From an uncultured bacterium (GTDB lineage: Bacteria; Pseudomonadota; Alphaproteobacteria; Rhodospirillales; Rhodospirillaceae): a stretch of DNA of 64,000 bases. The notes beneath the pieces are model-generated. The model did no database searches and was not told the origin of the DNA. It saw only the letters and a program-made list of their open reading frames with translations. Position 1 is the first letter of the stretch. The number at the start of each line of letters is the position of its first letter. The DNA is taken from the NCBI GenBank assembly GCA_903888485.1, contig CAISTS010000061.1, positions 1 to 64,000 of the forward strand, in the 5' to 3' direction. Positions 1 through 64,000 of the stretch are shown in pieces. The position numbers and the translations under genes were made by a program.

Positions 1-1062
1 CGCCTTCATAGTGAGCAGGTTCTTCCGCACGTCGGGATGCACGATCAGCGAGTCTGCCGGCTTTTCCGGGCTCTTGGCGCCCTTCAGGCTGCGGCCCTGC
101 AGGCGCTCGCGCGCGTACAGAAGCGCGCCCTGATAGGCGACTTCCGAGAGACCCAAGCCTTGAACGCCCACACCGAGACGCGCGGTGTTCATCATGGCGA
201 ACATGGCGCGCATGCCCTTGTGCTTCTCGCCGACCAGCCAACCCTTGGCGTTGTCGAAGTTGATGACGCAGGTGGCCGAGGCCTTGATGCCCATCTTGTG
301 CTCGATGGAGCCGCAGGACGCGCCGTTGCGCGCGCCGGGTGAACCATCGTCCTTGGGCAGGAACTTCGGGCAGATGAACAAACTAATGCCGCGGATGCCC
401 GGCGGCGCATCGGGCAGGCGCGCGAGCACCAGGTGCACGATGTTCTGCGTGAGGTCGTGTTCGCCGGCCGAGATGAAGATCTTGGTGCCGGTGAGGTTGT
501 AGCTGCCGTCGGCTTGCGGATCGGCCTTGGTGCGCACGAGACCCAAGTCGGTGCCGCACTGAGGTTCGGTGAGGCACATGGTGCCCGACCAGGTGCCGTC
601 GGTGAACTTCGGCAGATAGAGCTGCTTCTGCTCGTCCGTGCCGTACAGCTTGAGGGCGTTGTAAGCGCCGTGGGTCAGGCCCGGATACATGCCGAAGGAC
701 ATATTGGCCGAGCAGATCATTTCCTCGACCAGCATGTTAAGCGACTTGGGCGCGCCTTGGCCGCCGTACTCGGGGTCGGCGCCGAGGCCGGTCCAGCCGC
801 CGGCGGTGAACTGGTCGTAGGCCTCTTTAAAACCCTTCGGCGTGCGCACCACGCCATTCTCGAAGGTGCAGCCTTCCTCGTCGCCGGAGCGATTGAGCGG
901 GAAGAGTACCTCGGCGGCCAGCTTGCCGGCTTCTTCGAGCACGGCATCGACCACGTCCGGCGAGAAATCGCCGTAACCGGGCAGGTTCTGCAGATCGTCG
1001 CCGCCGAAAAGCTCGCGGTAGACGAACTTCATATCGCGCAGGGGAGCCGTATAGACAGCCAT
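1..1062 (-). CDS. Acyl-CoA dehydrogenase (N-terminal 354 residues; truncated by window start)
   Basis: FAD-dependent enzyme that oxidises acyl-CoA to trans-2-enoyl-CoA, the first step of beta-oxidation. The reading frame is open from an ATG at 1062 to the window edge. The N terminus reads [20 protein letters not shown], which is typical of the long (about 590 residue) acyl-CoA dehydrogenases with an extra C-terminal domain. The middle contains the family signature around [13 protein letters not shown], followed by a nucleotide-contact segment ending in [10 protein letters not shown]. The catalytic glutamate would lie beyond the window. A GGAG ribosome binding site precedes the start, only 10 bp after the stop of the hydratase/dehydrogenase gene, so it is the last visible gene of the beta-oxidation operon. 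The exact substrate chain length cannot be read from the sequence. Confidence 0.93.
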
Positions 1063-1072
1063 GACTGTTCTC

Positions 1073-3406
1073 CTAGTTCCGCAGCGGTTTGCCGGTGTCG
1101 AGCATGTGCTCGATGCGCGCGAGGGTGGCTTGGGTCTTCACAAGCTCCATGAACGAAGCGCGTTCGAGTTTCATCAGCTCTTTCTCGGTGATGGTCTCGG
1201 TGTGATCGGTGTTGCCGCCCGTGAGCACTTTGGCCAGCGCGAGCGAGACGGTCTCGTCGTGCGGCGTCAGCTTGCCGGCAAGCTTGAAACCCTCGAGCGC
1301 CACCTTCAGGGCAGCCACGCCATGCGGGCCGGGCAACGAGATCACCTGGTCCTTGGGCGGCTGATAGCCTTCGGCCAGCTTCAGCACCTTGGCCTTGGCA
1401 TCGGCCAGCAGGCGGTCGCGGTTCATGCTGATCTGGTCATCTTTACGCAGGATGCCCATCTCCTTGGCTTCCTGAGCGGACTTGGCCACCTGCGCCGTAC
1501 CGATGAGTTCAAAGGCGCGCGCGACCGCGGGGATCGGTCCCTTGGGCAGGCGGGGATCGCTCTTGAGACGCAACAGCATCTCTTTGCAGCCGCCCCAGCC
1601 GGGGATCACGCCGACGCCGACCTCGACGAGGCCGGTGTAGGTCTCGGCGTGGGCCTGGATGGCGTCGGAGTGCAGCAGGATTTCACAGCCGCCGCCGAGG
1701 GCCATGCCCAATGGAGCCGACACGACCGGGAAGGGGGCTTGTTTTAGCGACTGATAGGTCTTCTGCCCGTCCTCGATCTGGCTCTCGATCTCGCTCCAGA
1801 CCGCGATGTTGGCGGCGAACAGCATGAGGCCGATATTCGCGCCGACCGAGAAGTTGGGGCCCTCGTTGTGGACGACGATGCCCTTCCACTTCTTGTCGCT
1901 CTTGATGAGCTTCATGGTGTCCTTGTAGGCCGCCATGATGAGGGGATCGAGGCTGTTGGCGCGCGACGTGAACTCGACGCAAAGCACGCCGTCGCCCAGG
2001 TCCCAAACCTTGGCCGAAGGATTCTTGATGACCGGCGTTGCGCCACGTTTGACGTCGGAGAGCTTTAGCACCCCAGGCGCGCGCACGACTTCGGTGTAGT
2101 CGCCCTTGGTGGTGAGATAGAGCAGCTTCGTGCCCTCGACTTTGTAGAACCCGCCCTTCTCGGCGGCGAGCTTGACCAGCGGCGGCACGTCCATCTTCTC
2201 GGCGGCCAGGCGCTCGGCAAACCACTTGGCGCCGATCTGATCGATGAGCTCAAAGGGGCCGAGCTTCCAGCCGTAGCCGTCCTTCATGGCCTCGTCGACA
2301 TCGACAATGGTGTCGGCGATCTCGGGCACCAGCGATGCGGTGTAGGAAAGGCCCTTGCTGGCCACCTTCCAGGCGTACTGCCCGCCCTTGTCGGGATGCT
2401 CGAGCACGCCGCGCAGGCCTTTTTTGCCGGCGTCGATGCTTTCAAGAGTGGCTTTCACGCTCGGCGCATATTCGCCGGTCTTGAGATTGATGCTTTCCTT
2501 GATCTTGGCGCCGCCGTCCTTGCGCAGGCGATAGAAACCGCTGGGGCCTTTGCGGCCGATCCAGCCGTTCTTGAGCATGGCGGTCACGACCGGCGGCTCG
2601 CCGGAGATGGCGATGTAGGCGTCGGTCTTGGGCAAGAGCGACAGCATCGACTTGGTCAGGTGCGGCATCAGGTCGATGCCGATGAGGTCCAGGAGGCCGA
2701 ATACGCCGGTCTTCGGAATGCCGAAGGGGCGCGAACCAATCGCATCCGCTTCGTCGATTGTAAGGCCCAGGTTCAGCGCTTCGACCACCGCGTTCTGCAT
2801 CCAATAGATGCCGATACGGTTGCCGATGAAGCCGGGCGTATCCTTGCAGACTACCACGCCCTTGCCGAGGCGCACGTCGGCGAAGTCGCGCACCATGGCG
2901 ATGGCGTCCTTGCGCGTCTTCGGGCCGCCGACGACTTCCAGGAGACGCATGTAGCGCGGCGGGTTGAAGAAGTGCGTGATCATGAAGTCCGGCACCATCT
3001 CGGGCGGCATGCCGGCTTCCAGTTCTTTCAGCGGAATGGTCGAGGTGTTGGAAGACACCACCGAACCCGCTTTGCGGTGCGCCTGAACCTTCTTGTAGAG
3101 GTCCTGCTTGATGTCGAGGCGTTCGATGACCGCCTCGATGATCCAGTCGCAGTCCTTCAGAAGATCGAGGTTATCCTCGATGTTCCCGGTGGTGATGAGG
3201 TTCGCATTCTTCTTTGACATGAAGGGCGCGGGGTCGGTCTTCAAGAGTTTGGCGACCGCGCCTTCGGCGATAGCGTTCCTGTTGCTGCCGGTCTTCGGAA
3301 CGATGTCGAGCAGCACGCAGGGCACGCCAGCATTTGTAATGTGCGCGGCGATGCCGGCGCCCATGACGCCCGCTCCTATCACCGCGGCTTTTTTGATCTC
3401 GGCCAT
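1073..3406 (-). CDS. fadN: 3-hydroxyacyl-CoA dehydrogenase / enoyl-CoA hydratase (FadN-type fusion)
   Basis: Carries out the two middle beta-oxidation steps: hydration of enoyl-CoA and NAD-dependent oxidation of 3-hydroxyacyl-CoA. The 777-residue protein begins with a Rossmann motif ([10 protein letters not shown], residues 11-20). Two 3-hydroxyacyl-CoA dehydrogenase C-terminal units follow to about residue 420. A crotonase-fold hydratase comes last, with oxyanion-hole segments NFSVGANI and ALGGGCEI. This dehydrogenase-first order matches Bacillus-type FadN; E. coli FadB has the hydratase first. Length also agrees with FadN (about 790). It starts 12 bp after the thiolase stop and sits 10 bp before the acyl-CoA dehydrogenase, so the three are surely cotranscribed. 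The symbol is by domain order, not by demonstrated orthology. Confidence 0.93.
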
Positions 3407-3418
3407 GATGGCGTGCCC

Positions 3419-4555
3419 CTACATTGCTTCCAAGATCGTCGCGATGCCTTGTCCGCCGCCGATGCACTGGGTGGCCAGCGCGTACTTCTTCTTCTCGCGC
3501 TTCAGGAGTGCGGCAGCTTTGCCGGTGATGCGCGCGCCCGTGGCCCCGAGCGGGTGGCCGATGGCGATGGCGCCGCCGTCGATGTTGGTCTTGGACAGGT
3601 CTATACCCAAATCCTTCACCACCGCGAGGCTCTGCGCCGAGAAGGCTTCATTGAGTTCGATGATGTCGATTTGGTTCAGCTTGAGGCCGGCCCGCGCGAG
3701 GGCTTTCTGTGTCGCGCCGACTGGGCCGATGCCCATGATCTCGGGCGCGCAGCCCGACACGGCGATGGAGAGGATGCGCGCGAGGGGCGTCAGGCCATTT
3801 TTCTTGGCGTATTCCTCGGTGCACACCAGCACCGCCGAGGCGCCGTCGGTGAGCGGCGATGAGGTGCCGGCGGTTACTGTTCCCTTTTCGCTGAAGGCGG
3901 GCTTCAGGCCGGCGAGCGCTTCGACAGTGCTGTCGGCGCGGATGCAGCCATCGGTGTCGATCATGCCACCTTCGCCCTTCACGGGAATGATCTCGTCCTT
4001 GAACTTTCCGGCGGCCTGGGCGGCGGCGGCGCGCCGATGGCTTTCGACGGCGAACTCTTCCTGGGTCTTTCGCGAGATCTGATACTTCTCGGCCAAGTTC
4101 TCGGCTGTCTCACCCATGCCGATGTATGCCTTCGAGCCCGCATCGACCAGCGTCGGGTTCGGCATCGGGTTGAACCCACCCATCGACACCCGGCTCATAC
4201 TTTCGATGCCTGCGCAGATGAACACTTCGCCAGCGCCCATCTTGATGGCCCCGGCGGCCTGGTGGATCGCCTGCATGGAGGAGCCGCAGAAGCGGTTGAT
4301 GGTGTCGCCCGCCACCGTGATCGGCAGGCCCGCGAGGAAGACGACGTTGCGCGCGATGTTGAGGCCCTGCTCGCCTTCCGGGAAGGCGCAACCCATGGCG
4401 AGGTCCTCGATGTCCTCGACTTTTACCTTGGTCTTGGCGACGAGACCTTTGATCACGGTCGCGACCATGTCGTCGGCGCGCGTCTTGCGAAGCGCACCCT
4501 TATTGGCGAGATGGAACGGCGAACGGACGTATCCGGCGATGACGACGTTGCTCAT
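3419..4555 (-). CDS. fadA: Acetyl-CoA acyltransferase (thiolase)
   Basis: Cleaves 3-ketoacyl-CoA with CoA to give acetyl-CoA and a shortened acyl-CoA, the last step of each beta-oxidation round. The 378-residue protein has the thiolase landmarks: nucleophilic Cys90 in RFCGSSMQA, the GHPLGATGAR histidine motif near residue 334, and the second cysteine near 364 in CIGGGQGIA. Length is normal for degradative thiolases (380-400). An AGGGGA ribosome binding site precedes the ATG. It is the second gene of the operon, 34 bp after the acyl-CoA ligase and 12 bp before the FadN-type gene. This placement favours a degradative role over acetoacetyl-CoA synthesis. Confidence 0.95.
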   Translation of the reverse strand: MSNVVIAGYVRSPFHLANKGALRKTRADDMVATVIKGLVAKTKVKVEDIEDLAMGCAFPEGEQGLNIARNVVFLAGLPITVAGDTINRFCGSSMQAIHQAAGAIKMGAGEVFICAGIESMSRVSMGGFNPMPNPTLVDAGSKAYIGMGETAENLAEKYQISRKTQEEFAVESHRRAAAAQAAGKFKDEIIPVKGEGGMIDTDGCIRADSTVEALAGLKPAFSEKGTVTAGTSSPLTDGASAVLVCTEEYAKKNGLTPLARILSIAVSGCAPEIMGIGPVGATQKALARAGLKLNQIDIIELNEAFSAQSLAVVKDLGIDLSKTNIDGGAIAIGHPLGATGARITGKAAALLKREKKKYALATQCIGGGQGIATILEAM

Positions 4556-4589
4556 GACTGGTCCCCTTATGACGAACCCGTGAAGTTGT

Positions 4590-6314
4590 TTACGTGGCAG
4601 CCTGCTCCGCTTTTGCGGCCTCGGCCTCTTCTTGCTTCAACTCTTTCTTAGACAGCTTGCCGATCAGCGATTTGGGAAGCTCGTCGCGAAACTCGTATTC
4701 GGCGGGCTGCTCGATCTTCGAAACTTTGTCTTTCATGAAGGCGCGGATTTCGGCTTCGGTCAGCGTCATACCCTTGCGCACCTTGATGAAGGCTTTGGGC
4801 GCCTCGCCGCGGTAGGGATCGGGAATGCCGATCACCGAGGTTTCCTCGACCGCCGGGTGCTGGTAGAGCGCCTCTTCGAGCACACGCGGATAGATCTTGT
4901 AGCCCGAGGCGTTGATCATGTCCTTGATGCGGTCGACGATGAAGACGTAACCCTCTTCGTCCATGTAGCCGACGTCGCCGGTGTGCAGCGCGCCGTTCTT
5001 CATGACATCGGCCGTGTCCTTAGGGCGGTTCCAGTAGCCCTTCATGACCTGCGGACCGCGCACGCAAATCTCGCCCTTCTCGCCGATACCAAGCACGCGG
5101 TCGTCATCGAGCGCGCGGATTTCCACAATCGTGCCCGGCATGGGCAATCCGATGGAGCCCGGCTTGTTCGCGCCCTCCGTGGGATTGGTGCACACGACCG
5201 GGGACGTCTCCGACAGGCCATAGCCCTCGACCACCACGCACTTCGTCCGCTCCTCAAAAGACCTCTTCACTTCGACCGGTAAAGGCGCGCCGCCGGAAAT
5301 GCAGAGCTTGATTGAAGTGAGGTCATATTTGTCCACGTCCGGCGCGTTGTTGATGGCGGTGTAGATGGTTGGCACCGCCGGAAACAACGTCGGCTTCTTC
5401 TTGTCGATGTTCTTCAAGCAATCTTTGAGGTCGAAGCGCGGCATCATGATGATCTCGGCGCCGTACTCGAGGCCGACCAGAAGGATGACCGTCATCGCGA
5501 AGACATGGAAGAACGGTAGTGCCGCGAGGAAACGTTCGTTGCCCTTGTCGGGATTGTTGAACCACACCGATACCTGGCGCGCGTTGGCCGAGATATTGCC
5601 GTGCGTGAGCATCGCTGCTTTGGGCACACCCGTGGTGCCACCCGTGTACTGCAGCACGGCAAGATCTTCCTGCGGATCGATGGTCGCGGGGGTGATGTCG
5701 CCGTCGTTGTCGACCAGGTGATCCCACCAAATCTGGCGGTCGTCTTCCTCGACATCGGCGACGGTCTTGCGCTTGAAGAGGTTGAACATGACCGCCGTAG
5801 CCAGCGGCAGCGCCTCGGCCATCGAGCAGACGATCAGTTTGCGCAAGGGCGTGTTGTTCAGCAGCGTGCGCGCCTTGGGATACATGGCGGTCAGGTCCAT
5901 GGTGACCATGAACTGCGCGCCGGAATCCTTGACCATGTTCTCGAGTTCGCCGGCGGCGTAGAGAGGGTTCATGTTGACCACGGTCCCGCCCGCCATCAGC
6001 ACGCCGAAGAATGCGGCGATGTAGTAAGGAGTATTGGGCAGCAGCAGCGCGACGCGCGTGCCCTTGGTCACGCCCAGCTTCTGGAAACCCGTCGCGGCGC
6101 GCGCGGCCAGTTCGCCCGTCTCGGCGTAGGTCCAACGCTTGCCGAGGAACTCCATGCACGGATGGTCGGGGTAGGCGGCGACGGCGTCGAGCAGCAGCTG
6201 GTAGGCCGGGACCTCTGGAATCGGCATCGCCCAATCCGCAAACGGCGGATAGTTCTTGAGCCAGGGATAATCGGGTTTCTTCCCGGCAGGTCGCGTCGCT
6301 TCAGATACCGCCAT
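4590..6314 (-). CDS. fadD: Long-chain fatty acid--CoA ligase
   Basis: ATP-dependent activation of free fatty acids to acyl-CoA through an acyl-adenylate, feeding the downstream beta-oxidation genes. It has the AMP-binding P-loop YTGGTTGVPKAAMLTH at about residues 224-240. The adenylate-binding GYGLSETSP, the TGDVGYMDEEGY motif and the C-terminal lysine domain (GKLSKKELK) follow. At 574 residues it has the usual length of FadD (about 560). I chose the ATG at 6314 because GAGGG lies just upstream; an in-frame GTG at 6326 would add four residues. First gene of the operon with thiolase, FadN and acyl-CoA dehydrogenase. Chain-length preference is not readable. Confidence 0.93.
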   Translation of the reverse strand: MAVSEATRPAGKKPDYPWLKNYPPFADWAMPIPEVPAYQLLLDAVAAYPDHPCMEFLGKRWTYAETGELAARAATGFQKLGVTKGTRVALLLPNTPYYIAAFFGVLMAGGTVVNMNPLYAAGELENMVKDSGAQFMVTMDLTAMYPKARTLLNNTPLRKLIVCSMAEALPLATAVMFNLFKRKTVADVEEDDRQIWWDHLVDNDGDITPATIDPQEDLAVLQYTGGTTGVPKAAMLTHGNISANARQVSVWFNNPDKGNERFLAALPFFHVFAMTVILLVGLEYGAEIIMMPRFDLKDCLKNIDKKKPTLFPAVPTIYTAINNAPDVDKYDLTSIKLCISGGAPLPVEVKRSFEERTKCVVVEGYGLSETSPVVCTNPTEGANKPGSIGLPMPGTIVEIRALDDDRVLGIGEKGEICVRGPQVMKGYWNRPKDTADVMKNGALHTGDVGYMDEEGYVFIVDRIKDMINASGYKIYPRVLEEALYQHPAVEETSVIGIPDPYRGEAPKAFIKVRKGMTLTEAEIRAFMKDKVSKIEQPAEYEFRDELPKSLIGKLSKKELKQEEAEAAKAEQAAT

Positions 6315-6445
6315 AACCTCCCTCACAGCCCACGTCCCCCCGCAGGCTTATTTCGAAAAATCCTAGCGAATCAAACGGTTCGCTACCAGTGCCGGCAGGA
6401 ACGGGCCTAAAACCGGCCTAGAATCGGGGGTGGGGCCGAGACAAA

Positions 6446-6464
6446 GCCGCGCAGAAAGCGCGAC
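6446..6464 (-). terminator. Weak intrinsic-terminator-like hairpin downstream of the SCP2 gene
   Basis: A 7-bp GC stem (GTCGCGC / GCGCGGC, one G-T pair) with a 5-nt loop, followed on the minus strand by TTTGT. It lies 20 bp after the stop of the SCP2 gene and before the FadD gene. The short T-run makes it a weak call; it could equally be incidental. Confidence 0.3.
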
Positions 6465-6484
6465 TCCGGGCGGAAATTCCCGGC

Positions 6485-6793
6485 TTATTTGTCGAGCAGG
6501 CTCGAAAGCTTGAGGGCGATGCCCTTGGAACCGAAGACTTTCAGTTTGCCCAAGGTGAAAGCCACCATGGGATTAAGATCGCCGTTGATGAGCTTGACCA
6601 TATTGTCGGCCGACAGGGCCAGTGTGGTCTCGGCGTCGTCGGTGTCCGGGTTGGGGACGATCTTGACCTCGTCGCCGGTGGCGTCCAGCAGGATCTTGCC
6701 GTCGTCGCCCAGGTCAAAGAGGACGGTGTGGTGCAGTTCCTTGAGCTTTTCGGCCTTGCCTTGCATCTCGCCGATCAGGTCTTCCAGCGCCAT
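6485..6793 (-). CDS. SCP2 sterol-binding domain protein
   Basis: Small single-domain protein of 102 residues that belongs to the SCP2 fold. These are hydrophobic-pocket proteins that bind or carry fatty acyl chains and other lipids. The pattern is characteristic: a DGKILLDATG strand, then DAETTLALSADNMVKLINGD and a final GKLKVFGSKGIALKLSSLL helix. It lies on the same strand directly upstream of the fatty acid CoA-ligase, about 170 bp away, which fits a role in handling acyl-CoA or fatty acids. Whether it is cotranscribed is uncertain because a weak hairpin lies between them. No signal peptide, so cytosolic. Confidence 0.88.
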   Translation of the reverse strand: MALEDLIGEMQGKAEKLKELHHTVLFDLGDDGKILLDATGDEVKIVPNPDTDDAETTLALSADNMVKLINGDLNPMVAFTLGKLKVFGSKGIALKLSSLLDK

Positions 6794-6997
6794 TTGCCGC
6801 TCCCCCCTTGTCTTGGTTCAGACTGCCAACCGATATCAATATGCCACAGAAGTATAAGTAATTCATGGCGTTAATTGACCCGGGCGGCGTGACCGGCTAG
6901 CTTTCTTGAGTCGCGCCAAGGGCTTAGTAGGTGCGGACGAGGCGCCCGACTGCGGTTGAGGGGCTGCGGGCCTTCCTCTAGGGGCAAGTGTACGACG

Positions 6998-8233
6998 ATG
7001 TCCGATACCCATGCAGCGACAGCGCCGGGCGGTGCGCAAGCCAAGCTTAAGGACTTGCGCGCGCTCGTGCAGGACATGGGCCACTGGCGCCACGCGCCCG
7101 AAGGTGGCGTCAATCTGATCATCATCAGCGTCACCGCCTCGCTGCCTGAGACCAAACGCACCCCCGAGCTGGTTGCGCAGATCGGCGAGGGCGTAATCGG
7201 GATCGCCGGCAGAAAAAACGGCACGACCTATGCGGTCTCATCCTGCGACTTTGCCATCATGGTGAAGCTGAGCGAGGCCGCGCTCGTGGGTGTCGTGCGC
7301 GACATCAAGGTCGACATGCTGCGCACCATCGAGCGCAACTTCCCCGGCTCCTTCGGCACCATCGACCAGAGCCGCCTCGTGCTGTCCTATGACCTCGTAA
7401 ACAACTACCGCTCGGCGGCCGACCGCATCGCCAAGTACGCCGAGATCGCGCAGCGCGCCGTCGCCGAGCCCGAGGGCGACAAGCAGCTGCGCCCGCTGAC
7501 GACCGCCGACATCAAGAACGTGATGCGGGCTTATGAGAAATTCGGCACCGACAAGTTCGTCAAAGCCTTCGTGCGCAGCCAGGATGTGATGATGAATATT
7601 GCCGGCAAGCCGCCCGAAGCGGTGATGACCGAGTATTTCATCAGCATGGACCTGCTCCGCAAGCCGCTGTTCGTCGATGTCGAGATGCGCGGCTCCGGTC
7701 GGCTGTTCAACGAATTCACGCTGGTTCTGGACCAGATTCTGCTCCAGGCCTTCAACCACATGCACACCACCGAGGCGCGCTGCTCGATCAACCTGAACGT
7801 CGAGAGCGTCTTCACCGAGGCGTTCGAAGGTTTCATCGAGGCCACGCCGCCGACGAAACTGCAGCAAGTGGTGTTCGAATTCCGCCAGTCCAACATCGTC
7901 GAAAACTTCGACGAATTCCAGGTGGCGCGCGGGCTCATCAAATCCAAGGGCGCGCATATCGCGGTCGATCAGATCTTCCCGCAGACCGTCGGTCTCGTCG
8001 ATCTCGACTACATCGGCGCGAGTATCGCCAAGATTCACTGGCGCAACGGCGCCGAGGAAATTCTCAAGGAGCGCGAACGCGCCATCAAGTACCTGATCGA
8101 TTGTAATGTGCTGCCCGTCCTCATTCGCGTCGACAACGAACGCGCGCTCGAAATCGGCGCGAGCATGGGCATCAACATGTTCCAGGGTTTCCACATCGAC
8201 AAGCTCCTGGGCGGCGCCAAGGTTCCGGTTTAG
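6998..8233 (+). CDS. Degenerate EAL-domain protein, probably catalytically inactive
   Basis: 411-residue cytosolic protein. The last 190 residues look like an EAL (c-di-GMP phosphodiesterase) fold: NLNVES strand, VVFEFRQS, a helix, then GAHIAVDQIF, AKIHW and the terminal QGFHIDKLLGG. The signature EAL loop itself is missing, and the usual DDFG(T/S)G metal loop is reduced to VDQI. Residues needed for two-metal catalysis are therefore not all present. The N-terminal 220 residues match no family I recognise. I chose ATG 6998 over an in-frame ATG at 6956 because the extension looks non-coding. The next gene, 53 bp downstream, is a SpoIIE phosphatase. A role as a c-di-GMP receptor or protein-interaction module is inference. 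Confidence 0.72.
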   Translation: MSDTHAATAPGGAQAKLKDLRALVQDMGHWRHAPEGGVNLIIISVTASLPETKRTPELVAQIGEGVIGIAGRKNGTTYAVSSCDFAIMVKLSEAALVGVVRDIKVDMLRTIERNFPGSFGTIDQSRLVLSYDLVNNYRSAADRIAKYAEIAQRAVAEPEGDKQLRPLTTADIKNVMRAYEKFGTDKFVKAFVRSQDVMMNIAGKPPEAVMTEYFISMDLLRKPLFVDVEMRGSGRLFNEFTLVLDQILLQAFNHMHTTEARCSINLNVESVFTEAFEGFIEATPPTKLQQVVFEFRQSNIVENFDEFQVARGLIKSKGAHIAVDQIFPQTVGLVDLDYIGASIAKIHWRNGAEEILKERERAIKYLIDCNVLPVLIRVDNERALEIGASMGINMFQGFHIDKLLGGAKVPV

Positions 8234-8286
8234 CTCGGGTAAACAAAACCCGCCCCGCGCGCGTTATGGGGTAAACTCATCGTCCC

Positions 8287-10422
8287 ATGCGCATTCAAGC
8301 CAAGCTTTTCCTGCTGCTTCTGGTGATCGCCATTCTGCCGCTCGCGGCGCTGAGCTGGCGTAGCGAGCGCGCGACCCAGAATCTGGGCGAGGCCATCGCC
8401 GACTACGGCAAGGCCGCCATGGTCGATGAGATCGAAAGTCAGCTGCGCCAGGCTGTGGCGTATTCGTCAGACCTTTTATCCGTGCAGCAACGCCAGGTGG
8501 GCCTGGCGCTCCGGCTGCAGGCGGCAGCGACCGAGCGCGCGCTGAGCGGGCCTGTGCCTGCAGACGATGCGCGGCCGGCCTATCTGCACAGCGCTTTTGA
8601 CGATCCCAAGACCTGGCCGCCGGGCACCGAGCTTGCGCTCGATCATGCCATCGTCACGCCCGGCCGCGAGCAGGCCGTGCCCATCAGCCGCGACCATCAA
8701 TCGTTCTTCGTGCTTCCGGACGCCGAGCCAGTCCGCGCGCAAGAACTCATGCGCCGCATGGCGTCGCTCGACGGCGTCTACCGCCAGCTCAACGACACCG
8801 ATCCCGCCCTGTTCTATTGGCAGTACGTGACGCTGAAGGAAGGCATTCACTCATCCTATCCAGGGCACGGGGGTTATCCCGCCGGCTACGATCCGCGCAA
8901 GCGCGCCTGGTATACCGACGCCGCGGCGGCCAGCGACGTGGTCTGGAATCAGCCGCTGTTCGACGCCTCCACGCGCCGCTTGCTGCTGACGGCGGCGCTG
9001 CCCTTGCGCCGCGGCGAAGAATTCCTCGGCGTCACCGCGGTCGATATCGACATTCTTGCTGTGCTGGACTCCGTGCAGAAGCGCTTTCGCCTTGGCGCTA
9101 CGGCCGAAAGCTACCTCGTGCGCCTTGCCGAAAACAGCGATGCGCTACACGTCGTGGCGGCCAGTGTGATCGGGGGCAATAAATCGGCCACCGAGCCGTC
9201 CTGGGATTCCGTGCCGGAGACGCCTGCGCTCGCGGCGGGGACACCGGAGGCGCTCAAGGCCATCGCCGACGACCTGCGCGCTGGGCGCGACGGCATCAAA
9301 CAGATGCCCCACAAGGGCCGCGAGGCCCTCTGGGTCTACGGCCGTGTCGAGGGCTTGAGCGCGGCGCTTCTTTTCATCGTTCCGGTGGGTGATATCGAAT
9401 CCACCGCCGATCAGGCGCAAGCCGAGGTGCGCGAGGTCATCGCCCAGCAGGTGCGCCTCGCGGGCATCGCTTCGGTCGCGCTAACCGTGCTGGTCGCGGT
9501 GCTGTCGATGGTCGCTGCGCGTTCGGTGACCGAACCCTTGCGCGATCTCGCCGACGCCGCGCAGAGGCTGGCTAAAGGCGATTTCGGCGTGCGCGTCGAT
9601 ATCGAAGGCAGGGACGAGGTCGCGGCGCTGGGCCGAAGCTTCAACGCCATGGTGCCCGAACTACGAGAGCATCTTGCCACAAAGGAATCGCTGACGCTTG
9701 CCAAGGAAGTGCAGCAGAACCTGTTGCCGGACAGCCCGCCGAAGGTCAAAGGCTTCGATATCGCGGGGCGCTGCGTCTACAGCGAGGACGTCGGCGGCGA
9801 CTATTACGACTTCATGGAGTTGCGTGATGATGCCGGCGAACAGCACGTCGGCGTCGTGATCGGCGACGTTGCGGGCCACGGCGTGGTCGCGGCGCTGACG
9901 ATGACGTCCGTGCGTATCCTCCTGCGCAGCTATGCGGGCGACGGCACGACACTTAAGCCGGTGATGCGCGCGGTTAACCGCCACCTCGCCGCCGACGCCA
10001 CGGCGGGGCGGTTCGTCACGCTCGTCTATCTCGTCATCGAGCCCGATACGCGCGAGGTGCGCTGGATCAATGCCGGCCATGGTCCGCTCATGCTGTACGA
10101 TCCCGGCGACGATGCTTTCGAGGACATTGATGCCGCCGACATCCCGCTCGGCGTGAACCCAGACTGGAACTTCCACGAGCATATGCGCGACAAGTGGCCG
10201 GCCAGCGGCGTGCTCGTGCTCGGCACCGACGGGATTTGGGAGCTGCAGAATCCGGAGGGACGCGTCTTCGGCCGCGATGGCCTCAAACAGCTGATCCGCA
10301 AGCACGCGCACCTGACGGCCGACCAGATCTGCGACGCGGTCAACGCCCGCCTGACGGACTTCGCCGACGGGGCGCCACCGCGCGACGATATCACCATCGT
10401 TGTGGTGAAATTTCCGAAATAA
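8287..10422 (+). CDS. Membrane sensor with Cache, HAMP and SpoIIE/PP2C phosphatase domains (RsbU-like)
   Basis: A 711-residue transmembrane signalling phosphatase. Residues 5-23 form the first membrane helix. Residues 30-385 are a periplasmic Cache-type sensor (GYDPRKRAWYTDAAAA is typical of dCache). A second membrane helix lies near 393-412, then HAMP (SVTEPLRDLADAAQRLAKGD). From about 475 there is a SpoIIE/PP2C domain, with the metal-binding DVGGDYYDF, VIGDVAGHGV and the late GTDGIWE and DDITIVV motifs. Such proteins dephosphorylate anti-anti-sigma factors in partner-switching cascades, but no anti-sigma partner gene is in this window. Preceded by the EAL-like gene and overlapping no other gene; the DUF1489 gene starts 5 bp after its stop. 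Confidence 0.92.
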   Translation: MRIQAKLFLLLLVIAILPLAALSWRSERATQNLGEAIADYGKAAMVDEIESQLRQAVAYSSDLLSVQQRQVGLALRLQAAATERALSGPVPADDARPAYLHSAFDDPKTWPPGTELALDHAIVTPGREQAVPISRDHQSFFVLPDAEPVRAQELMRRMASLDGVYRQLNDTDPALFYWQYVTLKEGIHSSYPGHGGYPAGYDPRKRAWYTDAAAASDVVWNQPLFDASTRRLLLTAALPLRRGEEFLGVTAVDIDILAVLDSVQKRFRLGATAESYLVRLAENSDALHVVAASVIGGNKSATEPSWDSVPETPALAAGTPEALKAIADDLRAGRDGIKQMPHKGREALWVYGRVEGLSAALLFIVPVGDIESTADQAQAEVREVIAQQVRLAGIASVALTVLVAVLSMVAARSVTEPLRDLADAAQRLAKGDFGVRVDIEGRDEVAALGRSFNAMVPELREHLATKESLTLAKEVQQNLLPDSPPKVKGFDIAGRCVYSEDVGGDYYDFMELRDDAGEQHVGVVIGDVAGHGVVAALTMTSVRILLRSYAGDGTTLKPVMRAVNRHLAADATAGRFVTLVYLVIEPDTREVRWINAGHGPLMLYDPGDDAFEDIDAADIPLGVNPDWNFHEHMRDKWPASGVLVLGTDGIWELQNPEGRVFGRDGLKQLIRKHAHLTADQICDAVNARLTDFADGAPPRDDITIVVVKFPK

Positions 10423-10427
10423 CGACC

Positions 10428-10853
10428 GTGGCGCTGAACATCATCAAACTCGCCGTCGGTATCGAGGACCTCGAGCATCTCGACAAGCGCCAGCGTCAAT
10501 GGCGCGACAAGAAAACCGGCCACTACCGCCATTGGACGCGCATGACGCCCAAGCGCGACAAGGAGGTACTGGCCGGGGGTTCGCTCTACTGGGTGATCAA
10601 GGGCATGATCCTCGTGCGTCAGCCGATCCTCGACTTCGGCGAAGACGAGGAAGACGGCAAGCCGATGTGCGTCATCCACCTCGCGCCGGTGCAGATCCTG
10701 GTGCAGCCGCGCGCCCAGCGCGCGTTCCAGGGATGGCGCTACCTCAAAGCCGACGCCGCGCCGCCGGATGTCGCCAAACATGGCAAGACTTTCGTGGATC
10801 CGGATATGCCCAAATCCATGAAGCTGGAATTGGCCAAGCTCGGATTGTTGTAA
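10428..10853 (+). CDS. DUF1489 family protein
   Basis: 141-residue protein of unknown function. It starts with GTG at 10428, six bases after the SpoIIE phosphatase stop codon. The N-terminal NIIKLAVGIEDLEHL and the central WTRMTPKRDKEVL and GSLYWVIKGMILVRQ segments are what I associate with the DUF1489 family. That family is restricted largely to alphaproteobacteria and has about this length. No signal peptide or membrane segment. The near-overlap with the phosphatase suggests translational coupling, though DUF1489 genes occur in many contexts, so functional linkage is not implied. Confidence 0.85.
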   Translation: MALNIIKLAVGIEDLEHLDKRQRQWRDKKTGHYRHWTRMTPKRDKEVLAGGSLYWVIKGMILVRQPILDFGEDEEDGKPMCVIHLAPVQILVQPRAQRAFQGWRYLKADAAPPDVAKHGKTFVDPDMPKSMKLELAKLGLL

Positions 10854-10868
10854 GGTTCGTTGAGTGTG

Positions 10869-10940
10869 CGCAATTCCGCCCCGTGGAACGCGGTGCGCCC
10901 TGAACCCATACAAGCTATGTTAACTTCGTGCGGAATTGCG
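10869..10940. repeat. 11-bp inverted repeat between convergent genes
   Basis: CGCAATTCCGC at 10869-10879 is repeated in inverted orientation as GCGGAATTGCG at 10930-10940, with a 50-nt spacer. It sits between the convergent DUF1489 and DMT-exporter genes. There is no T-tract after either arm, so it is not a standard terminator. It could be a weak bidirectional one or chance. Confidence 0.35.
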
Positions 10941-10998
10941 GCGCAGGCAGCTGCGGCCTGCGGCCCATACAGCCTGCGCGCTGCAGTCCGCGGAATAG

Positions 10999-11892
10999 CT
11001 ATCCCAGCAAGACCAGCGGCAGACCCACCGCCATGATGGCGATGCCCACCACTTTTGGACCCGTAATCGCTTCCTGAAAATAGGCCCGGCCGAGAATGAG
11101 GGCACCGACCAACCCGATCACGCGTTTGATCAACTCGACCAGCGCCACCAGCGTCATTTTATAAGCCGCCAGTTGCAGCCCGTAACCCATCCCAGCGGTC
11201 AGCGCGACACCGGCCAAGGGCCGGATCGCGCCGGGCGGCAAGCGTAGCCCACGGGGGCCCCCGTGAAGCAAGAGCCACACGCCCAAGGTCGAAGACAATA
11301 TGAGAAGTTGCACGAAGCCGTGCATGCCGACGCTGGCATAGTTGAGGCACATCTTGTCCACGGGCGGATTGAGCGACCACAACAGCACAACACCCAGCAT
11401 CGGCTTCGCGCCGGGCTCACGCGCGAACGTATTCCAGACTGCCCGCAGGCTAAGGCCCGACCCGGCCGGTAGATAGAGCGCGAACAAGCCGGCGGCGACG
11501 AAGACGATGCCGGCGGCCTGCAAGACGCGGGGCCATTCGCCGATCAGCACCCCACTAAAGAGCGCGGTGATCACCGGCACCAAGGCCAGCATGGGAATCA
11601 TGAGACTGAGGGGCGAGCGGCGCAGCGCCACCATGAATAGCACATTGGCGCCAAGACCAAGGACCGCCGCCGCCGCGCCGGGCAACAGGTAGCCCGGGTG
11701 CAAGCGATAGTCGCCGCCGAGCACCAGCCAAAGGCCGAGGATCGGCGCCTCCAAGAGGAAGGCGTAAAACAAGGCCAGCAGCGCGCCGGCCGCGCGCGGC
11801 ACCGCCTTGCGCATGGAATCCGAGGCGGAATAGGCCACGGCGCAGGCGATGCTGAGGGCCATGGCCGGCAGGCCGAGGGTGAGTTCGATCAT
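10999..11892 (-). CDS. EamA/DMT-superfamily transporter
   Basis: 297-residue integral membrane protein with about ten hydrophobic helices arranged as two repeated halves, the pattern of the drug/metabolite transporter superfamily. The first repeat runs to about residue 135 (MIPMLALVPVITALFSGVLIGE) and the second ends with a VELIKRVIGLVGALILGRAYFQE helix pair and a final IMAVGLPLVLLG helix. Substrate cannot be deduced; family members export amino acids, nucleotide sugars or other metabolites. It is monocistronic on the minus strand, convergent with the DUF1489 gene and divergent from the DUF2333 gene about 190 bp away. Confidence 0.85.
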   Translation of the reverse strand: MIELTLGLPAMALSIACAVAYSASDSMRKAVPRAAGALLALFYAFLLEAPILGLWLVLGGDYRLHPGYLLPGAAAAVLGLGANVLFMVALRRSPLSLMIPMLALVPVITALFSGVLIGEWPRVLQAAGIVFVAAGLFALYLPAGSGLSLRAVWNTFAREPGAKPMLGVVLLWSLNPPVDKMCLNYASVGMHGFVQLLILSSTLGVWLLLHGGPRGLRLPPGAIRPLAGVALTAGMGYGLQLAAYKMTLVALVELIKRVIGLVGALILGRAYFQEAITGPKVVGIAIMAVGLPLVLLG

Positions 11893-12081
11893 GGGGGCTA
11901 TACGTACTGGCGCGGGCCTGGAACGGGAAGCCCGAACCCCAAGTTGGGGCTGGGGTTATGACCGTTTGATGGCGGCCCCTTTCGCCCCGGCGCGTGTTAT
12001 ATTTGTGGTGTCGTCAACCGTTCCTCACATTATAAGCTTTGCAACCGACGTTCCTGGCAAAGCCTTACACACGAAGAAGAA

Positions 12082-13092
12082 ATGTCCGAATTTCTGAGCA
12101 ATGCGCGCGACCGGCTCTCGTCCACATGGCAGCAGATGCGCGAGCGTATCGGTGCGCGGGGTTCCTCGCGCGGAGAGTCGCTCATAGACCCCAGTCACAT
12201 CCCCATGATCGCAGCGGTGCTGTTCGTGCTGTTCGTCGTCTACTACCCGCTCGGCATGATGCTCAATAACCACATCGAGGACGATCTCAACATCACGCCG
12301 GCGGCGGAATACGACGTCCCCGGCGGCAGCAAGGCGATCGCGCTCGCGGCGACAGTGGTGGCGCGCGATTCCGACCGCTGGCTGCCCAACGCGCCGTTCT
12401 GGCATCCGGCAGCCGCGCTCGACAATGCGCCAAATTTTCAGCTCGGCACGATCTATGCCGTGTCGCGCTTTGTGCTTGAGGTCGGCGACTACCTCGGCCG
12501 CATCCGCGGTTCGTCGGCCATCGATCCCAACCTCGACGCCGCCGTCGGCTTACTCAAGTACGACGGGCGCACGTGGTATTGGGGCCAGGGCAACATCATT
12601 CCGCGGCCGAAGGCGGAATCTCAGTACATGGAAGCGGTCGAGCATCTCGACCTCTATAACCGCGACGTTGCCGCCGGCAAGTCGACCTATGACAAGCGCA
12701 CCGACAATCTCATCGCGTTCCTGGACCGCGTCGCGCAGGATCTGGGTTCGGCCAGCGCCGAGCTCGACGCGCGCGCGCAGGACGGCGGCGGCTATCTTGA
12801 TTTCCAGGCCGACGACATCTTCTACAACACCAAGGGCAAGCTTTACGGCTACTACATCATCTTGAGCGCGCTCGGCGAGGACTTCGCCGCGATCCTCAAG
12901 GAAAAGCAGGCGACCGAAGTCTGGGCCAACATGCTCACGTCGCTGCGTACGGGGGCGGGCATGGATCCGCTGATCGTCGTCAACGGTGACCCCGACAGCA
13001 TGACGATGCCCTCGCACTTGCGGGCGCTGGGGTTCCCGCTGCTGCGCGCGCGCATCCAGATGCGCGAGCTCGAGGACATCCTGCAGAAGTAG
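12082..13092 (+). CDS. DUF2333 family membrane-anchored protein
   Basis: 336 residues with one membrane helix near 45-63 ([19 protein letters not shown]), short cytosolic N terminus and a large periplasmic remainder. Segments such as [19 protein letters not shown], a YDGRTWYW motif and [17 protein letters not shown] fit the DUF2333 family, whose function is not established. Purine-rich GAAGAAGAA directly precedes the ATG and may act as ribosome binding site. The msrB gene follows 23 bp later on the same strand, so the two are likely cotranscribed. A periplasmic or envelope role is inference from topology only. Confidence 0.88.
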
Positions 13093-13115
13093 TTCTGGTC
13101 GCCGCGGAGGACGTC

Positions 13116-13523
13116 TTGGCGAAGGTCGAAAAATCCGAAGAACAGTGGAAAAAGGAACTGACGCCCGAGCAGTTCCGCATCTTGCGCCAGAAGGGCACCG
13201 AGCGCGCCTTTACGGGCGAGTACAACGCGTTCAAAGGCGAGGGCGCCTTTGTCTGCGCCGGCTGCGGCACGCCGCTGTTCCAATCGGCAGCCAAATACGA
13301 TTCTGGATCGGGGTGGCCGTCTTTCTTCCAGCCGGCGCAACCCGGGGTCATCGCTGAGCACGTCGACAGCAGCCACGGCATGGTGCGCACCGAGATCACC
13401 TGCGCCAATTGTGGCGGACATCTCGGCCACGTCTTTCCCGATGGCCCGCGGCCGACAGGTCGGCGCTATTGCATCAATTCGGCGTCCCTCAAATTCGAAG
13501 GCAACGAGAAAACCAAGACGTGA
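13116..13523 (+). CDS. msrB: Peptide-methionine (R)-S-oxide reductase MsrB
   Basis: Reduces methionine-R-sulfoxide in proteins, repairing oxidative damage. The 135-residue protein has the full MsrB plan: zinc cysteines 47, 50, 96 and 99 in two CxxC pairs, [20 protein letters not shown], and the catalytic cysteine at 119 within [10 protein letters not shown]. It starts with TTG at 13116. The choice is well supported by GGAGG five bases upstream and by the conserved N-terminal helix. It follows the DUF2333 gene by 23 bp and ends before a strong hairpin terminator at 13737-13771. No signal peptide, so it acts in the cytosol, in contrast to the periplasmic MsrPQ system encoded at 22854-24502. Confidence 0.96.
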
Positions 13524-13736
13524 AGCCGGTTGTTTCGCGCAACCGGAGCTATGAGCGGCGCGGATTTTTCGCCGACGTCAACGGGAAAATTTTCGAAGCA
13601 GATTACGCAAGTGCTTGCGGGGCTGCGGCGCCCTGCGTAATTCTTTCGACGTCGCGATACCCCCATCGTGAACGGATTTAAGGGGAGGGGGACTTCGGTT
13701 CAGCGCCGTGAAGGCTGCAGGTCCGAGGGTGCAAAG

Positions 13737-13771
13737 AAAAAGGGCGCGGGTTTTACCCCGTGCCCTTTTTT
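13737..13771. terminator. Bidirectional intrinsic terminator between msrB and queF
   Basis: A 9-bp GC-rich stem (GGGCGCGGG / CCCGTGCCC, one G-T pair, loop TTTTAC) is extended by a five-A run on one side and a six-T run on the other. It can terminate transcription from msrB (plus) and from queF (minus), whose stop lies about 25 bp away. Confidence 0.8.
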
Positions 13772-13795
13772 ATTGATCGGCCCGTTCTATTTCTT

Positions 13796-14260
13796 TCAGC
13801 CGCGGCCGCGATATGGCGGGACGCCTTGATCGGGCACCCACAGCCCTTCAGGCAGCGTACCGGTCTGCCAGAACACATCGATGGGAATGCCTCCGCGCGG
13901 ATACCAGTAGCCGCCGATGCGCAGCCACTTCGGCGCCGCCGCTTCGACGATGCGCTTGGCAATAGTCAATGTACAGTCTTCATGGAAGGCGCCGTGATTA
14001 CGGAACGATGCGAGGAACAGCTTCAGCGACTTTGATTCGACGATGGTTTCGTCGGGCGCATAGTCGATGACGAGATGCGCAAAGTCGGGCTGGCCGGTCA
14101 CCGGGCACAGCGACGTGAATTCCGGGCAGGTGAAACGGATGAGATAATCCGCGTCTTGATGCGGATTGGGCACGGTCTCGAGTACGGCCTCATCGGGTGA
14201 TGCGGGTACGCCGGAGGTGGCGCCCAGCTGCGTTAGTCGTGTTTCCTGATCGTGGGCCAT
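13796..14260 (-). CDS. queF: NADPH-dependent 7-cyano-7-deazaguanine reductase QueF
   Basis: Reduces preQ0 to preQ1 in queuosine biosynthesis. This is the short unimodular (type I) form: the nucleophilic cysteine lies in [12 protein letters not shown] with the partner aspartate six residues on, and the substrate-binding [20 protein letters not shown] segment follows. The C-terminal [17 protein letters not shown] is also characteristic. I chose ATG 14260 because AGGTGA lies at suitable distance. In-frame ATGs at 14266 and 14284 would add two or eight residues. It stands alone, divergent from the DUF1289 gene. No other queuosine gene is in the window. Confidence 0.95.
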
Positions 14261-14307
14261 CGTCATCACCTGCGGCGGCAACATAACCTAGGCAACCGGC
14301 ACTTGCC

Positions 14308-14589
14308 ATGCGTTCAGACCCGGCTTACGTCCTAGACATGTCCGATTTCTCTCCCACGCACGTTCCTGCCAGTACAGACGAGCAGCCGGTGACGTCGCCC
14401 TGCATCAGCGTCTGCGCCGTCGATCGAGCGCTTGGACTTTGCATGGGATGCTTGCGCACGCTCCAGGAAATCGGCCAGTGGCGTGCGATGACGCCTGACG
14501 AAAAGCGCGCCTGCGTCGCGCGCTGCGACGCGCGCGCAAAGAACCTCCCGCGGCGCGGCAAAGACGGTGCGCCGATCACTCTTCCTTAG
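14308..14589 (+). CDS. DUF1289 domain protein
   Basis: Small cysteine-containing protein, 93 residues if translation starts at 14308 or 83 if at the in-frame ATG 14338. Neither start has a clear ribosome binding site. The central region SPCISVCAVD, LCMGCLRT, IGQWRAMTPDEK and a final CVARCDAR carries the four-cysteine pattern typical of DUF1289, which suggests metal binding, though function is unknown. It is divergent from queF with a short shared upstream region. No signal peptide. Confidence 0.85.
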   Translation: MRSDPAYVLDMSDFSPTHVPASTDEQPVTSPCISVCAVDRALGLCMGCLRTLQEIGQWRAMTPDEKRACVARCDARAKNLPRRGKDGAPITLP

Positions 14590-14739
14590 CGGAATTTTGC
14601 GCTGCGAGTCTGGAGGGAACCCAGGGCGCGCGGCGCCGTTGTGATGCTGAGGATGGCGGATTTCCGCGTTTCGTAGCCTAGGGTTTGTGTTTTCAACCAT
14701 TCCGGCTACAATCGGTAGTAGATCAGAGGAATTGGGCTT

Positions 14740-14988
14740 ATGGCACCTCCGGCGATTGCAGTGAATGTGGGCGGCGGCTTCTTTGCGCAGACACCAGGCG
14801 CGGGCTTTCCGGCGTTCGCTTTGCGCGATCTCGAGGGTGTGGTTGCGCGCACGGTGCGCAGCGCCCGCGCGCAAGGGCGCGACTACATGTCGCAGAGCCG
14901 CGCGGCAGCGCATGCGGTGATGGCGGTGCGCCCCGACCTGTCCCTGGGCCAGGCCCTCGATGTCGTCGAGCGCCTGCGCGCAGCGTAG
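14740..14988 (+). CDS. Small hypothetical protein
   Basis: 82-residue protein I do not recognise. An AGAGGA ribosome binding site precedes the ATG by nine bases, and codon use matches neighbouring genes, so it is probably real. The N-terminal third is glycine- and alanine-rich, followed by a charged amphipathic stretch (LRDLEGVVARTVRSARAQG) and a C-terminal helix ending in VVERLRAA. No membrane segment or signal peptide. It is convergent with the Tam-like methyltransferase, whose stop lies three bases away. Confidence 0.6.
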   Translation: MAPPAIAVNVGGGFFAQTPGAGFPAFALRDLEGVVARTVRSARAQGRDYMSQSRAAAHAVMAVRPDLSLGQALDVVERLRAA

Positions 14989-14991
14989 CGC

Positions 14992-15759
14992 TTAGCGCCG
15001 CGCCAATACAAAAATTCTACCCATCGTGAAAAGCACGTTGCCGTCCGCCTGAGGCGGATAAGCCGCGCGTGCCTCGGCGGTATAGTCTTCGAGAAAGGCC
15101 GCCCGGTCGCTTTCGGGCAGTGCGGTTAGATAGGGCATCAGTGCTGTGCTCGACGTCCAGGCCGTAACTGCTTCAGGGCCGGCGAGGACGTGGTGATAAA
15201 GCGTCTCCCAGATTTCGACCGTGCTCGCACGCGGCGCGAGCAGATCATGATAGGCCCCGGCCGACAGGGGATGCGCATAGGTGCGCGCCCCGGCGATGGG
15301 CTGCCAGCGCGGCCGAGCGATCACGCGGGCCAGGAGCGTGTGGTAGAGCGCCTTGCCGGTCACGGGCATCTGGACCGCAAGCACGCCGCCAGGGGCAAGA
15401 CTCTCAAGCAGGCGGGGGAACAGCTGCGGATGATCGGGCACCCATTGCAGGGCTGCATTGGCGAAGATCAGCGCGGGCGGCGCGTCGGGTTTCCACGCCG
15501 CGATATCGCCCTGTCGCCATGTGATGCCGGCGTCGAGCGCGCGGGCTTTGGCCAGCATTTGCGGTGATGAGTCGAGACCGATGATGGTGCGGTCGGGCCA
15601 CTTGTGCTTGAGTTCGCGCGTCAGATTGCCGGGTCCGCATCCGAGGTCGACGATGGCGCCCGGCACGGTCAGTTCGAGACGCGCCATAAAGTCTTGCGCC
15701 GGCCGCGCGCGATAGGCGGCGAATTCCAGATAGAGCGCGGGATTCCAGGCGGTCTTCAT
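14992..15759 (-). CDS. tam: Trans-aconitate 2-methyltransferase-like SAM methyltransferase
   Basis: 255-residue class I SAM-dependent methyltransferase. The AdoMet motif VDLGCGPGNLT sits at residues 37-47 and is followed by GLDSSPQML, the acidic loop. The start MKTAWNPALYLEFAAYRARP and the segment FANAALQWVPDH match the Tam family. Tam methylates trans-aconitate, an inhibitory isomer of the TCA intermediate. Length equals E. coli Tam (252). It lies about 10 bp downstream of the GGDEF-like gene on the same strand and may be read from it. Assignment to trans-aconitate is by family resemblance. Confidence 0.88.
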   Translation of the reverse strand: MKTAWNPALYLEFAAYRARPAQDFMARLELTVPGAIVDLGCGPGNLTRELKHKWPDRTIIGLDSSPQMLAKARALDAGITWRQGDIAAWKPDAPPALIFANAALQWVPDHPQLFPRLLESLAPGGVLAVQMPVTGKALYHTLLARVIARPRWQPIAGARTYAHPLSAGAYHDLLAPRASTVEIWETLYHHVLAGPEAVTAWTSSTALMPYLTALPESDRAAFLEDYTAEARAAYPPQADGNVLFTMGRIFVLARR

Positions 15760-15769
15760 GGCCGGGCTT

Positions 15770-16909
15770 CTACGCTGCGCCGCTTTGAAGGCTGTTTGCC
15801 TCGGTATCGGCGAAAGGCGCGTGCGGCAAGGCGAGTACCGCGATGCCCCGGCCGCGTTCGATGGCGTCTTCGAGGCCCTGTTCGGCCCGGCGCAGCATGT
15901 CGCTGGCCCAGCGGTCGGTCACTTCCAAGGCGGTGGTCCCGATGCTGACGCCGAACTTGACCGGCTCGCCTTCCACCATCACTTCCAGCGAGGCGAGATC
16001 GCGGCACATGCGGTCGGCCAGGGTTTGCGCGCCGGCGCCTTGGGTCTCGGGCAAGAGACCCAGGAACCGCGCCGGTGCAAGCCGTCCGAAGCTGTCGCAG
16101 TGACGCATGACCACGACACAATACCCGGAGAAGACCTGGACGACGACGTTGGCCACGTGAGCCCCTCGCTTCGTGAGGCCGTCAAAATCGTCGATCTCGA
16201 TCATGAGGCAGGAGAACGGTTCTTTATAGCGGCGCGCGCGGGCGAACTCGTTTTGGGCCAGCAGCGAGATGTGGGCGCGGTTGGAAACACCGGTCAGTTC
16301 GTCTGATGTGGCGCGGCGTTCAAGCTCCATCTTCAGTTCGAAGGATGCCCGGCGCTCGTTCTCTAAACACAGCGCCGCGAGGCTTGCCACGACGAGCATG
16401 GGAACCATTGCGCCCAACATATCGAGTGGCGCGAGGGAAACGCCTTTGGCCGGCACATAAAACAATGCACCCCCGGCGCCAAGGGCCGCACACAGGGCAA
16501 GGGCCGCCAAACTCGCGCGCAGCGTCGGGGCGGCGATGACCGACAGCAACATCAGAACGTCGAAAATGAATGCCGCGCGCACCGCGTTGCCGTCGGGGAT
16601 GACCGCAGCACCCAAGAGCGCGTGGGCGCCGACGGCAAGAACCATCAGTGACGGGTTGATCTCGATCAGCGGTCCCGGTGTGCGGGCGAAGGTGAAGCCG
16701 AACAGAATGAACGTCACGCCGCCGAGCTGTAGCGCGGTGACCGAAAAAATCGGCGGGGCCCCCACGCGCAGCGCGAGCCACAGGCACACCAGCATGTAAA
16801 CCAAGCCGGCCGAGAGAAGCAGCCAACGCTGGCGGATTTTTGCGGCATTGGTGAGCCGCAGTCGATACGCGGCGCTACGCGCAGGATCGGTGATCGGGGC
16901 AACGGACAC
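15770..16909 (-). CDS. Membrane protein with degenerate GGDEF domain
   Basis: 379 residues. Residues 27-190 hold about six membrane helices, and the last 170 form a GGDEF-type fold starting at TSDELTGVSNRAHIS. The active-site GGDEF is replaced by APARF (context RLAPARFLGLLPET), and the metal-binding first aspartate of the DLDxFK region is Glu (IEIDDFD), with the substrate-binding Asn replaced by Thr. It therefore probably does not make c-di-GMP; a receptor or regulatory role is inference. Start is GTG 16909, supported by AGGAG ten bases upstream. That site lies inside a perfect 14-bp hairpin. It follows an REC-GGDEF gene 45 bp upstream and precedes the Tam-like gene. Confidence 0.85.
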   Translation of the reverse strand: MSVAPITDPARSAAYRLRLTNAAKIRQRWLLLSAGLVYMLVCLWLALRVGAPPIFSVTALQLGGVTFILFGFTFARTPGPLIEINPSLMVLAVGAHALLGAAVIPDGNAVRAAFIFDVLMLLSVIAAPTLRASLAALALCAALGAGGALFYVPAKGVSLAPLDMLGAMVPMLVVASLAALCLENERRASFELKMELERRATSDELTGVSNRAHISLLAQNEFARARRYKEPFSCLMIEIDDFDGLTKRGAHVANVVVQVFSGYCVVVMRHCDSFGRLAPARFLGLLPETQGAGAQTLADRMCRDLASLEVMVEGEPVKFGVSIGTTALEVTDRWASDMLRRAEQGLEDAIERGRGIAVLALPHAPFADTEANSLQSGAA

Positions 16910-16911
16910 GG

Positions 16912-16943
16912 GTGATATGCTCCTGACGCCAGGAGCATATCAC
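16912..16943 (-). promoter_or_regulatory. Perfect 14-bp hairpin enclosing the RBS of the degenerate-GGDEF gene
   Basis: On the minus strand GTGATATGCTCCTG pairs perfectly with CAGGAGCATATCAC across a 4-nt loop (GCGT). The 3' arm contains AGGAG, the only plausible ribosome binding site for the GTG start two bases beyond the hairpin. No T-run follows, so it is not a standard terminator. Its position in the 45-bp gap of a two-gene operon suggests translational control or an operator. Confidence 0.7.
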
Positions 16944-16954
16944 TGGAGCGCGTG

Positions 16955-17941
16955 TCAGTGCACGTGGGCTACGGCGACGTGGGATCGTCCGTCCCGGCGC
17001 GCGCTGTGCTTGGCGGTGAACATCGCGTGGCTGGCTTGCTGCAGAAGACGTTCGGCGGTCTCGCGCGCCGAGAACGCCGGGGTGCTGCCCTTGACCGCCA
17101 GAGCGGCCACACCGCCCGCAACCGTCACGACATGTTTGCCGTCGCGCGTTTCAACCGCGCCGGTGATGGCGTCGCTGAGGCTCTTGGCTGTGGCGAGCGC
17201 CTGGCCCGCGAGCAGGAAGTCGGTCAGGACAACGGCGAACTCGTCGCCGCCGAGGCGCGCGACAAGGTTGGCCGGATCGCGGGCCGCCGACAGCCGCGTA
17301 GCCGTGCACCGCAGGACATCGTCGCCGATCGCCTGGCCAAAAGCTTCGTTGAGGAACTTGGTGCCGTTCAGATTGAATAGCGCCACCCCGACCATGCCCC
17401 CGCGGGCGGCATTATCCGCGACCGCCTGCGTGAGCCGCTCGGTGAAGGCGGCGCGGTTGGGAAGTCCGGTGAGTGCGTCCACGTAGGCCGCGCGCGTGAG
17501 CACGCTCTCGCGCGCATGCTGGGCGAGGGCATACCGGATCGCGCGCTCGAGACCTTCGACGGTCAGTTCGCCTTTGACGAGGAAGTCATAAGCACCGTGC
17601 GCAAGTGCGCCCTCGTCTATGGCGCGGTCGTCAAGTGCCGAAACGACAATGAACGGTACGTCGACATCGAAACGCTTGGCTTCGTCCATGAGGTCGAAAC
17701 CGGTATGCGGGCGCAAATGATAGTCGGTCAAACACAGATCGACGCGCTCGCGCGTCAGGATCTGCAGCGCAGAAGGAATAGTGTCGGCCAGATGAATCCG
17801 CGAAGCGGGCACGCCGACGGTGCGCAAGAAGCGTTTGATGAGCGCGGCGTCGATGGCGTTGTCTTCGAACAGAAGCACGCTCAGTTCGGCCGGCGTATAG
17901 CTCCTAGCGCCGGACGGCGCGTGGTCTAGCGAATCGGTCAT
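16955..17941 (-). CDS. Response regulator with REC and GGDEF domains (atypical metal site)
   Basis: 328 residues. An REC receiver covers about 18-140, with the phospho-acceptor aspartate in LCLTDYHL, preceded by acidic residues in LLFEDNAIDAA and followed by the conserved lysine in FLVKGE. A GGDEF domain follows from DALTGLPNRAAF, with intact RLGGDEFAVVL. However the metal-ligand region normally reading DxDxFKxxND is FNLNGTKFLNE here, so the first metal aspartate is Asn. Activity may be reduced or absent. No inhibitory RxxD is seen five residues before GGDEF (AARDPANLVARLGGDEF has RD in another register). First gene of an operon with the degenerate-GGDEF membrane protein. Confidence 0.88.
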   Translation of the reverse strand: MTDSLDHAPSGARSYTPAELSVLLFEDNAIDAALIKRFLRTVGVPASRIHLADTIPSALQILTRERVDLCLTDYHLRPHTGFDLMDEAKRFDVDVPFIVVSALDDRAIDEGALAHGAYDFLVKGELTVEGLERAIRYALAQHARESVLTRAAYVDALTGLPNRAAFTERLTQAVADNAARGGMVGVALFNLNGTKFLNEAFGQAIGDDVLRCTATRLSAARDPANLVARLGGDEFAVVLTDFLLAGQALATAKSLSDAITGAVETRDGKHVVTVAGGVAALAVKGSTPAFSARETAERLLQQASHAMFTAKHSARRDGRSHVAVAHVH

Positions 17942-18645
17942 CCTATCTCCGGGTGGGCCCGATCTCGTCGCAACGTATGCGGTGCGCGGAGGCCCTTGTT
18001 ATGTTGAGCGCCACTTTACGTCCGCAGGGGTTGATAGATCGTGAACTTCGCGGGCGACGGCACGCTGAGCGTCGCACGGTACATTGCGTTTTCCAGGGTA
18101 TCTCCTTGGAACGATTCCAGGAACGACCTCCTCACCCTTGGAGTCGGGTAATTTCGCGCCGATGACATCACGCTGCGCGTGCAGCAGCTTGTACGCCGGT
18201 GTGCGGGCAGCGGTAAGGTGTGGATCGTGCACGGCGCGCGCGCTTGTTACGAACCAAGTGTCATTTGTTGGCAGCGTAGGGTCACTGACGCAGCGCACTA
18301 ATCGACGAAAAATCCGCGCTTTTTTGACTTGAACTTTTCAAACCCCCGATTTTGAACGACAAAATCGCATGATGTGCGCGCACGTATGAAAATTCAGGGA
18401 AAAATTACAGGCTCCTTGCCGCGCCGCAGTAGACATTCAGACTTGACATAGACCGGCCCATGCCGTTGGTTACGGCTCGTTAATGGGTGGCTAGAGGGGA
18501 AGTGTTGGGGAGGCGCCGGTGCCGAAATCCATGATCGGCCTGGAAGAGGGAAAGTATTGCCAAGCTCGGCATCGCCCTGGTAGACCCACACAGCTTTTCG
18601 CCTATTAAAACCGAGCAACAACGCTAATTAGTTTCGAGTGAACGC
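17942..18645. other. 704-bp non-coding stretch upstream of the TonB operon
   Basis: Separates the divergent GGDEF and TonB operons and is noticeably more AT-rich near 18300-18450. It holds a possible small minus-strand ORF (18016-18168). A TTGACA hexamer at 18443-18448 could be a -35 element, but I see no good -10 at 17 bp. Promoters for both flanking operons must lie here. I see no tRNA or recognised regulatory RNA. Confidence 0.5.
18016..18168 (-). CDS. Possible small protein, 50 residues
   Basis: An ATG-initiated minus-strand frame with local codon use that resembles the genome's genes, ending FTIYQPLRT. The N-terminal part is basic (RVRRS) and the rest neutral with SFQGDTLENAMYRATLSV. 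No good ribosome binding site precedes the ATG. An overlapping longer frame (17999-18298) has rarer AGG/AGA codons and looks less gene-like. I recognise no family. It would lie just upstream of the REC-GGDEF gene on the same strand. Confidence 0.25.
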   Translation of the reverse strand: MSSARNYPTPRVRRSFLESFQGDTLENAMYRATLSVPSPAKFTIYQPLRT

Positions 18646-19284
18646 ATGGAATATTATTCAAGCTCCGCCTCGACTACTCCGGCGACAAACTATCGGCGAC
18701 TGGGCGGCTTCGCGTTCGTCGTCGTACTCCACATCGGCTTGCTGTACGCGTTGCAGTCGGGTCTGGCGAAGACGCTGGTGAACAAAGTCATCGGCCCGAT
18801 GGAAACGCGCGTGATCGAAGAGATCAAGCCGGAAGAAGAAGAGCCGCCGCCGCCGCCGCCGAAGTTCCAAGCGCCGCCGCCGGTGTTCGTCGATATGCCG
18901 GACGTGGCCATCACCGAGGCCCCGACGAACAACACCATTACCGCCACCAACGCGCCGCCGAAGGCCGCGCCGCCGCCGCCCAAGGCGGACGTCATCATTC
19001 CGCCCCGGCAAAATCCGCGTAGCCCGATCGCCCAGCCTGAATATCCGACGATGTCACGTCGTCTCGGTGAAGAAGGCGCCACGGTCCTCTTGCTGACTCT
19101 GGATGAAGATGGCCGAGTCACCGCTGCTTCGGTTGCTGAGACGAGCGGCTTCGAGCGTCTCGATGAAGCCGCGGTCAAGGAAGCGCTGCGTCCGCGCAAC
19201 TGGAGATTCATCCCCGGCACGATCAACGGCAAGAACGCCGGCATGCAGTTCAAATTCAGAGTTGTCTTCAAGATTGAGAAATGA
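18646..19284 (+). CDS. tonB: TonB-family energy transducer
   Basis: Inner-membrane-anchored protein that spans the periplasm and passes proton-motive energy to outer-membrane TonB-dependent receptors. 212 residues: a membrane helix at about 20-40 with the functionally important His (VVVLHIGLLYAL), a Glu/Pro-rich linker (EEEEPPPPPPKFQAPPP), and a C-terminal TonB domain from about 125 to the end (PEYPTMSRRLGEEG, then GFERLDEAAVKEALRPRNWR). It heads a five-gene cluster with ExbB, two ExbD and a TPR protein. No receptor gene is nearby, so the system probably serves distant receptors. Confidence 0.93.
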   Translation: MEYYSSSASTTPATNYRRLGGFAFVVVLHIGLLYALQSGLAKTLVNKVIGPMETRVIEEIKPEEEEPPPPPPKFQAPPPVFVDMPDVAITEAPTNNTITATNAPPKAAPPPPKADVIIPPRQNPRSPIAQPEYPTMSRRLGEEGATVLLLTLDEDGRVTAASVAETSGFERLDEAAVKEALRPRNWRFIPGTINGKNAGMQFKFRVVFKIEK

Positions 19285-19356
19285 GCGGCCTAAGCCCAGC
19301 CGGTGAGTGCCGTCTGACGGGTCAAATTCGAGTTTAGAGTTAGTGAGGATCACAAC

Positions 19357-20289
19357 ATGAACACGCGTAACACTTTTGCTTCCAAACTGACGGCTTGGCT
19401 CTCGGCCATCGCCCTCGTGGCGGTTCTGGCCGGCGGCTCCGTCGCCTACGCGGCGGCTGATGCCACCGCTCCTGCCGCTGACGCGGCTGCCACCGCTCCT
19501 GCCGCTGACGCGGCTGCCGCTGACCCGGCCGCGGCTCCGGTCGATCCGGCTGCTGCTCCGGCTGATCCGTCCGCGGCGGGCTCTCCGACCGGTAACGCCA
19601 GCACCGCTGGTGCCGGCGAAGCGGTCGAGAACCCGTACGGTATCGAGCACATGTGGGAACAGGGTGACATGGTCGCCCGCACCGTTCTCATCATCCTGAT
19701 CATCATGTCGGCCGGCAGCTGGTACATCACCATCATGCGCCTGATCGACCAGGCCATCCTGATCAAGCAAGCCACCAACGCGCAGAAGAGCTTCTGGGCC
19801 GCCGGCAGCCTCAAGGACGGTCTCGCGAAGCTCGAGCCGAACAGCGCCTTCCGCGCCATCGTCACCGACGGCCTCAAGGCCGCCGAACATCACGACGGCA
19901 AGCTCACCGACCAAATCGACATGAACGAGTGGGTGTCGATGTCGCTGCAGCGCGCCACGGACGCCATCAACTTCCGCCTGCAGTCGGGCGTGGCCTTCCT
20001 GGCCTCGGTGGGCTCGGTCTCGCCGTTCGTCGGTCTGTTCGGCACGGTGTGGGGCATTCTGAACGCCCTTATCGCCATCGGTGTCGCCGGTCAGGTGTCG
20101 ATCGACCGCGTCGCCGGTCCTCTCGGTGAAGCGCTCATCATGACCGCCATCGGTCTGGCGGTCGCGGTGCCGGCGGTGCTCGGTTACAACCTCATCGTCC
20201 GTCGCAACAAGGTCGCTCTGGAACGCGTGCGCAACTTCAGCGCAGACGTCCATGCTGTGTTGCTGGCCGGCGGCGCCAAGCGCGCTTAA
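19357..20289 (+). CDS. exbB: MotA/TolQ/ExbB proton-channel protein with Ala/Pro-rich extension
   Basis: Proton-channel subunit of the TonB system. 310 residues. A signal-like helix (about 12-32) is followed by a 60-residue Ala/Asp/Pro-rich periplasmic segment, then the ExbB core with membrane helices near 105-125, 205-230 and 255-280 and the conserved SVSPFVGLFGTVWGILNA motif. Long-form ExbB proteins with such an N-terminal extension are known in alphaproteobacteria. The extension contains a perfect 27-bp tandem duplication (19462-19515). A GAGGATC site precedes the ATG. Lies 72 bp after tonB and 27 bp before the first exbD. Confidence 0.92.
   Translation: MNTRNTFASKLTAWLSAIALVAVLAGGSVAYAAADATAPAADAAATAPAADAAAADPAAAPVDPAAAPADPSAAGSPTGNASTAGAGEAVENPYGIEHMWEQGDMVARTVLIILIIMSAGSWYITIMRLIDQAILIKQATNAQKSFWAAGSLKDGLAKLEPNSAFRAIVTDGLKAAEHHDGKLTDQIDMNEWVSMSLQRATDAINFRLQSGVAFLASVGSVSPFVGLFGTVWGILNALIAIGVAGQVSIDRVAGPLGEALIMTAIGLAVAVPAVLGYNLIVRRNKVALERVRNFSADVHAVLLAGGAKRA
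19462..19515 (+). repeat. Perfect 27-bp tandem duplication in exbB
   Basis: Two identical 27-nt units in a row, each encoding ATAPAADAA in the periplasmic Ala/Pro-rich linker. Because the unit is a multiple of three, gain or loss changes linker length without breaking the frame. Confidence 0.9.
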
Positions 20290-20316
20290 CTAGCTTACGT
20301 TTAGGAGTTAATCGCC

Positions 20317-20760
20317 ATGGGTATGAGTGTAGGCGGGTCCGACGAAGAAGATGCCGTCAACTCGACGATCAATACGACGCCGCTTGTCGACGTCATGTTG
20401 GTGCTGTTGATCATCTTCCTCATCACCATCCCGGTGGTCACGAAAACGATCGAACTCAAGCTGCCGACGATTTCCAACGAAGTCACGGAAACCAAGCCTG
20501 AGAACATCGTGATCGAGGTCACCAAGGACGGAAAAACGTACTGGAACCAGACGTTGATCCGCATCGATGGCCTGCAGGCGCGCCTCGCGCAGTCTGCGGT
20601 GATCGTTCCGCAGCCCGAAGTTCATATCCGTGGCGACATCGATGCGCGTTTCGAGTTCATCGGCCGCGTCGTGGCCTCGGCTGGACGCGCGGGCATCTTG
20701 AAGGTGGGTTTCATCACCGACCCCGAGCTCCGCGCGTTGCCGCCCGGCATGTCGTTCTAA
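20317..20760 (+). CDS. exbD: ExbD-family biopolymer transport protein (first copy)
   Basis: 147-residue single-pass inner-membrane protein. The N-terminal cytosolic tail is followed by TTPLVDVMLVLLIIFLITI, with the proton-relay aspartate at residue 25. The periplasmic domain runs to PELRALPPGMSF. An AGGAGT site precedes the ATG. The N terminus (MGMSVG) is almost identical to the second ExbD 26 bp downstream, indicating duplication, but the rest has diverged considerably: this copy has a VVTKTIELKLPT stretch where the second has VQTHAVKLDMPR. Works with ExbB to drive TonB. Confidence 0.93.
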   Translation: MGMSVGGSDEEDAVNSTINTTPLVDVMLVLLIIFLITIPVVTKTIELKLPTISNEVTETKPENIVIEVTKDGKTYWNQTLIRIDGLQARLAQSAVIVPQPEVHIRGDIDARFEFIGRVVASAGRAGILKVGFITDPELRALPPGMSF

Positions 20761-20785
20761 GCCGATCAAAGTTAGGAGTTGAGCC

Positions 20786-21217
20786 ATGGGTATGAGCGTA
20801 GGTTCGTCGTCCGGCGAAGACGAGGTGATGGTGGAAATGAACACCACGCCGCTGATCGACGTGATGCTTGTGCTGCTGATCATGTTCATCATGAGTCTGC
20901 CGGTGCAAACGCACGCCGTGAAGTTGGACATGCCGCGTCCGAACGCCAATCCGAACAAGCCGCAGACGCAGGCTGCCGCGGTCGATCTCGAAGTGGACTT
21001 CGACGGCACGATCCTGTGGAACGGCAACGTTGTTGAATCGTTCGACCAACTCGCGCGCTATCTCGCCAGCGTCGCGGCGAAGGACGTTCAGGATGAAATT
21101 CACCTGCGTCCCAACCGGCTGGCGAAGTACGACACGGTCGCCAAGACACTTGCCATCGCGCAGCGTCTGGGCGTCAAGAAGATCGGGTTCGTTGGCAATG
21201 AGCAATTCCTGCAATAA
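20786..21217 (+). CDS. exbD2: ExbD-family biopolymer transport protein (second copy)
   Basis: 143 residues, same plan as the first copy: cytosolic tail, membrane helix with the essential Asp25 in TTPLIDVMLVLLIMFIMS, then a periplasmic domain ending RLGVKKIGFVGNEQFLQ. AGGAGT precedes the ATG at the same spacing as the first copy. Two different ExbD proteins in one cluster are typical of alphaproteobacterial and Xanthomonas TonB systems. In Xanthomonas the second copy is needed for only some substrates; whether that holds here is unknown. A terminator-like hairpin follows about 90 bp downstream, before the TPR gene. Confidence 0.93.
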   Translation: MGMSVGSSSGEDEVMVEMNTTPLIDVMLVLLIMFIMSLPVQTHAVKLDMPRPNANPNKPQTQAAAVDLEVDFDGTILWNGNVVESFDQLARYLASVAAKDVQDEIHLRPNRLAKYDTVAKTLAIAQRLGVKKIGFVGNEQFLQ

Positions 21218-21309
21218 GCGGGAATTGCCACAAAAATAGGCCCGCCATAAAAGGGCCAAACTCGCCGGCGAAGGTATTGGTTTAGGGAGACCTGCTCCTT
21301 ATAGGAAAC

Positions 21310-21349
21310 GGGAGTGCCGTAGCGGGGATTCCGTACGGCGTTCCTTTTT
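21310..21349 (+). terminator. Intrinsic-terminator-like hairpin between exbD2 and the TPR gene
   Basis: A 12-bp stem (GGGAGTGCCGTA / TACGGCGTTCCT, with G-T pairs) and 12-nt loop is followed by a T-run. It lies 22 bp before the TPR-gene start and may partly terminate transcription, lowering expression of the TPR gene relative to exbBD. Confidence 0.6.
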
Positions 21350-21370
21350 GACGTTTGAGAGAGGGCCATT

Positions 21371-22627
21371 ATGAAGACATCGACCACTGTTTCGCGCATT
21401 GCACTGTCGCTTGCGCTGGCGTTTGGAGTTGCCGGCGCCGGCATCGTTCTCACTCCGCCGGCGATCGCCGGGGAGAAGCCCCCCACCGTCAGCCCCGCTG
21501 TCGGCAAGCCGCTGCAGGAAGCTCAGGCGCTCCTGAAGGGCAACAAGGGCAAGGAAGCCGCGGAGAAGGCCACTGCAGCCGTCGCCGCCGCCAAGTCCCC
21601 TTACGAAATCTTCGTCGCCAACGAAATCCTGGGTGCATCCTACATCAACGCCAAGGACTTCCCGAACGCGGTGAAGGCTTTCGAAGCTTCGCTCGCCACC
21701 GGCCAGATGCAGGGTCCGGAAAAGGTGCAGCGCTTGAAGATGCTCACGCAGGTGCACTACCAGAGCAAGAACTACCCCAAGACCATCGAGATGGCGAACC
21801 AGTACATGAAGGAAGCTCCGACCGACACGGAGATCCCGGTGCTGGTGGCGCAGAGCTACTACCTGCAGAACAACTTCAAGCAGGCTTCGGAGTCGCTGCG
21901 CGCGATTGTGAAGTCGTCGGACTCCGCCGGCCGTCCGGTGAAGGAAGACACACTCAACCTTCTGATGAGTGCCGAGTATCAGCAGAAGAATGACGACGGC
22001 GTGCGCACGACGCTCGAGATGCTTGCCGTGCGTTATCCGAAGCCGCAGTACATGAAGGACCTCGTGACGATGTACGAGAAGACCCTTCGTGGCGGCTCGA
22101 CCAAGACCGCGCTCGACGTGTTCGTGGTCAAGTTCAATGCGGGCCTGCTCACCAATGCGCAGGACTACACCAGCTTGACCGAACTTGCGCTGCAGGACGG
22201 TCTGCCGGGCCTGGCCAAGAAGGTCATGGATAAGGGCACTGCGGACGGCATTCTGGGCCAGGGCGCTCAGAAGGACCGCGAAGCGCGCATGGCGACCATG
22301 GCCAACACCCAGGCTGCCACCGACCAAAAGGGCCTGGCGTCGGGTGAAGCCGAAGCCGCCAAAGCCAAGACCGGCGAAGCGCTGATCAAGTACGGCGAGG
22401 CCTATGCCACCTACGGCATGTTCGACAAGGCTGTTGCCGCCACCGAAGCCGGCGTCGCCAAAGGCGTTGCCGACAAGGACGATGCGCAGCTCCGTCTCGG
22501 TATCGTCTACATTCAGGCCGGCATGCGTGCGAAGGGCCTGGAGGCCTTCAAGGCGATCACGGCCGGTACGCCGTCGGCAGGGGTTGCCCAGCTGTGGCGG
22601 ATCGTCAGCCAGAACCAGAAGTCGTAG
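21371..22627 (+). CDS. Exported TPR-repeat protein of the TonB cluster
   Basis: 418 residues with a signal peptide (about 1-33, ending PPAIAG) and a mature region of helical tetratricopeptide-like repeats. Good examples are SPYEIFVANEILGASYINAKD, NFKQASESLRAIVKSS and the final GEAYATYGMFDKAV and AQLRLGIVYIQAGM units. Predicted periplasmic. Genes of this type close TonB-ExbB-ExbD-ExbD clusters in alphaproteobacteria. Its role is not established; a scaffold for the TonB complex is inference. A hairpin terminator follows at 22652. Confidence 0.85.
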   Translation: MKTSTTVSRIALSLALAFGVAGAGIVLTPPAIAGEKPPTVSPAVGKPLQEAQALLKGNKGKEAAEKATAAVAAAKSPYEIFVANEILGASYINAKDFPNAVKAFEASLATGQMQGPEKVQRLKMLTQVHYQSKNYPKTIEMANQYMKEAPTDTEIPVLVAQSYYLQNNFKQASESLRAIVKSSDSAGRPVKEDTLNLLMSAEYQQKNDDGVRTTLEMLAVRYPKPQYMKDLVTMYEKTLRGGSTKTALDVFVVKFNAGLLTNAQDYTSLTELALQDGLPGLAKKVMDKGTADGILGQGAQKDREARMATMANTQAATDQKGLASGEAEAAKAKTGEALIKYGEAYATYGMFDKAVAATEAGVAKGVADKDDAQLRLGIVYIQAGMRAKGLEAFKAITAGTPSAGVAQLWRIVSQNQKS

Positions 22628-22651
22628 TCGCGCCAAACGCGACCACACGGG

Positions 22652-22690
22652 AACGCCGGGCCAGGTCACTTCTGGTCCGGCGTTTCGCGT
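22652..22690 (+). terminator. Intrinsic terminator after the TonB operon
   Basis: A 13-bp stem (AACGCCGGGCCAG / CTGGTCCGGCGTT, one G-T pair, 7-nt loop) is followed by T-rich sequence. It lies 25 bp after the TPR-gene stop. Confidence 0.75.
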
Positions 22691-22853
22691 TTTAGGTGTT
22701 GTGGGAGGCGCTTAGACCGCCCGCTGCCCCATTCTGTCTGCAATTGGGTGTCACACTATCGCCAAATGCCGGGCAGTCTTTTTGCTCCGCCTGGGGTAAA
22801 CTTGTCGCCACCTCGCGGGCACCATCCCGCCGCGCTTCACTGAGGGTAACGCC

Positions 22854-23849
22854 ATGCTGATCCGCCATAAGAAGGCTTCCGACGTCGCATCCCACGAAAT
22901 CACGCCCAAGGACGTCTACGTCAACCGGCGGCGCTTTATGCAAGCGAGCGGCTTGATTGCCGGCTCGATCGCCCTGGGCGCTCTACCGAGTGCCGCGGCT
23001 GTGTTGCCTGCGAAAGGCCAAAAATTCGCCGATGTGAAGAAGGGCTACAGCAAGCTCGGCGACACGGATTCGCTTTCGCCGCCTGAAGCCATTTACAGCT
23101 ACAACAACTACTATGAATTCGGCTCCAGCAAGGAAGACCCGGCGAAGAATGCCGGTCCGTTCAAGCCGCTGCCGTGGACCATCAAAGTCGATGGGTTGTG
23201 CAATAAGCCCGGCACGATTTCCTTTGAGGACTTCATCAAGCCGCATGCGCTCGAGGAGCGCGTTTACCGGATGCGCTGCGTCGAGGCCTGGTCGATGGTG
23301 ATTCCGTGGAACGGGATTTCCCTTGGCGAGGTCATCAAGCGTTTCGAGCCGCAAGGCAGCGCCAAGTACGTGCGCTTCGAGACCGTCGTGCGCCCCGAAG
23401 AGATGGTCGGTCAGCGCGACCGTCACAATTTGCCATGGCCCTACATCGAAGGACTGCGTCTCGATGAAGCGGCCAATCCGCTCGCGATCCTGGCCATAGG
23501 GATCTACGGCGATCCATTGCTCAATCAGAACGGCGCGCCGATTCGCCTGGTGACGCCGTGGAAATACGGCTTCAAAGGCGTCAAATCGATCGTGCGTATG
23601 AGTTTTGTCGAGGAGCAGCCGAAGAACACCTGGCAGGTGATGAACCCGGGCGAGTACGGCTTCTATTCCAACGTCAATCCCGAGGTCGATCATCCGCGCT
23701 GGAGCCAGGCCTCGGAGCGGCGCATCGGCGGCAGCGGCGGCGGACTGCGCGGCCTGATCGCACCCCGTCAGGAAACGCTGATGTTCAACGGCTATGCCGA
23801 GGAAGTCGCGCAGCTCTATGCTGGGATGGATCTCAAGAAGTTCTATTAG
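22854..23849 (+). CDS. msrP: Protein-methionine-sulfoxide reductase catalytic subunit MsrP
   Basis: Periplasmic molybdenum enzyme that repairs oxidised methionine in envelope proteins, using electrons from membrane partner MsrQ. 331 residues with a twin-arginine signal ([11 protein letters not shown] at 24-34, then a hydrophobic stretch to about 50). The molybdenum-ligand cysteine is Cys142 in [12 protein letters not shown], and [15 protein letters not shown] and the C-terminal MFNGY are conserved. Length agrees with E. coli MsrP (334). The msrQ gene follows 23 bp later. Oxidative-chlorine stress regulation is known in E. coli but no cognate sensor is visible here. Confidence 0.96.
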
Positions 23850-23872
23850 CGCCCGGAAGATCGGCAGAACTC

Positions 23873-24502
23873 ATGTCCGCCGACGTCACGTCCGCCCGCT
23901 CCTCGCAAGGTTTCTCCTGGGACAGCCTCTTGCGCCGCGGCCTCAAGCCGATGGCGCACGTCCTGTGTCTTGCGCCGCTGCTCTGGCTCATTTACCGCGG
24001 CTTCAACAGTAGTCTCGGCGCCAATCCGGTCGAGTTCGTCATCCGCTATCTCGGTGATTGGGCGCTGCGCTTTTTGCTGATCGCATTGGCGGTGACGCCG
24101 GTGCGTCTCATCACGGGCTGGCTGATTGTCGCGCGGCTACGGCGCACGCTCGGCCTCTATGCCTTCGCCTACGTCGTTATTCACATCATGAGCTATGTTG
24201 GCCTCGATCACTTCTTCGACTGGGCGACGATCTGGGCCGACATCGTCAAGCGCACCTACATCACCGTCGGCATGGCCGCGCTTCTCATGTTGCTTCCGCT
24301 CGCAATCACGTCGACCGACGGCATGATCAAAAGGCTCGGCGGCGCGCGCTGGCGCCGCTTGCACATGCTGGTCTATCCCGCGGGAATCGCGGGCGTGATC
24401 CACTATTTTCTGATGATCAAAGCCGGCTACAAAGAGCCGCTGATCTATGCGTTGATCCTGACCGCGTTGTTCGGCGTCCGCCTGTTCAAGCGCTTGGCCT
24501 AG
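23873..24502 (+). CDS. msrQ: Heme-binding membrane subunit MsrQ
   Basis: Cytochrome b-type membrane partner of MsrP, passing electrons to it from the respiratory chain. 209 residues with about six membrane helices and the ferric-reductase-like features LRRTLGLYAFAYVVIHIMSY and RRLHMLVYPAGIAGVIHYF, whose histidines are the likely heme ligands. I chose ATG 23873 (MSADVTSARSS), 23 bp after msrP; the frame is open further upstream but overlaps msrP. Its stop overlaps by a few bases a possible small convergent gene. Confidence 0.94.
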   Translation: MSADVTSARSSQGFSWDSLLRRGLKPMAHVLCLAPLLWLIYRGFNSSLGANPVEFVIRYLGDWALRFLLIALAVTPVRLITGWLIVARLRRTLGLYAFAYVVIHIMSYVGLDHFFDWATIWADIVKRTYITVGMAALLMLLPLAITSTDGMIKRLGGARWRRLHMLVYPAGIAGVIHYFLMIKAGYKEPLIYALILTALFGVRLFKRLA

Positions 24503-24672
24503 CGCCCAGAGGCAGGTTGCGGCGCGCGCGCGGCGCGCTTCAACGAGATGCGCAAGGCGCCTTGCGCATTCCGCCAGGCGGTGACGGCGGGATGCGAAAT
24601 CACCGTACGCATCGCCTGCGTCCCGCCGGTGCGGCGCCACAGGCTGGATTTTCGGTTGATAGGTCTTTTCAC
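24499..24672 (-). CDS. Possible small basic protein, 57 residues
   Basis: A GTG-initiated minus-strand frame with a GAGG ribosome binding site seven bases upstream. It reads KRPINRKSSLWRRTGG, then a TVISHPAVTAWRNAQGALR stretch, and ends RAPQPASGR. It is strongly basic and has no membrane segment. It begins 40 bp after the stop of the small gene at 24713 on the same strand, so the two may form an operon. Its end overlaps the msrQ stop codon by 4 bp. It contains a perfect 22-bp palindrome. I recognise no family; confidence rests on codon use and the RBS. Confidence 0.4.
   Translation of the reverse strand: MKRPINRKSSLWRRTGGTQAMRTVISHPAVTAWRNAQGALRISLKRAARAPQPASGR
24548..24569. repeat. Perfect 22-bp palindrome
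   Basis: ATGCGCAAGGC followed directly by its reverse complement GCCTTGCGCAT. It lies inside the putative small gene at 24499-24672 and about 50 bp after msrQ. It may be a hairpin at the msrQ mRNA end or a protein-binding site. Confidence 0.6.
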
Positions 24673-24712
24673 GAAGGCGCCTCGGTGTTCACCCGGGGGG
24701 AGCCCCAGCGTC

Positions 24713-24907
24713 TCAATGGCGGCCTAGTGCCGCTGGTGCATTGAGCCGGTTCACGACCTGCAGCCACAGGGCGCAGTGTTTCCACGCGGCGGCGTGCAAA
24801 TGCTCCTTGGCCGTGCTGACGGCGAAGTCGAAAGCGCTCTGGCCGTGTGTACGGCGCAGTTCCTCAGCTAAGGCATCGACGTCCGTGCGGTAAAGCGGAT
24901 CGCTCAT
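24713..24907 (-). CDS. Small hypothetical protein, 64 residues
   Basis: ATG at 24907 preceded by GGAGG at six bases, which strongly supports translation. It has an acidic N terminus (MSDPLYRTDVDALAEELRR), a middle THGQSAFDFAVSTAKEHLH and a C-terminal helix AWKHCALWLQVVNRLN. It contains no membrane segment. I do not recognise a family. It is transcribed away from the PAS-GGDEF gene and toward msrQ. Confidence 0.65.
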   Translation of the reverse strand: MSDPLYRTDVDALAEELRRTHGQSAFDFAVSTAKEHLHAAAWKHCALWLQVVNRLNAPAALGRH

Positions 24908-25166
24908 GTGCGGCCTCCAACCTTGTCCTCAAAGGGTTCACGCATTGCCTTTAGTGTATACTCGAAACCATAAGACAGAAAAGAGGTGAGTTGGTTACAG
25001 TTTGGCCCGGCTGAGAGGCCTTCCGGCAGCGGGTTGCTATGTCTTTAGCCCCCTAGGTTTTTTGTAAGTCCCTGTATAAGATGCCAAAACGGTTGATAAA
25101 TCATTGTCAACCCAGGGTTATTCCCCTTCCTTCGAGTGGGCGGCAGGGGTGGGCACGGCCAAGCAC

Positions 25167-26912
25167 ATGCCGGGAAAAAAGAAAGCTGGGGCGAAGAAAT
25201 CCATAAAGCCGGTGGCGCTTTGGTCTTCCAGCCCGCTCGCGGGCATCACCGAATCGCTCGTATGCGACTGCCTCGGCGACACAATCACAGCGATCAACGG
25301 CAGCGGTCGCGCACTCCTTGGCTACAAGAGCAACGGAAAAGCCGGCCCCGTGGGCCGCGCACTGCCAAATCACCTGACCGATCCCGCCGGCAGGCCTCTC
25401 AAGAGCGTGGCGGCGCTCGCCAGAGGCCGCCAGCCCAAGCAACTTACCCTGACCTCCGGCGACCAAGCCGTCGCCGTGGAAGTCAGCGCGAAGATCCTTG
25501 GCGGCAATGGCGCCAAAGCTCGCACGCTCGTGGTGGCGCGGCCCACAGCTCCACCCGCGCCAACCAAAGCCGGCAAAAGCGCGCGCGGCGGGGCGAAAGC
25601 CGCGCCGACGCCGGCTGCGGCCCTCGCGTCCTCCCACCTCACGGCGCAAATCCTCGGCGCGACCTCTAACGGCATCGTAGCGCTCGACGTGCGCGGCAAC
25701 ATCATGCACGCCAATCCGGCCGCCGCGGACCTGCTCAACCGCGATGCGGGCGCCATGCAAGGCATGCCGGCCGAGCGCGCATTCGTCTACGGCAGCGGTC
25801 ACGAAAAAGCCGGCCTGCCCGTGCCCATCAAAGAGCAGCTCGCGAACGGGCCTTACTACGTCGATCAGGAAGTCCAGATCGCGCGTAGCGACGGCGAAAC
25901 CTTCGAAGCGGTCTACGTCATCGTTCCGCTGACTGAGAAAAAAGCGACCATCGGCTACGTCATCACCTTTCGCGACGTCACCCAACATCGCCGCGCCGAA
26001 GCCGAGATGCGCCTGGCGACGGTGGTGTTCGAACACAGCCCCGAGGGCATTATCGTCGCCGACGCCAAGGGGCGCGTCACCAAAACCAATCCGGCCTACA
26101 GCCGTATTACCAGCAGCCCCGCCTCGCAGGCCCTGGGCCGCCAGCTTGCCGAAATCCTGTTTGTCGGGTCCAAAGCGCCGTCCAGCGTGCTCGACATGCT
26201 GCAGGGCAGCGATCAGACGCAGTGGGAGCAATGGTGCAAGGCCGCCAACGGCCGGCGCTACGCCGCGCGCATCTCGGTGTCGGTGGTGCGCGACCACACC
26301 GGCAGCATCCAGCAATACGTTGCGATCATCGCCGACATCACGCAGCGCAAGCTCGATGAAGAGAAGATCATCTACCAGGCCAACTACGATCAGCTCACCA
26401 GCCTGCCCAACCGCACGCTGTTCATGGACCGCCTCACGCGATTGGTCCTCGAAAGCCGCCGCGCGAAAACCAGCATCGGCCTCATGTTCATCGATCTCGA
26501 CGGGTTCAAAGCGATCAACGACAACCTCGGCCACGATGCCGGCGACGAACTCCTCAAGGCCACGGCGCGGCGTCTCGAGAAATGCGTACGTGAAGCCGAT
26601 ACCGTGGCGCGCCTCGGTGGCGACGAATTCACGGTGATCATGCCGCTGATCGACAATTTCGACGCGGCCGGGTTCGTCGCGGCCCGTATCATCAAGTCGT
26701 TGACCGAGGTGTTCGATCTCGGCGGGCGCGACGGGCACGTGTCGGCCTCGATCGGCATCTCGCTTCTGCCGGCCCAGGCCAACAGCGCCGACGACCTCCT
26801 ACACAACGCCGATATCGCCATGTACCACGCCAAGCGGCAGGGGAAGGCCAATTACCAGTTCTACCGGCCCGAGCTCGAGGACATCGTCAAGATCAAGGAC
26901 CGGGAGATTTAG
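25167..26912 (+). CDS. PAS-PAS-GGDEF diguanylate cyclase
   Basis: Soluble sensor enzyme predicted to make c-di-GMP from two GTP. About 581 residues: a poorly conserved N-terminal PAS-like region (residues 30-130), a PAS domain (AQILGATSNGIVALD onward, about 165-285), a second PAS (FEHSPEGIIVADAKG, about 290-410), and an active GGDEF domain with FIDLDGFKAINDNLGHDAGDE and ARLGGDEFTVIMP. An inhibitory RxxD (READ) precedes GGDEF by five residues, so product inhibition is expected. The start is uncertain: ATG 25167 is used here, while TTG 25104 would extend it by 21 residues. Neither has a strong RBS. This is the only GGDEF protein here with all catalytic residues. Confidence 0.9.
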   Translation: MPGKKKAGAKKSIKPVALWSSSPLAGITESLVCDCLGDTITAINGSGRALLGYKSNGKAGPVGRALPNHLTDPAGRPLKSVAALARGRQPKQLTLTSGDQAVAVEVSAKILGGNGAKARTLVVARPTAPPAPTKAGKSARGGAKAAPTPAAALASSHLTAQILGATSNGIVALDVRGNIMHANPAAADLLNRDAGAMQGMPAERAFVYGSGHEKAGLPVPIKEQLANGPYYVDQEVQIARSDGETFEAVYVIVPLTEKKATIGYVITFRDVTQHRRAEAEMRLATVVFEHSPEGIIVADAKGRVTKTNPAYSRITSSPASQALGRQLAEILFVGSKAPSSVLDMLQGSDQTQWEQWCKAANGRRYAARISVSVVRDHTGSIQQYVAIIADITQRKLDEEKIIYQANYDQLTSLPNRTLFMDRLTRLVLESRRAKTSIGLMFIDLDGFKAINDNLGHDAGDELLKATARRLEKCVREADTVARLGGDEFTVIMPLIDNFDAAGFVAARIIKSLTEVFDLGGRDGHVSASIGISLLPAQANSADDLLHNADIAMYHAKRQGKANYQFYRPELEDIVKIKDREI

Positions 26913-27066
26913 CGCGCGGCGCACGAGATCTAGAGCCCCCCTCCGGTCGTTGCACCGGCGGGAATCCCCTTGCATTCCGGCCTCCCGTCCGCCAAAAGCA
27001 TCCTCATTCGCTGGGGCCGTTCGATGACTGCGCCGTGTGCGCTATGTCATTGATAAATATTGTGAA

Positions 27067-29055
27067 ATGTCAATGAATCACGCTGCCGCTTCCGTCTCTC
27101 ACGCCGCTATGGCCAACGCCATCCGTTTCCTGTCGGCCGATGCCGTGCAGAAGGCCAACTCCGGACATCCCGGCATGCCGATGGGCATGGCCGATGTCGC
27201 GACGGTGCTGTTCACCCGTTTCTTGAAGTTCGACGCCACGTCGCCCTACTGGCCGGATCGCGACCGCTTCGTGCTTTCGGCGGGCCACGGCTCGATGCTG
27301 CTCTACAGCCTGATGTACCTGACCGGCTATCCGGACATGCCGCTTGAGCAGATCAAGAATTTCCGCCAGCTCAACAGCCACACCGCTGGACATCCCGAAT
27401 ACCAGCACACCTCCGGCGCCGAGACGACGACGGGCCCGTTGGGTCAGGGCCTTGCGAACGCTGTCGGCATGGCGCTCGCCGAACGCATGCTGGCCGCGCG
27501 CTTCGGCGCGAACGTGGTTGAGCACACCACCTACGTCATCGCCGGCGACGGTTGCCTGATGGAAGGCATCAGCCATGAGGCGATCTCGCTGGCCGGACAC
27601 CTGAAGCTGAACAAGCTGATCGTGCTGTTCGACGACAACAAGATCAGCATCGACGGCCCGACCGAGCTTTCGGTCTCCGACGATCAGCGCAAACGTTTTG
27701 AAGCTTCGGGTTGGAACACTTGGGCCGTGGACGGTCACGATCCGGAGGCCATCGCGCGCGCCATCGGCGACGCGCAGAAGAGCGACAAACCGGCGATGAT
27801 CGCGTGCCGCACCATAATCGGTTACGGCGCGCCGAAACTGGCGGGCACCGCCAAGACACATGGCTCTCCTTTGGGTGCCGAGGAACTCACCGGTGCGCGC
27901 GCCAAGCTTGCGTGGGCGCACGAACCCTTTGTCGTGCCCGATGATGTTCTGGGCGCCTGGCGTGCCGCCGGGATGCGCGGCCAGGCGGCGCACGCCGCCT
28001 GGGTCGAGCGCGTCAAAGCCATGGGCGAGAGACAAGCTGAATTCCTGCGCGTGATCGCTTGCGAACTGCCGCAGGGCTGGGAACAGGCGATTACCGCGCT
28101 GAAGAAGAAGACCTCGGCCGAAGCGCCGAAGGTGGCGACGCGCCAGTCGTCCGAGACCGTGCTCAACGCCCTTGCGCCGGTGATCCCCGAGCTGATCGGT
28201 GGCTCGGCCGATCTCACGGGCTCGAACAACACCAAAGCTGCGGGCATGGCGCCGGTCACCGCGCGCGACTACGGCGGGCGCTATATTTACTACGGCGTGC
28301 GCGAACACGGCATGGCCGCCGCCATGAACGGCATGGCGCTGCATGGCGGTTTCATTCCTTACGGCGGCACTTTCCTGGTGTTCACCGACTACTGCCGCCC
28401 GTCCATTCGCTTATCGGCGCTGATGAGCCAGCGCGTGATCTACGTCATGACCCACGACTCGATCGGTCTGGGTGAAGACGGGCCGACGCACCAGCCGGTC
28501 GAACACCTGGCGGCGCTACGTGCGATTCCCAACCTTTACGTCATGCGCCCCTGCGATACGGTCGAGACGGCGGAGTGTTGGGAGCTGGCGCTCAGGGCGA
28601 CGCGTCCCTCAGTGCTCGCGCTCACACGCCAAGGGTTGCCGACGCTGCGCACCGAGCACCGCGACGCCAACCTGTGCGCCATGGGCGGCTACGTACTCGC
28701 CGAAGCCGAAGGCAAACGCCAGGCCACGATCCTTGCGACCGGCTCGGAAGTCTCCCTCGCCATCGAAGCGCGGGCCAAGCTGAAGGCCGAAGGCATCAAT
28801 GCCGCGGTGATCTCGCTGCCGTGCTGGGAGCTGTTCGACGCGCAGCCCGAGAGCTACCGCAAGGCCGTTCTGGGCGATGTGCCCCGCGTCGCCATCGAGG
28901 CTGCGACCGGCTTCGGTTGGCAGAAGTATCTCGGAGAAAAGGGCGCGTTCGTCGGCATGACGGGCTTCGGCGCCTCGGCGCCGGCGCCGGAACTCTACAA
29001 GCACTTCGGCATCACGGCCGACGCGGTTGTCGCCAGCGTCAAAGCCCGGATCTAG
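27067..29055 (+). CDS. tkt: Transketolase
   Basis: Thiamine-diphosphate enzyme of the pentose phosphate and Calvin pathways that transfers two-carbon units between sugars. About 662 residues, standard for the family (660-670). The first domain has [10 protein letters not shown] and the ThDP/metal motif [13 protein letters not shown]...DDNKIS. The pyrimidine domain has [17 protein letters not shown], and the C-terminal domain ends with [15 protein letters not shown]. Starts at ATG 27067, or at 27073; an upstream GTG at 27037 is less likely. Followed two bases later by ribulose-phosphate epimerase, so it forms an operon with the next two genes. Confidence 0.96.
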
Positions 29056-29057
29056 TC

Positions 29058-29696
29058 ATGGTGAAAATCGCCCCCAGCATCCTCTCCGCCGACTTCGCCA
29101 GGTTGGGCGAAGAGGTGCGGGCGGTGGACGCCGCGGGCGCCGATTACATCCACGTCGACGTCATGGACGGGCATTTCGTGCCCAACCTGACGATCGGGCC
29201 GGTGGTGGTCAAAGCGTTGCGTCCGCACACCAAGAAGACCCTCGACGTGCATCTCATGATCCAACCGGTCGATCCTTATATCGCTGCGTTTGCCGACGCC
29301 GGTTCCGACATCATCACCGTTCACGCCGAAGCGGGCCCGCATCTCGACCGCTCGCTACAAGTGATCAAAGGGCTCGGCAAGAAGGCCGGCGTGTCGCTGA
29401 ACCCGTCCACTCCCGAAAGCGCCATCGCCTATGTGCTTGATAAGATCGACCTGGTCCTGGTGATGTCGGTCAACCCCGGCTTCGGCGGGCAGTCGTTCAT
29501 CGCGGCGCAGGTGGAGAAGATCAAGAGGCTGAAGCAGATGATCGGCGCGCGCGCCATCGAGATTGAAGTGGATGGCGGCATCAATGCCGAGACCGCCAAG
29601 ACCGTGATTGCGGCCGGCGCGAGCGTACTCGTGGCCGGCACGGCCGTGTTCGGCACCAAGGACTACGCGGGGAATATCGCGAAGCTCAGGGGATGA
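29058..29696 (+). CDS. rpe: Ribulose-phosphate 3-epimerase
   Basis: Interconverts ribulose-5-phosphate and xylulose-5-phosphate, the substrate of the transketolase encoded just upstream. 212-residue TIM barrel with APSILSADF, metal ligands in [14 protein letters not shown] and DVHLMI, the flexible loop [12 protein letters not shown] and the second catalytic aspartate in EVDGGIN. The ATG lies two bases after the tkt stop. Its own stop overlaps the SelO start (ATGA), indicating translational coupling. Confidence 0.96.
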
Positions 29697-31177
29697 GCGA
29701 AGCGTCCCCGTTCCCCTTCGACAACAGCTACGCACGCCTGCCGGACCGCTTCTTCGCGCGCACGCTGCCAACGCCGGTGAAGGCGCCCCAGCTCATCAAG
29801 CTCAATGAAGCTCTTGCGCGCCACCTCGGGCTCGATCCCGAGAGTCTGAAATCTCCAGAAGGTATTGCGATCCTCGCCGGCAACGCGGTGCCCGAGAATG
29901 CCACGCCGCTTGCCATGACTTATGCCGGTCACCAGTTCGCGAGTTTTGTACCGCAGCTTGGCGACGGGCGCGCGATCTTGCTGGGCGAAGTGATCGACCG
30001 GGATGGCGTGCGGCGCGACATCCAGCTCAAGGGTTCGGGCCCGACGCCGTTCTCGCGCCGGGGCGATGGCCGCGCCGCGCTGGGGCCGGTCTTGCGCGAG
30101 TACATTCTCAGCGAAGCCATGTGGGCTCTGGGGGTGCCGACGACGCGTGCGCTCGCGGCGGTGACGACCGGCGAATATGTTTTCCGCGACGAAGCCCTGC
30201 CGGGGGCGGTCTTCACGCGTGTCGCGTCCAGCCATATCCGTGTCGGCACATTCCAATTCTTCGCGGCGCGCGGCGACAAGGAAGCTGTGCAGCACCTGGC
30301 CGACCACGTCATCGCCCGCCACTACCCCGAAGCACGGGATGCCAACAATCCGTACGTCGCTCTGCTCGAAAGCGTGATTGCGCGCCAAGCGGCGCTGATT
30401 GCCCAGTGGCTGAACATCGGCTTTATCCATGGCGTGATGAATACCGACAACATGACGGTGTCGGGCGAGACCATCGACTATGGTCCCTGCGCCTTCATGG
30501 ATTTCTATCATCCTGAAACGGTCTACAGCTCCATCGATGCGCGCGGGCGTTACGCCTTTCAGAATCAGCCGGGTATAGCGCAATGGAATTTGGTTCGCCT
30601 TGCCGAAACCCTGCTGCCGCTGCTCGCCGAGAATGAAGACACCGCGGTGAAACTCGCCCAGGCGTCGCTGGAGACCTTCGCGCAAGCTTTCGAAGCCGCC
30701 TACGCGGCGGGGCTGCGCGCGAAGCTGGGCTTTGTCACCGTGCGGCCCGGCGACGAAACCCTCGCGCAGGAGCTGCTCGCGTGCATGGCCGCGGGCAATG
30801 CCGACTTCACCCTGACGTTTCGCGGTCTGTGCGATGCTGCCGCAGATGCGCGCCATGACGCCACCGTGGGTTCGCTCTTCTCCGATCCGGCGGCTTTTGA
30901 TGTGTGGGCCGCCCGCTGGCGCGCGCGTTTAGCCGAAGAGGGCGCTGATTCAGAAGCGCGCCGCGCCGCCATGCGCAGTGTCAATCCGGCTTTCATCCCG
31001 CGTAACCACCTCGTCGCCGAGGTCATCGACGCTGCGGAGAAGAACAGCGACTTCGCGCCGTTCGAACGCCTCGTACAGGTGCTGGCGCGCCCCTATGACG
31101 ATCAACCGGACGCGGCGCGCTACACGCGCCCGCCGGCGCCCCATGAAGTGGTGGAGAAGACGTTCTGCGGAACGTGA
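29693..31177 (+). CDS. selO: Protein adenylyltransferase SelO (YdiU family)
   Basis: Pseudokinase-fold enzyme that transfers AMP to Ser/Thr/Tyr of target proteins; in E. coli it is linked to redox homeostasis. 494 residues, within the family range. Family blocks include [51 protein letters not shown] and [19 protein letters not shown], with the metal-binding NxxN and DYGP aspartate. The protein ends with the conserved C-terminal cysteine in KTFCGT. It overlaps rpe by 4 bp (ATGA). SelO genes occur in diverse contexts, so the rpe link may be opportunistic or reflect shared redox metabolism. Confidence 0.95.
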
Positions 31178-31181
31178 GCGC

Positions 31182-31640
31182 TTACTTGCCGCGCTTCCAC
31201 GCCAGCACGGTATACGCCATCGACCCATCGGGGCGCTTCGAGCCCGGCAGAACGGTGAGCGCGAGGGTATCGCCCTTAAGGTCGACGAGGCGCTCGCGGT
31301 CGACGCCCTTGGGTGAGCCGTTCACGGTGGCGTCGAGCTGGTAGACCATCTTGCCGGCATCGATCACGCGGTAGGGCCCGGTGAAGGCGAGGTACGCCTT
31401 GGCCGTCTCGCTGGCGTTCTCCGCCGTGCGCGTTGAAGTGACGACGATCATCAGGCGGCCCTCGGGCGTGAAGATGATGGAGCCCTCAGGTTTGGCGCCG
31501 TACGCCTCGGCGGGTTCACGCACGCCGTTCACGTCGCGGTAGATGCCCGTCAGGTTCCACGTGCCCACGATGGGAGAGTCCGCAGCCACAGCCGCGGTGG
31601 AAAACAAAAGCCCAAGCGCCAGACTCGACAAGATTTTCAC
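31182..31640 (-). CDS. Exported lipocalin-like protein
   Basis: 152 residues with a clear signal peptide (about 1-19, LALGLLFSTAAVAA). The mature chain begins SPIVGTWNLTGIYRDVNG, the GTW lipocalin-like opening, followed by alternating strands (EGSIIFTPEGRLMIVV, KMVYQLDATVNG) and a final YTVLAWKR. This fits a single small beta-barrel domain of the lipocalin-like type, predicted periplasmic. Convergent with selO, with only 4 bp between stops, and divergent from pstS. Ligand unknown. Confidence 0.8.
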   Translation of the reverse strand: MKILSSLALGLLFSTAAVAADSPIVGTWNLTGIYRDVNGVREPAEAYGAKPEGSIIFTPEGRLMIVVTSTRTAENASETAKAYLAFTGPYRVIDAGKMVYQLDATVNGSPKGVDRERLVDLKGDTLALTVLPGSKRPDGSMAYTVLAWKRGK

Positions 31641-31908
31641 GTTATTCGCCCTCCCAATGGATCGCGGAAATATGACACTTCCACGATGCGGCTGTGCGGT
31701 GCCAGGTTATTGTCTTCTACGTCGCATCTTAGTGAAATCCGACGCCGCACATTTATCATTTAAAAACAACATCTTATTAAAAAATGCGGGCGGAATTCCC
31801 CACCGCTCAGACCGTAATAAAAATGCAACAAATCAGTCACAAAAGGTATGGTGTCTGGCGGTATTGATGGCGTGTTCCGGGGCCATTTTTCCCTCATGGA
31901 GAACGCCG

Positions 31909-32877
31909 ATGCTGAAGAAATTTGTGAGTGCTGCTGCGGTCATGGGCGCGCTGACGACAAGCGCGCTCGCGCTCGATGTCGATCCTGCGCTCAAGGATTA
32001 CAAGAAGTTGTCCGGCGTCGAAGGCAGCATGAAGTCGGTCGGCTCCGACACCCTCAACAATGTCATGGCCTTGTGGGCCGAGGGTTTCAAGAAAGAATAC
32101 CCGAGCGTCAAGATCGAGGTTGAAGGCAAGGGCTCGGGCACGGCGCCGCCGGCGCTGATCGGCGGGACCGCGCAGTTCGGTCCGATGTCGCGGCCGATGA
32201 AGAGCGGCGAGATCGACGACTTCGAGAAGAAGTATGGCTACAAACCCGCCGCCCTGCGCGTCGCCGTCGATGCCCTCGCGGTGTTCGTCAACAAGGACAA
32301 TCCGATCAAGTGCCTCAGCATCGCCCAGATCGATGCGATGTTCTCCAAGACCCGCAAGCGCGGTGGCAAAGCCGACATCAAGACCTGGGGCGACCTGGGG
32401 CTGACGGGCGAATGGGCGAGCAAGCCGATTTCGCTGTACGGCCGCAACTCGGCCTCCGGCACCTACGGCTACTTCAAGGAAGCCGCCATGGGCGACGGCG
32501 ATTTCAAGGACAGCGTGAAGGAACAGCCGGGCTCGTCGGCGGTGGTGCAGGGCATCGCTTCGGATAAATACGCGATCGGTTATTCCGGCGTCGGCTACAA
32601 AACCGCCGATGTCCGCATCGTGCCGCTCTCGTCGAAGGACGGCGGCACCTGCTTCGACGCCAGCGCCGACAATGCGTATGCGGGCGACTATCCGATCACC
32701 CGCTTCATCTACATGTACATGAACGCCAAGCCCGGCACGAAGGTTGATCCGCTGCGTGCGGAGTTCTCAAAATACGTGCTGTCGAAACAAGGGCAGATGG
32801 GCGTGATCAAGGACGGCTTCTATCCGATCCCCTCGGCCATCGCCTCTCAGGATTTGAAAACCATAGGAGCTGAGTAG
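31909..32877 (+). CDS. pstS: Phosphate ABC transporter substrate-binding protein PstS
   Basis: Periplasmic phosphate-binding protein of the high-affinity Pst uptake system. 322 residues. The signal peptide (about 1-22, MGALTTSALAL) precedes a two-lobe binding protein with phosphate-contact motifs VGSDTLNN, GKGSGTAPPALIGGTAQFG and YGRNSASGTYGYFKE. It starts at ATG 31909 with GGAG just upstream; the frame is open further 5' but without coding signal. It belongs to the PstS form found with long-chain PstC. The 270 bp upstream are AT-rich, as expected for a regulated promoter, but I cannot make out a convincing Pho box. Confidence 0.95.
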   Translation: MLKKFVSAAAVMGALTTSALALDVDPALKDYKKLSGVEGSMKSVGSDTLNNVMALWAEGFKKEYPSVKIEVEGKGSGTAPPALIGGTAQFGPMSRPMKSGEIDDFEKKYGYKPAALRVAVDALAVFVNKDNPIKCLSIAQIDAMFSKTRKRGGKADIKTWGDLGLTGEWASKPISLYGRNSASGTYGYFKEAAMGDGDFKDSVKEQPGSSAVVQGIASDKYAIGYSGVGYKTADVRIVPLSSKDGGTCFDASADNAYAGDYPITRFIYMYMNAKPGTKVDPLRAEFSKYVLSKQGQMGVIKDGFYPIPSAIASQDLKTIGAE

Positions 32878-32912
32878 TTCGTACGCCGCGCCGGCGTATT
32901 GACCGGAATTCG

Positions 32913-35552
32913 ATGAACGTTCCTGCTGAACCAGTTGTTGTTCAAGAAAGCACCGCAGCGCAGCGTCCGCGGCGCTCGATGAAGACTGCGCGCTCGGTCA
33001 TCTTGGCCGACAAGGTGGCCGACTGGACGATCCGCATCGGCGGCCTCGGCGTCATTGCCGCCGTGTTCGGTATCATGTTGTTCCTCACGCTCGTGGTCGT
33101 ACCGCTGTTCACCGGCGCTTCGGTCGAGCGCTCCGCGGTGACCGCCGAGCCTTCGGGCGGCGCACGTCCGCTGATGGATGTCATCGACGAGTACAAGACC
33201 ATCAGCGTCTCCATCGATGCGGTCGGCGCGGCGCACGCTTTCCACATCGCCACCGGCACGGCGCTCGAGATGCCGGCCTATGATCTCGGACTTTCTGACG
33301 GCAAGGCCTTGACGGCCTTCGCCCGCACCTTAAATGGAAGAGATATCGCGTTCGGTTTTTCCGACGGCACGTTGCGGCTTGGCAGCGTCAAAGTCGGAGG
33401 CTCTGTGATCAATACGGCGGATGTACCCGGTGATCTCAGACGCCTAACCGATGCGGACGCGACCGACGGCCGCGCCATTTTCACCACCGTAAGCGCCGAT
33501 CAAACACGACGCGTTTCCGTCGACATAGAACTTGGCGAGCCGCAGCAGGTCGCGCCGGCGGGCACGGCGATTGTCGCCGCGGATTACCGCATGGGCGGGG
33601 CCGCCGAGCGCCCTACCGTATCGCTGGTCAGCGTCGATGCCGCCGGCGTCGGCCGTGTGAGCCGCACCGAGTCAAAGACCAACATGCTGACGGGCGCGAC
33701 CACCACGTCGCTCACCTCGTCCGAACTACCCGGCCTGCCGACCGGCGTGGTGGTGCGCAACGTGCTGATGACCGACAAGGCCGACCAGGTGTATGTCGTC
33801 GAGGCGGGCGGCACGGTCTACCGCTATGACACGCGCGCGTTCGATGCGCCGGTGCTGGCCGAAACCACCGATCTGCTGCCGGGCGATGTGACCGTCGGTG
33901 CGATCAAGTTCCTGATTGGCGAGCAATCGCTCGTTGTTGCCGGTTCCGATGGCAGCGTCGGCGTCTACTTCCGCCTGCAGATCCCCGAAGCCAAGACGGC
34001 TGACGGCTATATCCTCACGCGCGCTCATACCCTCGCGCCGCACGGCGCCGGCGTCGTGGCGATAGACGCGAGCCAGCGCGGCAAGATGTTCCTGACCGCC
34101 GATGCCAACGGCGAAATCTGGCTGCGCCACTCGACCAGCGAACAGGTACTCCTGAAACTCAAGCCCGACGGCAAAGTGACCTACCGCGCGCTGGCCTTCG
34201 CGCCGCGCGAGAACGGCGTACTGGCGATTTCCGACGACAACAAGGTTTACACCTGGGATATCGCGGCGCCCCACCCCGAGACCACACTGGGCACGATCTT
34301 CGGCAAGGTCTGGTACGAGGGTTACCCCGCGCCGGAATACACGTGGCAGTCGTCATCTGGCACCGACGCCTTTGAGCCGAAATTCTCGCTGGTGCCGCTG
34401 ATCTTCGGCACCATCAAAGCGACGCTCTATTCGCTGCTGTTCGCCATTCCCATCGCGCTGGGCGCCGCGATCTACACCTCCGAGTTCGTTCACCCTCGCG
34501 TGCGCGCCGTGGTCAAGCCGACCATGGAACTGATGGCCTCGCTGCCCTCGGTGGTGCTGGGCTTCATCGCCGCCTTGATCCTCGCGCCCATCGTCGAGAC
34601 ATGGCTCGCGGCGATCGTTCTGGCCTTCGTTGTGATCCCGACGGGATTGTTCCTCAGCGCCTATCTTTGGCAGCTTCTGCCGGCGCCTCTGGCGCTGCGT
34701 TTCGGCGGGGTGCCGAAGTTCGTGCTGATCTTCGTCACGATCACCGTCTTCACCTATCTCGCCGTCCTGGCGTCGCCGGTCTTTGAGTCCGTGTTCTTCG
34801 GCGGAGATCTCAAAGCCTGGGCCAACGGCACGGTTGGGACGTCCGAGCCCTTCACGGCGCTCATGTCATTCCCCTTCATCTTTCTTGTGATCTTCTTCAG
34901 CAGCAAGGCGTTCGTCGGCCGCACTTTCGGGCACCTTCTGCGGGGCGCGGACCGCACGAAAGCCGGCCTGGCCGATTTCGCGACCTGGCTCGCGATGGTC
35001 GTGCTGGCTGGAGTTATCAGCTACGCGCTCGCGCTGGTGTTCGTGGGTTTGGGCGTCGATCCGCGCGGTGGTATTGTCGATACTTACGTTCAGCGCAACA
35101 CGCTGGTGGTCGGCTTCGCCATGGGCTTTGCGGTCATTCCGATCATTTACACCATATCCGAAGACGCGCTGAACACGGTTCCAGAACACCTGCGCGCCGC
35201 GAGCCTGGCCTGCGGCGCCACGTCCTGGCAGACGGCCGTCAGCGTCATCATGCCGACAGCAATGAGCGGTATTTTCTCGGCCATCATGGTGGGCATGGGC
35301 CGCGCCGTGGGCGAAACCATGATCGTGGTCATGGCGGCAGGCAACACACCGTTGATGGAATGGAACATCTTCAACGGCTTGCGCGCCTTATCGGCCAATA
35401 TCGCCGTCGAGCTACCTGAGGCGGTGCGCGATTCAACGCTCTATCGCATGCTGTTCCTCGCGGCTCTCACGCTGTTCGTGATCACGTTCATCGTCAACAC
35501 CTTCGCCGAGGTCGTGCGCCAGCGGTTCCGCAAACGCACGGCTCAAATGTAG
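32913..35552 (+). CDS. pstC: Phosphate ABC transporter permease PstC, long form
   Basis: Membrane subunit of the Pst phosphate importer. 879 residues against about 320 in E. coli. The extension is a periplasmic domain of about 400 residues between the first membrane helix (near 40-65) and the permease core. The domain is rich in beta strands with repeated GxDGSV / ANGEIWLRHS / DNKVYTWDI segments, suggesting a beta-propeller. The core (from about 490) has the usual LMASLPSVVLGF loop, the EAA-type PEHLRAASLACGATSWQTAVSV motif and GMGRAVGETM. Long PstC proteins paired with long PstA occur in several proteobacteria. Start ATG 32913, 35 bp after pstS. Confidence 0.94.
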   Translation: MNVPAEPVVVQESTAAQRPRRSMKTARSVILADKVADWTIRIGGLGVIAAVFGIMLFLTLVVVPLFTGASVERSAVTAEPSGGARPLMDVIDEYKTISVSIDAVGAAHAFHIATGTALEMPAYDLGLSDGKALTAFARTLNGRDIAFGFSDGTLRLGSVKVGGSVINTADVPGDLRRLTDADATDGRAIFTTVSADQTRRVSVDIELGEPQQVAPAGTAIVAADYRMGGAAERPTVSLVSVDAAGVGRVSRTESKTNMLTGATTTSLTSSELPGLPTGVVVRNVLMTDKADQVYVVEAGGTVYRYDTRAFDAPVLAETTDLLPGDVTVGAIKFLIGEQSLVVAGSDGSVGVYFRLQIPEAKTADGYILTRAHTLAPHGAGVVAIDASQRGKMFLTADANGEIWLRHSTSEQVLLKLKPDGKVTYRALAFAPRENGVLAISDDNKVYTWDIAAPHPETTLGTIFGKVWYEGYPAPEYTWQSSSGTDAFEPKFSLVPLIFGTIKATLYSLLFAIPIALGAAIYTSEFVHPRVRAVVKPTMELMASLPSVVLGFIAALILAPIVETWLAAIVLAFVVIPTGLFLSAYLWQLLPAPLALRFGGVPKFVLIFVTITVFTYLAVLASPVFESVFFGGDLKAWANGTVGTSEPFTALMSFPFIFLVIFFSSKAFVGRTFGHLLRGADRTKAGLADFATWLAMVVLAGVISYALALVFVGLGVDPRGGIVDTYVQRNTLVVGFAMGFAVIPIIYTISEDALNTVPEHLRAASLACGATSWQTAVSVIMPTAMSGIFSAIMVGMGRAVGETMIVVMAAGNTPLMEWNIFNGLRALSANIAVELPEAVRDSTLYRMLFLAALTLFVITFIVNTFAEVVRQRFRKRTAQM

Positions 35553-35561
35553 GGGGATGAG

Positions 35562-37301
35562 GTGAGCGCTGTGACCGATTCTTACATCCCACGCGGCCAA
35601 GCCGCCTCCGCCGAAAACACGGCAGGGCGCCGCACCGATTTGCGCAGCCGCGGTGAGCCGGCGCTGTGGAGCTTGGGCGGGGCGCTCGCCCTCGGCATCA
35701 TCATGATTCTCGGCTTCCTCGCGCTCGTCTTCTCCAACGGCATCGCGACGTTCATCCCGAAGCCGATTGCCGTGGTGACCGAAACCGGCGGTCAAGTCAC
35801 CGCCGGCGAGCCGTTCCGCAGCGAGAGCTTCCGTCCAACGGTAGAAGAGGTCGCAACGCTTCCGCCCGATTGGCAGGCGCGCATTAAAAGCGCCGGCGGC
35901 ATGGTCAACCGCACGCTCTATCGCATGGGTAACTTCGACGTCTATGGCGAAGACTTCCGTTGGGTCGCCGACTACGCCGTCGCCAAGCGGGAATTCCCCG
36001 CGAATATGGTTTTCGTCGAGCGTATGGAATGGGGTCCCTTCATCGGAACGGTGAAGGCCCTGACCATCGACGGCAACGCTCAGCCGTTCAAAAGCATCGA
36101 GGATCCCGTTTTTCTGCAAGCGCATCAGCAGGCGCTCGACCGCGCCGATGACATCCGCGACATCGAGCGCGGCCGGATCGGCGACATCAACCATCGCCTG
36201 GAGAACGAGCGTCTCGCGCTGCGCAAGGTCGAGCTGGCCGAAGGCCGTACCAGCGCCGCATACCGCGACGCGCAGGATCGGTTGAACACGCTCTCCGTCA
36301 CGCTGCAACGCGACTATGACGCACTGGCGGCCGAGGTCACCAAGCTGCGCGAGGCGAGCGCCCGCAACACTTTGACGCTCGCGGCCGTGGGCGGCGAGGA
36401 AAAGACCATCGAATTCGCGGCGCTGGTGCGGATCTATCCCGCTAACGATCTTGGTTTCTGGGGCAAGGTCGGCGTTTATCTCTCGCGTTGGGGCGAGTTC
36501 CTCGGTGGTGAACCGCGCGAGGCCAACACCGAAGGCGGCGTGTTCCCGGCGATCTTCGGAACCGCGGCCATGACGCTGCTGATGGTGCTGGTCGTTGCGC
36601 CGTTCGGCGTGATCACCGCGCTTTACTTGCGGGAATACGCCAAACAGGGACGGCTGGTCTCCTTCGTGCGCATCTCGGTGAACAATCTCGCGGGCGTGCC
36701 TTCCATCGTTTACGGGGTGTTTGGGCTTGGGTTCTTTGCCTACGTGCTCGGTGGGTCCATAGACGCGCTGTTTTATCCCGAGCGTTTGCCGAGCCCGACC
36801 TTCGGCACCGGAGGGCTCTTGTGGTCGGCGCTTACGCTCGCGTTGCTGACCGTGCCGGTCGTGATCGTCGCGACGGAAGAGGCGCTGGCCGCGGTGCCGC
36901 GGTCGATGCGCGAAGGTTCGCTCGCCTGCGGCGCGTCCAAGTGGCAGACCATCAAGTACATCGTGTTGCCGCGGGCGATGCCCGGCGTCATGACAGGTGT
37001 CATCCTCGCCATGGCGCGCGGCGCAGGCGAAGTCGCGCCGCTGATGCTGGTGGGCGTAGTCAAGCTTGCTCCCGAGCTGCCGATCGACGGCATATTCCCG
37101 TTCGTGCATCTCGAACGCTCGTTTATGCACCTCGGTTTCCATATTTTCGACGTCGGGTTCCAGTCGCGCAACGCCGAGGCGGGAAAACCCATGGTTTTCG
37201 TGACCACCGTGCTGCTGATTGCGCTGGTCACCATCGTCAACGCCGCTGCGATCATTTTGCGTAGCCGGCTCAAGCGCCGCTTTGCCGGCAGTCAGTTCTG
37301 A
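35562..37301 (+). CDS. pstA: Phosphate ABC transporter permease PstA, long form
   Basis: Second permease of the Pst importer. 579 residues against about 295 in E. coli. After the first membrane helix (about 48-70) comes a DUF3333-type periplasmic extension of about 240 residues with a coiled-coil-like, charged segment ([24 protein letters not shown] split around residue 205). The permease core then begins near residue 330, with the [20 protein letters not shown] helix and [20 protein letters not shown] motif. Start is GTG 35562 with AGGGGG just upstream. It lies 9 bp after pstC and 2 bp before pstB. Confidence 0.94.
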
Positions 37302-37303
37302 GG

Positions 37304-38134
37304 ATGTCCGACGTCATGGATTCAGCCGTTCGAATCGATACCCCGGCCGATACGGTCTATCACTTGAAGGCCGGCGGCGCCGGCGCGATCCTCGCGATCA
37401 ATGAGTTGTCGCTATGGTACGGCGCGGCGCAGGCTCTGCACGGCGTGCAGATGAGCGTTGAAAAGGGTCTGGTGACGGCGCTGATCGGGCCTTCGGGCTG
37501 CGGCAAGTCGACGCTGCTGCGCTGCATTAACCGCATGAACGATCTCGTGGATGGCCTCAGGATCGAAGGCGAGATTCGCCTCAATGGCGAGGACATCTAC
37601 CACAAGAGCGCCGACGTGATCGCGCTGCGCAAGCGCATGGGCATGGTGTTCCAGAAGCCCAACCCCTTTCCAATGACGATCTATGAGAACGTGGTCTATC
37701 CGCTCAAGGTGGACGGCGTGCGCGACAAGGCGTTGCTCGAAGAGACCTGTGAGCGGGCGCTGCGTGGTGCGGCCCTGTGGAACGAGGTCAAAGACCGCCT
37801 CGATCAAAGCGCGCTCGGCATGTCCGGCGGGCAGCAGCAGCGCCTGTGCATCGCGCGCGCTATCGCCGCCGATCCCGAAGTGCTGCTGATGGACGAGCCG
37901 TGCTCGGCGCTCGACCCGATCGCGACCGCCAAGATCGAGGATCTGATCAACGACCTCGCCGGTCAATATACGGTTGTCATCGTGACCCACAACATGCAAC
38001 AGGCCGCACGCGTCTCCGACAACACCGCCTTCATGTATCTCGGCCGGCTGATTGAGTACGGCGATACCGAGACCATATTCCAGACGCCGAAATCCCCGAA
38101 GACTCAGGACTACGTCACAGGACGGTTCGGATAA
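37304..38134 (+). CDS. pstB: Phosphate ABC transporter ATP-binding protein PstB
   Basis: ATPase of the Pst importer. 276 residues with Walker [10 protein letters not shown], the Q-loop [11 protein letters not shown] (characteristic of PstB), the ABC signature [15 protein letters not shown], Walker [14 protein letters not shown] and the H-loop [15 protein letters not shown]. It begins at ATG 37304, two bases after the pstA stop. A 30-residue N-terminal extension over E. coli PstB is common. PhoU follows 8 bp later. Confidence 0.97.
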
Positions 38135-38142
38135 AGATTGTG

Positions 38143-38997
38143 ATGGGCACCATCGACCCACAGAGCCTCTTCAGCGCCGGCGAGTCCCACGGCAATCGCC
38201 CCATCGGCGATGAGCTGGCCGTGCTGTCGGGTCGCCTCGGTGTCATGGGCGGCCTCGCCGAGGCGCAGCTCGCGGCGGCGATCGATGCCCTGGCCACGCG
38301 CGATTCCGAAGCCGCCTCGCGTGTGGTCTTGGGCGATGCCGCTGTGGACGAGCTCGAAACCGAAGTCAATTCGCGCGCCATGCGGCTCTTGACGCTGCAT
38401 GCCCCTGTGGCGGCGGACCTGCGCGAGATCGTCGGCGCGCTCAAGATTTCGTCCAACGTCGAGCGCATTGGGGACTATGCGGCCAACGTCGCCAAGCGCT
38501 GTGTCATCGTCAACGAGTATCCGACGGTGCCGGCCCTGGGCGGCGTCATCGAACTGGGACGGCTGGTCCGTCAGTACGTGCAGAACACCCTGGATGCTTA
38601 TGCCGAACGCAACATCGCCAAGGCCGAAGCGGTGTGGCGGGGGGACGCCGATATCGACGCACTGCACACCAGCGTTTTCCAGAACCTGCTGTCGGACATG
38701 CTGGTGGAATCGGACCATGTGCTGGCGTGCACGCATCTGATGTTCGTCATCAAGAATTTCGAGCGTATCGGCGACCACGCCACCAATATCGCCGAAACCA
38801 TCCAATTCCTCGTTGCCGGCACCCAGATTGTCGAGAAACGGCCCAAGCGCGCCGCAACGCCAACCCCAAACCCAAACCCAAACCCAAACCATAACGCGGC
38901 AATGAGACAAACAGACGCTGCCGCCGCGCCTACGCCGGGTGGAACGCCCCTGGCGCAAACCTCAGACACAAATAATATTCTTGGAGGACAGCCATGA
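38143..38997 (+). CDS. phoU: Phosphate signalling protein PhoU with atypical C-terminal tail
   Basis: Negative regulator linking Pst transport to the PhoR/PhoB two-component system. Residues to about 235 form the two-repeat PhoU helix bundle with metal-binding signature EVNSRAMRLL, SSNVERIGDYAANVAKR and KNFERIGDHATNIAETI. Ordinary PhoU stops near 235. Here about 50 residues of Pro/Asn/Ala-rich low-complexity sequence follow, including PNPNPNPN encoded by four perfect CCCAAA units. Start ATG 38143, or the adjacent GTG 38140. Its end overlaps phoB by 4 bp (ATGA). Confidence 0.94.
   Translation: MGTIDPQSLFSAGESHGNRPIGDELAVLSGRLGVMGGLAEAQLAAAIDALATRDSEAASRVVLGDAAVDELETEVNSRAMRLLTLHAPVAADLREIVGALKISSNVERIGDYAANVAKRCVIVNEYPTVPALGGVIELGRLVRQYVQNTLDAYAERNIAKAEAVWRGDADIDALHTSVFQNLLSDMLVESDHVLACTHLMFVIKNFERIGDHATNIAETIQFLVAGTQIVEKRPKRAATPTPNPNPNPNHNAAMRQTDAAAAPTPGGTPLAQTSDTNNILGGQP
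38865..38890 (+). repeat. CCCAAA hexamer repeat in phoU
   Basis: Four perfect CCCAAA units in succession and a partial fifth (CC). In frame they encode PN repeats in the PhoU tail. The surrounding sequence also contains near-matching CCAACC units. Confidence 0.95.
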
Positions 38998-39692
38998 AAC
39001 CGACGGTCATGATCGTCGAGGACGAAGCCTCGTTGGTGACGATGCTGCGTTATAACCTCGAGAAAGAAGGCTACAACGTCACCGAAGCGAACGACGGCGA
39101 AGAGGCCGTCACCGTCGCCAACGAAACGCCACCCGACGCGGTGATCCTCGACTGGATGCTGCCGCGCATGTCGGGCATCGAAGTCTGCCGCCAGCTCCGG
39201 CGCAAGACCGAGACCCGCACCGTGCCGATCATCATGCTGACGGCGCGCAGCGAAGAAACCGACAAGGTGCGCGGCCTGAACGTGGGCGCGGACGACTACA
39301 TCACCAAGCCGTTCTCCATGCCCGAGCTGGTCGCGCGCGTGCGCGCGCTCTTGCGCCGTGCCAAGCCGTCGCAGACCAAGGGCCAGCTCACCTTTGGCGA
39401 CATCGTGCTCGATCTCGACGCGCACCGCGTCAGCCGGGGCGGAAAGTACATCCACTTGGGCCCGACCGAATTCCGATTGCTGCAGTATCTGATGGAGCGC
39501 CCCGGCACGGTGTTCAGCCGCGAAGAGCTGCTGAACGGCGTTTGGGGGCCGGACATCTATGTCGAGCCGCGCACCGTTGACGTGCATATCCGTCGTTTAC
39601 GTAAGGCGCTCAACATCGACAAAGGCGCCGATGTTATCCGCACCGTGCGCGCAGCGGGCTACGCCCTCGACAGCAGCGGGCAGGCGGCCTAA
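38994..39692 (+). CDS. phoB: Phosphate regulon response regulator PhoB
   Basis: DNA-binding regulator of phosphate-starvation genes. 232 residues: REC domain with phospho-acceptor Asp53 (ILDWMLPRMSG), acidic pocket in VEDE and Lys in YITKPFS. A winged-helix OmpR/PhoB domain follows from about 130 with the turn GTVFSREELLNGVWG and the recognition helix EPRTVDVHIRRLRKAL. Placed as last gene of pstSCAB-phoU-phoB, overlapping phoU by 4 bp. The sensor kinase gene phoR, often adjacent, is not in this window. Confidence 0.95.
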   Translation: MKPTVMIVEDEASLVTMLRYNLEKEGYNVTEANDGEEAVTVANETPPDAVILDWMLPRMSGIEVCRQLRRKTETRTVPIIMLTARSEETDKVRGLNVGADDYITKPFSMPELVARVRALLRRAKPSQTKGQLTFGDIVLDLDAHRVSRGGKYIHLGPTEFRLLQYLMERPGTVFSREELLNGVWGPDIYVEPRTVDVHIRRLRKALNIDKGADVIRTVRAAGYALDSSGQAA

Positions 39693-39980
39693 TCCGCAGC
39701 TGATTCACACGTAGAGTTGCACGAGCACCAGTCGCGCTCAGAAAACGCAAGCGCGGCATGCGTGCAATCGCGCACAAGTGTGCCCGTCCTTCGCCACAAT
39801 TATGCAGCCATGCGTCATTGTGGGCGGTGGATGCGCGACCTATGCGGGCGATTTTGCGGCACAACTGCAACAGACAAACATCAACAGTGGCAAGGCGCCG
39901 AACTTTATCTGAAAAATGGCCGTTTGCTCCATCGTGTCGCGCATCTCGCGGCGCATCTTTAAATCAAAATGGAGTTTGTC

Positions 39981-40655
39981 ATGTTGAACACGAAATCCGC
40001 ACTGATGTGCATGTGTGCCGGAGTTGCCGTGTTGGTGGCTACGTCGGCCGCGCGCGCTCAGGATTTGCAAAGCGGCACGTACTTCAGTTTCTCGGGCGGC
40101 GCAAATATGCCAAGCAGTTCGAGCGTCACCTATCGCTCGCCTAACATCGCGGGTGGTGCCGCGAGCCGCGCGCAAACCGGTTTTGATACGGGCTACATCT
40201 TCTCGGGCGCTTTGGGCTATCGCTTCGGAAGCGGTTTGCGCACGGAACTCGAAGTCAATCACAGGAAGGCGGGTGTCGACCACATCGGCGGCGTGGATGC
40301 CGCCGGTAAGCAACGCGTTTGGGGCCTGACGGCCAACGCTCTCTATGACTTCGGGGAGATCGCGACCTTACGGCCTTATGTCGGCGCGGGCGTCGGTGTG
40401 GGCTGGAACAAGTGGAGCGGCGTGCAGACGCTGCCGGCCGGGGCGGTGACCTATACCGACCGCGACACGGCGTTGCAGTGGCAAGCCATCGGCGGCCTGT
40501 CGAAGCCCTTCAGCCAGCGCGTCGATGGTTTCGTCGAGTATCGCTACATCGGCCTCGAGCAGAACAAGTTCAACGGCGTGCCGCTCGGCGCGACGGCGAG
40601 CCGGCACGATGATCGCAGCCACAATATCCTTGTGGGCGTTAGATACGCGTTCTGA
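39981..40655 (+). CDS. Outer-membrane beta-barrel protein (Surf/Omp25-like)
   Basis: 224 residues with a signal peptide of about 26 residues (LMCMCAGVAVLVATSAARA) and an eight-strand-like barrel pattern of alternating residues. Examples: YFSFSGGANMPSSS, GFDTGYIFSGALGYRFGSGLRTELEVNH and the final RSHNILVGVRYAF ending in Phe, the usual barrel terminus. Closest in plan to small OmpA/Omp25-type barrels. I take ATG 39981; the upstream in-frame ATG 39969 contains the GGAG that serves as its ribosome binding site. Follows phoB by about 290 bp, too far to infer cotranscription. A strong terminator lies just downstream. Confidence 0.85.
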   Translation: MLNTKSALMCMCAGVAVLVATSAARAQDLQSGTYFSFSGGANMPSSSSVTYRSPNIAGGAASRAQTGFDTGYIFSGALGYRFGSGLRTELEVNHRKAGVDHIGGVDAAGKQRVWGLTANALYDFGEIATLRPYVGAGVGVGWNKWSGVQTLPAGAVTYTDRDTALQWQAIGGLSKPFSQRVDGFVEYRYIGLEQNKFNGVPLGATASRHDDRSHNILVGVRYAF

Positions 40656-40668
40656 TGTTTAGCAAAAT

Positions 40669-40698
40669 CCCCTCCGCCTCGTGCGGAGGGGTTTCTTA
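40669..40698. terminator. Intrinsic terminator between the OMP gene and apt
   Basis: Nine perfect stem pairs (CCCCTCCGC / GCGGAGGGG, loop CTCGT) followed by TTTCTTATT on the plus strand and ATTTTGC on the minus. It separates convergent genes and may work in both directions, though better on the plus strand. Confidence 0.8.
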
Positions 40699-41214
40699 TT
40701 CGCTGTCGTAGGTGAGTAGCGCTTCAAAGGGCATGTCGAGCTTGGCCCGCCCCTTGAGGAAAGCGAGTTCGACGAGAGCGGCAGCGCCGACTATGTTACC
40801 GCCGCTGTCGCGCACCAGTTTCGCAGCGGCTATGAGCGTGCCGCCGGTGGCAAGCAAGTCGTCGACGATCACCACGCGCTGACCCGGTTTGATTGCATCG
40901 TCCTGGATCTCGATGACGTCGGTGCCGTATTCGAGGCCGTAGCTATGCTTCTTGACATTGCCAGGGAGCTTGCCCGACTTGCGGACCATGAGAACGCCGC
41001 AGTTCAGCGGAATGGCGAGCGGCGCGGCCACCAGGAAGCCGCGTGCGTCGATCGCCGCGAGCACGTCCGGCTTCCAGGGCTTGAGCAGCGCGGTCATGCG
41101 TTCCATGGCCGTCCGCCAGGCTTCGGGGTGCCCGATCAGGGTCGAGATATCGAAGAAGTTGATCCCGGGCTTCGGGAAGTCGGGAATCTGGCGGATATGC
41201 TTCTTAAGATCCAT
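40696..41214 (-). CDS. apt: Adenine phosphoribosyltransferase
   Basis: Purine salvage: adenine plus PRPP gives AMP. 172 residues. It has the PRPP-binding motif VVIVDDLLATGGTL, the N-terminal IPDFPKPGINFFDIS and the conserved DARGFL and RKSGKLPG segments. Length equals typical bacterial Apt (170-185). ATG 41214 is the only reasonable start (MDLKKHIRQIP). It stands alone on the minus strand. Confidence 0.96.
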   Translation of the reverse strand: MDLKKHIRQIPDFPKPGINFFDISTLIGHPEAWRTAMERMTALLKPWKPDVLAAIDARGFLVAAPLAIPLNCGVLMVRKSGKLPGNVKKHSYGLEYGTDVIEIQDDAIKPGQRVVIVDDLLATGGTLIAAAKLVRDSGGNIVGAAALVELAFLKGRAKLDMPFEALLTYDSE

Positions 41215-41384
41215 CGGCGCGGGGTCCCTCGGCGGAATGAATGTCGCTAAGTGGTTACAATAGTTGGATTTGCGCCCAGTTCGCCAGGGGCTATCATGGC
41301 TGCTCGGGCGCTTTTTTGGGCGCCATGTCGGAACCGGGCGGGGCTGGTCGTCTTATAGGCGCCATCACAACAAGGAGGACGCCC

Positions 41385-41870
41385 ATGGCCAGCCTAAACA
41401 AGATCACGCCGTTTCTCTGGTACGCTGAGAAAGCCGAGGAGGCGGCGCGCTTTTACGTTTCGCTGTTCCCGAATTCGCACATCGACAGTTGTTCGGTCAT
41501 GAATGCCGACAGCCCGAGCGGCCCGGCCGGCTCGGTGGAAGTCGTCGAGTTCACCATCGGCGGGCAGCCCATGACGGCGATGAAGGCGGGACCCATGGAC
41601 CCGTTCAACCATTCCATTTCGTTCGTTGTTGGTTGCGAAGACCAAGCCGAAGTCGACAAGTACTGGGACGCGCTGGGCAAGGACGGAGTCTACGAGCAAT
41701 GCGGCTGGCTGCGGGATAAGTATGGCCTCTGCTGGCAGATCGTGCCCAAAGTTCTCGCCGAGATGATGAAGGACAAAGACCGCGCCCGCGCGGGACGCGT
41801 AACCCAGGCGATGCTGAAGATGAAGAAGCTCGATATCGCGGGCCTCAATCGCGCCTACGACGGAAACTGA
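41385..41870 (+). CDS. VOC-family PhnB-like protein
   Basis: 161-residue protein of the vicinal-oxygen-chelate/PhnB type (often called 3-demethylubiquinone-9 3-methyltransferase-like; that activity is not established). N-terminal KITPFLWYAEKAEEAARFYV, middle VEVVEFTIGGQPMTAMKAGP, FNHSISFVV and C-terminal GLCWQIVP are typical. A strong AAGGAGG sits upstream of ATG 41385. The DUF350 gene begins 10 bp after its stop and may be cotranscribed. Ligand unknown. Confidence 0.88.
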   Translation: MASLNKITPFLWYAEKAEEAARFYVSLFPNSHIDSCSVMNADSPSGPAGSVEVVEFTIGGQPMTAMKAGPMDPFNHSISFVVGCEDQAEVDKYWDALGKDGVYEQCGWLRDKYGLCWQIVPKVLAEMMKDKDRARAGRVTQAMLKMKKLDIAGLNRAYDGN

Positions 41871-41880
41871 AGGAGAGGCC

Positions 41881-42273
41881 ATGTTCGAATCCTTACCGCT
41901 GTATCTTGCGTTCCTAGGAACGGCGGTAGCGCTGTTCGTGGCCGCGCTGGTGGTCTACGTGATGATCACCAGCCACCACGAGATCCGCCTGATCCGCGCC
42001 GGCAACACGGCCTGCGCCTATGCTTTTGGCGGCACAGCCATCGGTATGGCTATCGTCCTGCACGGCACGGCATCGGGAACGTTCGAAGTTGCCGAGCTTG
42101 CCGCTTGGGGTGGGCTGGGCCTGATCGGCCAGCTCATGGTCTATTTCGTCGCGAAAGTGATGATTCCAGGGCTTAAAGATGGACTGGAGGCGGACAAATC
42201 CGCCCACGGCATCCTGTTGGGCGCGCTGTCCATCGCCATGGGGATCATCAACGCCGGGGCCTTGAGTTCGTAG
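41881..42273 (+). CDS. DUF350 family membrane protein (YjfL-like)
   Basis: 130-residue integral membrane protein with four hydrophobic helices (about 8-30, 46-66, 76-93, 110-127). The ITSHHEIRLIRAGNTACAYAFGGTAIGMA region is the conserved part of DUF350. In E. coli the homologue yjfL sits with yjfM (DUF1190) and yjfC (ATP-grasp), and that order is kept here over the next two genes. An AGGAGAGGCC site precedes the ATG, 10 bp after the VOC gene. Function unknown; a membrane partner of the ATP-grasp enzyme is inference. Confidence 0.87.
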   Translation: MFESLPLYLAFLGTAVALFVAALVVYVMITSHHEIRLIRAGNTACAYAFGGTAIGMAIVLHGTASGTFEVAELAAWGGLGLIGQLMVYFVAKVMIPGLKDGLEADKSAHGILLGALSIAMGIINAGALSS

Positions 42274-42287
42274 GAGTTGGGAGCCAT

Positions 42288-42875
42288 ATGAAAGCCATGC
42301 GCAAATCCAAATACGTCACGCTTCTGCTGGCCGGGGCGGCCGCCGCCACACTGGCGTCCTGCGACCAGAACGACATGACCGGCAAGGACGAGACCTTGTA
42401 TCCGGATGTCGCCGCCTGCACGCTGGAGCGCACCCCCGAGGAATGCGCGGCGGGCTTCGACACCGCGCAGGCCGAGCACGCCAAACAGGCCCCCAAATTC
42501 ACCACCAAGGCGGAGTGCGAAGCCGCCGGCTTCCAGAATTGCGGCGCCACCGAAGTGAAAGACCCGCAGACGGGGCAATCGCACAGCACCTTCATGCCCC
42601 TCATGATGGGTTACATGATGGGCCGCATGCTGGGCGGCGGTATGGGCGGCATGGGCCTGCCGCAGGGCGGCCAGCAACAAACAGCACAACAGGCGCCAGC
42701 GCGCACGGCGCGGCCTGTCTACGGCGACCGCAACGGTTTCCTTTACTCCGGTGGCGGGGCGGTTGGGCGCGTTGCGCCTGGAACCACGTCGCTCGGATCG
42801 CGCGCCATCGCGATGCAGCCGACCGCGCGCGGCGGCTTCGGCGGCGCCGCACGCGGGTTCAGCGGCGGCAGCTAG
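42288..42875 (+). CDS. DUF1190 family lipoprotein/exported protein (YjfM/YgiB-like)
   Basis: 195 residues. The N-terminal signal has a lipobox-like AATLASC (cysteine near residue 23), so it is probably a lipoprotein. The mature start DQNDMTGKDETLYPDVAAC, then CTLERTPEECAAGFDTAQAEH and CEAAGFQNCG, shows the conserved cysteine and aromatic pattern of DUF1190. The C-terminal half is a Gly/Met-rich stretch (GYMMGRMLGGGMGGMG). Gene order DUF350-DUF1190-ATP-grasp matches E. coli yjfL-yjfM-yjfC. It lies 14 bp after the DUF350 gene with GGGAG upstream. Confidence 0.88.
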   Translation: MKAMRKSKYVTLLLAGAAAATLASCDQNDMTGKDETLYPDVAACTLERTPEECAAGFDTAQAEHAKQAPKFTTKAECEAAGFQNCGATEVKDPQTGQSHSTFMPLMMGYMMGRMLGGGMGGMGLPQGGQQQTAQQAPARTARPVYGDRNGFLYSGGGAVGRVAPGTTSLGSRAIAMQPTARGGFGGAARGFSGGS

Positions 42876-42878
42876 TCC

Positions 42879-44123
42879 TTGCAGCGCAGAACACTTGCGC
42901 CGCGGCCCGATTGGAAAGCCAAGGTCGAGGGCCTCGGCTTCGATTGGCATTCCGCTCCTACGCCTGAGGACCCCGTCGGCACGTACTGGGACGAAAGCGC
43001 CTACTGGGAGCTGACGGCGGACGAAGTCGATACGCTGGAAGCGGCGAGCGAAGAGTTGCACGCCATGTGCCTCGCGGCCGTGGATGCCGCCATCAGCGGC
43101 AACCTGCTGCCGCACTTCGGCTTTGATCAACAGGCGAGCGCCTTGATCGTCGACTCATGGCGGCGGCGCGATGCGGATCAGCCCAGCATCTATGGCCGGT
43201 TCGATTTCGCCTTCGACGGCAGCGTTCCGCCCAAGATGCTCGAGTACAACGCCGACACGCCGACCGGCCTTTATGAGGCGGCGGTTGTGCAGTGGGCTTG
43301 GCTAGAAGAGCGCTTTCCCGACCGCGACCAGTTCAATTCCATCCACGAAGGCTTGGTTGAAGGCTGGCGCAAAATCCGCGAAAGCCTGCCGCAGGCCGAT
43401 CACGCCGCCGCGGCGCTGCATCTGACCTGCCTGCAGCCCCATGCGGAAGACGAAGGTACGCTCAACTACATGCTCGACACGGCGATCGAGGCTGGTTGGA
43501 CCGCGAAGACCATCGCGGCAGGAGACATCGGTTGGGCCGCGCCCGAGGGTACGCGAGACCCACGCGAGGGCTTTTTAGCCGACCTGCAGGAGCAGGAAAT
43601 TCGCGCGCTCTTCAAGATCGTGCCCTGGGACTGGCTGCTCGGCGATGAATTCGGGCCGCGGCTCGTGCACCTGGTCAGAAGCAAGCGTCTGACGGTCATC
43701 GAGCCGGCGTGGAAAATGGTGTTGGCCAGCAAGTCCATCCTCGCGCTGCTGTGGGACATGTATCCCGACCATCCGAACCTGCTGCCGGCCTATCCGCAGC
43801 GCACGTCCTTTGCCCCGGGTTCGACAGTCGTGGCCAAACCGCTCCTGGGTCGGGAGGGGGCCAACATCTCCATCGCCCGGCTGGGCGAGGGAGGGGCGGT
43901 GGAAGGCGCGCCGCTCGCGAGCATGGAAGGGCCTTACGGGGCCGAAGGCTACATCTACCAGGCGCTGGCGCCGCTCGCGAAAGGCGCCGACGCGGCGGGG
44001 CGTGTTCATCACGCCGTCATCGGCAGTTGGATGATCGACGGCAAAAGCCGGGGCATCGGCATCCGCGAGGACACGGGTCTCATCACCCATAACCGCAGTA
44101 GATTTGTGCCGCATCTCTTCTAA
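42879..44123 (+). CDS. Glutathionylspermidine-synthase-like ATP-grasp protein (YjfC/YgiC family)
   Basis: 414 residues of the GSP-synthase preATP-grasp type, an amide-ligase fold. The start RPDWKAKVEGLGFDWH aligns with YgiC/YjfC, so TTG 42879, three bases after the DUF1190 stop, is the correct start; the next in-frame Met is deep inside. Conserved segments include YGRFDFAFDGS, KMLEYNADTPTGLYEAAVVQW, PWDWLLGDEFGP and KPLLGREGANI. Substrates are unknown; family members lack the amidase half of E. coli Gsp. Together with DUF350 and DUF1190 it forms a conserved envelope module. Confidence 0.9.
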   Translation: MQRRTLAPRPDWKAKVEGLGFDWHSAPTPEDPVGTYWDESAYWELTADEVDTLEAASEELHAMCLAAVDAAISGNLLPHFGFDQQASALIVDSWRRRDADQPSIYGRFDFAFDGSVPPKMLEYNADTPTGLYEAAVVQWAWLEERFPDRDQFNSIHEGLVEGWRKIRESLPQADHAAAALHLTCLQPHAEDEGTLNYMLDTAIEAGWTAKTIAAGDIGWAAPEGTRDPREGFLADLQEQEIRALFKIVPWDWLLGDEFGPRLVHLVRSKRLTVIEPAWKMVLASKSILALLWDMYPDHPNLLPAYPQRTSFAPGSTVVAKPLLGREGANISIARLGEGGAVEGAPLASMEGPYGAEGYIYQALAPLAKGADAAGRVHHAVIGSWMIDGKSRGIGIREDTGLITHNRSRFVPHLF

Positions 44124-44132
44124 AATCCGCTG

Positions 44133-45752
44133 ATGAGCGGCGCGGACACTTTCGACTACATCATCATCGGCGCGGGCACGGCAGGCTGCGTGCTCGCCAA
44201 CCGACTCACCGCCGATTTGAAAACCCGCGTGCTGCTGGTCGAGGCCGGCGGCAGCAACAATTACCACTGGGTGCACATCCCCGTGGGCTACCTCTACTGC
44301 ATGGGCAATCCGCGCACCGATTGGTGCTTCCGTACCGCGCCACAGCAAGGCCTCAATGGTCAGCGCGCGATGAACTACCCGCGCGGCAAGGTCATCGGCG
44401 GCTGCTCGTCGGTCAACGGCATGATCTACATCCGCGGCCAGAAGCGCGACTACGACCAGTGGCGCCAGCTCGGCAACGTCGGCTGGGGCGCCGACGATGT
44501 ATTACCGTACTTCAAAAAGTCGGAGGACTTCGCCGAAGGTGCCATCGGCGAGCACGGGATTGGGGGCGAGCTGCGCGTCGAGAAGCAGCGCCTGCACTGG
44601 GACCTGCTTGACGCCGTACAGGATGCTGCGGTGGCGGCGGGCCTGCCGAAGCGCAGCGATCTCACCGACAGCGATACGCCCGGTGTCGGCTATTACCGTG
44701 TCACGCAACGCGACGGTTTGCGCTGGAGCGCCGCCGATGCGTTTCTGAAGCCCGCCCGCCACCGTGCGAACCTCGTGGTGACACCGAAGGCCCACGTGCT
44801 GCGCCTCTTGTTCGCAGGCAAGCGCGCGGTTGGAATTGCCTACACACAGGACAACACACCCAAAGAGGCGCGCGCGCGCGCCGGCGTCATCCTCGCGGCC
44901 GGCGCGGTCGGATCGCCGCATCTGTTGGAAGTGTCAGGCATCGGTGACGGCGCGCGCCTGCAGGAGCTGGGTGTGCCGGTCGTGCATAGCCTGCCGGGTG
45001 TCGGCGAAAATCTGCATGACCACATGGCGCACCGCTACATCTATAGGATCAGCCACGGTGTGACTCTGAACGAGAAGCTGAAGACCGTGTTCGGCAAGGC
45101 GATGGTGGGCCTCGAGTACATCCTGCGCCGCACCGGGCCCATGGCCATGGCGCCGAGTCAGCTGGGCTTTTTCGCGCGCTCGAGCCCCGAGGTTGAGACG
45201 CCGAACGTGCAGTACCACGTCCAGCCCCTCAGCCTGGATAAGTTCGGTGACCCGCTGCACACGTTCCCCGCCTTCACGATCCTCCCCTGTAACCTGCGCC
45301 CGCGTAGCCGGGGCAGCGTGCATGCGACGAGCCCGGATTCCCGCACCGCACCGTGCATCGATCCCAACTTCCTGTCGGACCCCGACGACCGGCGCGTGGC
45401 AGCGGACATGTTGCGCCTCACCCGGCGCATCGTCGGCCAGGCGCCGCTCGCGCCCTACCATCCCGAGGAATACGTCCCGGGGATGAATTTCGAAGGCGGG
45501 CGGCAGGATGACGAAACTCTCGCCACGGCAGCTGGGACGGTGGGCACGACCATCTATCACCCCGTGGGCACGGCACGCATGGGCCAGGATGCCAAGGCCG
45601 TAGTCGATGAGCGCCTCAGGATTCACGGCATTGAAAACTTACGGGTGATCGACGCATCGATCATGCCGGCCATCACCTCGGGAAATACCAACACCCCGGT
45701 TGTGATGATCGCCGAGAAGGGCGCGGCCATGATTCTCGAGGACGCGCGCTAA
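44133..45752 (+). CDS. GMC-family FAD-dependent oxidoreductase
   Basis: 539-residue glucose-methanol-choline oxidoreductase, an FAD enzyme oxidising an alcohol, most similar in layout to choline/alcohol dehydrogenases. FAD motif YIIIGAGTAGCVLANRL is at about 9-25, NYPRGKVIGGCSSVNGMIYIRGQ is the first GMC signature, and the C-terminal active site has HPVGTARMG and the second block SGNTNTPVVMIAEKGA. Starts 9 bp after the ATP-grasp gene; may be in the same transcript. Substrate is not deducible. Confidence 0.93.
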   Translation: MSGADTFDYIIIGAGTAGCVLANRLTADLKTRVLLVEAGGSNNYHWVHIPVGYLYCMGNPRTDWCFRTAPQQGLNGQRAMNYPRGKVIGGCSSVNGMIYIRGQKRDYDQWRQLGNVGWGADDVLPYFKKSEDFAEGAIGEHGIGGELRVEKQRLHWDLLDAVQDAAVAAGLPKRSDLTDSDTPGVGYYRVTQRDGLRWSAADAFLKPARHRANLVVTPKAHVLRLLFAGKRAVGIAYTQDNTPKEARARAGVILAAGAVGSPHLLEVSGIGDGARLQELGVPVVHSLPGVGENLHDHMAHRYIYRISHGVTLNEKLKTVFGKAMVGLEYILRRTGPMAMAPSQLGFFARSSPEVETPNVQYHVQPLSLDKFGDPLHTFPAFTILPCNLRPRSRGSVHATSPDSRTAPCIDPNFLSDPDDRRVAADMLRLTRRIVGQAPLAPYHPEEYVPGMNFEGGRQDDETLATAAGTVGTTIYHPVGTARMGQDAKAVVDERLRIHGIENLRVIDASIMPAITSGNTNTPVVMIAEKGAAMILEDAR

Positions 45753-45803
45753 AATTGACGCGGGACCGGCGAACAAAGCTGCTGCGGGGCCGTTAGCCCC
45801 CAC

Positions 45804-46061
45804 ATGGAACAGTACAAAAACCTCAGCGGCACGTCGCCCGTCACCGGCTTTTCCATCGAATCGTCGTATATCGACGTGCAGTACGCCGATTCCGCCGTTT
45901 ACCGGTATTCCCACATCACACCCGGCCGCGACCACGTCGAGCGCATGAAGGACCTGGCGCGCAGAGGCCAGGGGCTGGCCGCTTACATCAGCGCGAATAT
46001 CTACGGCTATGAGCCGACTGTGTTCGGCTTCCAACCCAAGAAAAAGAGCACACAGCACTAA
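45804..46061 (+). CDS. Small KTSC-like protein (first of a tandem pair)
   Basis: 85 residues with a region SYIDVQYADSAVYRYSHITPGRDHVERMKDLARRGQGLAAYISANI. The pattern, a strand pair ending in YRY followed by a helix and a short IS-N-I end, resembles the KTSC fold. Its neighbour shares the core DVQxAD...YRYS...GRDHVERMK-LARRG-GLA-YIS, so the two are paralogues. No strong ribosome binding site, and a short GGGGC/GCCCC hairpin lies immediately upstream. No membrane segment. Function unknown. Confidence 0.7.
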   Translation: MEQYKNLSGTSPVTGFSIESSYIDVQYADSAVYRYSHITPGRDHVERMKDLARRGQGLAAYISANIYGYEPTVFGFQPKKKSTQH

Positions 46062-46087
46062 CGATGCCGCTGCCCAGGGTATTTTAC

Positions 46088-46309
46088 ATGGAACGTTACC
46101 GTTACAGGCACGGGGATTCGTCTATCCACGGCTATGAGGTCGCGTCCAAGAAAATCGACGTGCAGTTTGCCGATGGCACCTACCGCTACTCGTACATGCG
46201 TACGGGTCGTGATCACGTCGAGCGGATGAAAGAATTGGCGCGCAGGGGCGAAGGTCTCGCCACTTACATCAGCCGGCACGTCCACGACGCTTACGAGGCT
46301 AAGGTCTAG
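46088..46309 (+). CDS. Small KTSC-like protein (second of a tandem pair)
   Basis: 73 residues from ATG 46088, which has AGGG eight bases upstream; ATG 46064 would add eight residues but lacks an RBS. Core KKIDVQFADGTYRYSYM, then GRDHVERMKELARRGEGLATYIS, shared with the preceding paralogue. The N-terminal MERYRYRHGDSSIHGYEV differs. The two genes are 26 bp apart and probably cotranscribed. The stop overlaps by a few bases the convergent symporter gene's stop. Function unknown. Confidence 0.68.
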   Translation: MERYRYRHGDSSIHGYEVASKKIDVQFADGTYRYSYMRTGRDHVERMKELARRGEGLATYISRHVHDAYEAKV

Positions 46310-47601
46310 GCCTCGCCCGCCTCTACCGCCGCAGCCTGCTTCATCTGCGATTCGGTCATTTCCGGCCCTAGTTCCTTTTCCCACTTGGCGACAACGGTTG
46401 TAGCAACGGCGTTGCCAACAACGTTGGTCGCACTGCGGCCCATGTCGAGGAACTGATCGACGCCGAGGATGAGCAAAAGGCCCACTTCCGGCAGATTGAA
46501 GGTGGTCAGTGTTGCGGCAATCACCACAAGCGAAGCGCGCGGCACGCCGGCCATGCCCTTGCTGGTGATCATGAGCAGCAGCAGCATGCTGATCTGGTCC
46601 CCGACCGGAACGTGAATCCCGTAAGCCTGGGCGATGAACATGACCGCGAAGGTGCAGTACATCATCGAGCCGTCGAGATTGAAGGAGTATCCAATTGGCA
46701 GCACGAAGCTGGCGATGCGCTTGGAGACTCCGAAGCGCTCTAGCCCTTCGAGCGTCTTGGGATAGGCGGCTTCGGACGAGGCGGTCGAGAACGCGAGCAG
46801 GATCGGTGCTTTGACGGCGGCGACCATGCGCCGGATGCGCGGGCCCACGATGAGGAAGCCCGCCAGCAGCAGAAATCCCCACAGGATCGCCATCGAGAGA
46901 TAAAAGCCGCCCATGAACTTGCCGTAGGTGACCAGGATATCTAGACCTTGGGTCGTGACCGCGGAGGCAATGGCGGCGAAGATCGCCAGCGGCGCGACCG
47001 TCATCACATAGCCCGTGACGCGCAGCATTACGTTTGCAACGGCATTGGCGAATTCGGCGACCACTTTGCCGTGGTGTCCGAGGTTCGTGCAGGCCACGCC
47101 GACGAAGATGGAAAACACCACGATCTGCAGAATCTCGTTGGTGGCCATGGCCTCGGCGATGGAGCGCGGCACCAGATGTGTGATGAAGTCGCGCAGATTG
47201 AGGGCGGACCCTTGCACGGCGCTGGCGGCGTGCTCGGGCGGCAAGGGCATATCCAGGCCCTCGCCGGGCGCGAGGATGTTCACCATGAACAGACCGAGCA
47301 GGAGAGACATCAGGGATGCGGCGACAAACCAGACCAGCGTGCGGGCGCCCACGCGGCCCAGGGCGGCAAGGCCCCGGCCATCGCCGGCGTCACCCATATG
47401 CGCGATGCCCACCACCAGGGTCGTAAACACCAGCGGTGCGATGATCATGCGGATCAGGCGCAGGAAGACGTCGGTGATGATGGAAAAGTAGCCGGCGACG
47501 GTGCGGGCTTGGTCGGGATCGAGGTTGGTATGCAGGCCGTATCCGAGCACGATGCCAAGCACCATCGCTGCCACAATCAAATTGGTGAAACGCCCCGACA
47601 T
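46306..47601 (-). CDS. Dicarboxylate/amino acid:cation symporter (DAACS family)
   Basis: 431-residue membrane transporter of the DctA/GltP type. It has about eight membrane helices and the two re-entrant loop signatures: LAFSTASSEAAYPKTLE (serine-rich) with VLPIGYSFNLDGSMMY, and MGRSATNVVGNAVATTVVAKWE near the end. Imports C4-dicarboxylates or acidic amino acids with protons or sodium; which one is not deducible. I place the start at ATG 47601 (MSGRFTNLIV), preceded by GGGGTGA; a longer frame begins at 47679 with an implausible Gly/Pro-rich lead. Confidence 0.92.
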   Translation of the reverse strand: MSGRFTNLIVAAMVLGIVLGYGLHTNLDPDQARTVAGYFSIITDVFLRLIRMIIAPLVFTTLVVGIAHMGDAGDGRGLAALGRVGARTLVWFVAASLMSLLLGLFMVNILAPGEGLDMPLPPEHAASAVQGSALNLRDFITHLVPRSIAEAMATNEILQIVVFSIFVGVACTNLGHHGKVVAEFANAVANVMLRVTGYVMTVAPLAIFAAIASAVTTQGLDILVTYGKFMGGFYLSMAILWGFLLLAGFLIVGPRIRRMVAAVKAPILLAFSTASSEAAYPKTLEGLERFGVSKRIASFVLPIGYSFNLDGSMMYCTFAVMFIAQAYGIHVPVGDQISMLLLLMITSKGMAGVPRASLVVIAATLTTFNLPEVGLLLILGVDQFLDMGRSATNVVGNAVATTVVAKWEKELGPEMTESQMKQAAAVEAGEA

Positions 47602-47992
47602 AAAATCACCCCAAACCCCGTGTAGGTTCATCGGACCCCAAAGAGGGGCGGGAGCGCAAGCGCAACCGCCCCCGCCCACGAATGTGTGTCACGCAACCGA
47701 CGCGCTAGAGAGGCGTTGGGGATGGAGGAGTCCGGCAATTGGCATCAGACAGCAGGAGATCAAGCCAAGGCTCGAAAGGGCCGTCTTTTGGTTGTAAATC
47801 AAGGAAAGTCCGGAACTTAGGCGGTGTGAGTTCTGGTCCAATGGGATGCTTTCGGGGCATATTTCACCCCTGTTTTTGTGTGTTTTTTGACAGAATTTAA
47901 GGTAACAATACAACTTCTGGACGATAAACCCGATATCCGGCGACGCGGTACATGCCCCGCGTTGCGCGGTGGGATCGCCTAAGGGGACGGCC
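47602..47992. other. 391-bp divergent intergenic region
   Basis: Separates the symporter from the DUF2336 gene. It holds the RBS of each. A plausible sigma-70-like promoter for the DUF2336 gene lies at 47887-47914 within an AT-rich patch. I see nothing else. Confidence 0.5.
47887..47914 (+). promoter_or_regulatory. Candidate promoter of the DUF2336 gene
   Basis: TTGACA at 47887-47892 and TACAAC at 47909-47914 with a 16-bp spacer, in an AT-rich stretch, about 80 bp before the GTG start. The -35 matches consensus exactly; the -10 is weak. Confidence 0.5.
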
Positions 47993-49123
47993 GTGGCAGG
48001 ACTATCGATCGAAGACGTCAACCGTTTGGCGCAGGATCCTTCGCCTGCGACCCGTGCGGGCACGGCCGCCAAGCTGGCGCAGCAGTTCAGCACGGCCCAC
48101 TTCACCGAGGGCGAACTCAAGCTCGCCGAGCAGATTTTCCGCGTCATGGTGCGCGACGCCGAGGTGCGCGTGCGCGAGGCGCTGTCGGCCAACCTCAAAC
48201 ATAACCCGCTGCTGCCGCACGATGTAGCCATGGCGCTCGCCAAGGATGTGGATTCCGTCGCCTTGCCGGTGCTGTCGGCCTCCGAAGTGCTGACGACGGA
48301 AGACCTGGTCCAGATCGTCCGCAGCCAAAACTCGCCGCAGCGCCTCGACGCCATTGCCGGCCGCAGGGAAGTGGCCGCGCCGGTGTCCGCCGCCATCGTC
48401 GATGTCGGCAACGAGAACGTGGTCGCCAAGCTGCTGGCGAATCCCGGCGCCGAGATCGCCGAGCCGACGTTGCACAAGGTTGTCGACAAGTTCGGTCATA
48501 GCGAAGCAATCCAGAACCCGCTGGTGCACCGCCAGGTGCTGCCGGTGACCGTAGCCGAGCGGCTGGTGACGCACGTCGCCGAACACTTGCGCGCGCACTT
48601 GCTCTCCAATCACAAGATCTCAGCCGATCTCGCTCTCGACATCGTGCTGCAAAGCCGTGAGCGCGCCACCGTCGGTATCGCCATGGGCGTCAGCGAGGCG
48701 GGTCTTGCCGCCCTCGTCGGCCAGCTCAAGGAAGGCAAGCGCCTCACCGGATCGCTGGCGCTGCGCGCCATCTGCATGGGCAATACACGCTTTTTCGAGC
48801 ATGCCGTCGCGGCGCTGGCCGGTATTCCGGTCGGCAATGCGCGCGTCTTGATCCACGATCCCGGCCACCGCGGTTTGGTGACGGTCTGGGCCAAAGCGAA
48901 GCTGCCGGAATCCTATCTGCCTGCGGTCAAAGCGGCCCTCGACGTGGTGGCGCAGACCGAACTCGACGGTCTCGAACTCGATCCCGAGCGCTATTCGCGG
49001 CGCATCATCGAGCGCGTGCTGACGCAGTACGAAACACTCGGCGTCGAATTCAACGACGACGATCTCGAGTATCTGCTGGCGAAGGTTCACCAGCTCCCGG
49101 CCGCGTCAGTGAGTGTTCACTAA
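47993..49123 (+). CDS. DUF2336 domain-containing protein
   Basis: 376 residues, mostly helical repeat-like. The N-terminal half (to about 250) has the HEAT-like character of DUF2336: LSIEDVNRLAQDPSPATRAG, EIFRV-type helices, VRVREALSANLKHNP and SQNSPQRLDAIAGRREVAAPVS. These proteins are widespread in alphaproteobacteria; function is not firmly known. Start GTG 47993 is supported by AAGGGGA upstream; GTG 47969 is in frame but without RBS. No membrane segment. A decayed RND efflux fragment overlaps its end on the other strand. Confidence 0.85.
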   Translation: MAGLSIEDVNRLAQDPSPATRAGTAAKLAQQFSTAHFTEGELKLAEQIFRVMVRDAEVRVREALSANLKHNPLLPHDVAMALAKDVDSVALPVLSASEVLTTEDLVQIVRSQNSPQRLDAIAGRREVAAPVSAAIVDVGNENVVAKLLANPGAEIAEPTLHKVVDKFGHSEAIQNPLVHRQVLPVTVAERLVTHVAEHLRAHLLSNHKISADLALDIVLQSRERATVGIAMGVSEAGLAALVGQLKEGKRLTGSLALRAICMGNTRFFEHAVAALAGIPVGNARVLIHDPGHRGLVTVWAKAKLPESYLPAVKAALDVVAQTELDGLELDPERYSRRIIERVLTQYETLGVEFNDDDLEYLLAKVHQLPAASVSVH

Positions 49124-49243
49124 TCTGGGCTTTGCCAGCCGCATCGGCATCAGGGTGAGCGAGGTGATGCCCGAGATGAGGATGGCGGCGCTGGCCGTGG
49201 CGGCGAATTCGCGGAACAGGCGCCCGACCATGCCCGTCTTCAT
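49106..49243 (-). pseudogene. Decayed fragment of an RND (HAE1/AcrB-type) efflux pump
   Basis: About 45 codons on the minus strand read VGRLFREFAATASAAILISG then TSLTLMPM, closely matching the conserved RND-pump helix region with GRLFREFAVTL and SLTLTPM. The frame is closed by a TAG just upstream and a TGA downstream, and no other pump sequence is seen nearby. It overlaps the 3' end of the DUF2336 gene by 18 bp. Best explained as the relic of a lost efflux operon. Confidence 0.8.
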
Positions 49244-49419
49244 TCCGCTCCTGTTGATGGGCTAAGCGCCGCCTGCCTCGCTCTTCAACCCAATAAGCGG
49301 CGAGGAACCTGCAACGTGGCTCCTTCACATATAATTTAATGCCGAATCAATGCGGAACGCCTGTATCCATCACCTCGACATCGTGCGTGAACAATTTAGC
49401 GTTCAGACGCGGCTTTTTT

Positions 49420-49875
49420 TCACCATACGCCGGTGTTCGGCATCGAAGCCCAGGGCTCGGCCGGCGCCTTGGCCTCGCCCTTTTGCAAAAGCTCGATCGA
49501 GATGTTGTCGGGCGAGCGGATGAACGCCATGCGGCCGTCGCGCGGCGGACGGTTGATGATCACGCCCGCCGCCTGGAGCCGCGCGCAAAGCCCGTAGATG
49601 TCGTCGACCTCAAAGGCGACGTGCCCGAAGTTGCGCCCGCCGGTGTAAACCTCGGGGTCCCAGTTGTAGGTGAGCTCGAGGCGCGGGCTTTGCCGCGTCA
49701 CATCCTCGACCGCGGCACCGTTGGCGGCATCGTCGCGCGCGGCGAGGAAGATCAGGGTGAAGCGACCCTTCTCACTGTCCGTGCGCCGCGTCTCCACCAT
49801 GCCCAGCTTGTTGCAATAGAAGTCTAGCGACGCAGCGAGATCGGCGACGCGAACCATGGTGTGCAGGTAGCGCAT
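49420..49875 (-). CDS. gloA: Lactoylglutathione lyase (glyoxalase I)
   Basis: Converts the methylglyoxal-glutathione hemithioacetal to S-lactoylglutathione. 151 residues from ATG 49875, which has GGAG seven bases upstream; a longer in-frame start at 49965 looks non-coding. Aligned with E. coli GloA, all four metal ligands are present: His5 (MRYLHTMVRV), Glu in RLELTYNWD, His in FGHVAFEVDD and Glu in ISIELLQKG. Two VOC repeats. Its C terminus extends about 15 residues past E. coli GloA. Monocistronic, 260 bp upstream of and divergent from the large LamG protein. Confidence 0.92.
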   Translation of the reverse strand: MRYLHTMVRVADLAASLDFYCNKLGMVETRRTDSEKGRFTLIFLAARDDAANGAAVEDVTRQSPRLELTYNWDPEVYTGGRNFGHVAFEVDDIYGLCARLQAAGVIINRPPRDGRMAFIRSPDNISIELLQKGEAKAPAEPWASMPNTGVW

Positions 49876-50134
49876 GCAAGACTCCGGAGAGGTGTGAACG
49901 CGGGGGCCGGTTATAACAAAATCGCCGCGCGGCGCCTGCCCTCCGCGCCCACCCACATCTTGCAACCGGCGCGCGCGCTCAAGCGTTGTGACATAACGCT
50001 ATTGTGCAACTTGTAAGCGAGCCATCACTCGCATTTGAGCTAGGGCTAACTCACGGTTTTTATTGGATTTCTATGGCCGTCCCTGAGATGGTAAGCGCGA
50101 TTTCGCCGGACAGCCGGCTGGGGTAGACTGCGAA

Positions 50135-53100
50135 ATGGGTCGGACGCGGCACAGTGCAACTTCGCGGCGCGCTGCGCGCGAAGATAAGAAGGGGTTGGCG
50201 GGGTTGGGTCTAGCGTTTGTGAAAGCCGTCCGCCGGCGGCTGGCCGATGAGGCCGGCGTCGCCGGTTTGCTCGTTGCCGGCCTGGTGGCGATCGTCGCGT
50301 TCACGTCGCTGACGGTCTATCTGCGCGGCTATTTCGCCGACCGCGAATTCGCGCGCGTGGTGGGCACAGGCTCGCGGTCGAGCACGTTGCTGCCCTCGGT
50401 AATAACCTATCTCGTTGACCCGTCGAGGACCACGCATCGTCTGCCGTGCCCCGATGTCACGGCGACGCCGAACGGAACTGCTGACGAAACTTCGAACGTA
50501 TGCGACGGCACGACCGGTGTAATTCCCTGGGTGACCCTCGGCATTTCTCGCGAGGATGCCATCGATCCTTTCGGCAACTACTATCGCTACTCTATCTCGA
50601 CGGTGGCGCGGAACGTATGCTCGACGGTCACCAGCGATATTCCTGGGGCCACAGCGACGACCACGGTTACCGGCGGCCTGATCGATCCTACGGACCTCAC
50701 TTTCATTCAGGCTAACGGCGAAACCCGCAACGTGCCGTTCGCTATCATCAGCCACGGACAGAATGGTCTTGGCGCAAAGAGCGGCACGACGGGCGCGAGC
50801 CGTTCAAACCCAACCAGCGACAACGAAGTCGCCAATACCGACGCGACCTTACCTGCCACTATTCACGGCGGTCCCTACACCGTCGATACGGACTCAACCG
50901 ATAGCACGGACACCACATTCGACGACCAGGTTATGGCGCCGACGACGTCGCAGCTCCGGCAATCGTGCGAAGAGCTCACGCCTGCTGGCAAGCTCAATGC
51001 TGAAGTCGCCGAGAATTTCAGCGACCCTACAATCAGCACCACGAAATTCGCCACCCCGAACAATGTCACGTCAATTGTCCAGCCCGGCGCGCCCGGCAAT
51101 CGCGTAGGGGAATTCGACGGCGCCGTTGCGTACCTCGCCACCAATGCGAGTTATAGCTTTTTGCCAACGGTGCGTCCGGTCTACGTATCAGCGTTGTGGA
51201 TACCTAACGCGGATGCATCTGGTGGTACGCCAAATCACGGGGGCATCTCGATCGCTTCCCGTGTCACGTTGGCAGATTTGGACGACAACGACAGCAGCGT
51301 TTCGAACGACATCTTTGACGAGAATACAGCCCTGGGCTTGACGTTTCGCTTCTACGAAACCGGCATTTCAGGCGGCAACAGCAGTGACGCTGGCGTCACC
51401 AATACCATTTCGATTCAAAATAGCGACGGCACGGTTACGACCACCGGAGACAACAGCTATACGCTTATCAATGGCGAAACCTATCGTCTCGAAGTTTATG
51501 ACAATGGCTCCGATGCCTGGATGCGCATCACCCAGATTGATAATACCTCGAACACCGCGATGATCAGGGGAACTGACGCGACCGATCTCTCCGGCGAGCA
51601 GCGCGTCATGTTCATTAACGACTTTCAAACGCCCAACGCCTCCGTCAGCTACCTCGACGACCTTGTTATCGGCGTTCCGATGTTGGCGCTGGAGACCGGT
51701 CTATCTGCCACCGACATCGTGACTTCGGGGGGTAACAACAACGGCTCGACAACGCGCAATCTGACGGTGGAATCCTGGGTCAAAGTGAAGGCTTTCCCGA
51801 CGGGATCGAACCGCGCCGCGCTCATTTCCCAATGGAACCTTACCGCTTCGGCGAGTTCGCAGTCGTACCGGCTCTACTTCGACGGCGCGAATAACGACCA
51901 GCTGGCCTTTGATATCGGAACGACCCTGCCGGACATCGATTCCGATCCAAACACGGTTACGCCGGGGTTTGGAACCGAACATTTTGATCTTCAGTTCAAA
52001 CCTGACCTAGACAAATGGAACCATATTGCGGTCTCGTTCGATTATTCGAGCAAAGCGGTCCGGTTGTACGTTAACGGGGACCTCGCGGCCGTCGGGCACA
52101 GCAGCAGCAGCAGCGGTGCGGGCATCAATACGTCGATATCGCAACCGCTTACCGTGGGGGCACTCTACAGCGGTTCTACTGTCTCGGATGTGTTCGCGGG
52201 GAACATCTCGGATGTGCGCATTTGGAACGTGGTGCGTGACTCGGCCAGTATTCGAAGCAGTTACAAGAACCGCCTCAGTCTCGCGCTGACACAAGCGTCC
52301 GACGGGCTTGTCGCCAACTGGGTGTTCGACAATGAGTCCGGTACCGTAAGCAATGCCGAGAACGTTCAGGCAGACCCGTCCACAGCGACCGACGGCGATC
52401 TGCAAGGCAGTGCCGTGTACGTCGCCAGCCTGGCGACCTACACGCGCCCGCTGTCTACGGACACAGGTTTCTGTCCCGTAGGAACGCGCGCGGGGCCGTA
52501 TCAATGCGATTTCCGCACCAGTTCGGCGAGCGGCTCAACCTCCTCCAGCGTGCGCATCCCGGCCAACCTGCGGGCTTTCTACGCCAAGGTCTGGGGCGCG
52601 GGTGGCGGAGGCTACGATCCAACCGGAACCACAACCGACACGCCGGGCGGACCCGGTGGCTTCTCCGGTGGCCTGGTGCGCCAGGTCGGCCCCAGCGGTT
52701 CGTTGGAGGACGTGTATAACAAAACCCTCGCGTTCTACACCGGCGGCTACGGCACGGGCTCATCGGCTTCACGTGAAGGCGGCGGCGGCGGGGCGGGTTC
52801 GGGGATTTACTACACCAATACGACACCAGTGACCTCCGCAGTGGTTGTCGCCGGTGGTGGTGGCGGCGCCGCTTACAGCGCAAACGGCGGCACCTGTTCA
52901 TCGACGGGCGTACTCGACAGCAATGCGCGCTGCGGCATCGGCGACGTGGGCGGCGGCTACAACACTTCCATCGCAAGCGCGCGCGCACCTAGTTCAACGA
53001 CCCTGTGCGGCGGACGACGTGGCGACAATTCGCCCGGGTCTTCAAATCCCCCCAACGCCACGTGCCCCAATCCGACCGGCTCGACGGGCGATCCGTCGGG

Positions 53101-53812
53101 CCAAGTCGGCGGCGGCGATTCCAGCGGGGGCCCAGCCGGCGGCGCGCCGTCGTTCATTGCCGGCGGACGTGGCTTCACGGGCAGCAGCTCTGGCAGCCGT
53201 ATCGGCAGCGGCGGCGGCGGTGGCGGCTTCTTGGGCGGCGAGGCCGGGGGCTACGATGACGGCGCTAATACAACAGGCTTCGGCGGTGGCGGGGGATCGG
53301 GCTCGATCGGCGCTGGCGTGGTCAACGGCGTGGGAGTGCTCGGTAGCGTCACCTACAATGCCGCGGGTTCCTACGTGACATCGGCCACCGGCAGTTGGAC
53401 GACCGGGAATTACCCCGTCACGGTGACGATGTCATCGGTCACAATCGGTGCGGGCGGTTGGGTGGCCGGTTGCACCGTCAGCGCGGGTGGCGGTCTGCAC
53501 ATCGGTTCCGGCGGCAACACCATAGAGTCCGTTGGATCTTCGAGTTCTTATACATTCGTTCTGCAGGACGCCACTAATGGTGCCAATGGCAACCTAGAGA
53601 GCGGCACAATCACCTTCAACTGCAGCAGCGTCATCGTCGCCGGTTTCTCGACGGCCGCGGGCAACGCGAGCGACGCGTATTACTCGCCATCATATCTCAA
53701 TACGACCGCGAACGAGGATGCGCTTGAGCATCCGGGCCGTGGTGGCACGACTGAAGTGACCAACTCTACCTCGCGCAACGGTAAAGGCGGCGCGATTGTC
53801 ATTCTCTGGTAA
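50135..53812 (+). CDS. Giant membrane-anchored pseudopilin-like / LamG / glycine-rich surface protein
   Basis: 1225 residues. A basic 40-residue N terminus precedes one membrane helix (about 43-62, GLLVAGLVAIVAFTSLTVYL), in the place of a prepilin helix though without the usual GFTLIE. The next 200 residues carry a pseudopilin-type block: HRLPCPDVTATPNGTADE, a cysteine pair, GVIPWVTLGISREDAIDPFGN and YYRYS. Residues about 310-520 and 520-760 resemble concanavalin/LamG folds (LTVESWVKVKAF, DKWNHIAVSFDYSSKAVRLY, ISDVRIWNVVRDSASI). The last 420 residues are Gly/Ser-rich (VWGAGGGGYD, GGGGGAGSGIYY) with a short terminal region. No neighbouring pilus or secretion gene. Probably cell-surface and sugar- or matrix-binding, by inference. 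Confidence 0.82.
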   Translation: MGRTRHSATSRRAAREDKKGLAGLGLAFVKAVRRRLADEAGVAGLLVAGLVAIVAFTSLTVYLRGYFADREFARVVGTGSRSSTLLPSVITYLVDPSRTTHRLPCPDVTATPNGTADETSNVCDGTTGVIPWVTLGISREDAIDPFGNYYRYSISTVARNVCSTVTSDIPGATATTTVTGGLIDPTDLTFIQANGETRNVPFAIISHGQNGLGAKSGTTGASRSNPTSDNEVANTDATLPATIHGGPYTVDTDSTDSTDTTFDDQVMAPTTSQLRQSCEELTPAGKLNAEVAENFSDPTISTTKFATPNNVTSIVQPGAPGNRVGEFDGAVAYLATNASYSFLPTVRPVYVSALWIPNADASGGTPNHGGISIASRVTLADLDDNDSSVSNDIFDENTALGLTFRFYETGISGGNSSDAGVTNTISIQNSDGTVTTTGDNSYTLINGETYRLEVYDNGSDAWMRITQIDNTSNTAMIRGTDATDLSGEQRVMFINDFQTPNASVSYLDDLVIGVPMLALETGLSATDIVTSGGNNNGSTTRNLTVESWVKVKAFPTGSNRAALISQWNLTASASSQSYRLYFDGANNDQLAFDIGTTLPDIDSDPNTVTPGFGTEHFDLQFKPDLDKWNHIAVSFDYSSKAVRLYVNGDLAAVGHSSSSSGAGINTSISQPLTVGALYSGSTVSDVFAGNISDVRIWNVVRDSASIRSSYKNRLSLALTQASDGLVANWVFDNESGTVSNAENVQADPSTATDGDLQGSAVYVASLATYTRPLSTDTGFCPVGTRAGPYQCDFRTSSASGSTSSSVRIPANLRAFYAKVWGAGGGGYDPTGTTTDTPGGPGGFSGGLVRQVGPSGSLEDVYNKTLAFYTGGYGTGSSASREGGGGGAGSGIYYTNTTPVTSAVVVAGGGGGAAYSANGGTCSSTGVLDSNARCGIGDVGGGYNTSIASARAPSSTTLCGGRRGDNSPGSSNPPNATCPNPTGSTGDPSGQVGGGDSSGGPAGGAPSFIAGGRGFTGSSSGSRIGSGGGGGGFLGGEAGGYDDGANTTGFGGGGGSGSIGAGVVNGVGVLGSVTYNAAGSYVTSATGSWTTGNYPVTVTMSSVTIGAGGWVAGCTVSAGGGLHIGSGGNTIESVGSSSSYTFVLQDATNGANGNLESGTITFNCSSVIVAGFSTAAGNASDAYYSPSYLNTTANEDALEHPGRGGTTEVTNSTSRNGKGGAIVILW

Positions 53813-53815
53813 TCC

Positions 53816-55648
53816 TCAGTACTGAAATTCCAGATACAGCCACACCTTCGTCGTGTCGGATTCGAAGGTCTTGGCGTCGTACTGGGCGAAGCGCACGCCG
53901 AGCGTGGCGCGGCTCAGCACGCTGAAGTTCAGGTCGGCATCGAACTCCGAGCCGTAGTGGACGCCGCCGCGCGCGGCGCGGAAATCGTGATAGCGCAGGT
54001 CGAGGCGCGGATTGACGATGAAGCCGGCGTCCGGCATCTCGGCCATGAGGCGCACATGCCGATCGCTCAGCCCATCGGCCGGCGTGGTCAGGAATACATC
54101 GGCCCAGCCGTTGTGGCGGTGGAGCGTGGCGAGCGGCGTCTGCACGGCGTCAACGCCGTTACCGCCCAGGTGCTCCCATCCTGCCGCCAGCGTGATGTCG
54201 TACCAGCGCACCATGGGCCGCAGCAGGGCGTAGGTGACGGCGTAGGAATTGGGATTGCGCGCGTAGTCGGTCTGGCGCGCGAGTTCGGCTTCGACGCCGT
54301 AAGCAAAGTCCTCGTTGGGCTGAACAAAGCCGTCGTAGCGCACGCCGTACGTGGCGGACGACATCCGCGGCCCCGGTGCGAGGTCGAGCAAGTAGGCGTA
54401 GGCCGTGGTGATGCCAAAAGGCGTGGCATTCGTCGCGACCGACAGCAGGTGGCTGTCGCTGCCCCAATGTCCGTTCGGATTGTTGCCAAGCACGCGGTTG
54501 ATGCGGTCGAGATAGGCATAACGTACGCCGAGGTTCGCAAGCGGCCGCGCTTCGACGCTCAGCGCATCGACCGTCTGATCGTTCTGGCGGAAGGAACTGG
54601 GTCCGATCCAGCGTTCGTTATCGTACATGATGCGCTGGCGGCCGAGCACGACGCGCGTCCCCGCTAGACCATCGTCGACGGAACCATTGGCGAGCGGCAT
54701 CGTCCAGCCGACATAGGCGCGGTTGAGTACTTCGCTGTCGGGATCGGGGATCACCGGCAGGGTAGGCGTGTTGCGCACGCCGTCACTGCGCCGGCTGGAA
54801 AGATCGCGCGTGATCTCGCCTTCGATGCCGGCGAAGAAACCCTTGTAGGCGAGAGTCTCGTAACCCGCCCGCAGGCGCAGCGTCGTAGCGTTGGCCGTTT
54901 GCGGCCGGCTGTCCTGGTCGACAAATTCATAGCGCAGCCGCGCATCGAACTTGAACGTGCCGAACACGAGCGCCGATTGCGCCGTGTCCGCCGGAGCGAC
55001 GGGCTGGGCGTAATAGAACGGCCGGCTGGCGGGCGTGATCGTCACCAGACCCAGCGCGCGATTAACGCGTTCAGTGCCCCAGGTGAGCGCTTGACTGGGC
55101 GCGGCGCCCGCCCAGATGTCGGTGCCTTCGCCGGGGCGCAGGATTGTCTCGCCCCCCGCGTTGGTCACCGCGACTTCGTATCCCGAGAATAGCGCCACCG
55201 CGAGATGGGTGCCGTCTTCCATCTCGACAAAAAAATCGGTCCCGCGGATACCGATGCTGCCGACGGGGGTTGCGACCGTGACCGCTTGCGGACCGCCGAC
55301 GCGCTCGACCGCGCCGGCGACCAGGCGCATGGCGCCGCTGGTGACACGCAGCGCGGCGTTGTTGGCGCCGCCGGCTGGATTGAACACAAACTCGTCGATC
55401 ACGATCTCGGCACTGGGGCCCAGCGTCAGCTTGGTACCGTCGATGAAGGTGATGAGCACTTTGCCGTCGATGGCGGTCTCGACGATGTCGTCGCTAAAAA
55501 CGGGTGTATTGAGGGCCAAAACCAAGGTGCCGGCTTCGCGGGTGACGCTGCCGCGGCCTTGCAGTTGCGTCACGGTGCCAACGCTGGCGCTTTGCGCCCA
55601 GGCCGCGGCGCTGATGAACAGCACGCAGAATAGCAGTACGACCCGCAT
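53816..55648 (-). CDS. FecR-domain protein fused to an outer-membrane beta-barrel
   Basis: 610 residues with a signal peptide (to about 18, AAAWAQ). Residues about 20-190 form a FecR-type domain: VGTVTQLQGRGSVTRE, VFSDDIVETAIDGKVLITF, DGTKLTLGPSAEIVIDEFV, then the GSIGIRGTDFFVEMEDGTH motif. From about 225 to the end there is an alginate-export-like or porin-like barrel: repeated FDARLRYEFVDQDSR, LRLRAGYET, GVRYAYLDRINR and a C-terminal TTKVWLYLEFQY ending in Tyr. Classical FecR is an inner-membrane sensor; this fusion is unusual. Convergent with the giant LamG protein (3 bp between stops). Confidence 0.8.
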   Translation of the reverse strand: MRVVLLFCVLFISAAAWAQSASVGTVTQLQGRGSVTREAGTLVLALNTPVFSDDIVETAIDGKVLITFIDGTKLTLGPSAEIVIDEFVFNPAGGANNAALRVTSGAMRLVAGAVERVGGPQAVTVATPVGSIGIRGTDFFVEMEDGTHLAVALFSGYEVAVTNAGGETILRPGEGTDIWAGAAPSQALTWGTERVNRALGLVTITPASRPFYYAQPVAPADTAQSALVFGTFKFDARLRYEFVDQDSRPQTANATTLRLRAGYETLAYKGFFAGIEGEITRDLSSRRSDGVRNTPTLPVIPDPDSEVLNRAYVGWTMPLANGSVDDGLAGTRVVLGRQRIMYDNERWIGPSSFRQNDQTVDALSVEARPLANLGVRYAYLDRINRVLGNNPNGHWGSDSHLLSVATNATPFGITTAYAYLLDLAPGPRMSSATYGVRYDGFVQPNEDFAYGVEAELARQTDYARNPNSYAVTYALLRPMVRWYDITLAAGWEHLGGNGVDAVQTPLATLHRHNGWADVFLTTPADGLSDRHVRLMAEMPDAGFIVNPRLDLRYHDFRAARGGVHYGSEFDADLNFSVLSRATLGVRFAQYDAKTFESDTTKVWLYLEFQY

Positions 55649-55672
55649 GATCCCCCACCCCCAACCCGTTAA

Positions 55673-56599
55673 TCAGGTGCGGGGATTATAGGGGTTCTTC
55701 GTGCTCCAGGCTTTGACGAATTCTTCCAGTTCGGGGTCGCGCGTCTTGGGCAGAACCACTTTCAGGGTGACGTATTGGTCGCCCGCGGGGTCGCGCTTCG
55801 TGGCAGCCACGCCTTTGCCCTTGAGCCGCAGGCGCGTGCCGGTGTTGGCGCTGGGAGGCACCGCAAGGGTGACAGGACCGTGTGCTGTTGGCACTTCGAC
55901 CTTGCCGCCCGCAACGGCTTCGCCGAGGGAAATCGGTAATTCGACGTGAATGTCGCGCCCTTCGCGGCGATAGAACGGGTCCGGCTTGATCTTGACCTCT
56001 ACCAGCGCGTCACCGGCCGTGCCGCCGGGGCCGGCGCCCCCCTGACCCTTCAGCCGAATGGTCTGGCCATCGTTGATGCCGGCGGGAATGGTGATGTCGA
56101 GCGACTTGCCGCCGGGCAGGGTGATGCGTTTCTTCGCGCCGGTCGCGGCGTCGGCGAAATCGACCTCGAGAGAATAGCGCACATCCTCGGCCGGGGGGGG
56201 GCCGCCGGCGGGACCGCCGCGTCCGCGTCCACCCGGGCCGCCGCCGCCAAACATGCCACCGAAAAGGTCGGACAGATCTTCGAACGCAAAACCCTGGCTG
56301 CCGCCGCCAGGCTGTCCCCGGAATCCGCCATGACCGCCGGCACGCGCACCGGCGAAGGGGTTCTGGCGCACCTCGGCGCCCGATGCATCGATCTCGCCGC
56401 GGTCAAAGCGCGCGCGTTTGGCCGGATCACCGATGATGTCGTTCGCGGTGTTCAGCTCCTTGAATCGATCCTCGGCCTTCTTGTCGCCGGGGAAGAGGTC
56501 GGGATGCGACTTCTTGGCCAGACGCCGGAAGGCCTTCTGAATTTCAGAATCGGTGGCGTCACGTTTGACGCCGAGGACGGTATAAGGGTCTTTAGCCAT
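55673..56599 (-). CDS. DnaJ/CbpA-type J-domain co-chaperone
   Basis: 308 residues. The J domain is at 4-70, with the essential HPD in KKSHPDLFPG and YTVLGVKRDATDSEIQKAFR. A Gly-rich linker (residues 85-140) and a DnaJ C-terminal substrate-binding domain follow, with DVRYSLEVDFADAATG and DVHVELPISLGEAVAGG-like segments. There is no zinc-finger (CxxCxGxG) region, so it is a CbpA-type rather than a DnaJ-type protein. Acts with DnaK. ATG 56599 is the only sensible start. Convergent with nothing; on the same strand as the FecR-barrel gene, 25 bp upstream of its start. Confidence 0.9.
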   Translation of the reverse strand: MAKDPYTVLGVKRDATDSEIQKAFRRLAKKSHPDLFPGDKKAEDRFKELNTANDIIGDPAKRARFDRGEIDASGAEVRQNPFAGARAGGHGGFRGQPGGGSQGFAFEDLSDLFGGMFGGGGPGGRGRGGPAGGPPPAEDVRYSLEVDFADAATGAKKRITLPGGKSLDITIPAGINDGQTIRLKGQGGAGPGGTAGDALVEVKIKPDPFYRREGRDIHVELPISLGEAVAGGKVEVPTAHGPVTLAVPPSANTGTRLRLKGKGVAATKRDPAGDQYVTLKVVLPKTRDPELEEFVKAWSTKNPYNPRT

Positions 56600-56766
56600 C
56601 GCCGTTTATATCATTACCTATAGCTGCGTTCTTAGATGAGTTCCCGGGGGCGAGTTGTAAAGGGATTCTCTCACCGAGAACGTTTCAAACGCGCAACCTT
56701 CCCCTATGGTTTTGATACCCCCGCCCATTATAGTGACGGACCAATCGTGGGAAGCATCAGCGCAAG

Positions 56767-57354
56767 ATGACCAACCGGGATAAATGGAAAAAGTGGGTGC
56801 AGCCGATTGGGGTGCCTGCGGCGGTATTCGCCGTGGTTGCGCTCATGCTGGCTATCGTCACACGTGAAGTCCGTACACTGCAAGACGAAGTGCGCCATAC
56901 CCAGGAGGTCAAAGACCAACTTTCCACCGTCACCGTCGCCCTGGCTGAAGGCGAGACCGCCGTCCGTGGTTACATCCTGTCGGGCGACAAGGCCTTGCTG
57001 GAGTCCCATTTCGAAGCCCGGCCCAAGGTCGAGCCGGTCCTGGCCGAGCTCGAGGAGCTGACGGCGGATAACCCCGCGCAGCAGCAAAGCCTCGCCAAGC
57101 TGCGCGAGCCCCTGGCGGCGCACCTTCAGCAATTCGAGGGTGCAGCCAAGAACGGCTACGTCGAGGGGCGTGTGCTGCCCCTGCCGCTGCAAACCAGCCC
57201 GGACCCGCAGCGCCAATTGCGCACTATTGTTGCTGCCAGGACCGCCGGTGCCGTCGTGCATAACGGCACACTGGATCCCGGGGTGCGCCTGCTGGGCAAA
57301 CCCTTCACGCTCGAGCAACCTGCCAATACCGTGCGCGATGTGCTCGACAGCTAA
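56767..57354 (+). CDS. Standalone CHASE3-domain membrane protein
   Basis: 195 residues: one membrane helix (about 13-32, PIGVPAAVFAVVALMLAIV) followed by a CHASE3-like extracytoplasmic helix bundle with EVRHTQEVKDQLSTVTVALAEGETAVRGYILSGDKALL, where RGYILSG is the family hallmark. CHASE3 normally senses a signal for an attached kinase or cyclase, but this protein has no second membrane helix or output domain. It ends in a linker of unknown nature. The cardiolipin synthase gene starts 18 bp downstream. Whether it acts as a partner subunit is unknown. Confidence 0.72.
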   Translation: MTNRDKWKKWVQPIGVPAAVFAVVALMLAIVTREVRTLQDEVRHTQEVKDQLSTVTVALAEGETAVRGYILSGDKALLESHFEARPKVEPVLAELEELTADNPAQQQSLAKLREPLAAHLQQFEGAAKNGYVEGRVLPLPLQTSPDPQRQLRTIVAARTAGAVVHNGTLDPGVRLLGKPFTLEQPANTVRDVLDS

Positions 57355-57372
57355 CCCGCCCCGCGGACCGGC

Positions 57373-58794
57373 ATGAGCCTTTTGACAATTTTTGTGCTGT
57401 TGCACCTGGCTGTCGCGCTGCCGGTGTGCGTGCACATTCTTTTGACCAAGACCGAGGCTTCGGCGCCGGCGTGGATCGCATTGGTGCTGATCTCGCCGTT
57501 GTTCATTGGCGCGCTCTTATATTGGATCCTCGGCATCAACCGCGTGGAACGGCGCGCGCGGCGCTTTCGCGGACGCCGCCCCCGCTACGTTCCGCAGATC
57601 CGCGACCCCTTGCTGCCGTTCGCGGATCGGCCGACGCATCAGCAGCGCCAGCTCTTCCAGTACGAAACGGCCGTTCACGACGCTCCGTTTCTTGGGGCAA
57701 ACAGCATCACGCCCTTGGTGGGCGCGGAACAGGTTTTTCCCGACATGCTGGCCGCGATCAGTGCCGCCAGGAACACCATCGCGCTGTCGGTCTACATCTT
57801 TCAGATGGACGAGGTGGGGTGCCGCTTTGTCGACGCCATCAAACAAGCGCACGCCAGGGGGGTGAAGGTTTATGTGCTCCTCGACGAGGTCGGCAGCGGC
57901 AGCGGCAAACTCGCGCCCGACAAGGAGTTTACCAAGGACGGGATTCCTATTGCCCGCTTCATCCCGCAGAAGCTCAAGTTCCTGCCGATCGTGAATCTGC
58001 GCAACCACCGCAAGATCATGATCATCGACGGCGCAGTCGGGCATATCGGCGGCATGAACATCTGTCTCAACTACGGACGCGGTGAGAGCCGTCGCCGACG
58101 CGAAGCCGTGCGCGATTTGCACTTCCGCGTCACCGGTCCGGTACTGGAGCAGATGAGCACGATTTTCGAGGAGGACTGGAAGTTCGCGACGGGCCAATCC
58201 ATTGCTCTGCCGCCGTGCGCGCGTGATCCCGCCCAGGTACACCAGCCGCAATACGCGCGCATCGTCCCGGACGGACCGGACAATCCCTTCCAGCGCACTT
58301 TTTGGATCATGCTGGGCGCGCTCGCGCTCAGCCAAAAGAGCGTGCATATCCTGACCCCCTACTTCCTGCCCAATCCGGTTCTCACGGCGGCTTTGTCGAT
58401 TGCGGCGCTGCGCGGCGTCGATGTGCGCGTCATCGTCCCCGGCGAGACCGATATTCGCCTGGTCGATTGGGCGATGGACGCCAAGTTCTCGGAACTGCTC
58501 GAGAACGGCGTGAGGATATATAAAGGCGGAAAGCCGTTCGACCACAGCAAGCTGATGATTGTAGATGACACTTGGGTATTGGTCGGGTCCAGCAACTGGG
58601 ACCAGCGGAGCTTGCGTCTGAATTTCGAGGCCAATCTGGAATGCTATGATGCGGGCCTCGCCGCTACGCTCGAAAGTCACTTCCAGAATATGCAGGCGCA
58701 AAGTAAGGCCGTGTCGCTCAAGGCCCTGCAGGACCTGAACTGGCAGACGAAGCTGCGCAACAATATCGCGCGGCTCTTCGTGCCTTATCTGTGA
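57373..58794 (+). CDS. clsA: Cardiolipin synthase
   Basis: Makes cardiolipin from phosphatidylglycerol at the inner membrane. 473 residues: two N-terminal membrane helices (about 3-22 and 31-52), then two phospholipase-D HKD motifs, NHRKIMIIDGAVGHIGGMN and DHSKLMIVDDTWVLVGSSN, plus the WDQRSLRLNFEAN block. Length is as for ClsA (about 480). Follows the CHASE3 gene by 18 bp and precedes an SGNH-like gene by about 20 bp; likely one transcript. Confidence 0.94.
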   Translation: MSLLTIFVLLHLAVALPVCVHILLTKTEASAPAWIALVLISPLFIGALLYWILGINRVERRARRFRGRRPRYVPQIRDPLLPFADRPTHQQRQLFQYETAVHDAPFLGANSITPLVGAEQVFPDMLAAISAARNTIALSVYIFQMDEVGCRFVDAIKQAHARGVKVYVLLDEVGSGSGKLAPDKEFTKDGIPIARFIPQKLKFLPIVNLRNHRKIMIIDGAVGHIGGMNICLNYGRGESRRRREAVRDLHFRVTGPVLEQMSTIFEEDWKFATGQSIALPPCARDPAQVHQPQYARIVPDGPDNPFQRTFWIMLGALALSQKSVHILTPYFLPNPVLTAALSIAALRGVDVRVIVPGETDIRLVDWAMDAKFSELLENGVRIYKGGKPFDHSKLMIVDDTWVLVGSSNWDQRSLRLNFEANLECYDAGLAATLESHFQNMQAQSKAVSLKALQDLNWQTKLRNNIARLFVPYL

Positions 58795-58813
58795 CCCTGC
58801 TATAGTGCGGGCC

Positions 58814-59824
58814 ATGAAAAACGTTGTGCTTTTTGCCGTCGCACTGGTGGCTTCACTGTTCATGGCCGAGGCGGCGATGCGGGTGGCGGGCTTTGCGCCG
58901 CGCACGCCGCGGGTCAATCCGTTCTTCGTGCCGGGATCGGAGACAACCTGGTCGGTGCCTGACCCTGAACTTGGATGGATCAATAAAGAGGGGGTGTCGC
59001 GCGCCATCGAGGGCGATCACGTCGACATGACTTTCTGGAGTTTCGGCCGCCGGGCAACTCGGCCCGATGCCACGCCACCTGCAGGCGCGCAGCGGAAGGT
59101 CATGTTCATCGGCGGCAGCAATTTGCAGTCCTACGGCGTCAAGGATGAGGAATCGTTCCCTTACCTGCTGGGGCTACGCTATCCCGATATGGCCTTCGAG
59201 AACTTCGGCTCCGGCGGATATTCGACGGTGCAAGCCAAGCTGCTGGCCGAGCGCGCGCTCGAGAAATTTTACGGCGCGGACAAACCGACGTTGATGCTTC
59301 TGGCCTTCGACGATGCTCACATCTTGCGCAACGTTTCGGACCAGTCCTGGGTGTATTCGATTTCGGACGCGGAGGGACGTTACGTCGCGCCGCCGCATTA
59401 TCGTCTGCAGGATGGCAATCTGACATTCCATCCATTCCGTACTATTGGCTTTTGGCCGCTGGAACGGCAATCGGCGGCCTTGACGGTGCTGCACAACGTC
59501 TGGCTTCAGTCCGTCCTCTACAACAGCAGCCAGGAAGCGGTGCCGGTCACACGCGAGGTGGTGAGTGAAATCGCCGCTCTGGCCAAGAGTAAAGGGATTG
59601 CCTTCGCTGCAGTTATCCTCGACGACCGCGGCCAGACCGCGAAGCAGGTCTTCGAGGGTCAACCGTTCCCGTGGCATGACTGCTCGGGCTTAGAGCGCAG
59701 CGCGCCGCAGGAATACATGCTCAAGGAAGGCAGTCATCCCAACCCTAAACTGCACGCTCATCTTGCGATGTGCATCGGCGACTGGCTGGACGCGGAAATC
59801 CTGCCGGGGCTTGCGCCCGGCTAG
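58814..59824 (+). CDS. SGNH/GDSL-hydrolase-like exported protein
   Basis: 336 residues. A signal anchor is at 5-24 (LFAVALVASLFMAEAAMRVAG). The SGNH blocks can be seen: VMFIGGSNLQSYGVKDEESF (block I), ENFGSGGYSTVQAKL (block II glycine), LMLLAFDDAHILRN and a final block SHPNPKLHAHLAMCI, where the catalytic Asp/His pair would be. The nucleophilic serine is in GGSN. Such proteins deacylate or acylate envelope polymers; the substrate is unknown. I chose ATG 58814 over GTG 58805. Its stop overlaps the convergent methyltransferase gene's stop. Confidence 0.78.
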   Translation: MKNVVLFAVALVASLFMAEAAMRVAGFAPRTPRVNPFFVPGSETTWSVPDPELGWINKEGVSRAIEGDHVDMTFWSFGRRATRPDATPPAGAQRKVMFIGGSNLQSYGVKDEESFPYLLGLRYPDMAFENFGSGGYSTVQAKLLAERALEKFYGADKPTLMLLAFDDAHILRNVSDQSWVYSISDAEGRYVAPPHYRLQDGNLTFHPFRTIGFWPLERQSAALTVLHNVWLQSVLYNSSQEAVPVTREVVSEIAALAKSKGIAFAAVILDDRGQTAKQVFEGQPFPWHDCSGLERSAPQEYMLKEGSHPNPKLHAHLAMCIGDWLDAEILPGLAPG

Positions 59825-60588
59825 GGCTTCCTGAATTTCAGGAAGAATTGATCGGTCTTGCCGCGGACGCCGCTGTCGAACACACGCGAGGTATGATCGT
59901 CGTCCGGGTGGGCGAGCAGATCGCTCTCGCCGACCAACTCGAAACCGACTCCGGTCACTTCGGCTTTCACGCTTTCGGGATCGACGCGGTGCAGGTTTTC
60001 GGTGTCGCGCGCCCCCGACCCGCGCGCCGCAGCGTGGTCGATGACGATGTAGATGCCGCCGCGCTTCAAGGAATCGAAGATCGACTTGTTGAAGGAGGCG
60101 GTGTTGGCCGGGCCCAGCATCGGGTTGAAGGTGTCGTGGTAGTTGAGCGAGGTCCACACGACATCGAGCGGTTCAGGCGCCTTGATGTTGTTGACCGAGG
60201 AGTTGATCGCCGCGACGTTCTCGTAACCCGGCTCGGCGGCGAGTTTCTTGATGCCGTCGGCAGCGGTCGTGCGCCCGGCGAGCATCTCATCGGGCGTGAA
60301 GGCGTAAATCTTGCCCTTTGGGCCAACGGTCTTGGCGAAGATGCGCGTGAAGTACCCGCCGCCCGGCATAAAATCGAGCACCTTGTCGCCCGGTTTGATG
60401 CCGGCGAAGGCGACGGACTCGGCGGGTTTGCGGTCGGCGTCACGCTGTTTGTCGGCGGCGGGGCGGCTCGCATCGCTCACCGCCGCGGCGATGGCCGGTG
60501 AAACGCCTTGATCGGCGGCTTGCAGTTGCCATGCGGTGAAGGCAAACGCAGCGCCGGCAAGAACGGTGGTGATCTTTGTCCAGCTCAT
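59821..60588 (-). CDS. Exported methyltransferase-fold protein
   Basis: 255 residues from ATG 60588, with GGGAGG six bases upstream. It has a signal peptide (to about 24, GAAFAFTAWQLQAA) and a class I methyltransferase-like domain with DKVLDFMPGGGYFTRIFAKTVG in place of the AdoMet motif, followed by KIYAFTPDEM and a late GGIYIVIDHAAARGSG. This agrees with the COG4798-type predicted methyltransferases, which carry signal peptides although AdoMet is not thought to be available in the periplasm. Function unknown. Convergent with the SGNH gene, overlapping stop codons. Confidence 0.82.
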   Translation of the reverse strand: MSWTKITTVLAGAAFAFTAWQLQAADQGVSPAIAAAVSDASRPAADKQRDADRKPAESVAFAGIKPGDKVLDFMPGGGYFTRIFAKTVGPKGKIYAFTPDEMLAGRTTAADGIKKLAAEPGYENVAAINSSVNNIKAPEPLDVVWTSLNYHDTFNPMLGPANTASFNKSIFDSLKRGGIYIVIDHAAARGSGARDTENLHRVDPESVKAEVTGVGFELVGESDLLAHPDDDHTSRVFDSGVRGKTDQFFLKFRKP

Positions 60589-60637
60589 AGAAGCCTCCCC
60601 AAAGTGTGATCGCACAAGCTTACAGCGGGCGCAGGTC

Positions 60638-62041
60638 TCAGCCCAGCCGGTTGATGCCGTCGAAAGCGGCGGTCTTGTAACACTCGGCCAGCGTTGGATA
60701 GTTGAAAACCGTGTTCACAAAATAATCGAGGGTGCCTTTGTGGGCCATCACGGCCTGGCCGATGTGGATCAGCTCGGCAGCGTCCTCACCGATGATGTGC
60801 ACGCCCAAAAGCTCGCGCGTCTCGTGGTGGAAGATCAGTTTCAGCAAACCCGTGGTGTCGCCAAGGATTTGTCCCCGCGCGATTTCCTTGTAGTGGGCTT
60901 TGCCCACTTCGTAGGGGATGCCGGCTTCAGTCAGTTCTTCTTCATTGCGGCCGACCGTCGAGATTTCGGGGATCGTGTAGATCCCGTAGGGAAATAGGCT
61001 CGGGGTGCAGTCGGCCTTGGTATTGAAGGCGTGGCATGCGGCGAGACGGCCCTGCTCCATCGAGGTTGAGGCAAGGCTCGGGAAGCCGATGACGTCACCC
61101 ACGGCATAAACGTGCGGCACGTTTGTCTGGAGGTTCTCGTTGACCTTGAGGCGGCCGCGATCGTCGGCATTGATGCCGGCCGCAGGGAGGTTAAGAGGTC
61201 CGGTCGCGCCGGTGCGGCCGATCGAGTAGAGCGCTTTGTCCGTGATGATCTGCTTGCCGCTGGCAAGAATGACCTTCACGCGCGAGCCTTTGTCGTCGTC
61301 CATGAGCTCAAGCCTGCTGACTTCCTCACCGAGACGCAGGGTCGCGCGATTCTGCTGCATATGGTGGGCAAGGTGGCTGGTGATCTCGCGGTCCACGAAG
61401 GGCAGCAGGTGGCTGCGCTTGTCGATGACGGTCACGCGTACGCCGAGGGCGGCGAAGATGGTGGCGTATTCGAGGCCGATGACGCCTGCGCCGACCACGG
61501 TCATGGTGCGCGGCAAGTCCTTCAGCGTCAGAATGTCGTCGCTGATTAATATGCGTTGTCCGTCGAAGGGGATATTTTTGTCACGCGTCGCCATCGTGCC
61601 GACGGCGATGATGATTTTTCCGGCGGAGACATTACGCGTGCCCCGGCCGGTGGCATCCTCCATGGCAACAGTGTGCGGATCGACAAAGCGTGCATTGCCG
61701 ACGGCAAGCTCAATGCGATTGCGCTGCAATTGATGGCGCGTGACGTCGATCTCGTGCCGGATGACGTGATCGGTGCGAAAGTGCAGGTCCGGCATGGTGA
61801 TGTGCTGCTTCACCGTGTAGGACGAGCCGTAAATGCCGCGCTCGCGGTAGCCGGACAGGTGCATCACCGCTTCGCGCAAAGTCTTGGAGGGGATAGTGCC
61901 GGTGTTAATGCAGATGCCGCCGACGACACTCTGGCGTTCGATCACCAGAACGCGTTTACCGAGTTTGGCGGCCTGAATAGCCGCGCGTTGTCCGGCCGGA
62001 CCGGAGCCGATCACGACCAAGTCGTAGTCAAAGGCCGACAT
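60638..62041 (-). CDS. sthA: Soluble pyridine nucleotide transhydrogenase
   Basis: Energy-independent FAD enzyme exchanging electrons between NADPH and NAD+, balancing the two pools. 467 residues, as in E. coli SthA (466). FAD-binding VVIGSGPAGQRAAIQAAKLG, the SthA-type VGGICINTGTIPSKTLREAV (one cysteine where disulfide reductases have CxxxxC), the NAD-binding VVGAGVIGLEYATIFA and the C-terminal dimerisation NYPTLAECYKTAAFDG. ATG 62041 is the start. The absence of the second redox cysteine argues against glutathione reductase or lipoamide dehydrogenase. Confidence 0.95.
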   Translation of the reverse strand: MSAFDYDLVVIGSGPAGQRAAIQAAKLGKRVLVIERQSVVGGICINTGTIPSKTLREAVMHLSGYRERGIYGSSYTVKQHITMPDLHFRTDHVIRHEIDVTRHQLQRNRIELAVGNARFVDPHTVAMEDATGRGTRNVSAGKIIIAVGTMATRDKNIPFDGQRILISDDILTLKDLPRTMTVVGAGVIGLEYATIFAALGVRVTVIDKRSHLLPFVDREITSHLAHHMQQNRATLRLGEEVSRLELMDDDKGSRVKVILASGKQIITDKALYSIGRTGATGPLNLPAAGINADDRGRLKVNENLQTNVPHVYAVGDVIGFPSLASTSMEQGRLAACHAFNTKADCTPSLFPYGIYTIPEISTVGRNEEELTEAGIPYEVGKAHYKEIARGQILGDTTGLLKLIFHHETRELLGVHIIGEDAAELIHIGQAVMAHKGTLDYFVNTVFNYPTLAECYKTAAFDGINRLG

Positions 62042-62152
62042 GAATTCCCCTCTGGCGCTTCCCCAAGGGCGCTACGATGCCCCGGGCAACCGTAACAGGT
62101 CAACAGTGCTTTGGGTTAACCAGCTGGAATAATTGGTATTTTTGCTACTGCG

Positions 62153-62650
62153 TTACTGGCGCGGCGGCGGTGGGCCCGGCGGACCTCGCCGCGCGTTCCG
62201 CTGCCCCGGCGCGCGTTCGAGCATGCGCGCGAGCGCGCCGCGGTGTTCGGCGTCGAGCTTCGCAGCGGCTGCCGCGATCGAACGATGGAAGGATGCCAAA
62301 GCCGCATCGCTGGCGAGCCGCATTTGCGCGAGCGCGGTGTCGAGGGCGGCGGCGTCGAGGGTCTCGGCGCGCACGAGGGCGGCGCTCTGCGCGCGCGCCG
62401 CGCGTATGTCGGCAATGGCCTTTTCGACGGCGGGACGTTCAGCGGCGAAAGCTTCGCGCAGCACGGTGCGCGTCGCCTCGTCGCCGCGCGGGCGGTCCAT
62501 GGGGCGATCACCCGGCCCACGCATCGCCATGGGACGATCGAAGCCGCCAAAGGGATGGCCGCGTCCCACTTGGCCAACCATGAAGCCTACAAGCAGAGCA
62601 TTGGCCAGCAGAGACACCAGCAACACCCATTTGATCGTACGTTCGCTCAT
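62153..62650 (-). CDS. Periplasmic heavy-metal-sensor-like protein (CpxP/ZraP-type)
   Basis: 165 residues from ATG 62650, with GAGG six bases upstream; the RBS overlaps the anti-sigma stop. A signal anchor (about 8-30, IKWVLLVSLLANALLVGFMVG) precedes a His/Met/Arg-rich segment (GHPFGGFDRPMAMRGPGDRPMDRP) and a long charged helical region of the Spy/CpxP type (TVLREAFAAERPAVEKAIADI). It ends in a Pro-rich tail. Third gene of an ECF sigma operon; a role as sensor or metal-binding regulator of the sigma pathway is inference. Confidence 0.75.
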   Translation of the reverse strand: MSERTIKWVLLVSLLANALLVGFMVGQVGRGHPFGGFDRPMAMRGPGDRPMDRPRGDEATRTVLREAFAAERPAVEKAIADIRAARAQSAALVRAETLDAAALDTALAQMRLASDAALASFHRSIAAAAAKLDAEHRGALARMLERAPGQRNARRGPPGPPPPRQ

Positions 62651-62658
62651 TTTCAGCC

Positions 62659-62994
62659 TCACCACATCACATCGATTAGATCGGCGCCGTCAAGGTTGGC
62701 GGGCTCTCCGATTACCATGTCCATCGCCGTATCCATCTCTTCGGTCGTATCCTCGAGCGCGAAGCTTTGATCGTTCGGTGCGGCAAGGCCGAGCACGATG
62801 CCGATCACAGCGACCGCCAAACTCGCCGTCACGAGTCTGAGCGGCGCCAAAGGCCATGCCCCCCCGCGCGAGGCTGTCGCTTCGCGGGTGAGATGCTGTG
62901 TGGCGCGCGATTTCAGCCAGGGCGAGGGTGGCGGCACGTGCCAGTTCATTAAGGACGTTTCGAGCGCCTTCAGGTCATCGTGTTCTTTGTTCAT
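62659..62994 (-). CDS. Membrane-anchored anti-sigma-like protein
   Basis: 111 residues with a cytosolic N terminus (HDDLKALETSLMNWHVPPPSPWLKSRATQHL), one membrane helix (about 52-72, LVTASLAVAVIGIVLGLAA) and a 35-residue acidic periplasmic tail ending DVMW. Starts with an ATGA overlap on the sigma-factor stop, which usually marks the cognate anti-sigma factor. I see no zinc-binding HxxxCxxC motif, so it is not a ZAS-type anti-sigma. Function inferred from context. Confidence 0.7.
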   Translation of the reverse strand: MNKEHDDLKALETSLMNWHVPPPSPWLKSRATQHLTREATASRGGAWPLAPLRLVTASLAVAVIGIVLGLAAPNDQSFALEDTTEEMDTAMDMVIGEPANLDGADLIDVMW

Positions 62995-63611
62995 GGGTTG
63001 TTCACCCCGTTCCTTGTGTTTGCAAGCTTCTCGCGCAAAGTTGCTTTGGCGCGGTGGAGAAGAGATTCGACTGCGCCTACGCTTGCCTTCAGAACCTCGC
63101 CAGCTTCGGCCAAACTCATCTGTTCATAAAAACACAGCGTGATCGCCATACGCTGACGCAGCGGCAGGGCAAGAACCGCGGCCGCGACTTCGGCACTTGT
63201 CTCTCCCGCGGCCAATACGTTGTCCTGACTTACGGTCGCATCGGGAACGTGTGCGGCAGCGTCGAGGTTGGACATCAGCCATGGACGGTTCTTGCGATGC
63301 AAGTCGACCATGCGGTTATAGACCGCGCGGCGCAGCCAGACTTGGAAGCTGGTCTTGGAAAGCCAGCCTTCGTGATAACTCAGCATGCGCATCAGCACGT
63401 CCTGGGCGATGTCTTCGGCCTCGGCCTTCTTGCCCACCAGGCGATAAGCGATGCGATAGACTGCATCGGCATGGCGCTCCACCAAGAGCGCGATGGCCGC
63501 CGCGTCACCTTCGCGGCTGCGCTCGATCAGTGCGCTGTCGCTGGGTTCGGCGGTGCTCGCGGCGACAGCCGCAGCCTGCCCTGGGATCCACTCCGCGCTC
63601 ATGTCCGACAT
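62991..63611 (-). CDS. ECF-family RNA polymerase sigma factor
   Basis: 206 residues. Region 2 at about 40-105 (LVERHADAVYRIAYRLVGKKAEAEDIAQDVLMRM and then VWLRRAVYNRMVDLHRK) and a region 4 helix-turn-helix near 150-195 (LPLRQRMAITLCFYEQMSLAEAGEVL with ASVGAVESLLHRAK) are clear. It lacks region 3. The first 20 residues are Ala/Ser-rich. Operon with a membrane anti-sigma and a periplasmic protein, divergent from a secreted-protein gene that may be a target. Start ATG 63611, or 63602. Confidence 0.92.
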   Translation of the reverse strand: MSDMSAEWIPGQAAAVAASTAEPSDSALIERSREGDAAAIALLVERHADAVYRIAYRLVGKKAEAEDIAQDVLMRMLSYHEGWLSKTSFQVWLRRAVYNRMVDLHRKNRPWLMSNLDAAAHVPDATVSQDNVLAAGETSAEVAAAVLALPLRQRMAITLCFYEQMSLAEAGEVLKASVGAVESLLHRAKATLREKLANTRNGVNNP

Positions 63612-63912
63612 GTCACCATAAAAGACGGCGCCGACGGGATTTTCCTGCTCTTCTCACCAAAATTATGGCGCAGGAAAGGCCGCCGCGGTGCGTCTCACTT
63701 TGTGTCCAACGTCCAGCGGCGCGGTTGGTCGCGAGTGGATTAACATATTGATTCTAAAAGTGTTATGGTCTCCCGCGGCGCCAAGCTCAACCTCCCCCGG
63801 ATGGCGCCGCTTCTTGTCCCGGGCGGTCCCATACCCTGGACCGCCCGGGACACCTCCTGGCGAAAGTGCTATTTTAGTTGCCCTGAGCGGTAGCACCGAC
63901 AGGGAGGTCAGC
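63612..63912. other. 301-bp divergent regulatory region of the sigma operon
   Basis: Lies between the ECF sigma gene and a secreted-protein gene. It carries a perfect 14-bp inverted repeat and the strong RBS of the downstream gene, and presumably the autoregulated ECF promoter, which I cannot identify. Confidence 0.5.
63816..63851. repeat. Perfect 14-bp inverted repeat upstream of the secreted-protein gene
   Basis: GTCCCGGGCGGTCC pairs perfectly with GGACCGCCCGGGAC across an 8-nt loop. No T-run follows in either direction, and it lies 60 bp before the downstream ATG. It could be an operator or a leader-RNA hairpin. Confidence 0.75.
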
Positions 63913-64000
63913 ATGTCGCTTCTTACCAAGCATCATTTTACCAAGATGGCCCTTGCGGGCGTGTTTGCGCTTTGCGTCGGCCTGCAGGCGGGCCCGGCGC
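63913..64000 (+). CDS. Secreted protein, N-terminal fragment (cut by window end)
   Basis: ATG 63913 is preceded by AGGGAGG at optimal distance. The visible 29 residues read as a signal peptide: basic start MSLLTKHHFTK followed by the hydrophobic MALAGVFALCVGLQAGPA. Function cannot be determined. Divergent from the ECF sigma operon and possibly its target. Confidence 0.7.
   Translation, partial: MSLLTKHHFTKMALAGVFALCVGLQAGPA

Follow-up and report, generated by a model that had tools for sequence, protein, structure and literature searches.

Within the 64-kb window, which is the whole stretch of DNA that was analyzed, a single open reading frame on the + strand runs from an ATG at position 50135 to a stop at 53812. 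It encodes a protein of 1225 aa, here called P0001. Matches spanning at least 500 residues were found in 13 of 60 relatives' genomes, and for this reason we regard the observation as more than a product of chance. The following features were recognized along the gene:

50135..53812, + strand: coding sequence of the modular pilin-like protein P0001 (1225 aa), from the open reading frame and the long matches in relatives' genomes
50135..50257, + strand: leader, residues 1-41, basic and ending in Gly41 (position -1, the putative prepilin-peptidase site), from the conserved Gly
50258..50413, + strand: alpha1 helix, residues 42-93, with Leu at mature position 5, from the AlphaFold helix and alignment
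50414..51004, + strand: pilin globular head, residues 94-290, with the motifs LPCP, PW..LG, HG.N, and FDD and four Cys, from alignment, AlphaFold, and homology to the short prepilins L002 and L003
51005..51709, + strand: domain X, residues 291-525, kept across the family in the alignment; comparison with LamG is unsupportive
51743..52252, + strand: Laminin_G_3/ConA-like domain, residues 537-706, from Pfam (E 2.1e-17) and profile matches to the PDB
52460..53809, + strand: predicted C-terminal TNF-like/glycine-rich (TG-type) domain, residues 776-1225, from a structure model and fold comparison

P0001 has no match in NCBIfam and, at E values up to 1, none to the Pfam domain of the PilY1/PilC tip adhesins (PF05567). 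Translated in one frame, the antisense strand of the gene contains many stops.

On the basis of sequence comparison and modeling, residues 42 to 290 are best explained as a type IV pilin module. The initial annotation had described a prepilin-like N-terminal helix and a pseudopilin-style cysteine block, and both are present. In the AlphaFold model of the module (residues 42-290 region; pLDDT 86.8, pTM 0.81), a 55-residue helix (model positions 6 to 60, residues 39 to 93) is followed by strands and a beta head, a confident prediction that leaves the pseudopilin reading of residues 70 to 270 standing. The Cys/LPCP block includes C105, C123, C162, and C278, the last two of which are listed as invariant in an alignment of 11 sequences. 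A Foldseek search with the predicted head found no PDB fold at E 0.001. The VIA comparison of the pilin module gave six rows with Z of at least 2, the top two of them unrelated; the best pilin row, from the gonococcal pilus (5vxx; Z 2.8, rmsd 5.1, 108 residues), ranks below these two.

Sequence homology provides another link to pilins. P0001 is homologous to two short proteins of its own genome, the paralogues on contigs C46 and C26 (E 2.9e-6 and 3.4e-6), and the C26 paralogue scores above the cut-off of the Pfam N_methyl motif and carries GFTLIEM directly after its leader. Short canonical prepilins encoded in type IV pilus loci are homologous to it as well. Furthermore, a family profile that includes canonical members matches type IV pilins (geopilin, E 2.3e-7; gonococcal fimbrial protein, 0.0033; PilE, 0.0054; GspG, 0.0097), and in many rows of these matches profile position 22 aligns with residue 1 of the chain. 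A profile built solely from members that lack Glu at mature position 5 (Glu5) retrieved no significant pilin (geopilin, E 1.7), so it is the family members with Glu5 that supply the homology behind the pilin claim.

The absence of Glu5 is a consistent property of the long proteins. Sixteen distinct long relatives, P0001 counted in, have an intact N terminus; in every one of them Gly occupies position -1 and Glu5 is missing. Gly-1 is also the sole invariant residue in the N-terminal segment of alignment A7, whose members were selected in part by a pattern that demands Gly; since they were also chosen for lacking Glu5, their Glu5 count (0 of 20) is not used as evidence. The 41-residue leader of P0001 is long, some relatives' leaders look shorter, and the start codon is not proven. 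The N_methyl motif (PF07963) matches seven other places in the genome, but P0001 has no match to it at E up to 1. It is likewise absent from all nine long Glu5-less relatives, and it was present in 6/6 Glu5-containing family members as opposed to 0/3 Glu5-less ones.

Beyond the pilin module, two LamG-like regions had been proposed, one of which held up. Laminin_G_3 (PF13385) covers residues 537 to 706 at 64.1 bits, against a gathering score of 27.6, and the profile of this domain matches structures of pentraxin, pappalysin, and sialidase L. The other region, residues 291 to 525, was rejected as a LamG domain: it has no Pfam match, its profile found no PDB sequence match up to E 1, and the probability was 0.3% when hhalign compared it with the genuine LamG domain. 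This domain X may be a beta-sandwich.

The C terminus is rich in Gly and Ser, as first described (24.4% Gly and 13.3% Ser over residues 776 to 1225). Our model predicts that this tail is a folded TG-type head as opposed to a mere matrix stretch. With the low-pLDDT stretches kept (mean pLDDT 56.4; 194 of 450 residues below 50), the model aligned with the TG domains of ALK/LTK at Z 14.4-15.8 (12 rows, 191-213 residues, rmsd 3.1-3.6) and with phage tail tips at Z 11.6-12.2, while the next, unrelated row fell to 4.5. Foldseek TM-scores were low (0.26-0.30 by query length, ALK rows). The resemblance to ALK does not come from sequence searching, because ALK was absent among the four PDB matches of the Gly-rich profile; one of these was to an HCN1 channel (2.9e-5) and the rest were to integrases. 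Among 13 Gly-rich members, five match Pfam Gly_rich_2 (PF21722) with E values of 0.01 or below, the best being 2.7e-6, and three PHROGs families are each matched by one; P0001 itself matches none of these. The first cysteines and the closing strands of the tail (KVWGxGGG ... GAVVLxW) are conserved. In cyanophage Pam3, such TG-like domains are described as recognizing the host receptor (PMC9608196).

The genome contains machinery that could handle such a protein, although not next to the gene. The absence of pilus genes within 10 kb was borne out for 13 different neighboring genes that were scanned, as distinct from every open reading frame (eight presumed genes and one antisense frame, then nine, four of them shared). 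Contig C46 carries an MshE-type type IV pilus (T4P) locus with a secretin, an MshEN+T2SSE ATPase, a T2SSF platform protein, two PilT/PilU-type ATPases, an A24 prepilin peptidase, and an N_methyl pilin, and the short P0001 homologue of that contig sits at the end of the locus. In addition, a T2SS-like cluster on contig C18 contains a T2SSF protein and four N_methyl prepilins. By eye, these prepilins resemble GspG-H-I-J, and a Glu5-less GspK-like gene lies nearby.

Relatives connect the carrier module with T4P genes. Searching the species genomes with only P0001 as the query confirmed no relative; the search with alignment A2 gave 30 loci. In six relatives' loci (L045, L047, L055, L057, L077, and L079), Glu5-less genes of the carrier family adjoin T4P genes. 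Most LamG/TG genes themselves do not adjoin pilus genes, in flanks that are often short: T4P genes were seen near them in one of the 15 closest loci (L028-L041 and L043), namely L035, with distances of 6.1 kb to a canonical short homologue and roughly 8.3 kb to pilT, and in none of six larger regions (L082-L087). Related carriers have quite different C termini. In the same genomic neighborhood, the window has the LamG/TG version whereas a related genus has a lectin-like one, and in L079 and L077 the Glu5-less genes encode additional domains with a link to legume lectin. Extensions of more than 150 aa occurred in 23 of 30 complete homologues without Glu5 versus 3 of 30 with it, a count uncorrected for relatedness in which two Glu5-less assignments (L006 and L054) come from truncated N termini. 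Twelve of 72 rows had been dropped beforehand: four were unclassifiable and eight were cut by a contig end, seven of these without Glu5 and one with Glu5 and a 426-residue extension.

Co-occurrence across genomes is not used as proof, because most positives belong to one genus. T2SSF, a family whose members include proteins of other systems too, was found in 16/16 genomes with a long match (E 1e-20 or better) versus 30/45 others (Fisher p 0.006), and the PF06750 peptidase in 14/16 (all except G006 and G010) versus 15/45 (p 0.0003). A search for PilY1 matched 0 of 61 genomes, but control genomes gave no match either.

Judging from sequence and structure models, we think it likely that P0001 is a tip-located modular minor pilin with a lectin-like and TG head. 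It is probably a pilus-tip adhesin in which known parts appear in a new combination. The T4P locus in the same genome and the Glu5-less carrier relatives beside T4P genes lend good support to the earlier proposal, a minor-pilin-tip adhesin that a distant system assembles. The leader would be removed after Gly41 by an A24 prepilin peptidase, and the hydrophobic alpha1 helix would then allow entry into the filament. P0001 would occupy the top of the minor-pilin complex, since it lacks Glu5 and no subunit needs to dock above the tip. A capping subunit without Glu5 is described for a published tip complex (PMC10191384), and the same is reported for known tip subunits (PMC10191384, PMC9934059). Domain X and the ConA/LamG lectin-like domain follow the pilin module, and the TNF-like/glycine-rich head would project from the tip and bind a ligand on a surface, either a glycan or a protein; retraction by PilT/PilU-type ATPases would pull the cell to its target. 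As the machine, the MshE-type T4P of contig C46 is more likely than the T2SS-like cluster.

Assembly by that cluster would instead make P0001 a pseudopilin, a tip subunit of the GspK type that uses its additional domains to recruit secreted substrates or to present them. The gene content of C18 fits this scenario, and HIJK sets of different systems have been reported to be functionally interchangeable (PMC9934059). Yet the relatives of the carrier adjoin T4P-type genes, the cluster seems, by eye, to own a GspK-like gene already, and P0001 has no T2SSK Pfam match (to E 1). Large lectin and receptor-type domains are also a better fit to exposure than to a periplasmic pseudopilus, and we regard this scenario as unlikely.

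Two further explanations were considered. If a pilin ancestor had lost processing, P0001 could simply be an inner-membrane protein with a signal anchor and periplasmic domains. This improbable outcome is favored by the lack of Glu5 and of an N_methyl match, along with flanks in which LamG/TG genes usually do not lie near pilus genes, but an unprocessed anchor is at odds with the retention of Gly-1 in all 16 long relatives, and the lectin and receptor-binding domains would have no obvious periplasmic role. We give very little credence to a glycine-rich surface-matrix or S-layer-like protein, a reading that draws on the Gly/Ser-rich tail of about 450 residues. Raised at the outset, it is weakened by the fold match to ALK and phage fibers, with the tail predicted as a folded TG-type domain, and the conservation of its first cysteines and closing strands and the quite different C termini of related carriers argue against it as well.

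If P0001 is a tip pilin, it may exemplify something broader. Tentatively, and with less confidence than we place in P0001 itself, Alphaproteobacteria and some betaproteobacteria may possess a cryptic family of tip-capping pilins without Glu5 or N_methyl whose members act as exchangeable carriers of receptor-binding heads (LamG plus TG, legume-lectin-like, and others) and could, in these bacteria, do what PilY1 does elsewhere. On this reading the TG head has the ligand-recognition fold of phage tail tips and ALK/LTK, and pili and phage fibers would share an interchangeable tip toolkit. Our findings suggest that an entire class escapes surveys of modular pilins that rely on the N-methylation motif, since the presumed mark of a tip cap, the lack of Glu5, itself hides the family from the motif. 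Our models place the TG fold, a receptor-type fold found in ALK/LTK and in phage tail tips, on a probable pilus subunit, and the family offers a testable example of a single pilin carrier with exchangeable heads.

Exact-term searches of the open-licence PMC literature returned nothing on a glycine-rich and TNF-like pilin, a bacterial ALK/LTK TG domain, a LamG pilus-tip adhesin, or an Alphaproteobacteria MSHA minor pilin. The initial view that no characterized protein has this domain order nevertheless needs qualifying, because characterized modular pilins exist, among them Streptococcus sanguinis PilC with its ConA-like lectin module (PMC8179133, PMC9934059). ALK/LTK, cyanophage Pam3 gp24, and the Bxb1 tail tip have the fold predicted for residues 776 to 1225, but in P0001 this TG-type domain, modeled at low pLDDT, sits on a pilin and not on a kinase ectodomain or phage fiber. 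Like the K-type minor pilins GspK and PilK, which cap the tips of T2SS pseudopili and T4aP, P0001 has no Glu5. Unlike them, it has no T2SSK match, its extra domains are C-terminal and lectin/TG-like, and the genes of several relatives adjoin LPCP prepilins; P0001 has Gly-1. The survey of Raynaud et al. reports more than 1,200 modular pilins with 264 architectures and PF13385 among the 15 most frequent domains (PMC8179133); the term glycine-rich is absent from the main text of that survey. P0001, too, has non-pilus-specific domains grafted onto a pilin, PF13385 included (Laminin_G_3 and the TG-type head), and differs from that definition in lacking the IPR012902 motif, assessed as Pfam PF07963 only. 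The survey, as described there, required this motif, so a carrier such as P0001 would be missed. Also among the closest known systems, with sequences compared only through PDB profile searches, is S. sanguinis PilC, a modular pilin with an Ig-like and a ConA-like lectin module that is reported to promote adhesion by its grafted modules (PMC9934059). In contrast to P0001, PilC has Glu5, its class III signal peptide is canonical, its only modules are the Ig-like and the lectin module, and its host is a monoderm. We place P0001 among modular pilins of the type represented by S. sanguinis PilC, outside the published search criterion.

P0001, the 1225-residue protein of this stretch, is best read as a modular type IV pilin that would cap the pilus tip and bear a putative adhesive head. 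Its gene lies where the initial annotation had placed it, on the forward strand from an ATG at 50135 to a stop at 53812, and the opposite strand, in the one frame read, is crowded with stops. The genome containing the window comprises 3.49 Mb in 89 contigs (completeness 90.8%). Within the window the gene is solitary, and none of the 13 neighboring genes scanned belongs to a pilus or secretion system. The surroundings include the following features:

48002-49123: DUF2336/SpbR gene, farther from the P0001 gene
49420-49965, reverse strand: open frame of a glyoxalase gene (Pfam), divergent from the P0001 gene, with a conserved start, MRYLHTMV, at about 49875
53816-55648, reverse strand: FecR-domain gene (Pfam), convergent with the P0001 gene
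55673-56599: DnaJ-like gene, farther from the P0001 gene
56728-57435, reverse strand, and 58805-59824, forward strand: open reading frames with no match in Pfam or NCBIfam

The order DUF2336/SpbR, glyoxalase, long pilin gene is kept in the window (48002-50134) and at loci L084, L086, L087, L030, and L089, several of which also have DnaJ. By eye, the sequence after the FecR domain has an aromatic last residue, as outer-membrane beta-barrels do (EFQY), and in both L086 and L028 a similar-looking gene adjoins that of the long pilin. The FecR-domain gene is a possible functional partner of P0001.

Two short homologues of P0001 are present in its own genome. One, on contig C26, is a textbook prepilin of 277 residues (MPSNTRGFTLIEMALTV...) that exceeds the N_methyl cut-off; the other is the last gene of contig C46, terminating a type IV pilus (T4P) locus. 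The LPCP, GVxPWxxLG, SHGxNGxG, and FDD head motifs are common to P0001, its long relatives, and these short prepilins, but the N-terminus of the long proteins is unlike that of the short ones. Among the 16 distinct long relatives with an intact N-terminus (P0001, L004, L005, L007, L008, L009, L011-L014, L016, L035, L037, L039, L040, and L041), Gly is invariant at position -1 and position 5 is occupied by Ala, Val, Ile, or Leu. The same pattern holds for 20 of 20 sequences in a further alignment (A7), but these were picked for the absence of Glu at position 5 (Glu5). The AlphaFold model of the pilin module has a helix (39-93) and then a beta head, with a mean pLDDT of 86.8. Comparison of the predicted head with PDB folds yielded nothing significant; 5vxx (Z 2.8) ranked under two unrelated rows. 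A whole-family profile, with canonical members included, matched solved type IV pilins, a few weak rows being non-pilins, and in many rows profile position 22 aligned with chain residue 1. A profile of Glu5-less members alone had no significant match to solved type IV pilins, and the pilin claim for P0001 therefore runs through homology.

As reported in PMC10191384, Glu5 of a filament subunit pairs with the N-terminus of the next subunit up, and the tip complex has as its cap a subunit that lacks Glu5. K subunits and Streptococcus sanguinis PilA also lack it (PMC9934059). Glu5-less and Glu5-containing family genes are adjacent in L019/L077, L022, L027, L042, L045, L047, L052, L053, L055, L056, and L079. 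Of 30 complete Glu5-less proteins, 23 carry an extension of >150 residues after the pilin module, versus 3 of 30 with Glu5, counts that are uncorrected for kinship and in which two Glu5-less assignments (L006 and L054) rest on truncated N-termini. This comparison left out 12 of 72 homologues: four unclassifiable and eight cut by contig ends (seven Glu5-less, one with Glu5 and a 426-residue extension). In one set, the N_methyl signature was found in all six Glu5-containing and none of three Glu5-less members; in a further set of long members, it was found in none of nine. Prepilin tandems of three to four LPCP genes each occur in alphaproteobacterial metagenome-assembled genomes, two titled Micavibrio (L052:8816-13840, L053:9716-12899, and L056:8562-12946). 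The final gene of each is without Glu5, an order that recalls H-I-J-K.

Other relatives bear, on the same pilin carrier, a C-terminus unlike that of P0001. That of L079 (genome G039) has weak legume-lectin matches (best E 5.4e-5, below gathering scores) and BLAST ties it to that of L077 (G030; 7.6e-11), which is linked in turn to L044 (6e-12), L049 (2.5e-20), and L089 (1.6e-8). A third kind is found in L017 and L018 (mutual match, 5.7e-30). Judging neighbors by eye, L089 (G019) has the lectin-like version within the DUF2336-glyoxalase neighborhood, and the same place holds the version with LamG and glycine-rich parts (LamG/TG) in the window, L084, L086, L087, and L030. At this DUF2336/SpbR-glyoxalase site, the C-terminal half of the L089 pilin differs from P0001.

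Pfam places a single domain of P0001 above cut-off, Laminin_G_3 at 537-706, and NCBIfam gave no match to the protein. By profile, the LamG domain is akin to pentraxin, pappalysin, and sialidase L structures. The preceding domain X (291-525) is well conserved in the family. Pfam Gly_rich_2 matches 5 of 13 glycine-rich members. A model of the tail built from 13 sequences has a low mean pLDDT (56.4; 61-85 per block over the first 140 residues). With Foldseek against the PDB, ALK ectodomain chains took each of the five best places (E 4.1e-5 to 2.5e-4) but with low TM-scores (0.26-0.30 by query length), and the Pam3 phage fiber came next (E 0.011). VIA-align, run with low-pLDDT stretches retained, gave 12 ALK/LTK rows (Z 14.4-15.8, rmsd 3.1-3.6, 191-213 residues), with the Bxb1 tail tip and Pam3 fiber ranked below them (11.6-12.2) before a drop to 4.5. 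A sequence search with the tail did not find ALK. Given these ALK/LTK and phage fiber or tail-tip matches, the modeled tail is read as a putative terminal binding head. Against predicted viral proteins (BFVD), the model had 85 matches to E 0.001, and many of the 50 listed are glycine-rich proteins of phages or giant viruses. Several matched phage and algal-virus proteins are labeled "receptor protein-tyrosine kinase" despite being encoded by viruses, a name probably transferred by way of the ALK-type glycine-rich domain.

The T4P locus on C46 spans about 15 kb (L075:2529-17659) and holds an A24 prepilin peptidase, a secretin, an MshEN+T2SSE ATPase, a T2SSF platform protein, an N_methyl pilin, and two PilT/PilU-type ATPases. 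Pfam matched none of three additional genes in this locus; one is pilin-like and two occupy expected PilM/PilN-type places. On contig C12 (L074:1357-1818), a canonical prepilin gene is represented by its 5' part, whose final residues recur as the first residues of the C46-end fragment (L002), and thus the two contigs may meet within this gene. Contig C18 carries a T2SS-like set of T2SSF and four N_methyl prepilins (Gsp names by eye). Of the 16 genomes matched at E 1e-20 or better, all encode a T2SSF protein and 14 a PF06750 peptidase, a weak argument because most of these genomes are of one genus. Six loci (L045, L047, L055, L057, L077, and L079) have Glu5-less genes of the carrier family next to T4P genes. 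For the LamG/TG version, T4P genes were seen nearby in 1 of the 15 closest loci and 0 of 6 larger regions, with flanks often short; in the exception, L035, the gene's distance to a canonical short homologue is 6.1 kb and to pilT about 8.3 kb. In L035 and L036/L083 (G002:C8), metX/metW-like and hisC-like genes (named by eye) flank the LamG/TG gene. In L035 this stretch borders pilU-pilT-transglycosylase-prepilin, and some "orphan" copies may therefore sit at the edge of a T4P locus.

The titles of the 30 named relatives, all metagenome assembled, are Rhodospirillaceae (7), Alphaproteobacteria (7), "Candidatus Marinimicrobia" (7), other alphaproteobacterial names (6), and betaproteobacterial names (3). 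The Marinimicrobia title is probably wrong, since contigs of the window's genus occur under both this and the Rhodospirillaceae title, and the organism is probably an alphaproteobacterium. Because neither the N-methylation signature nor Glu5 was found when tested, P0001 is formally outside the published criterion for modular pilins. It is a variation on modular pilins that are already known.
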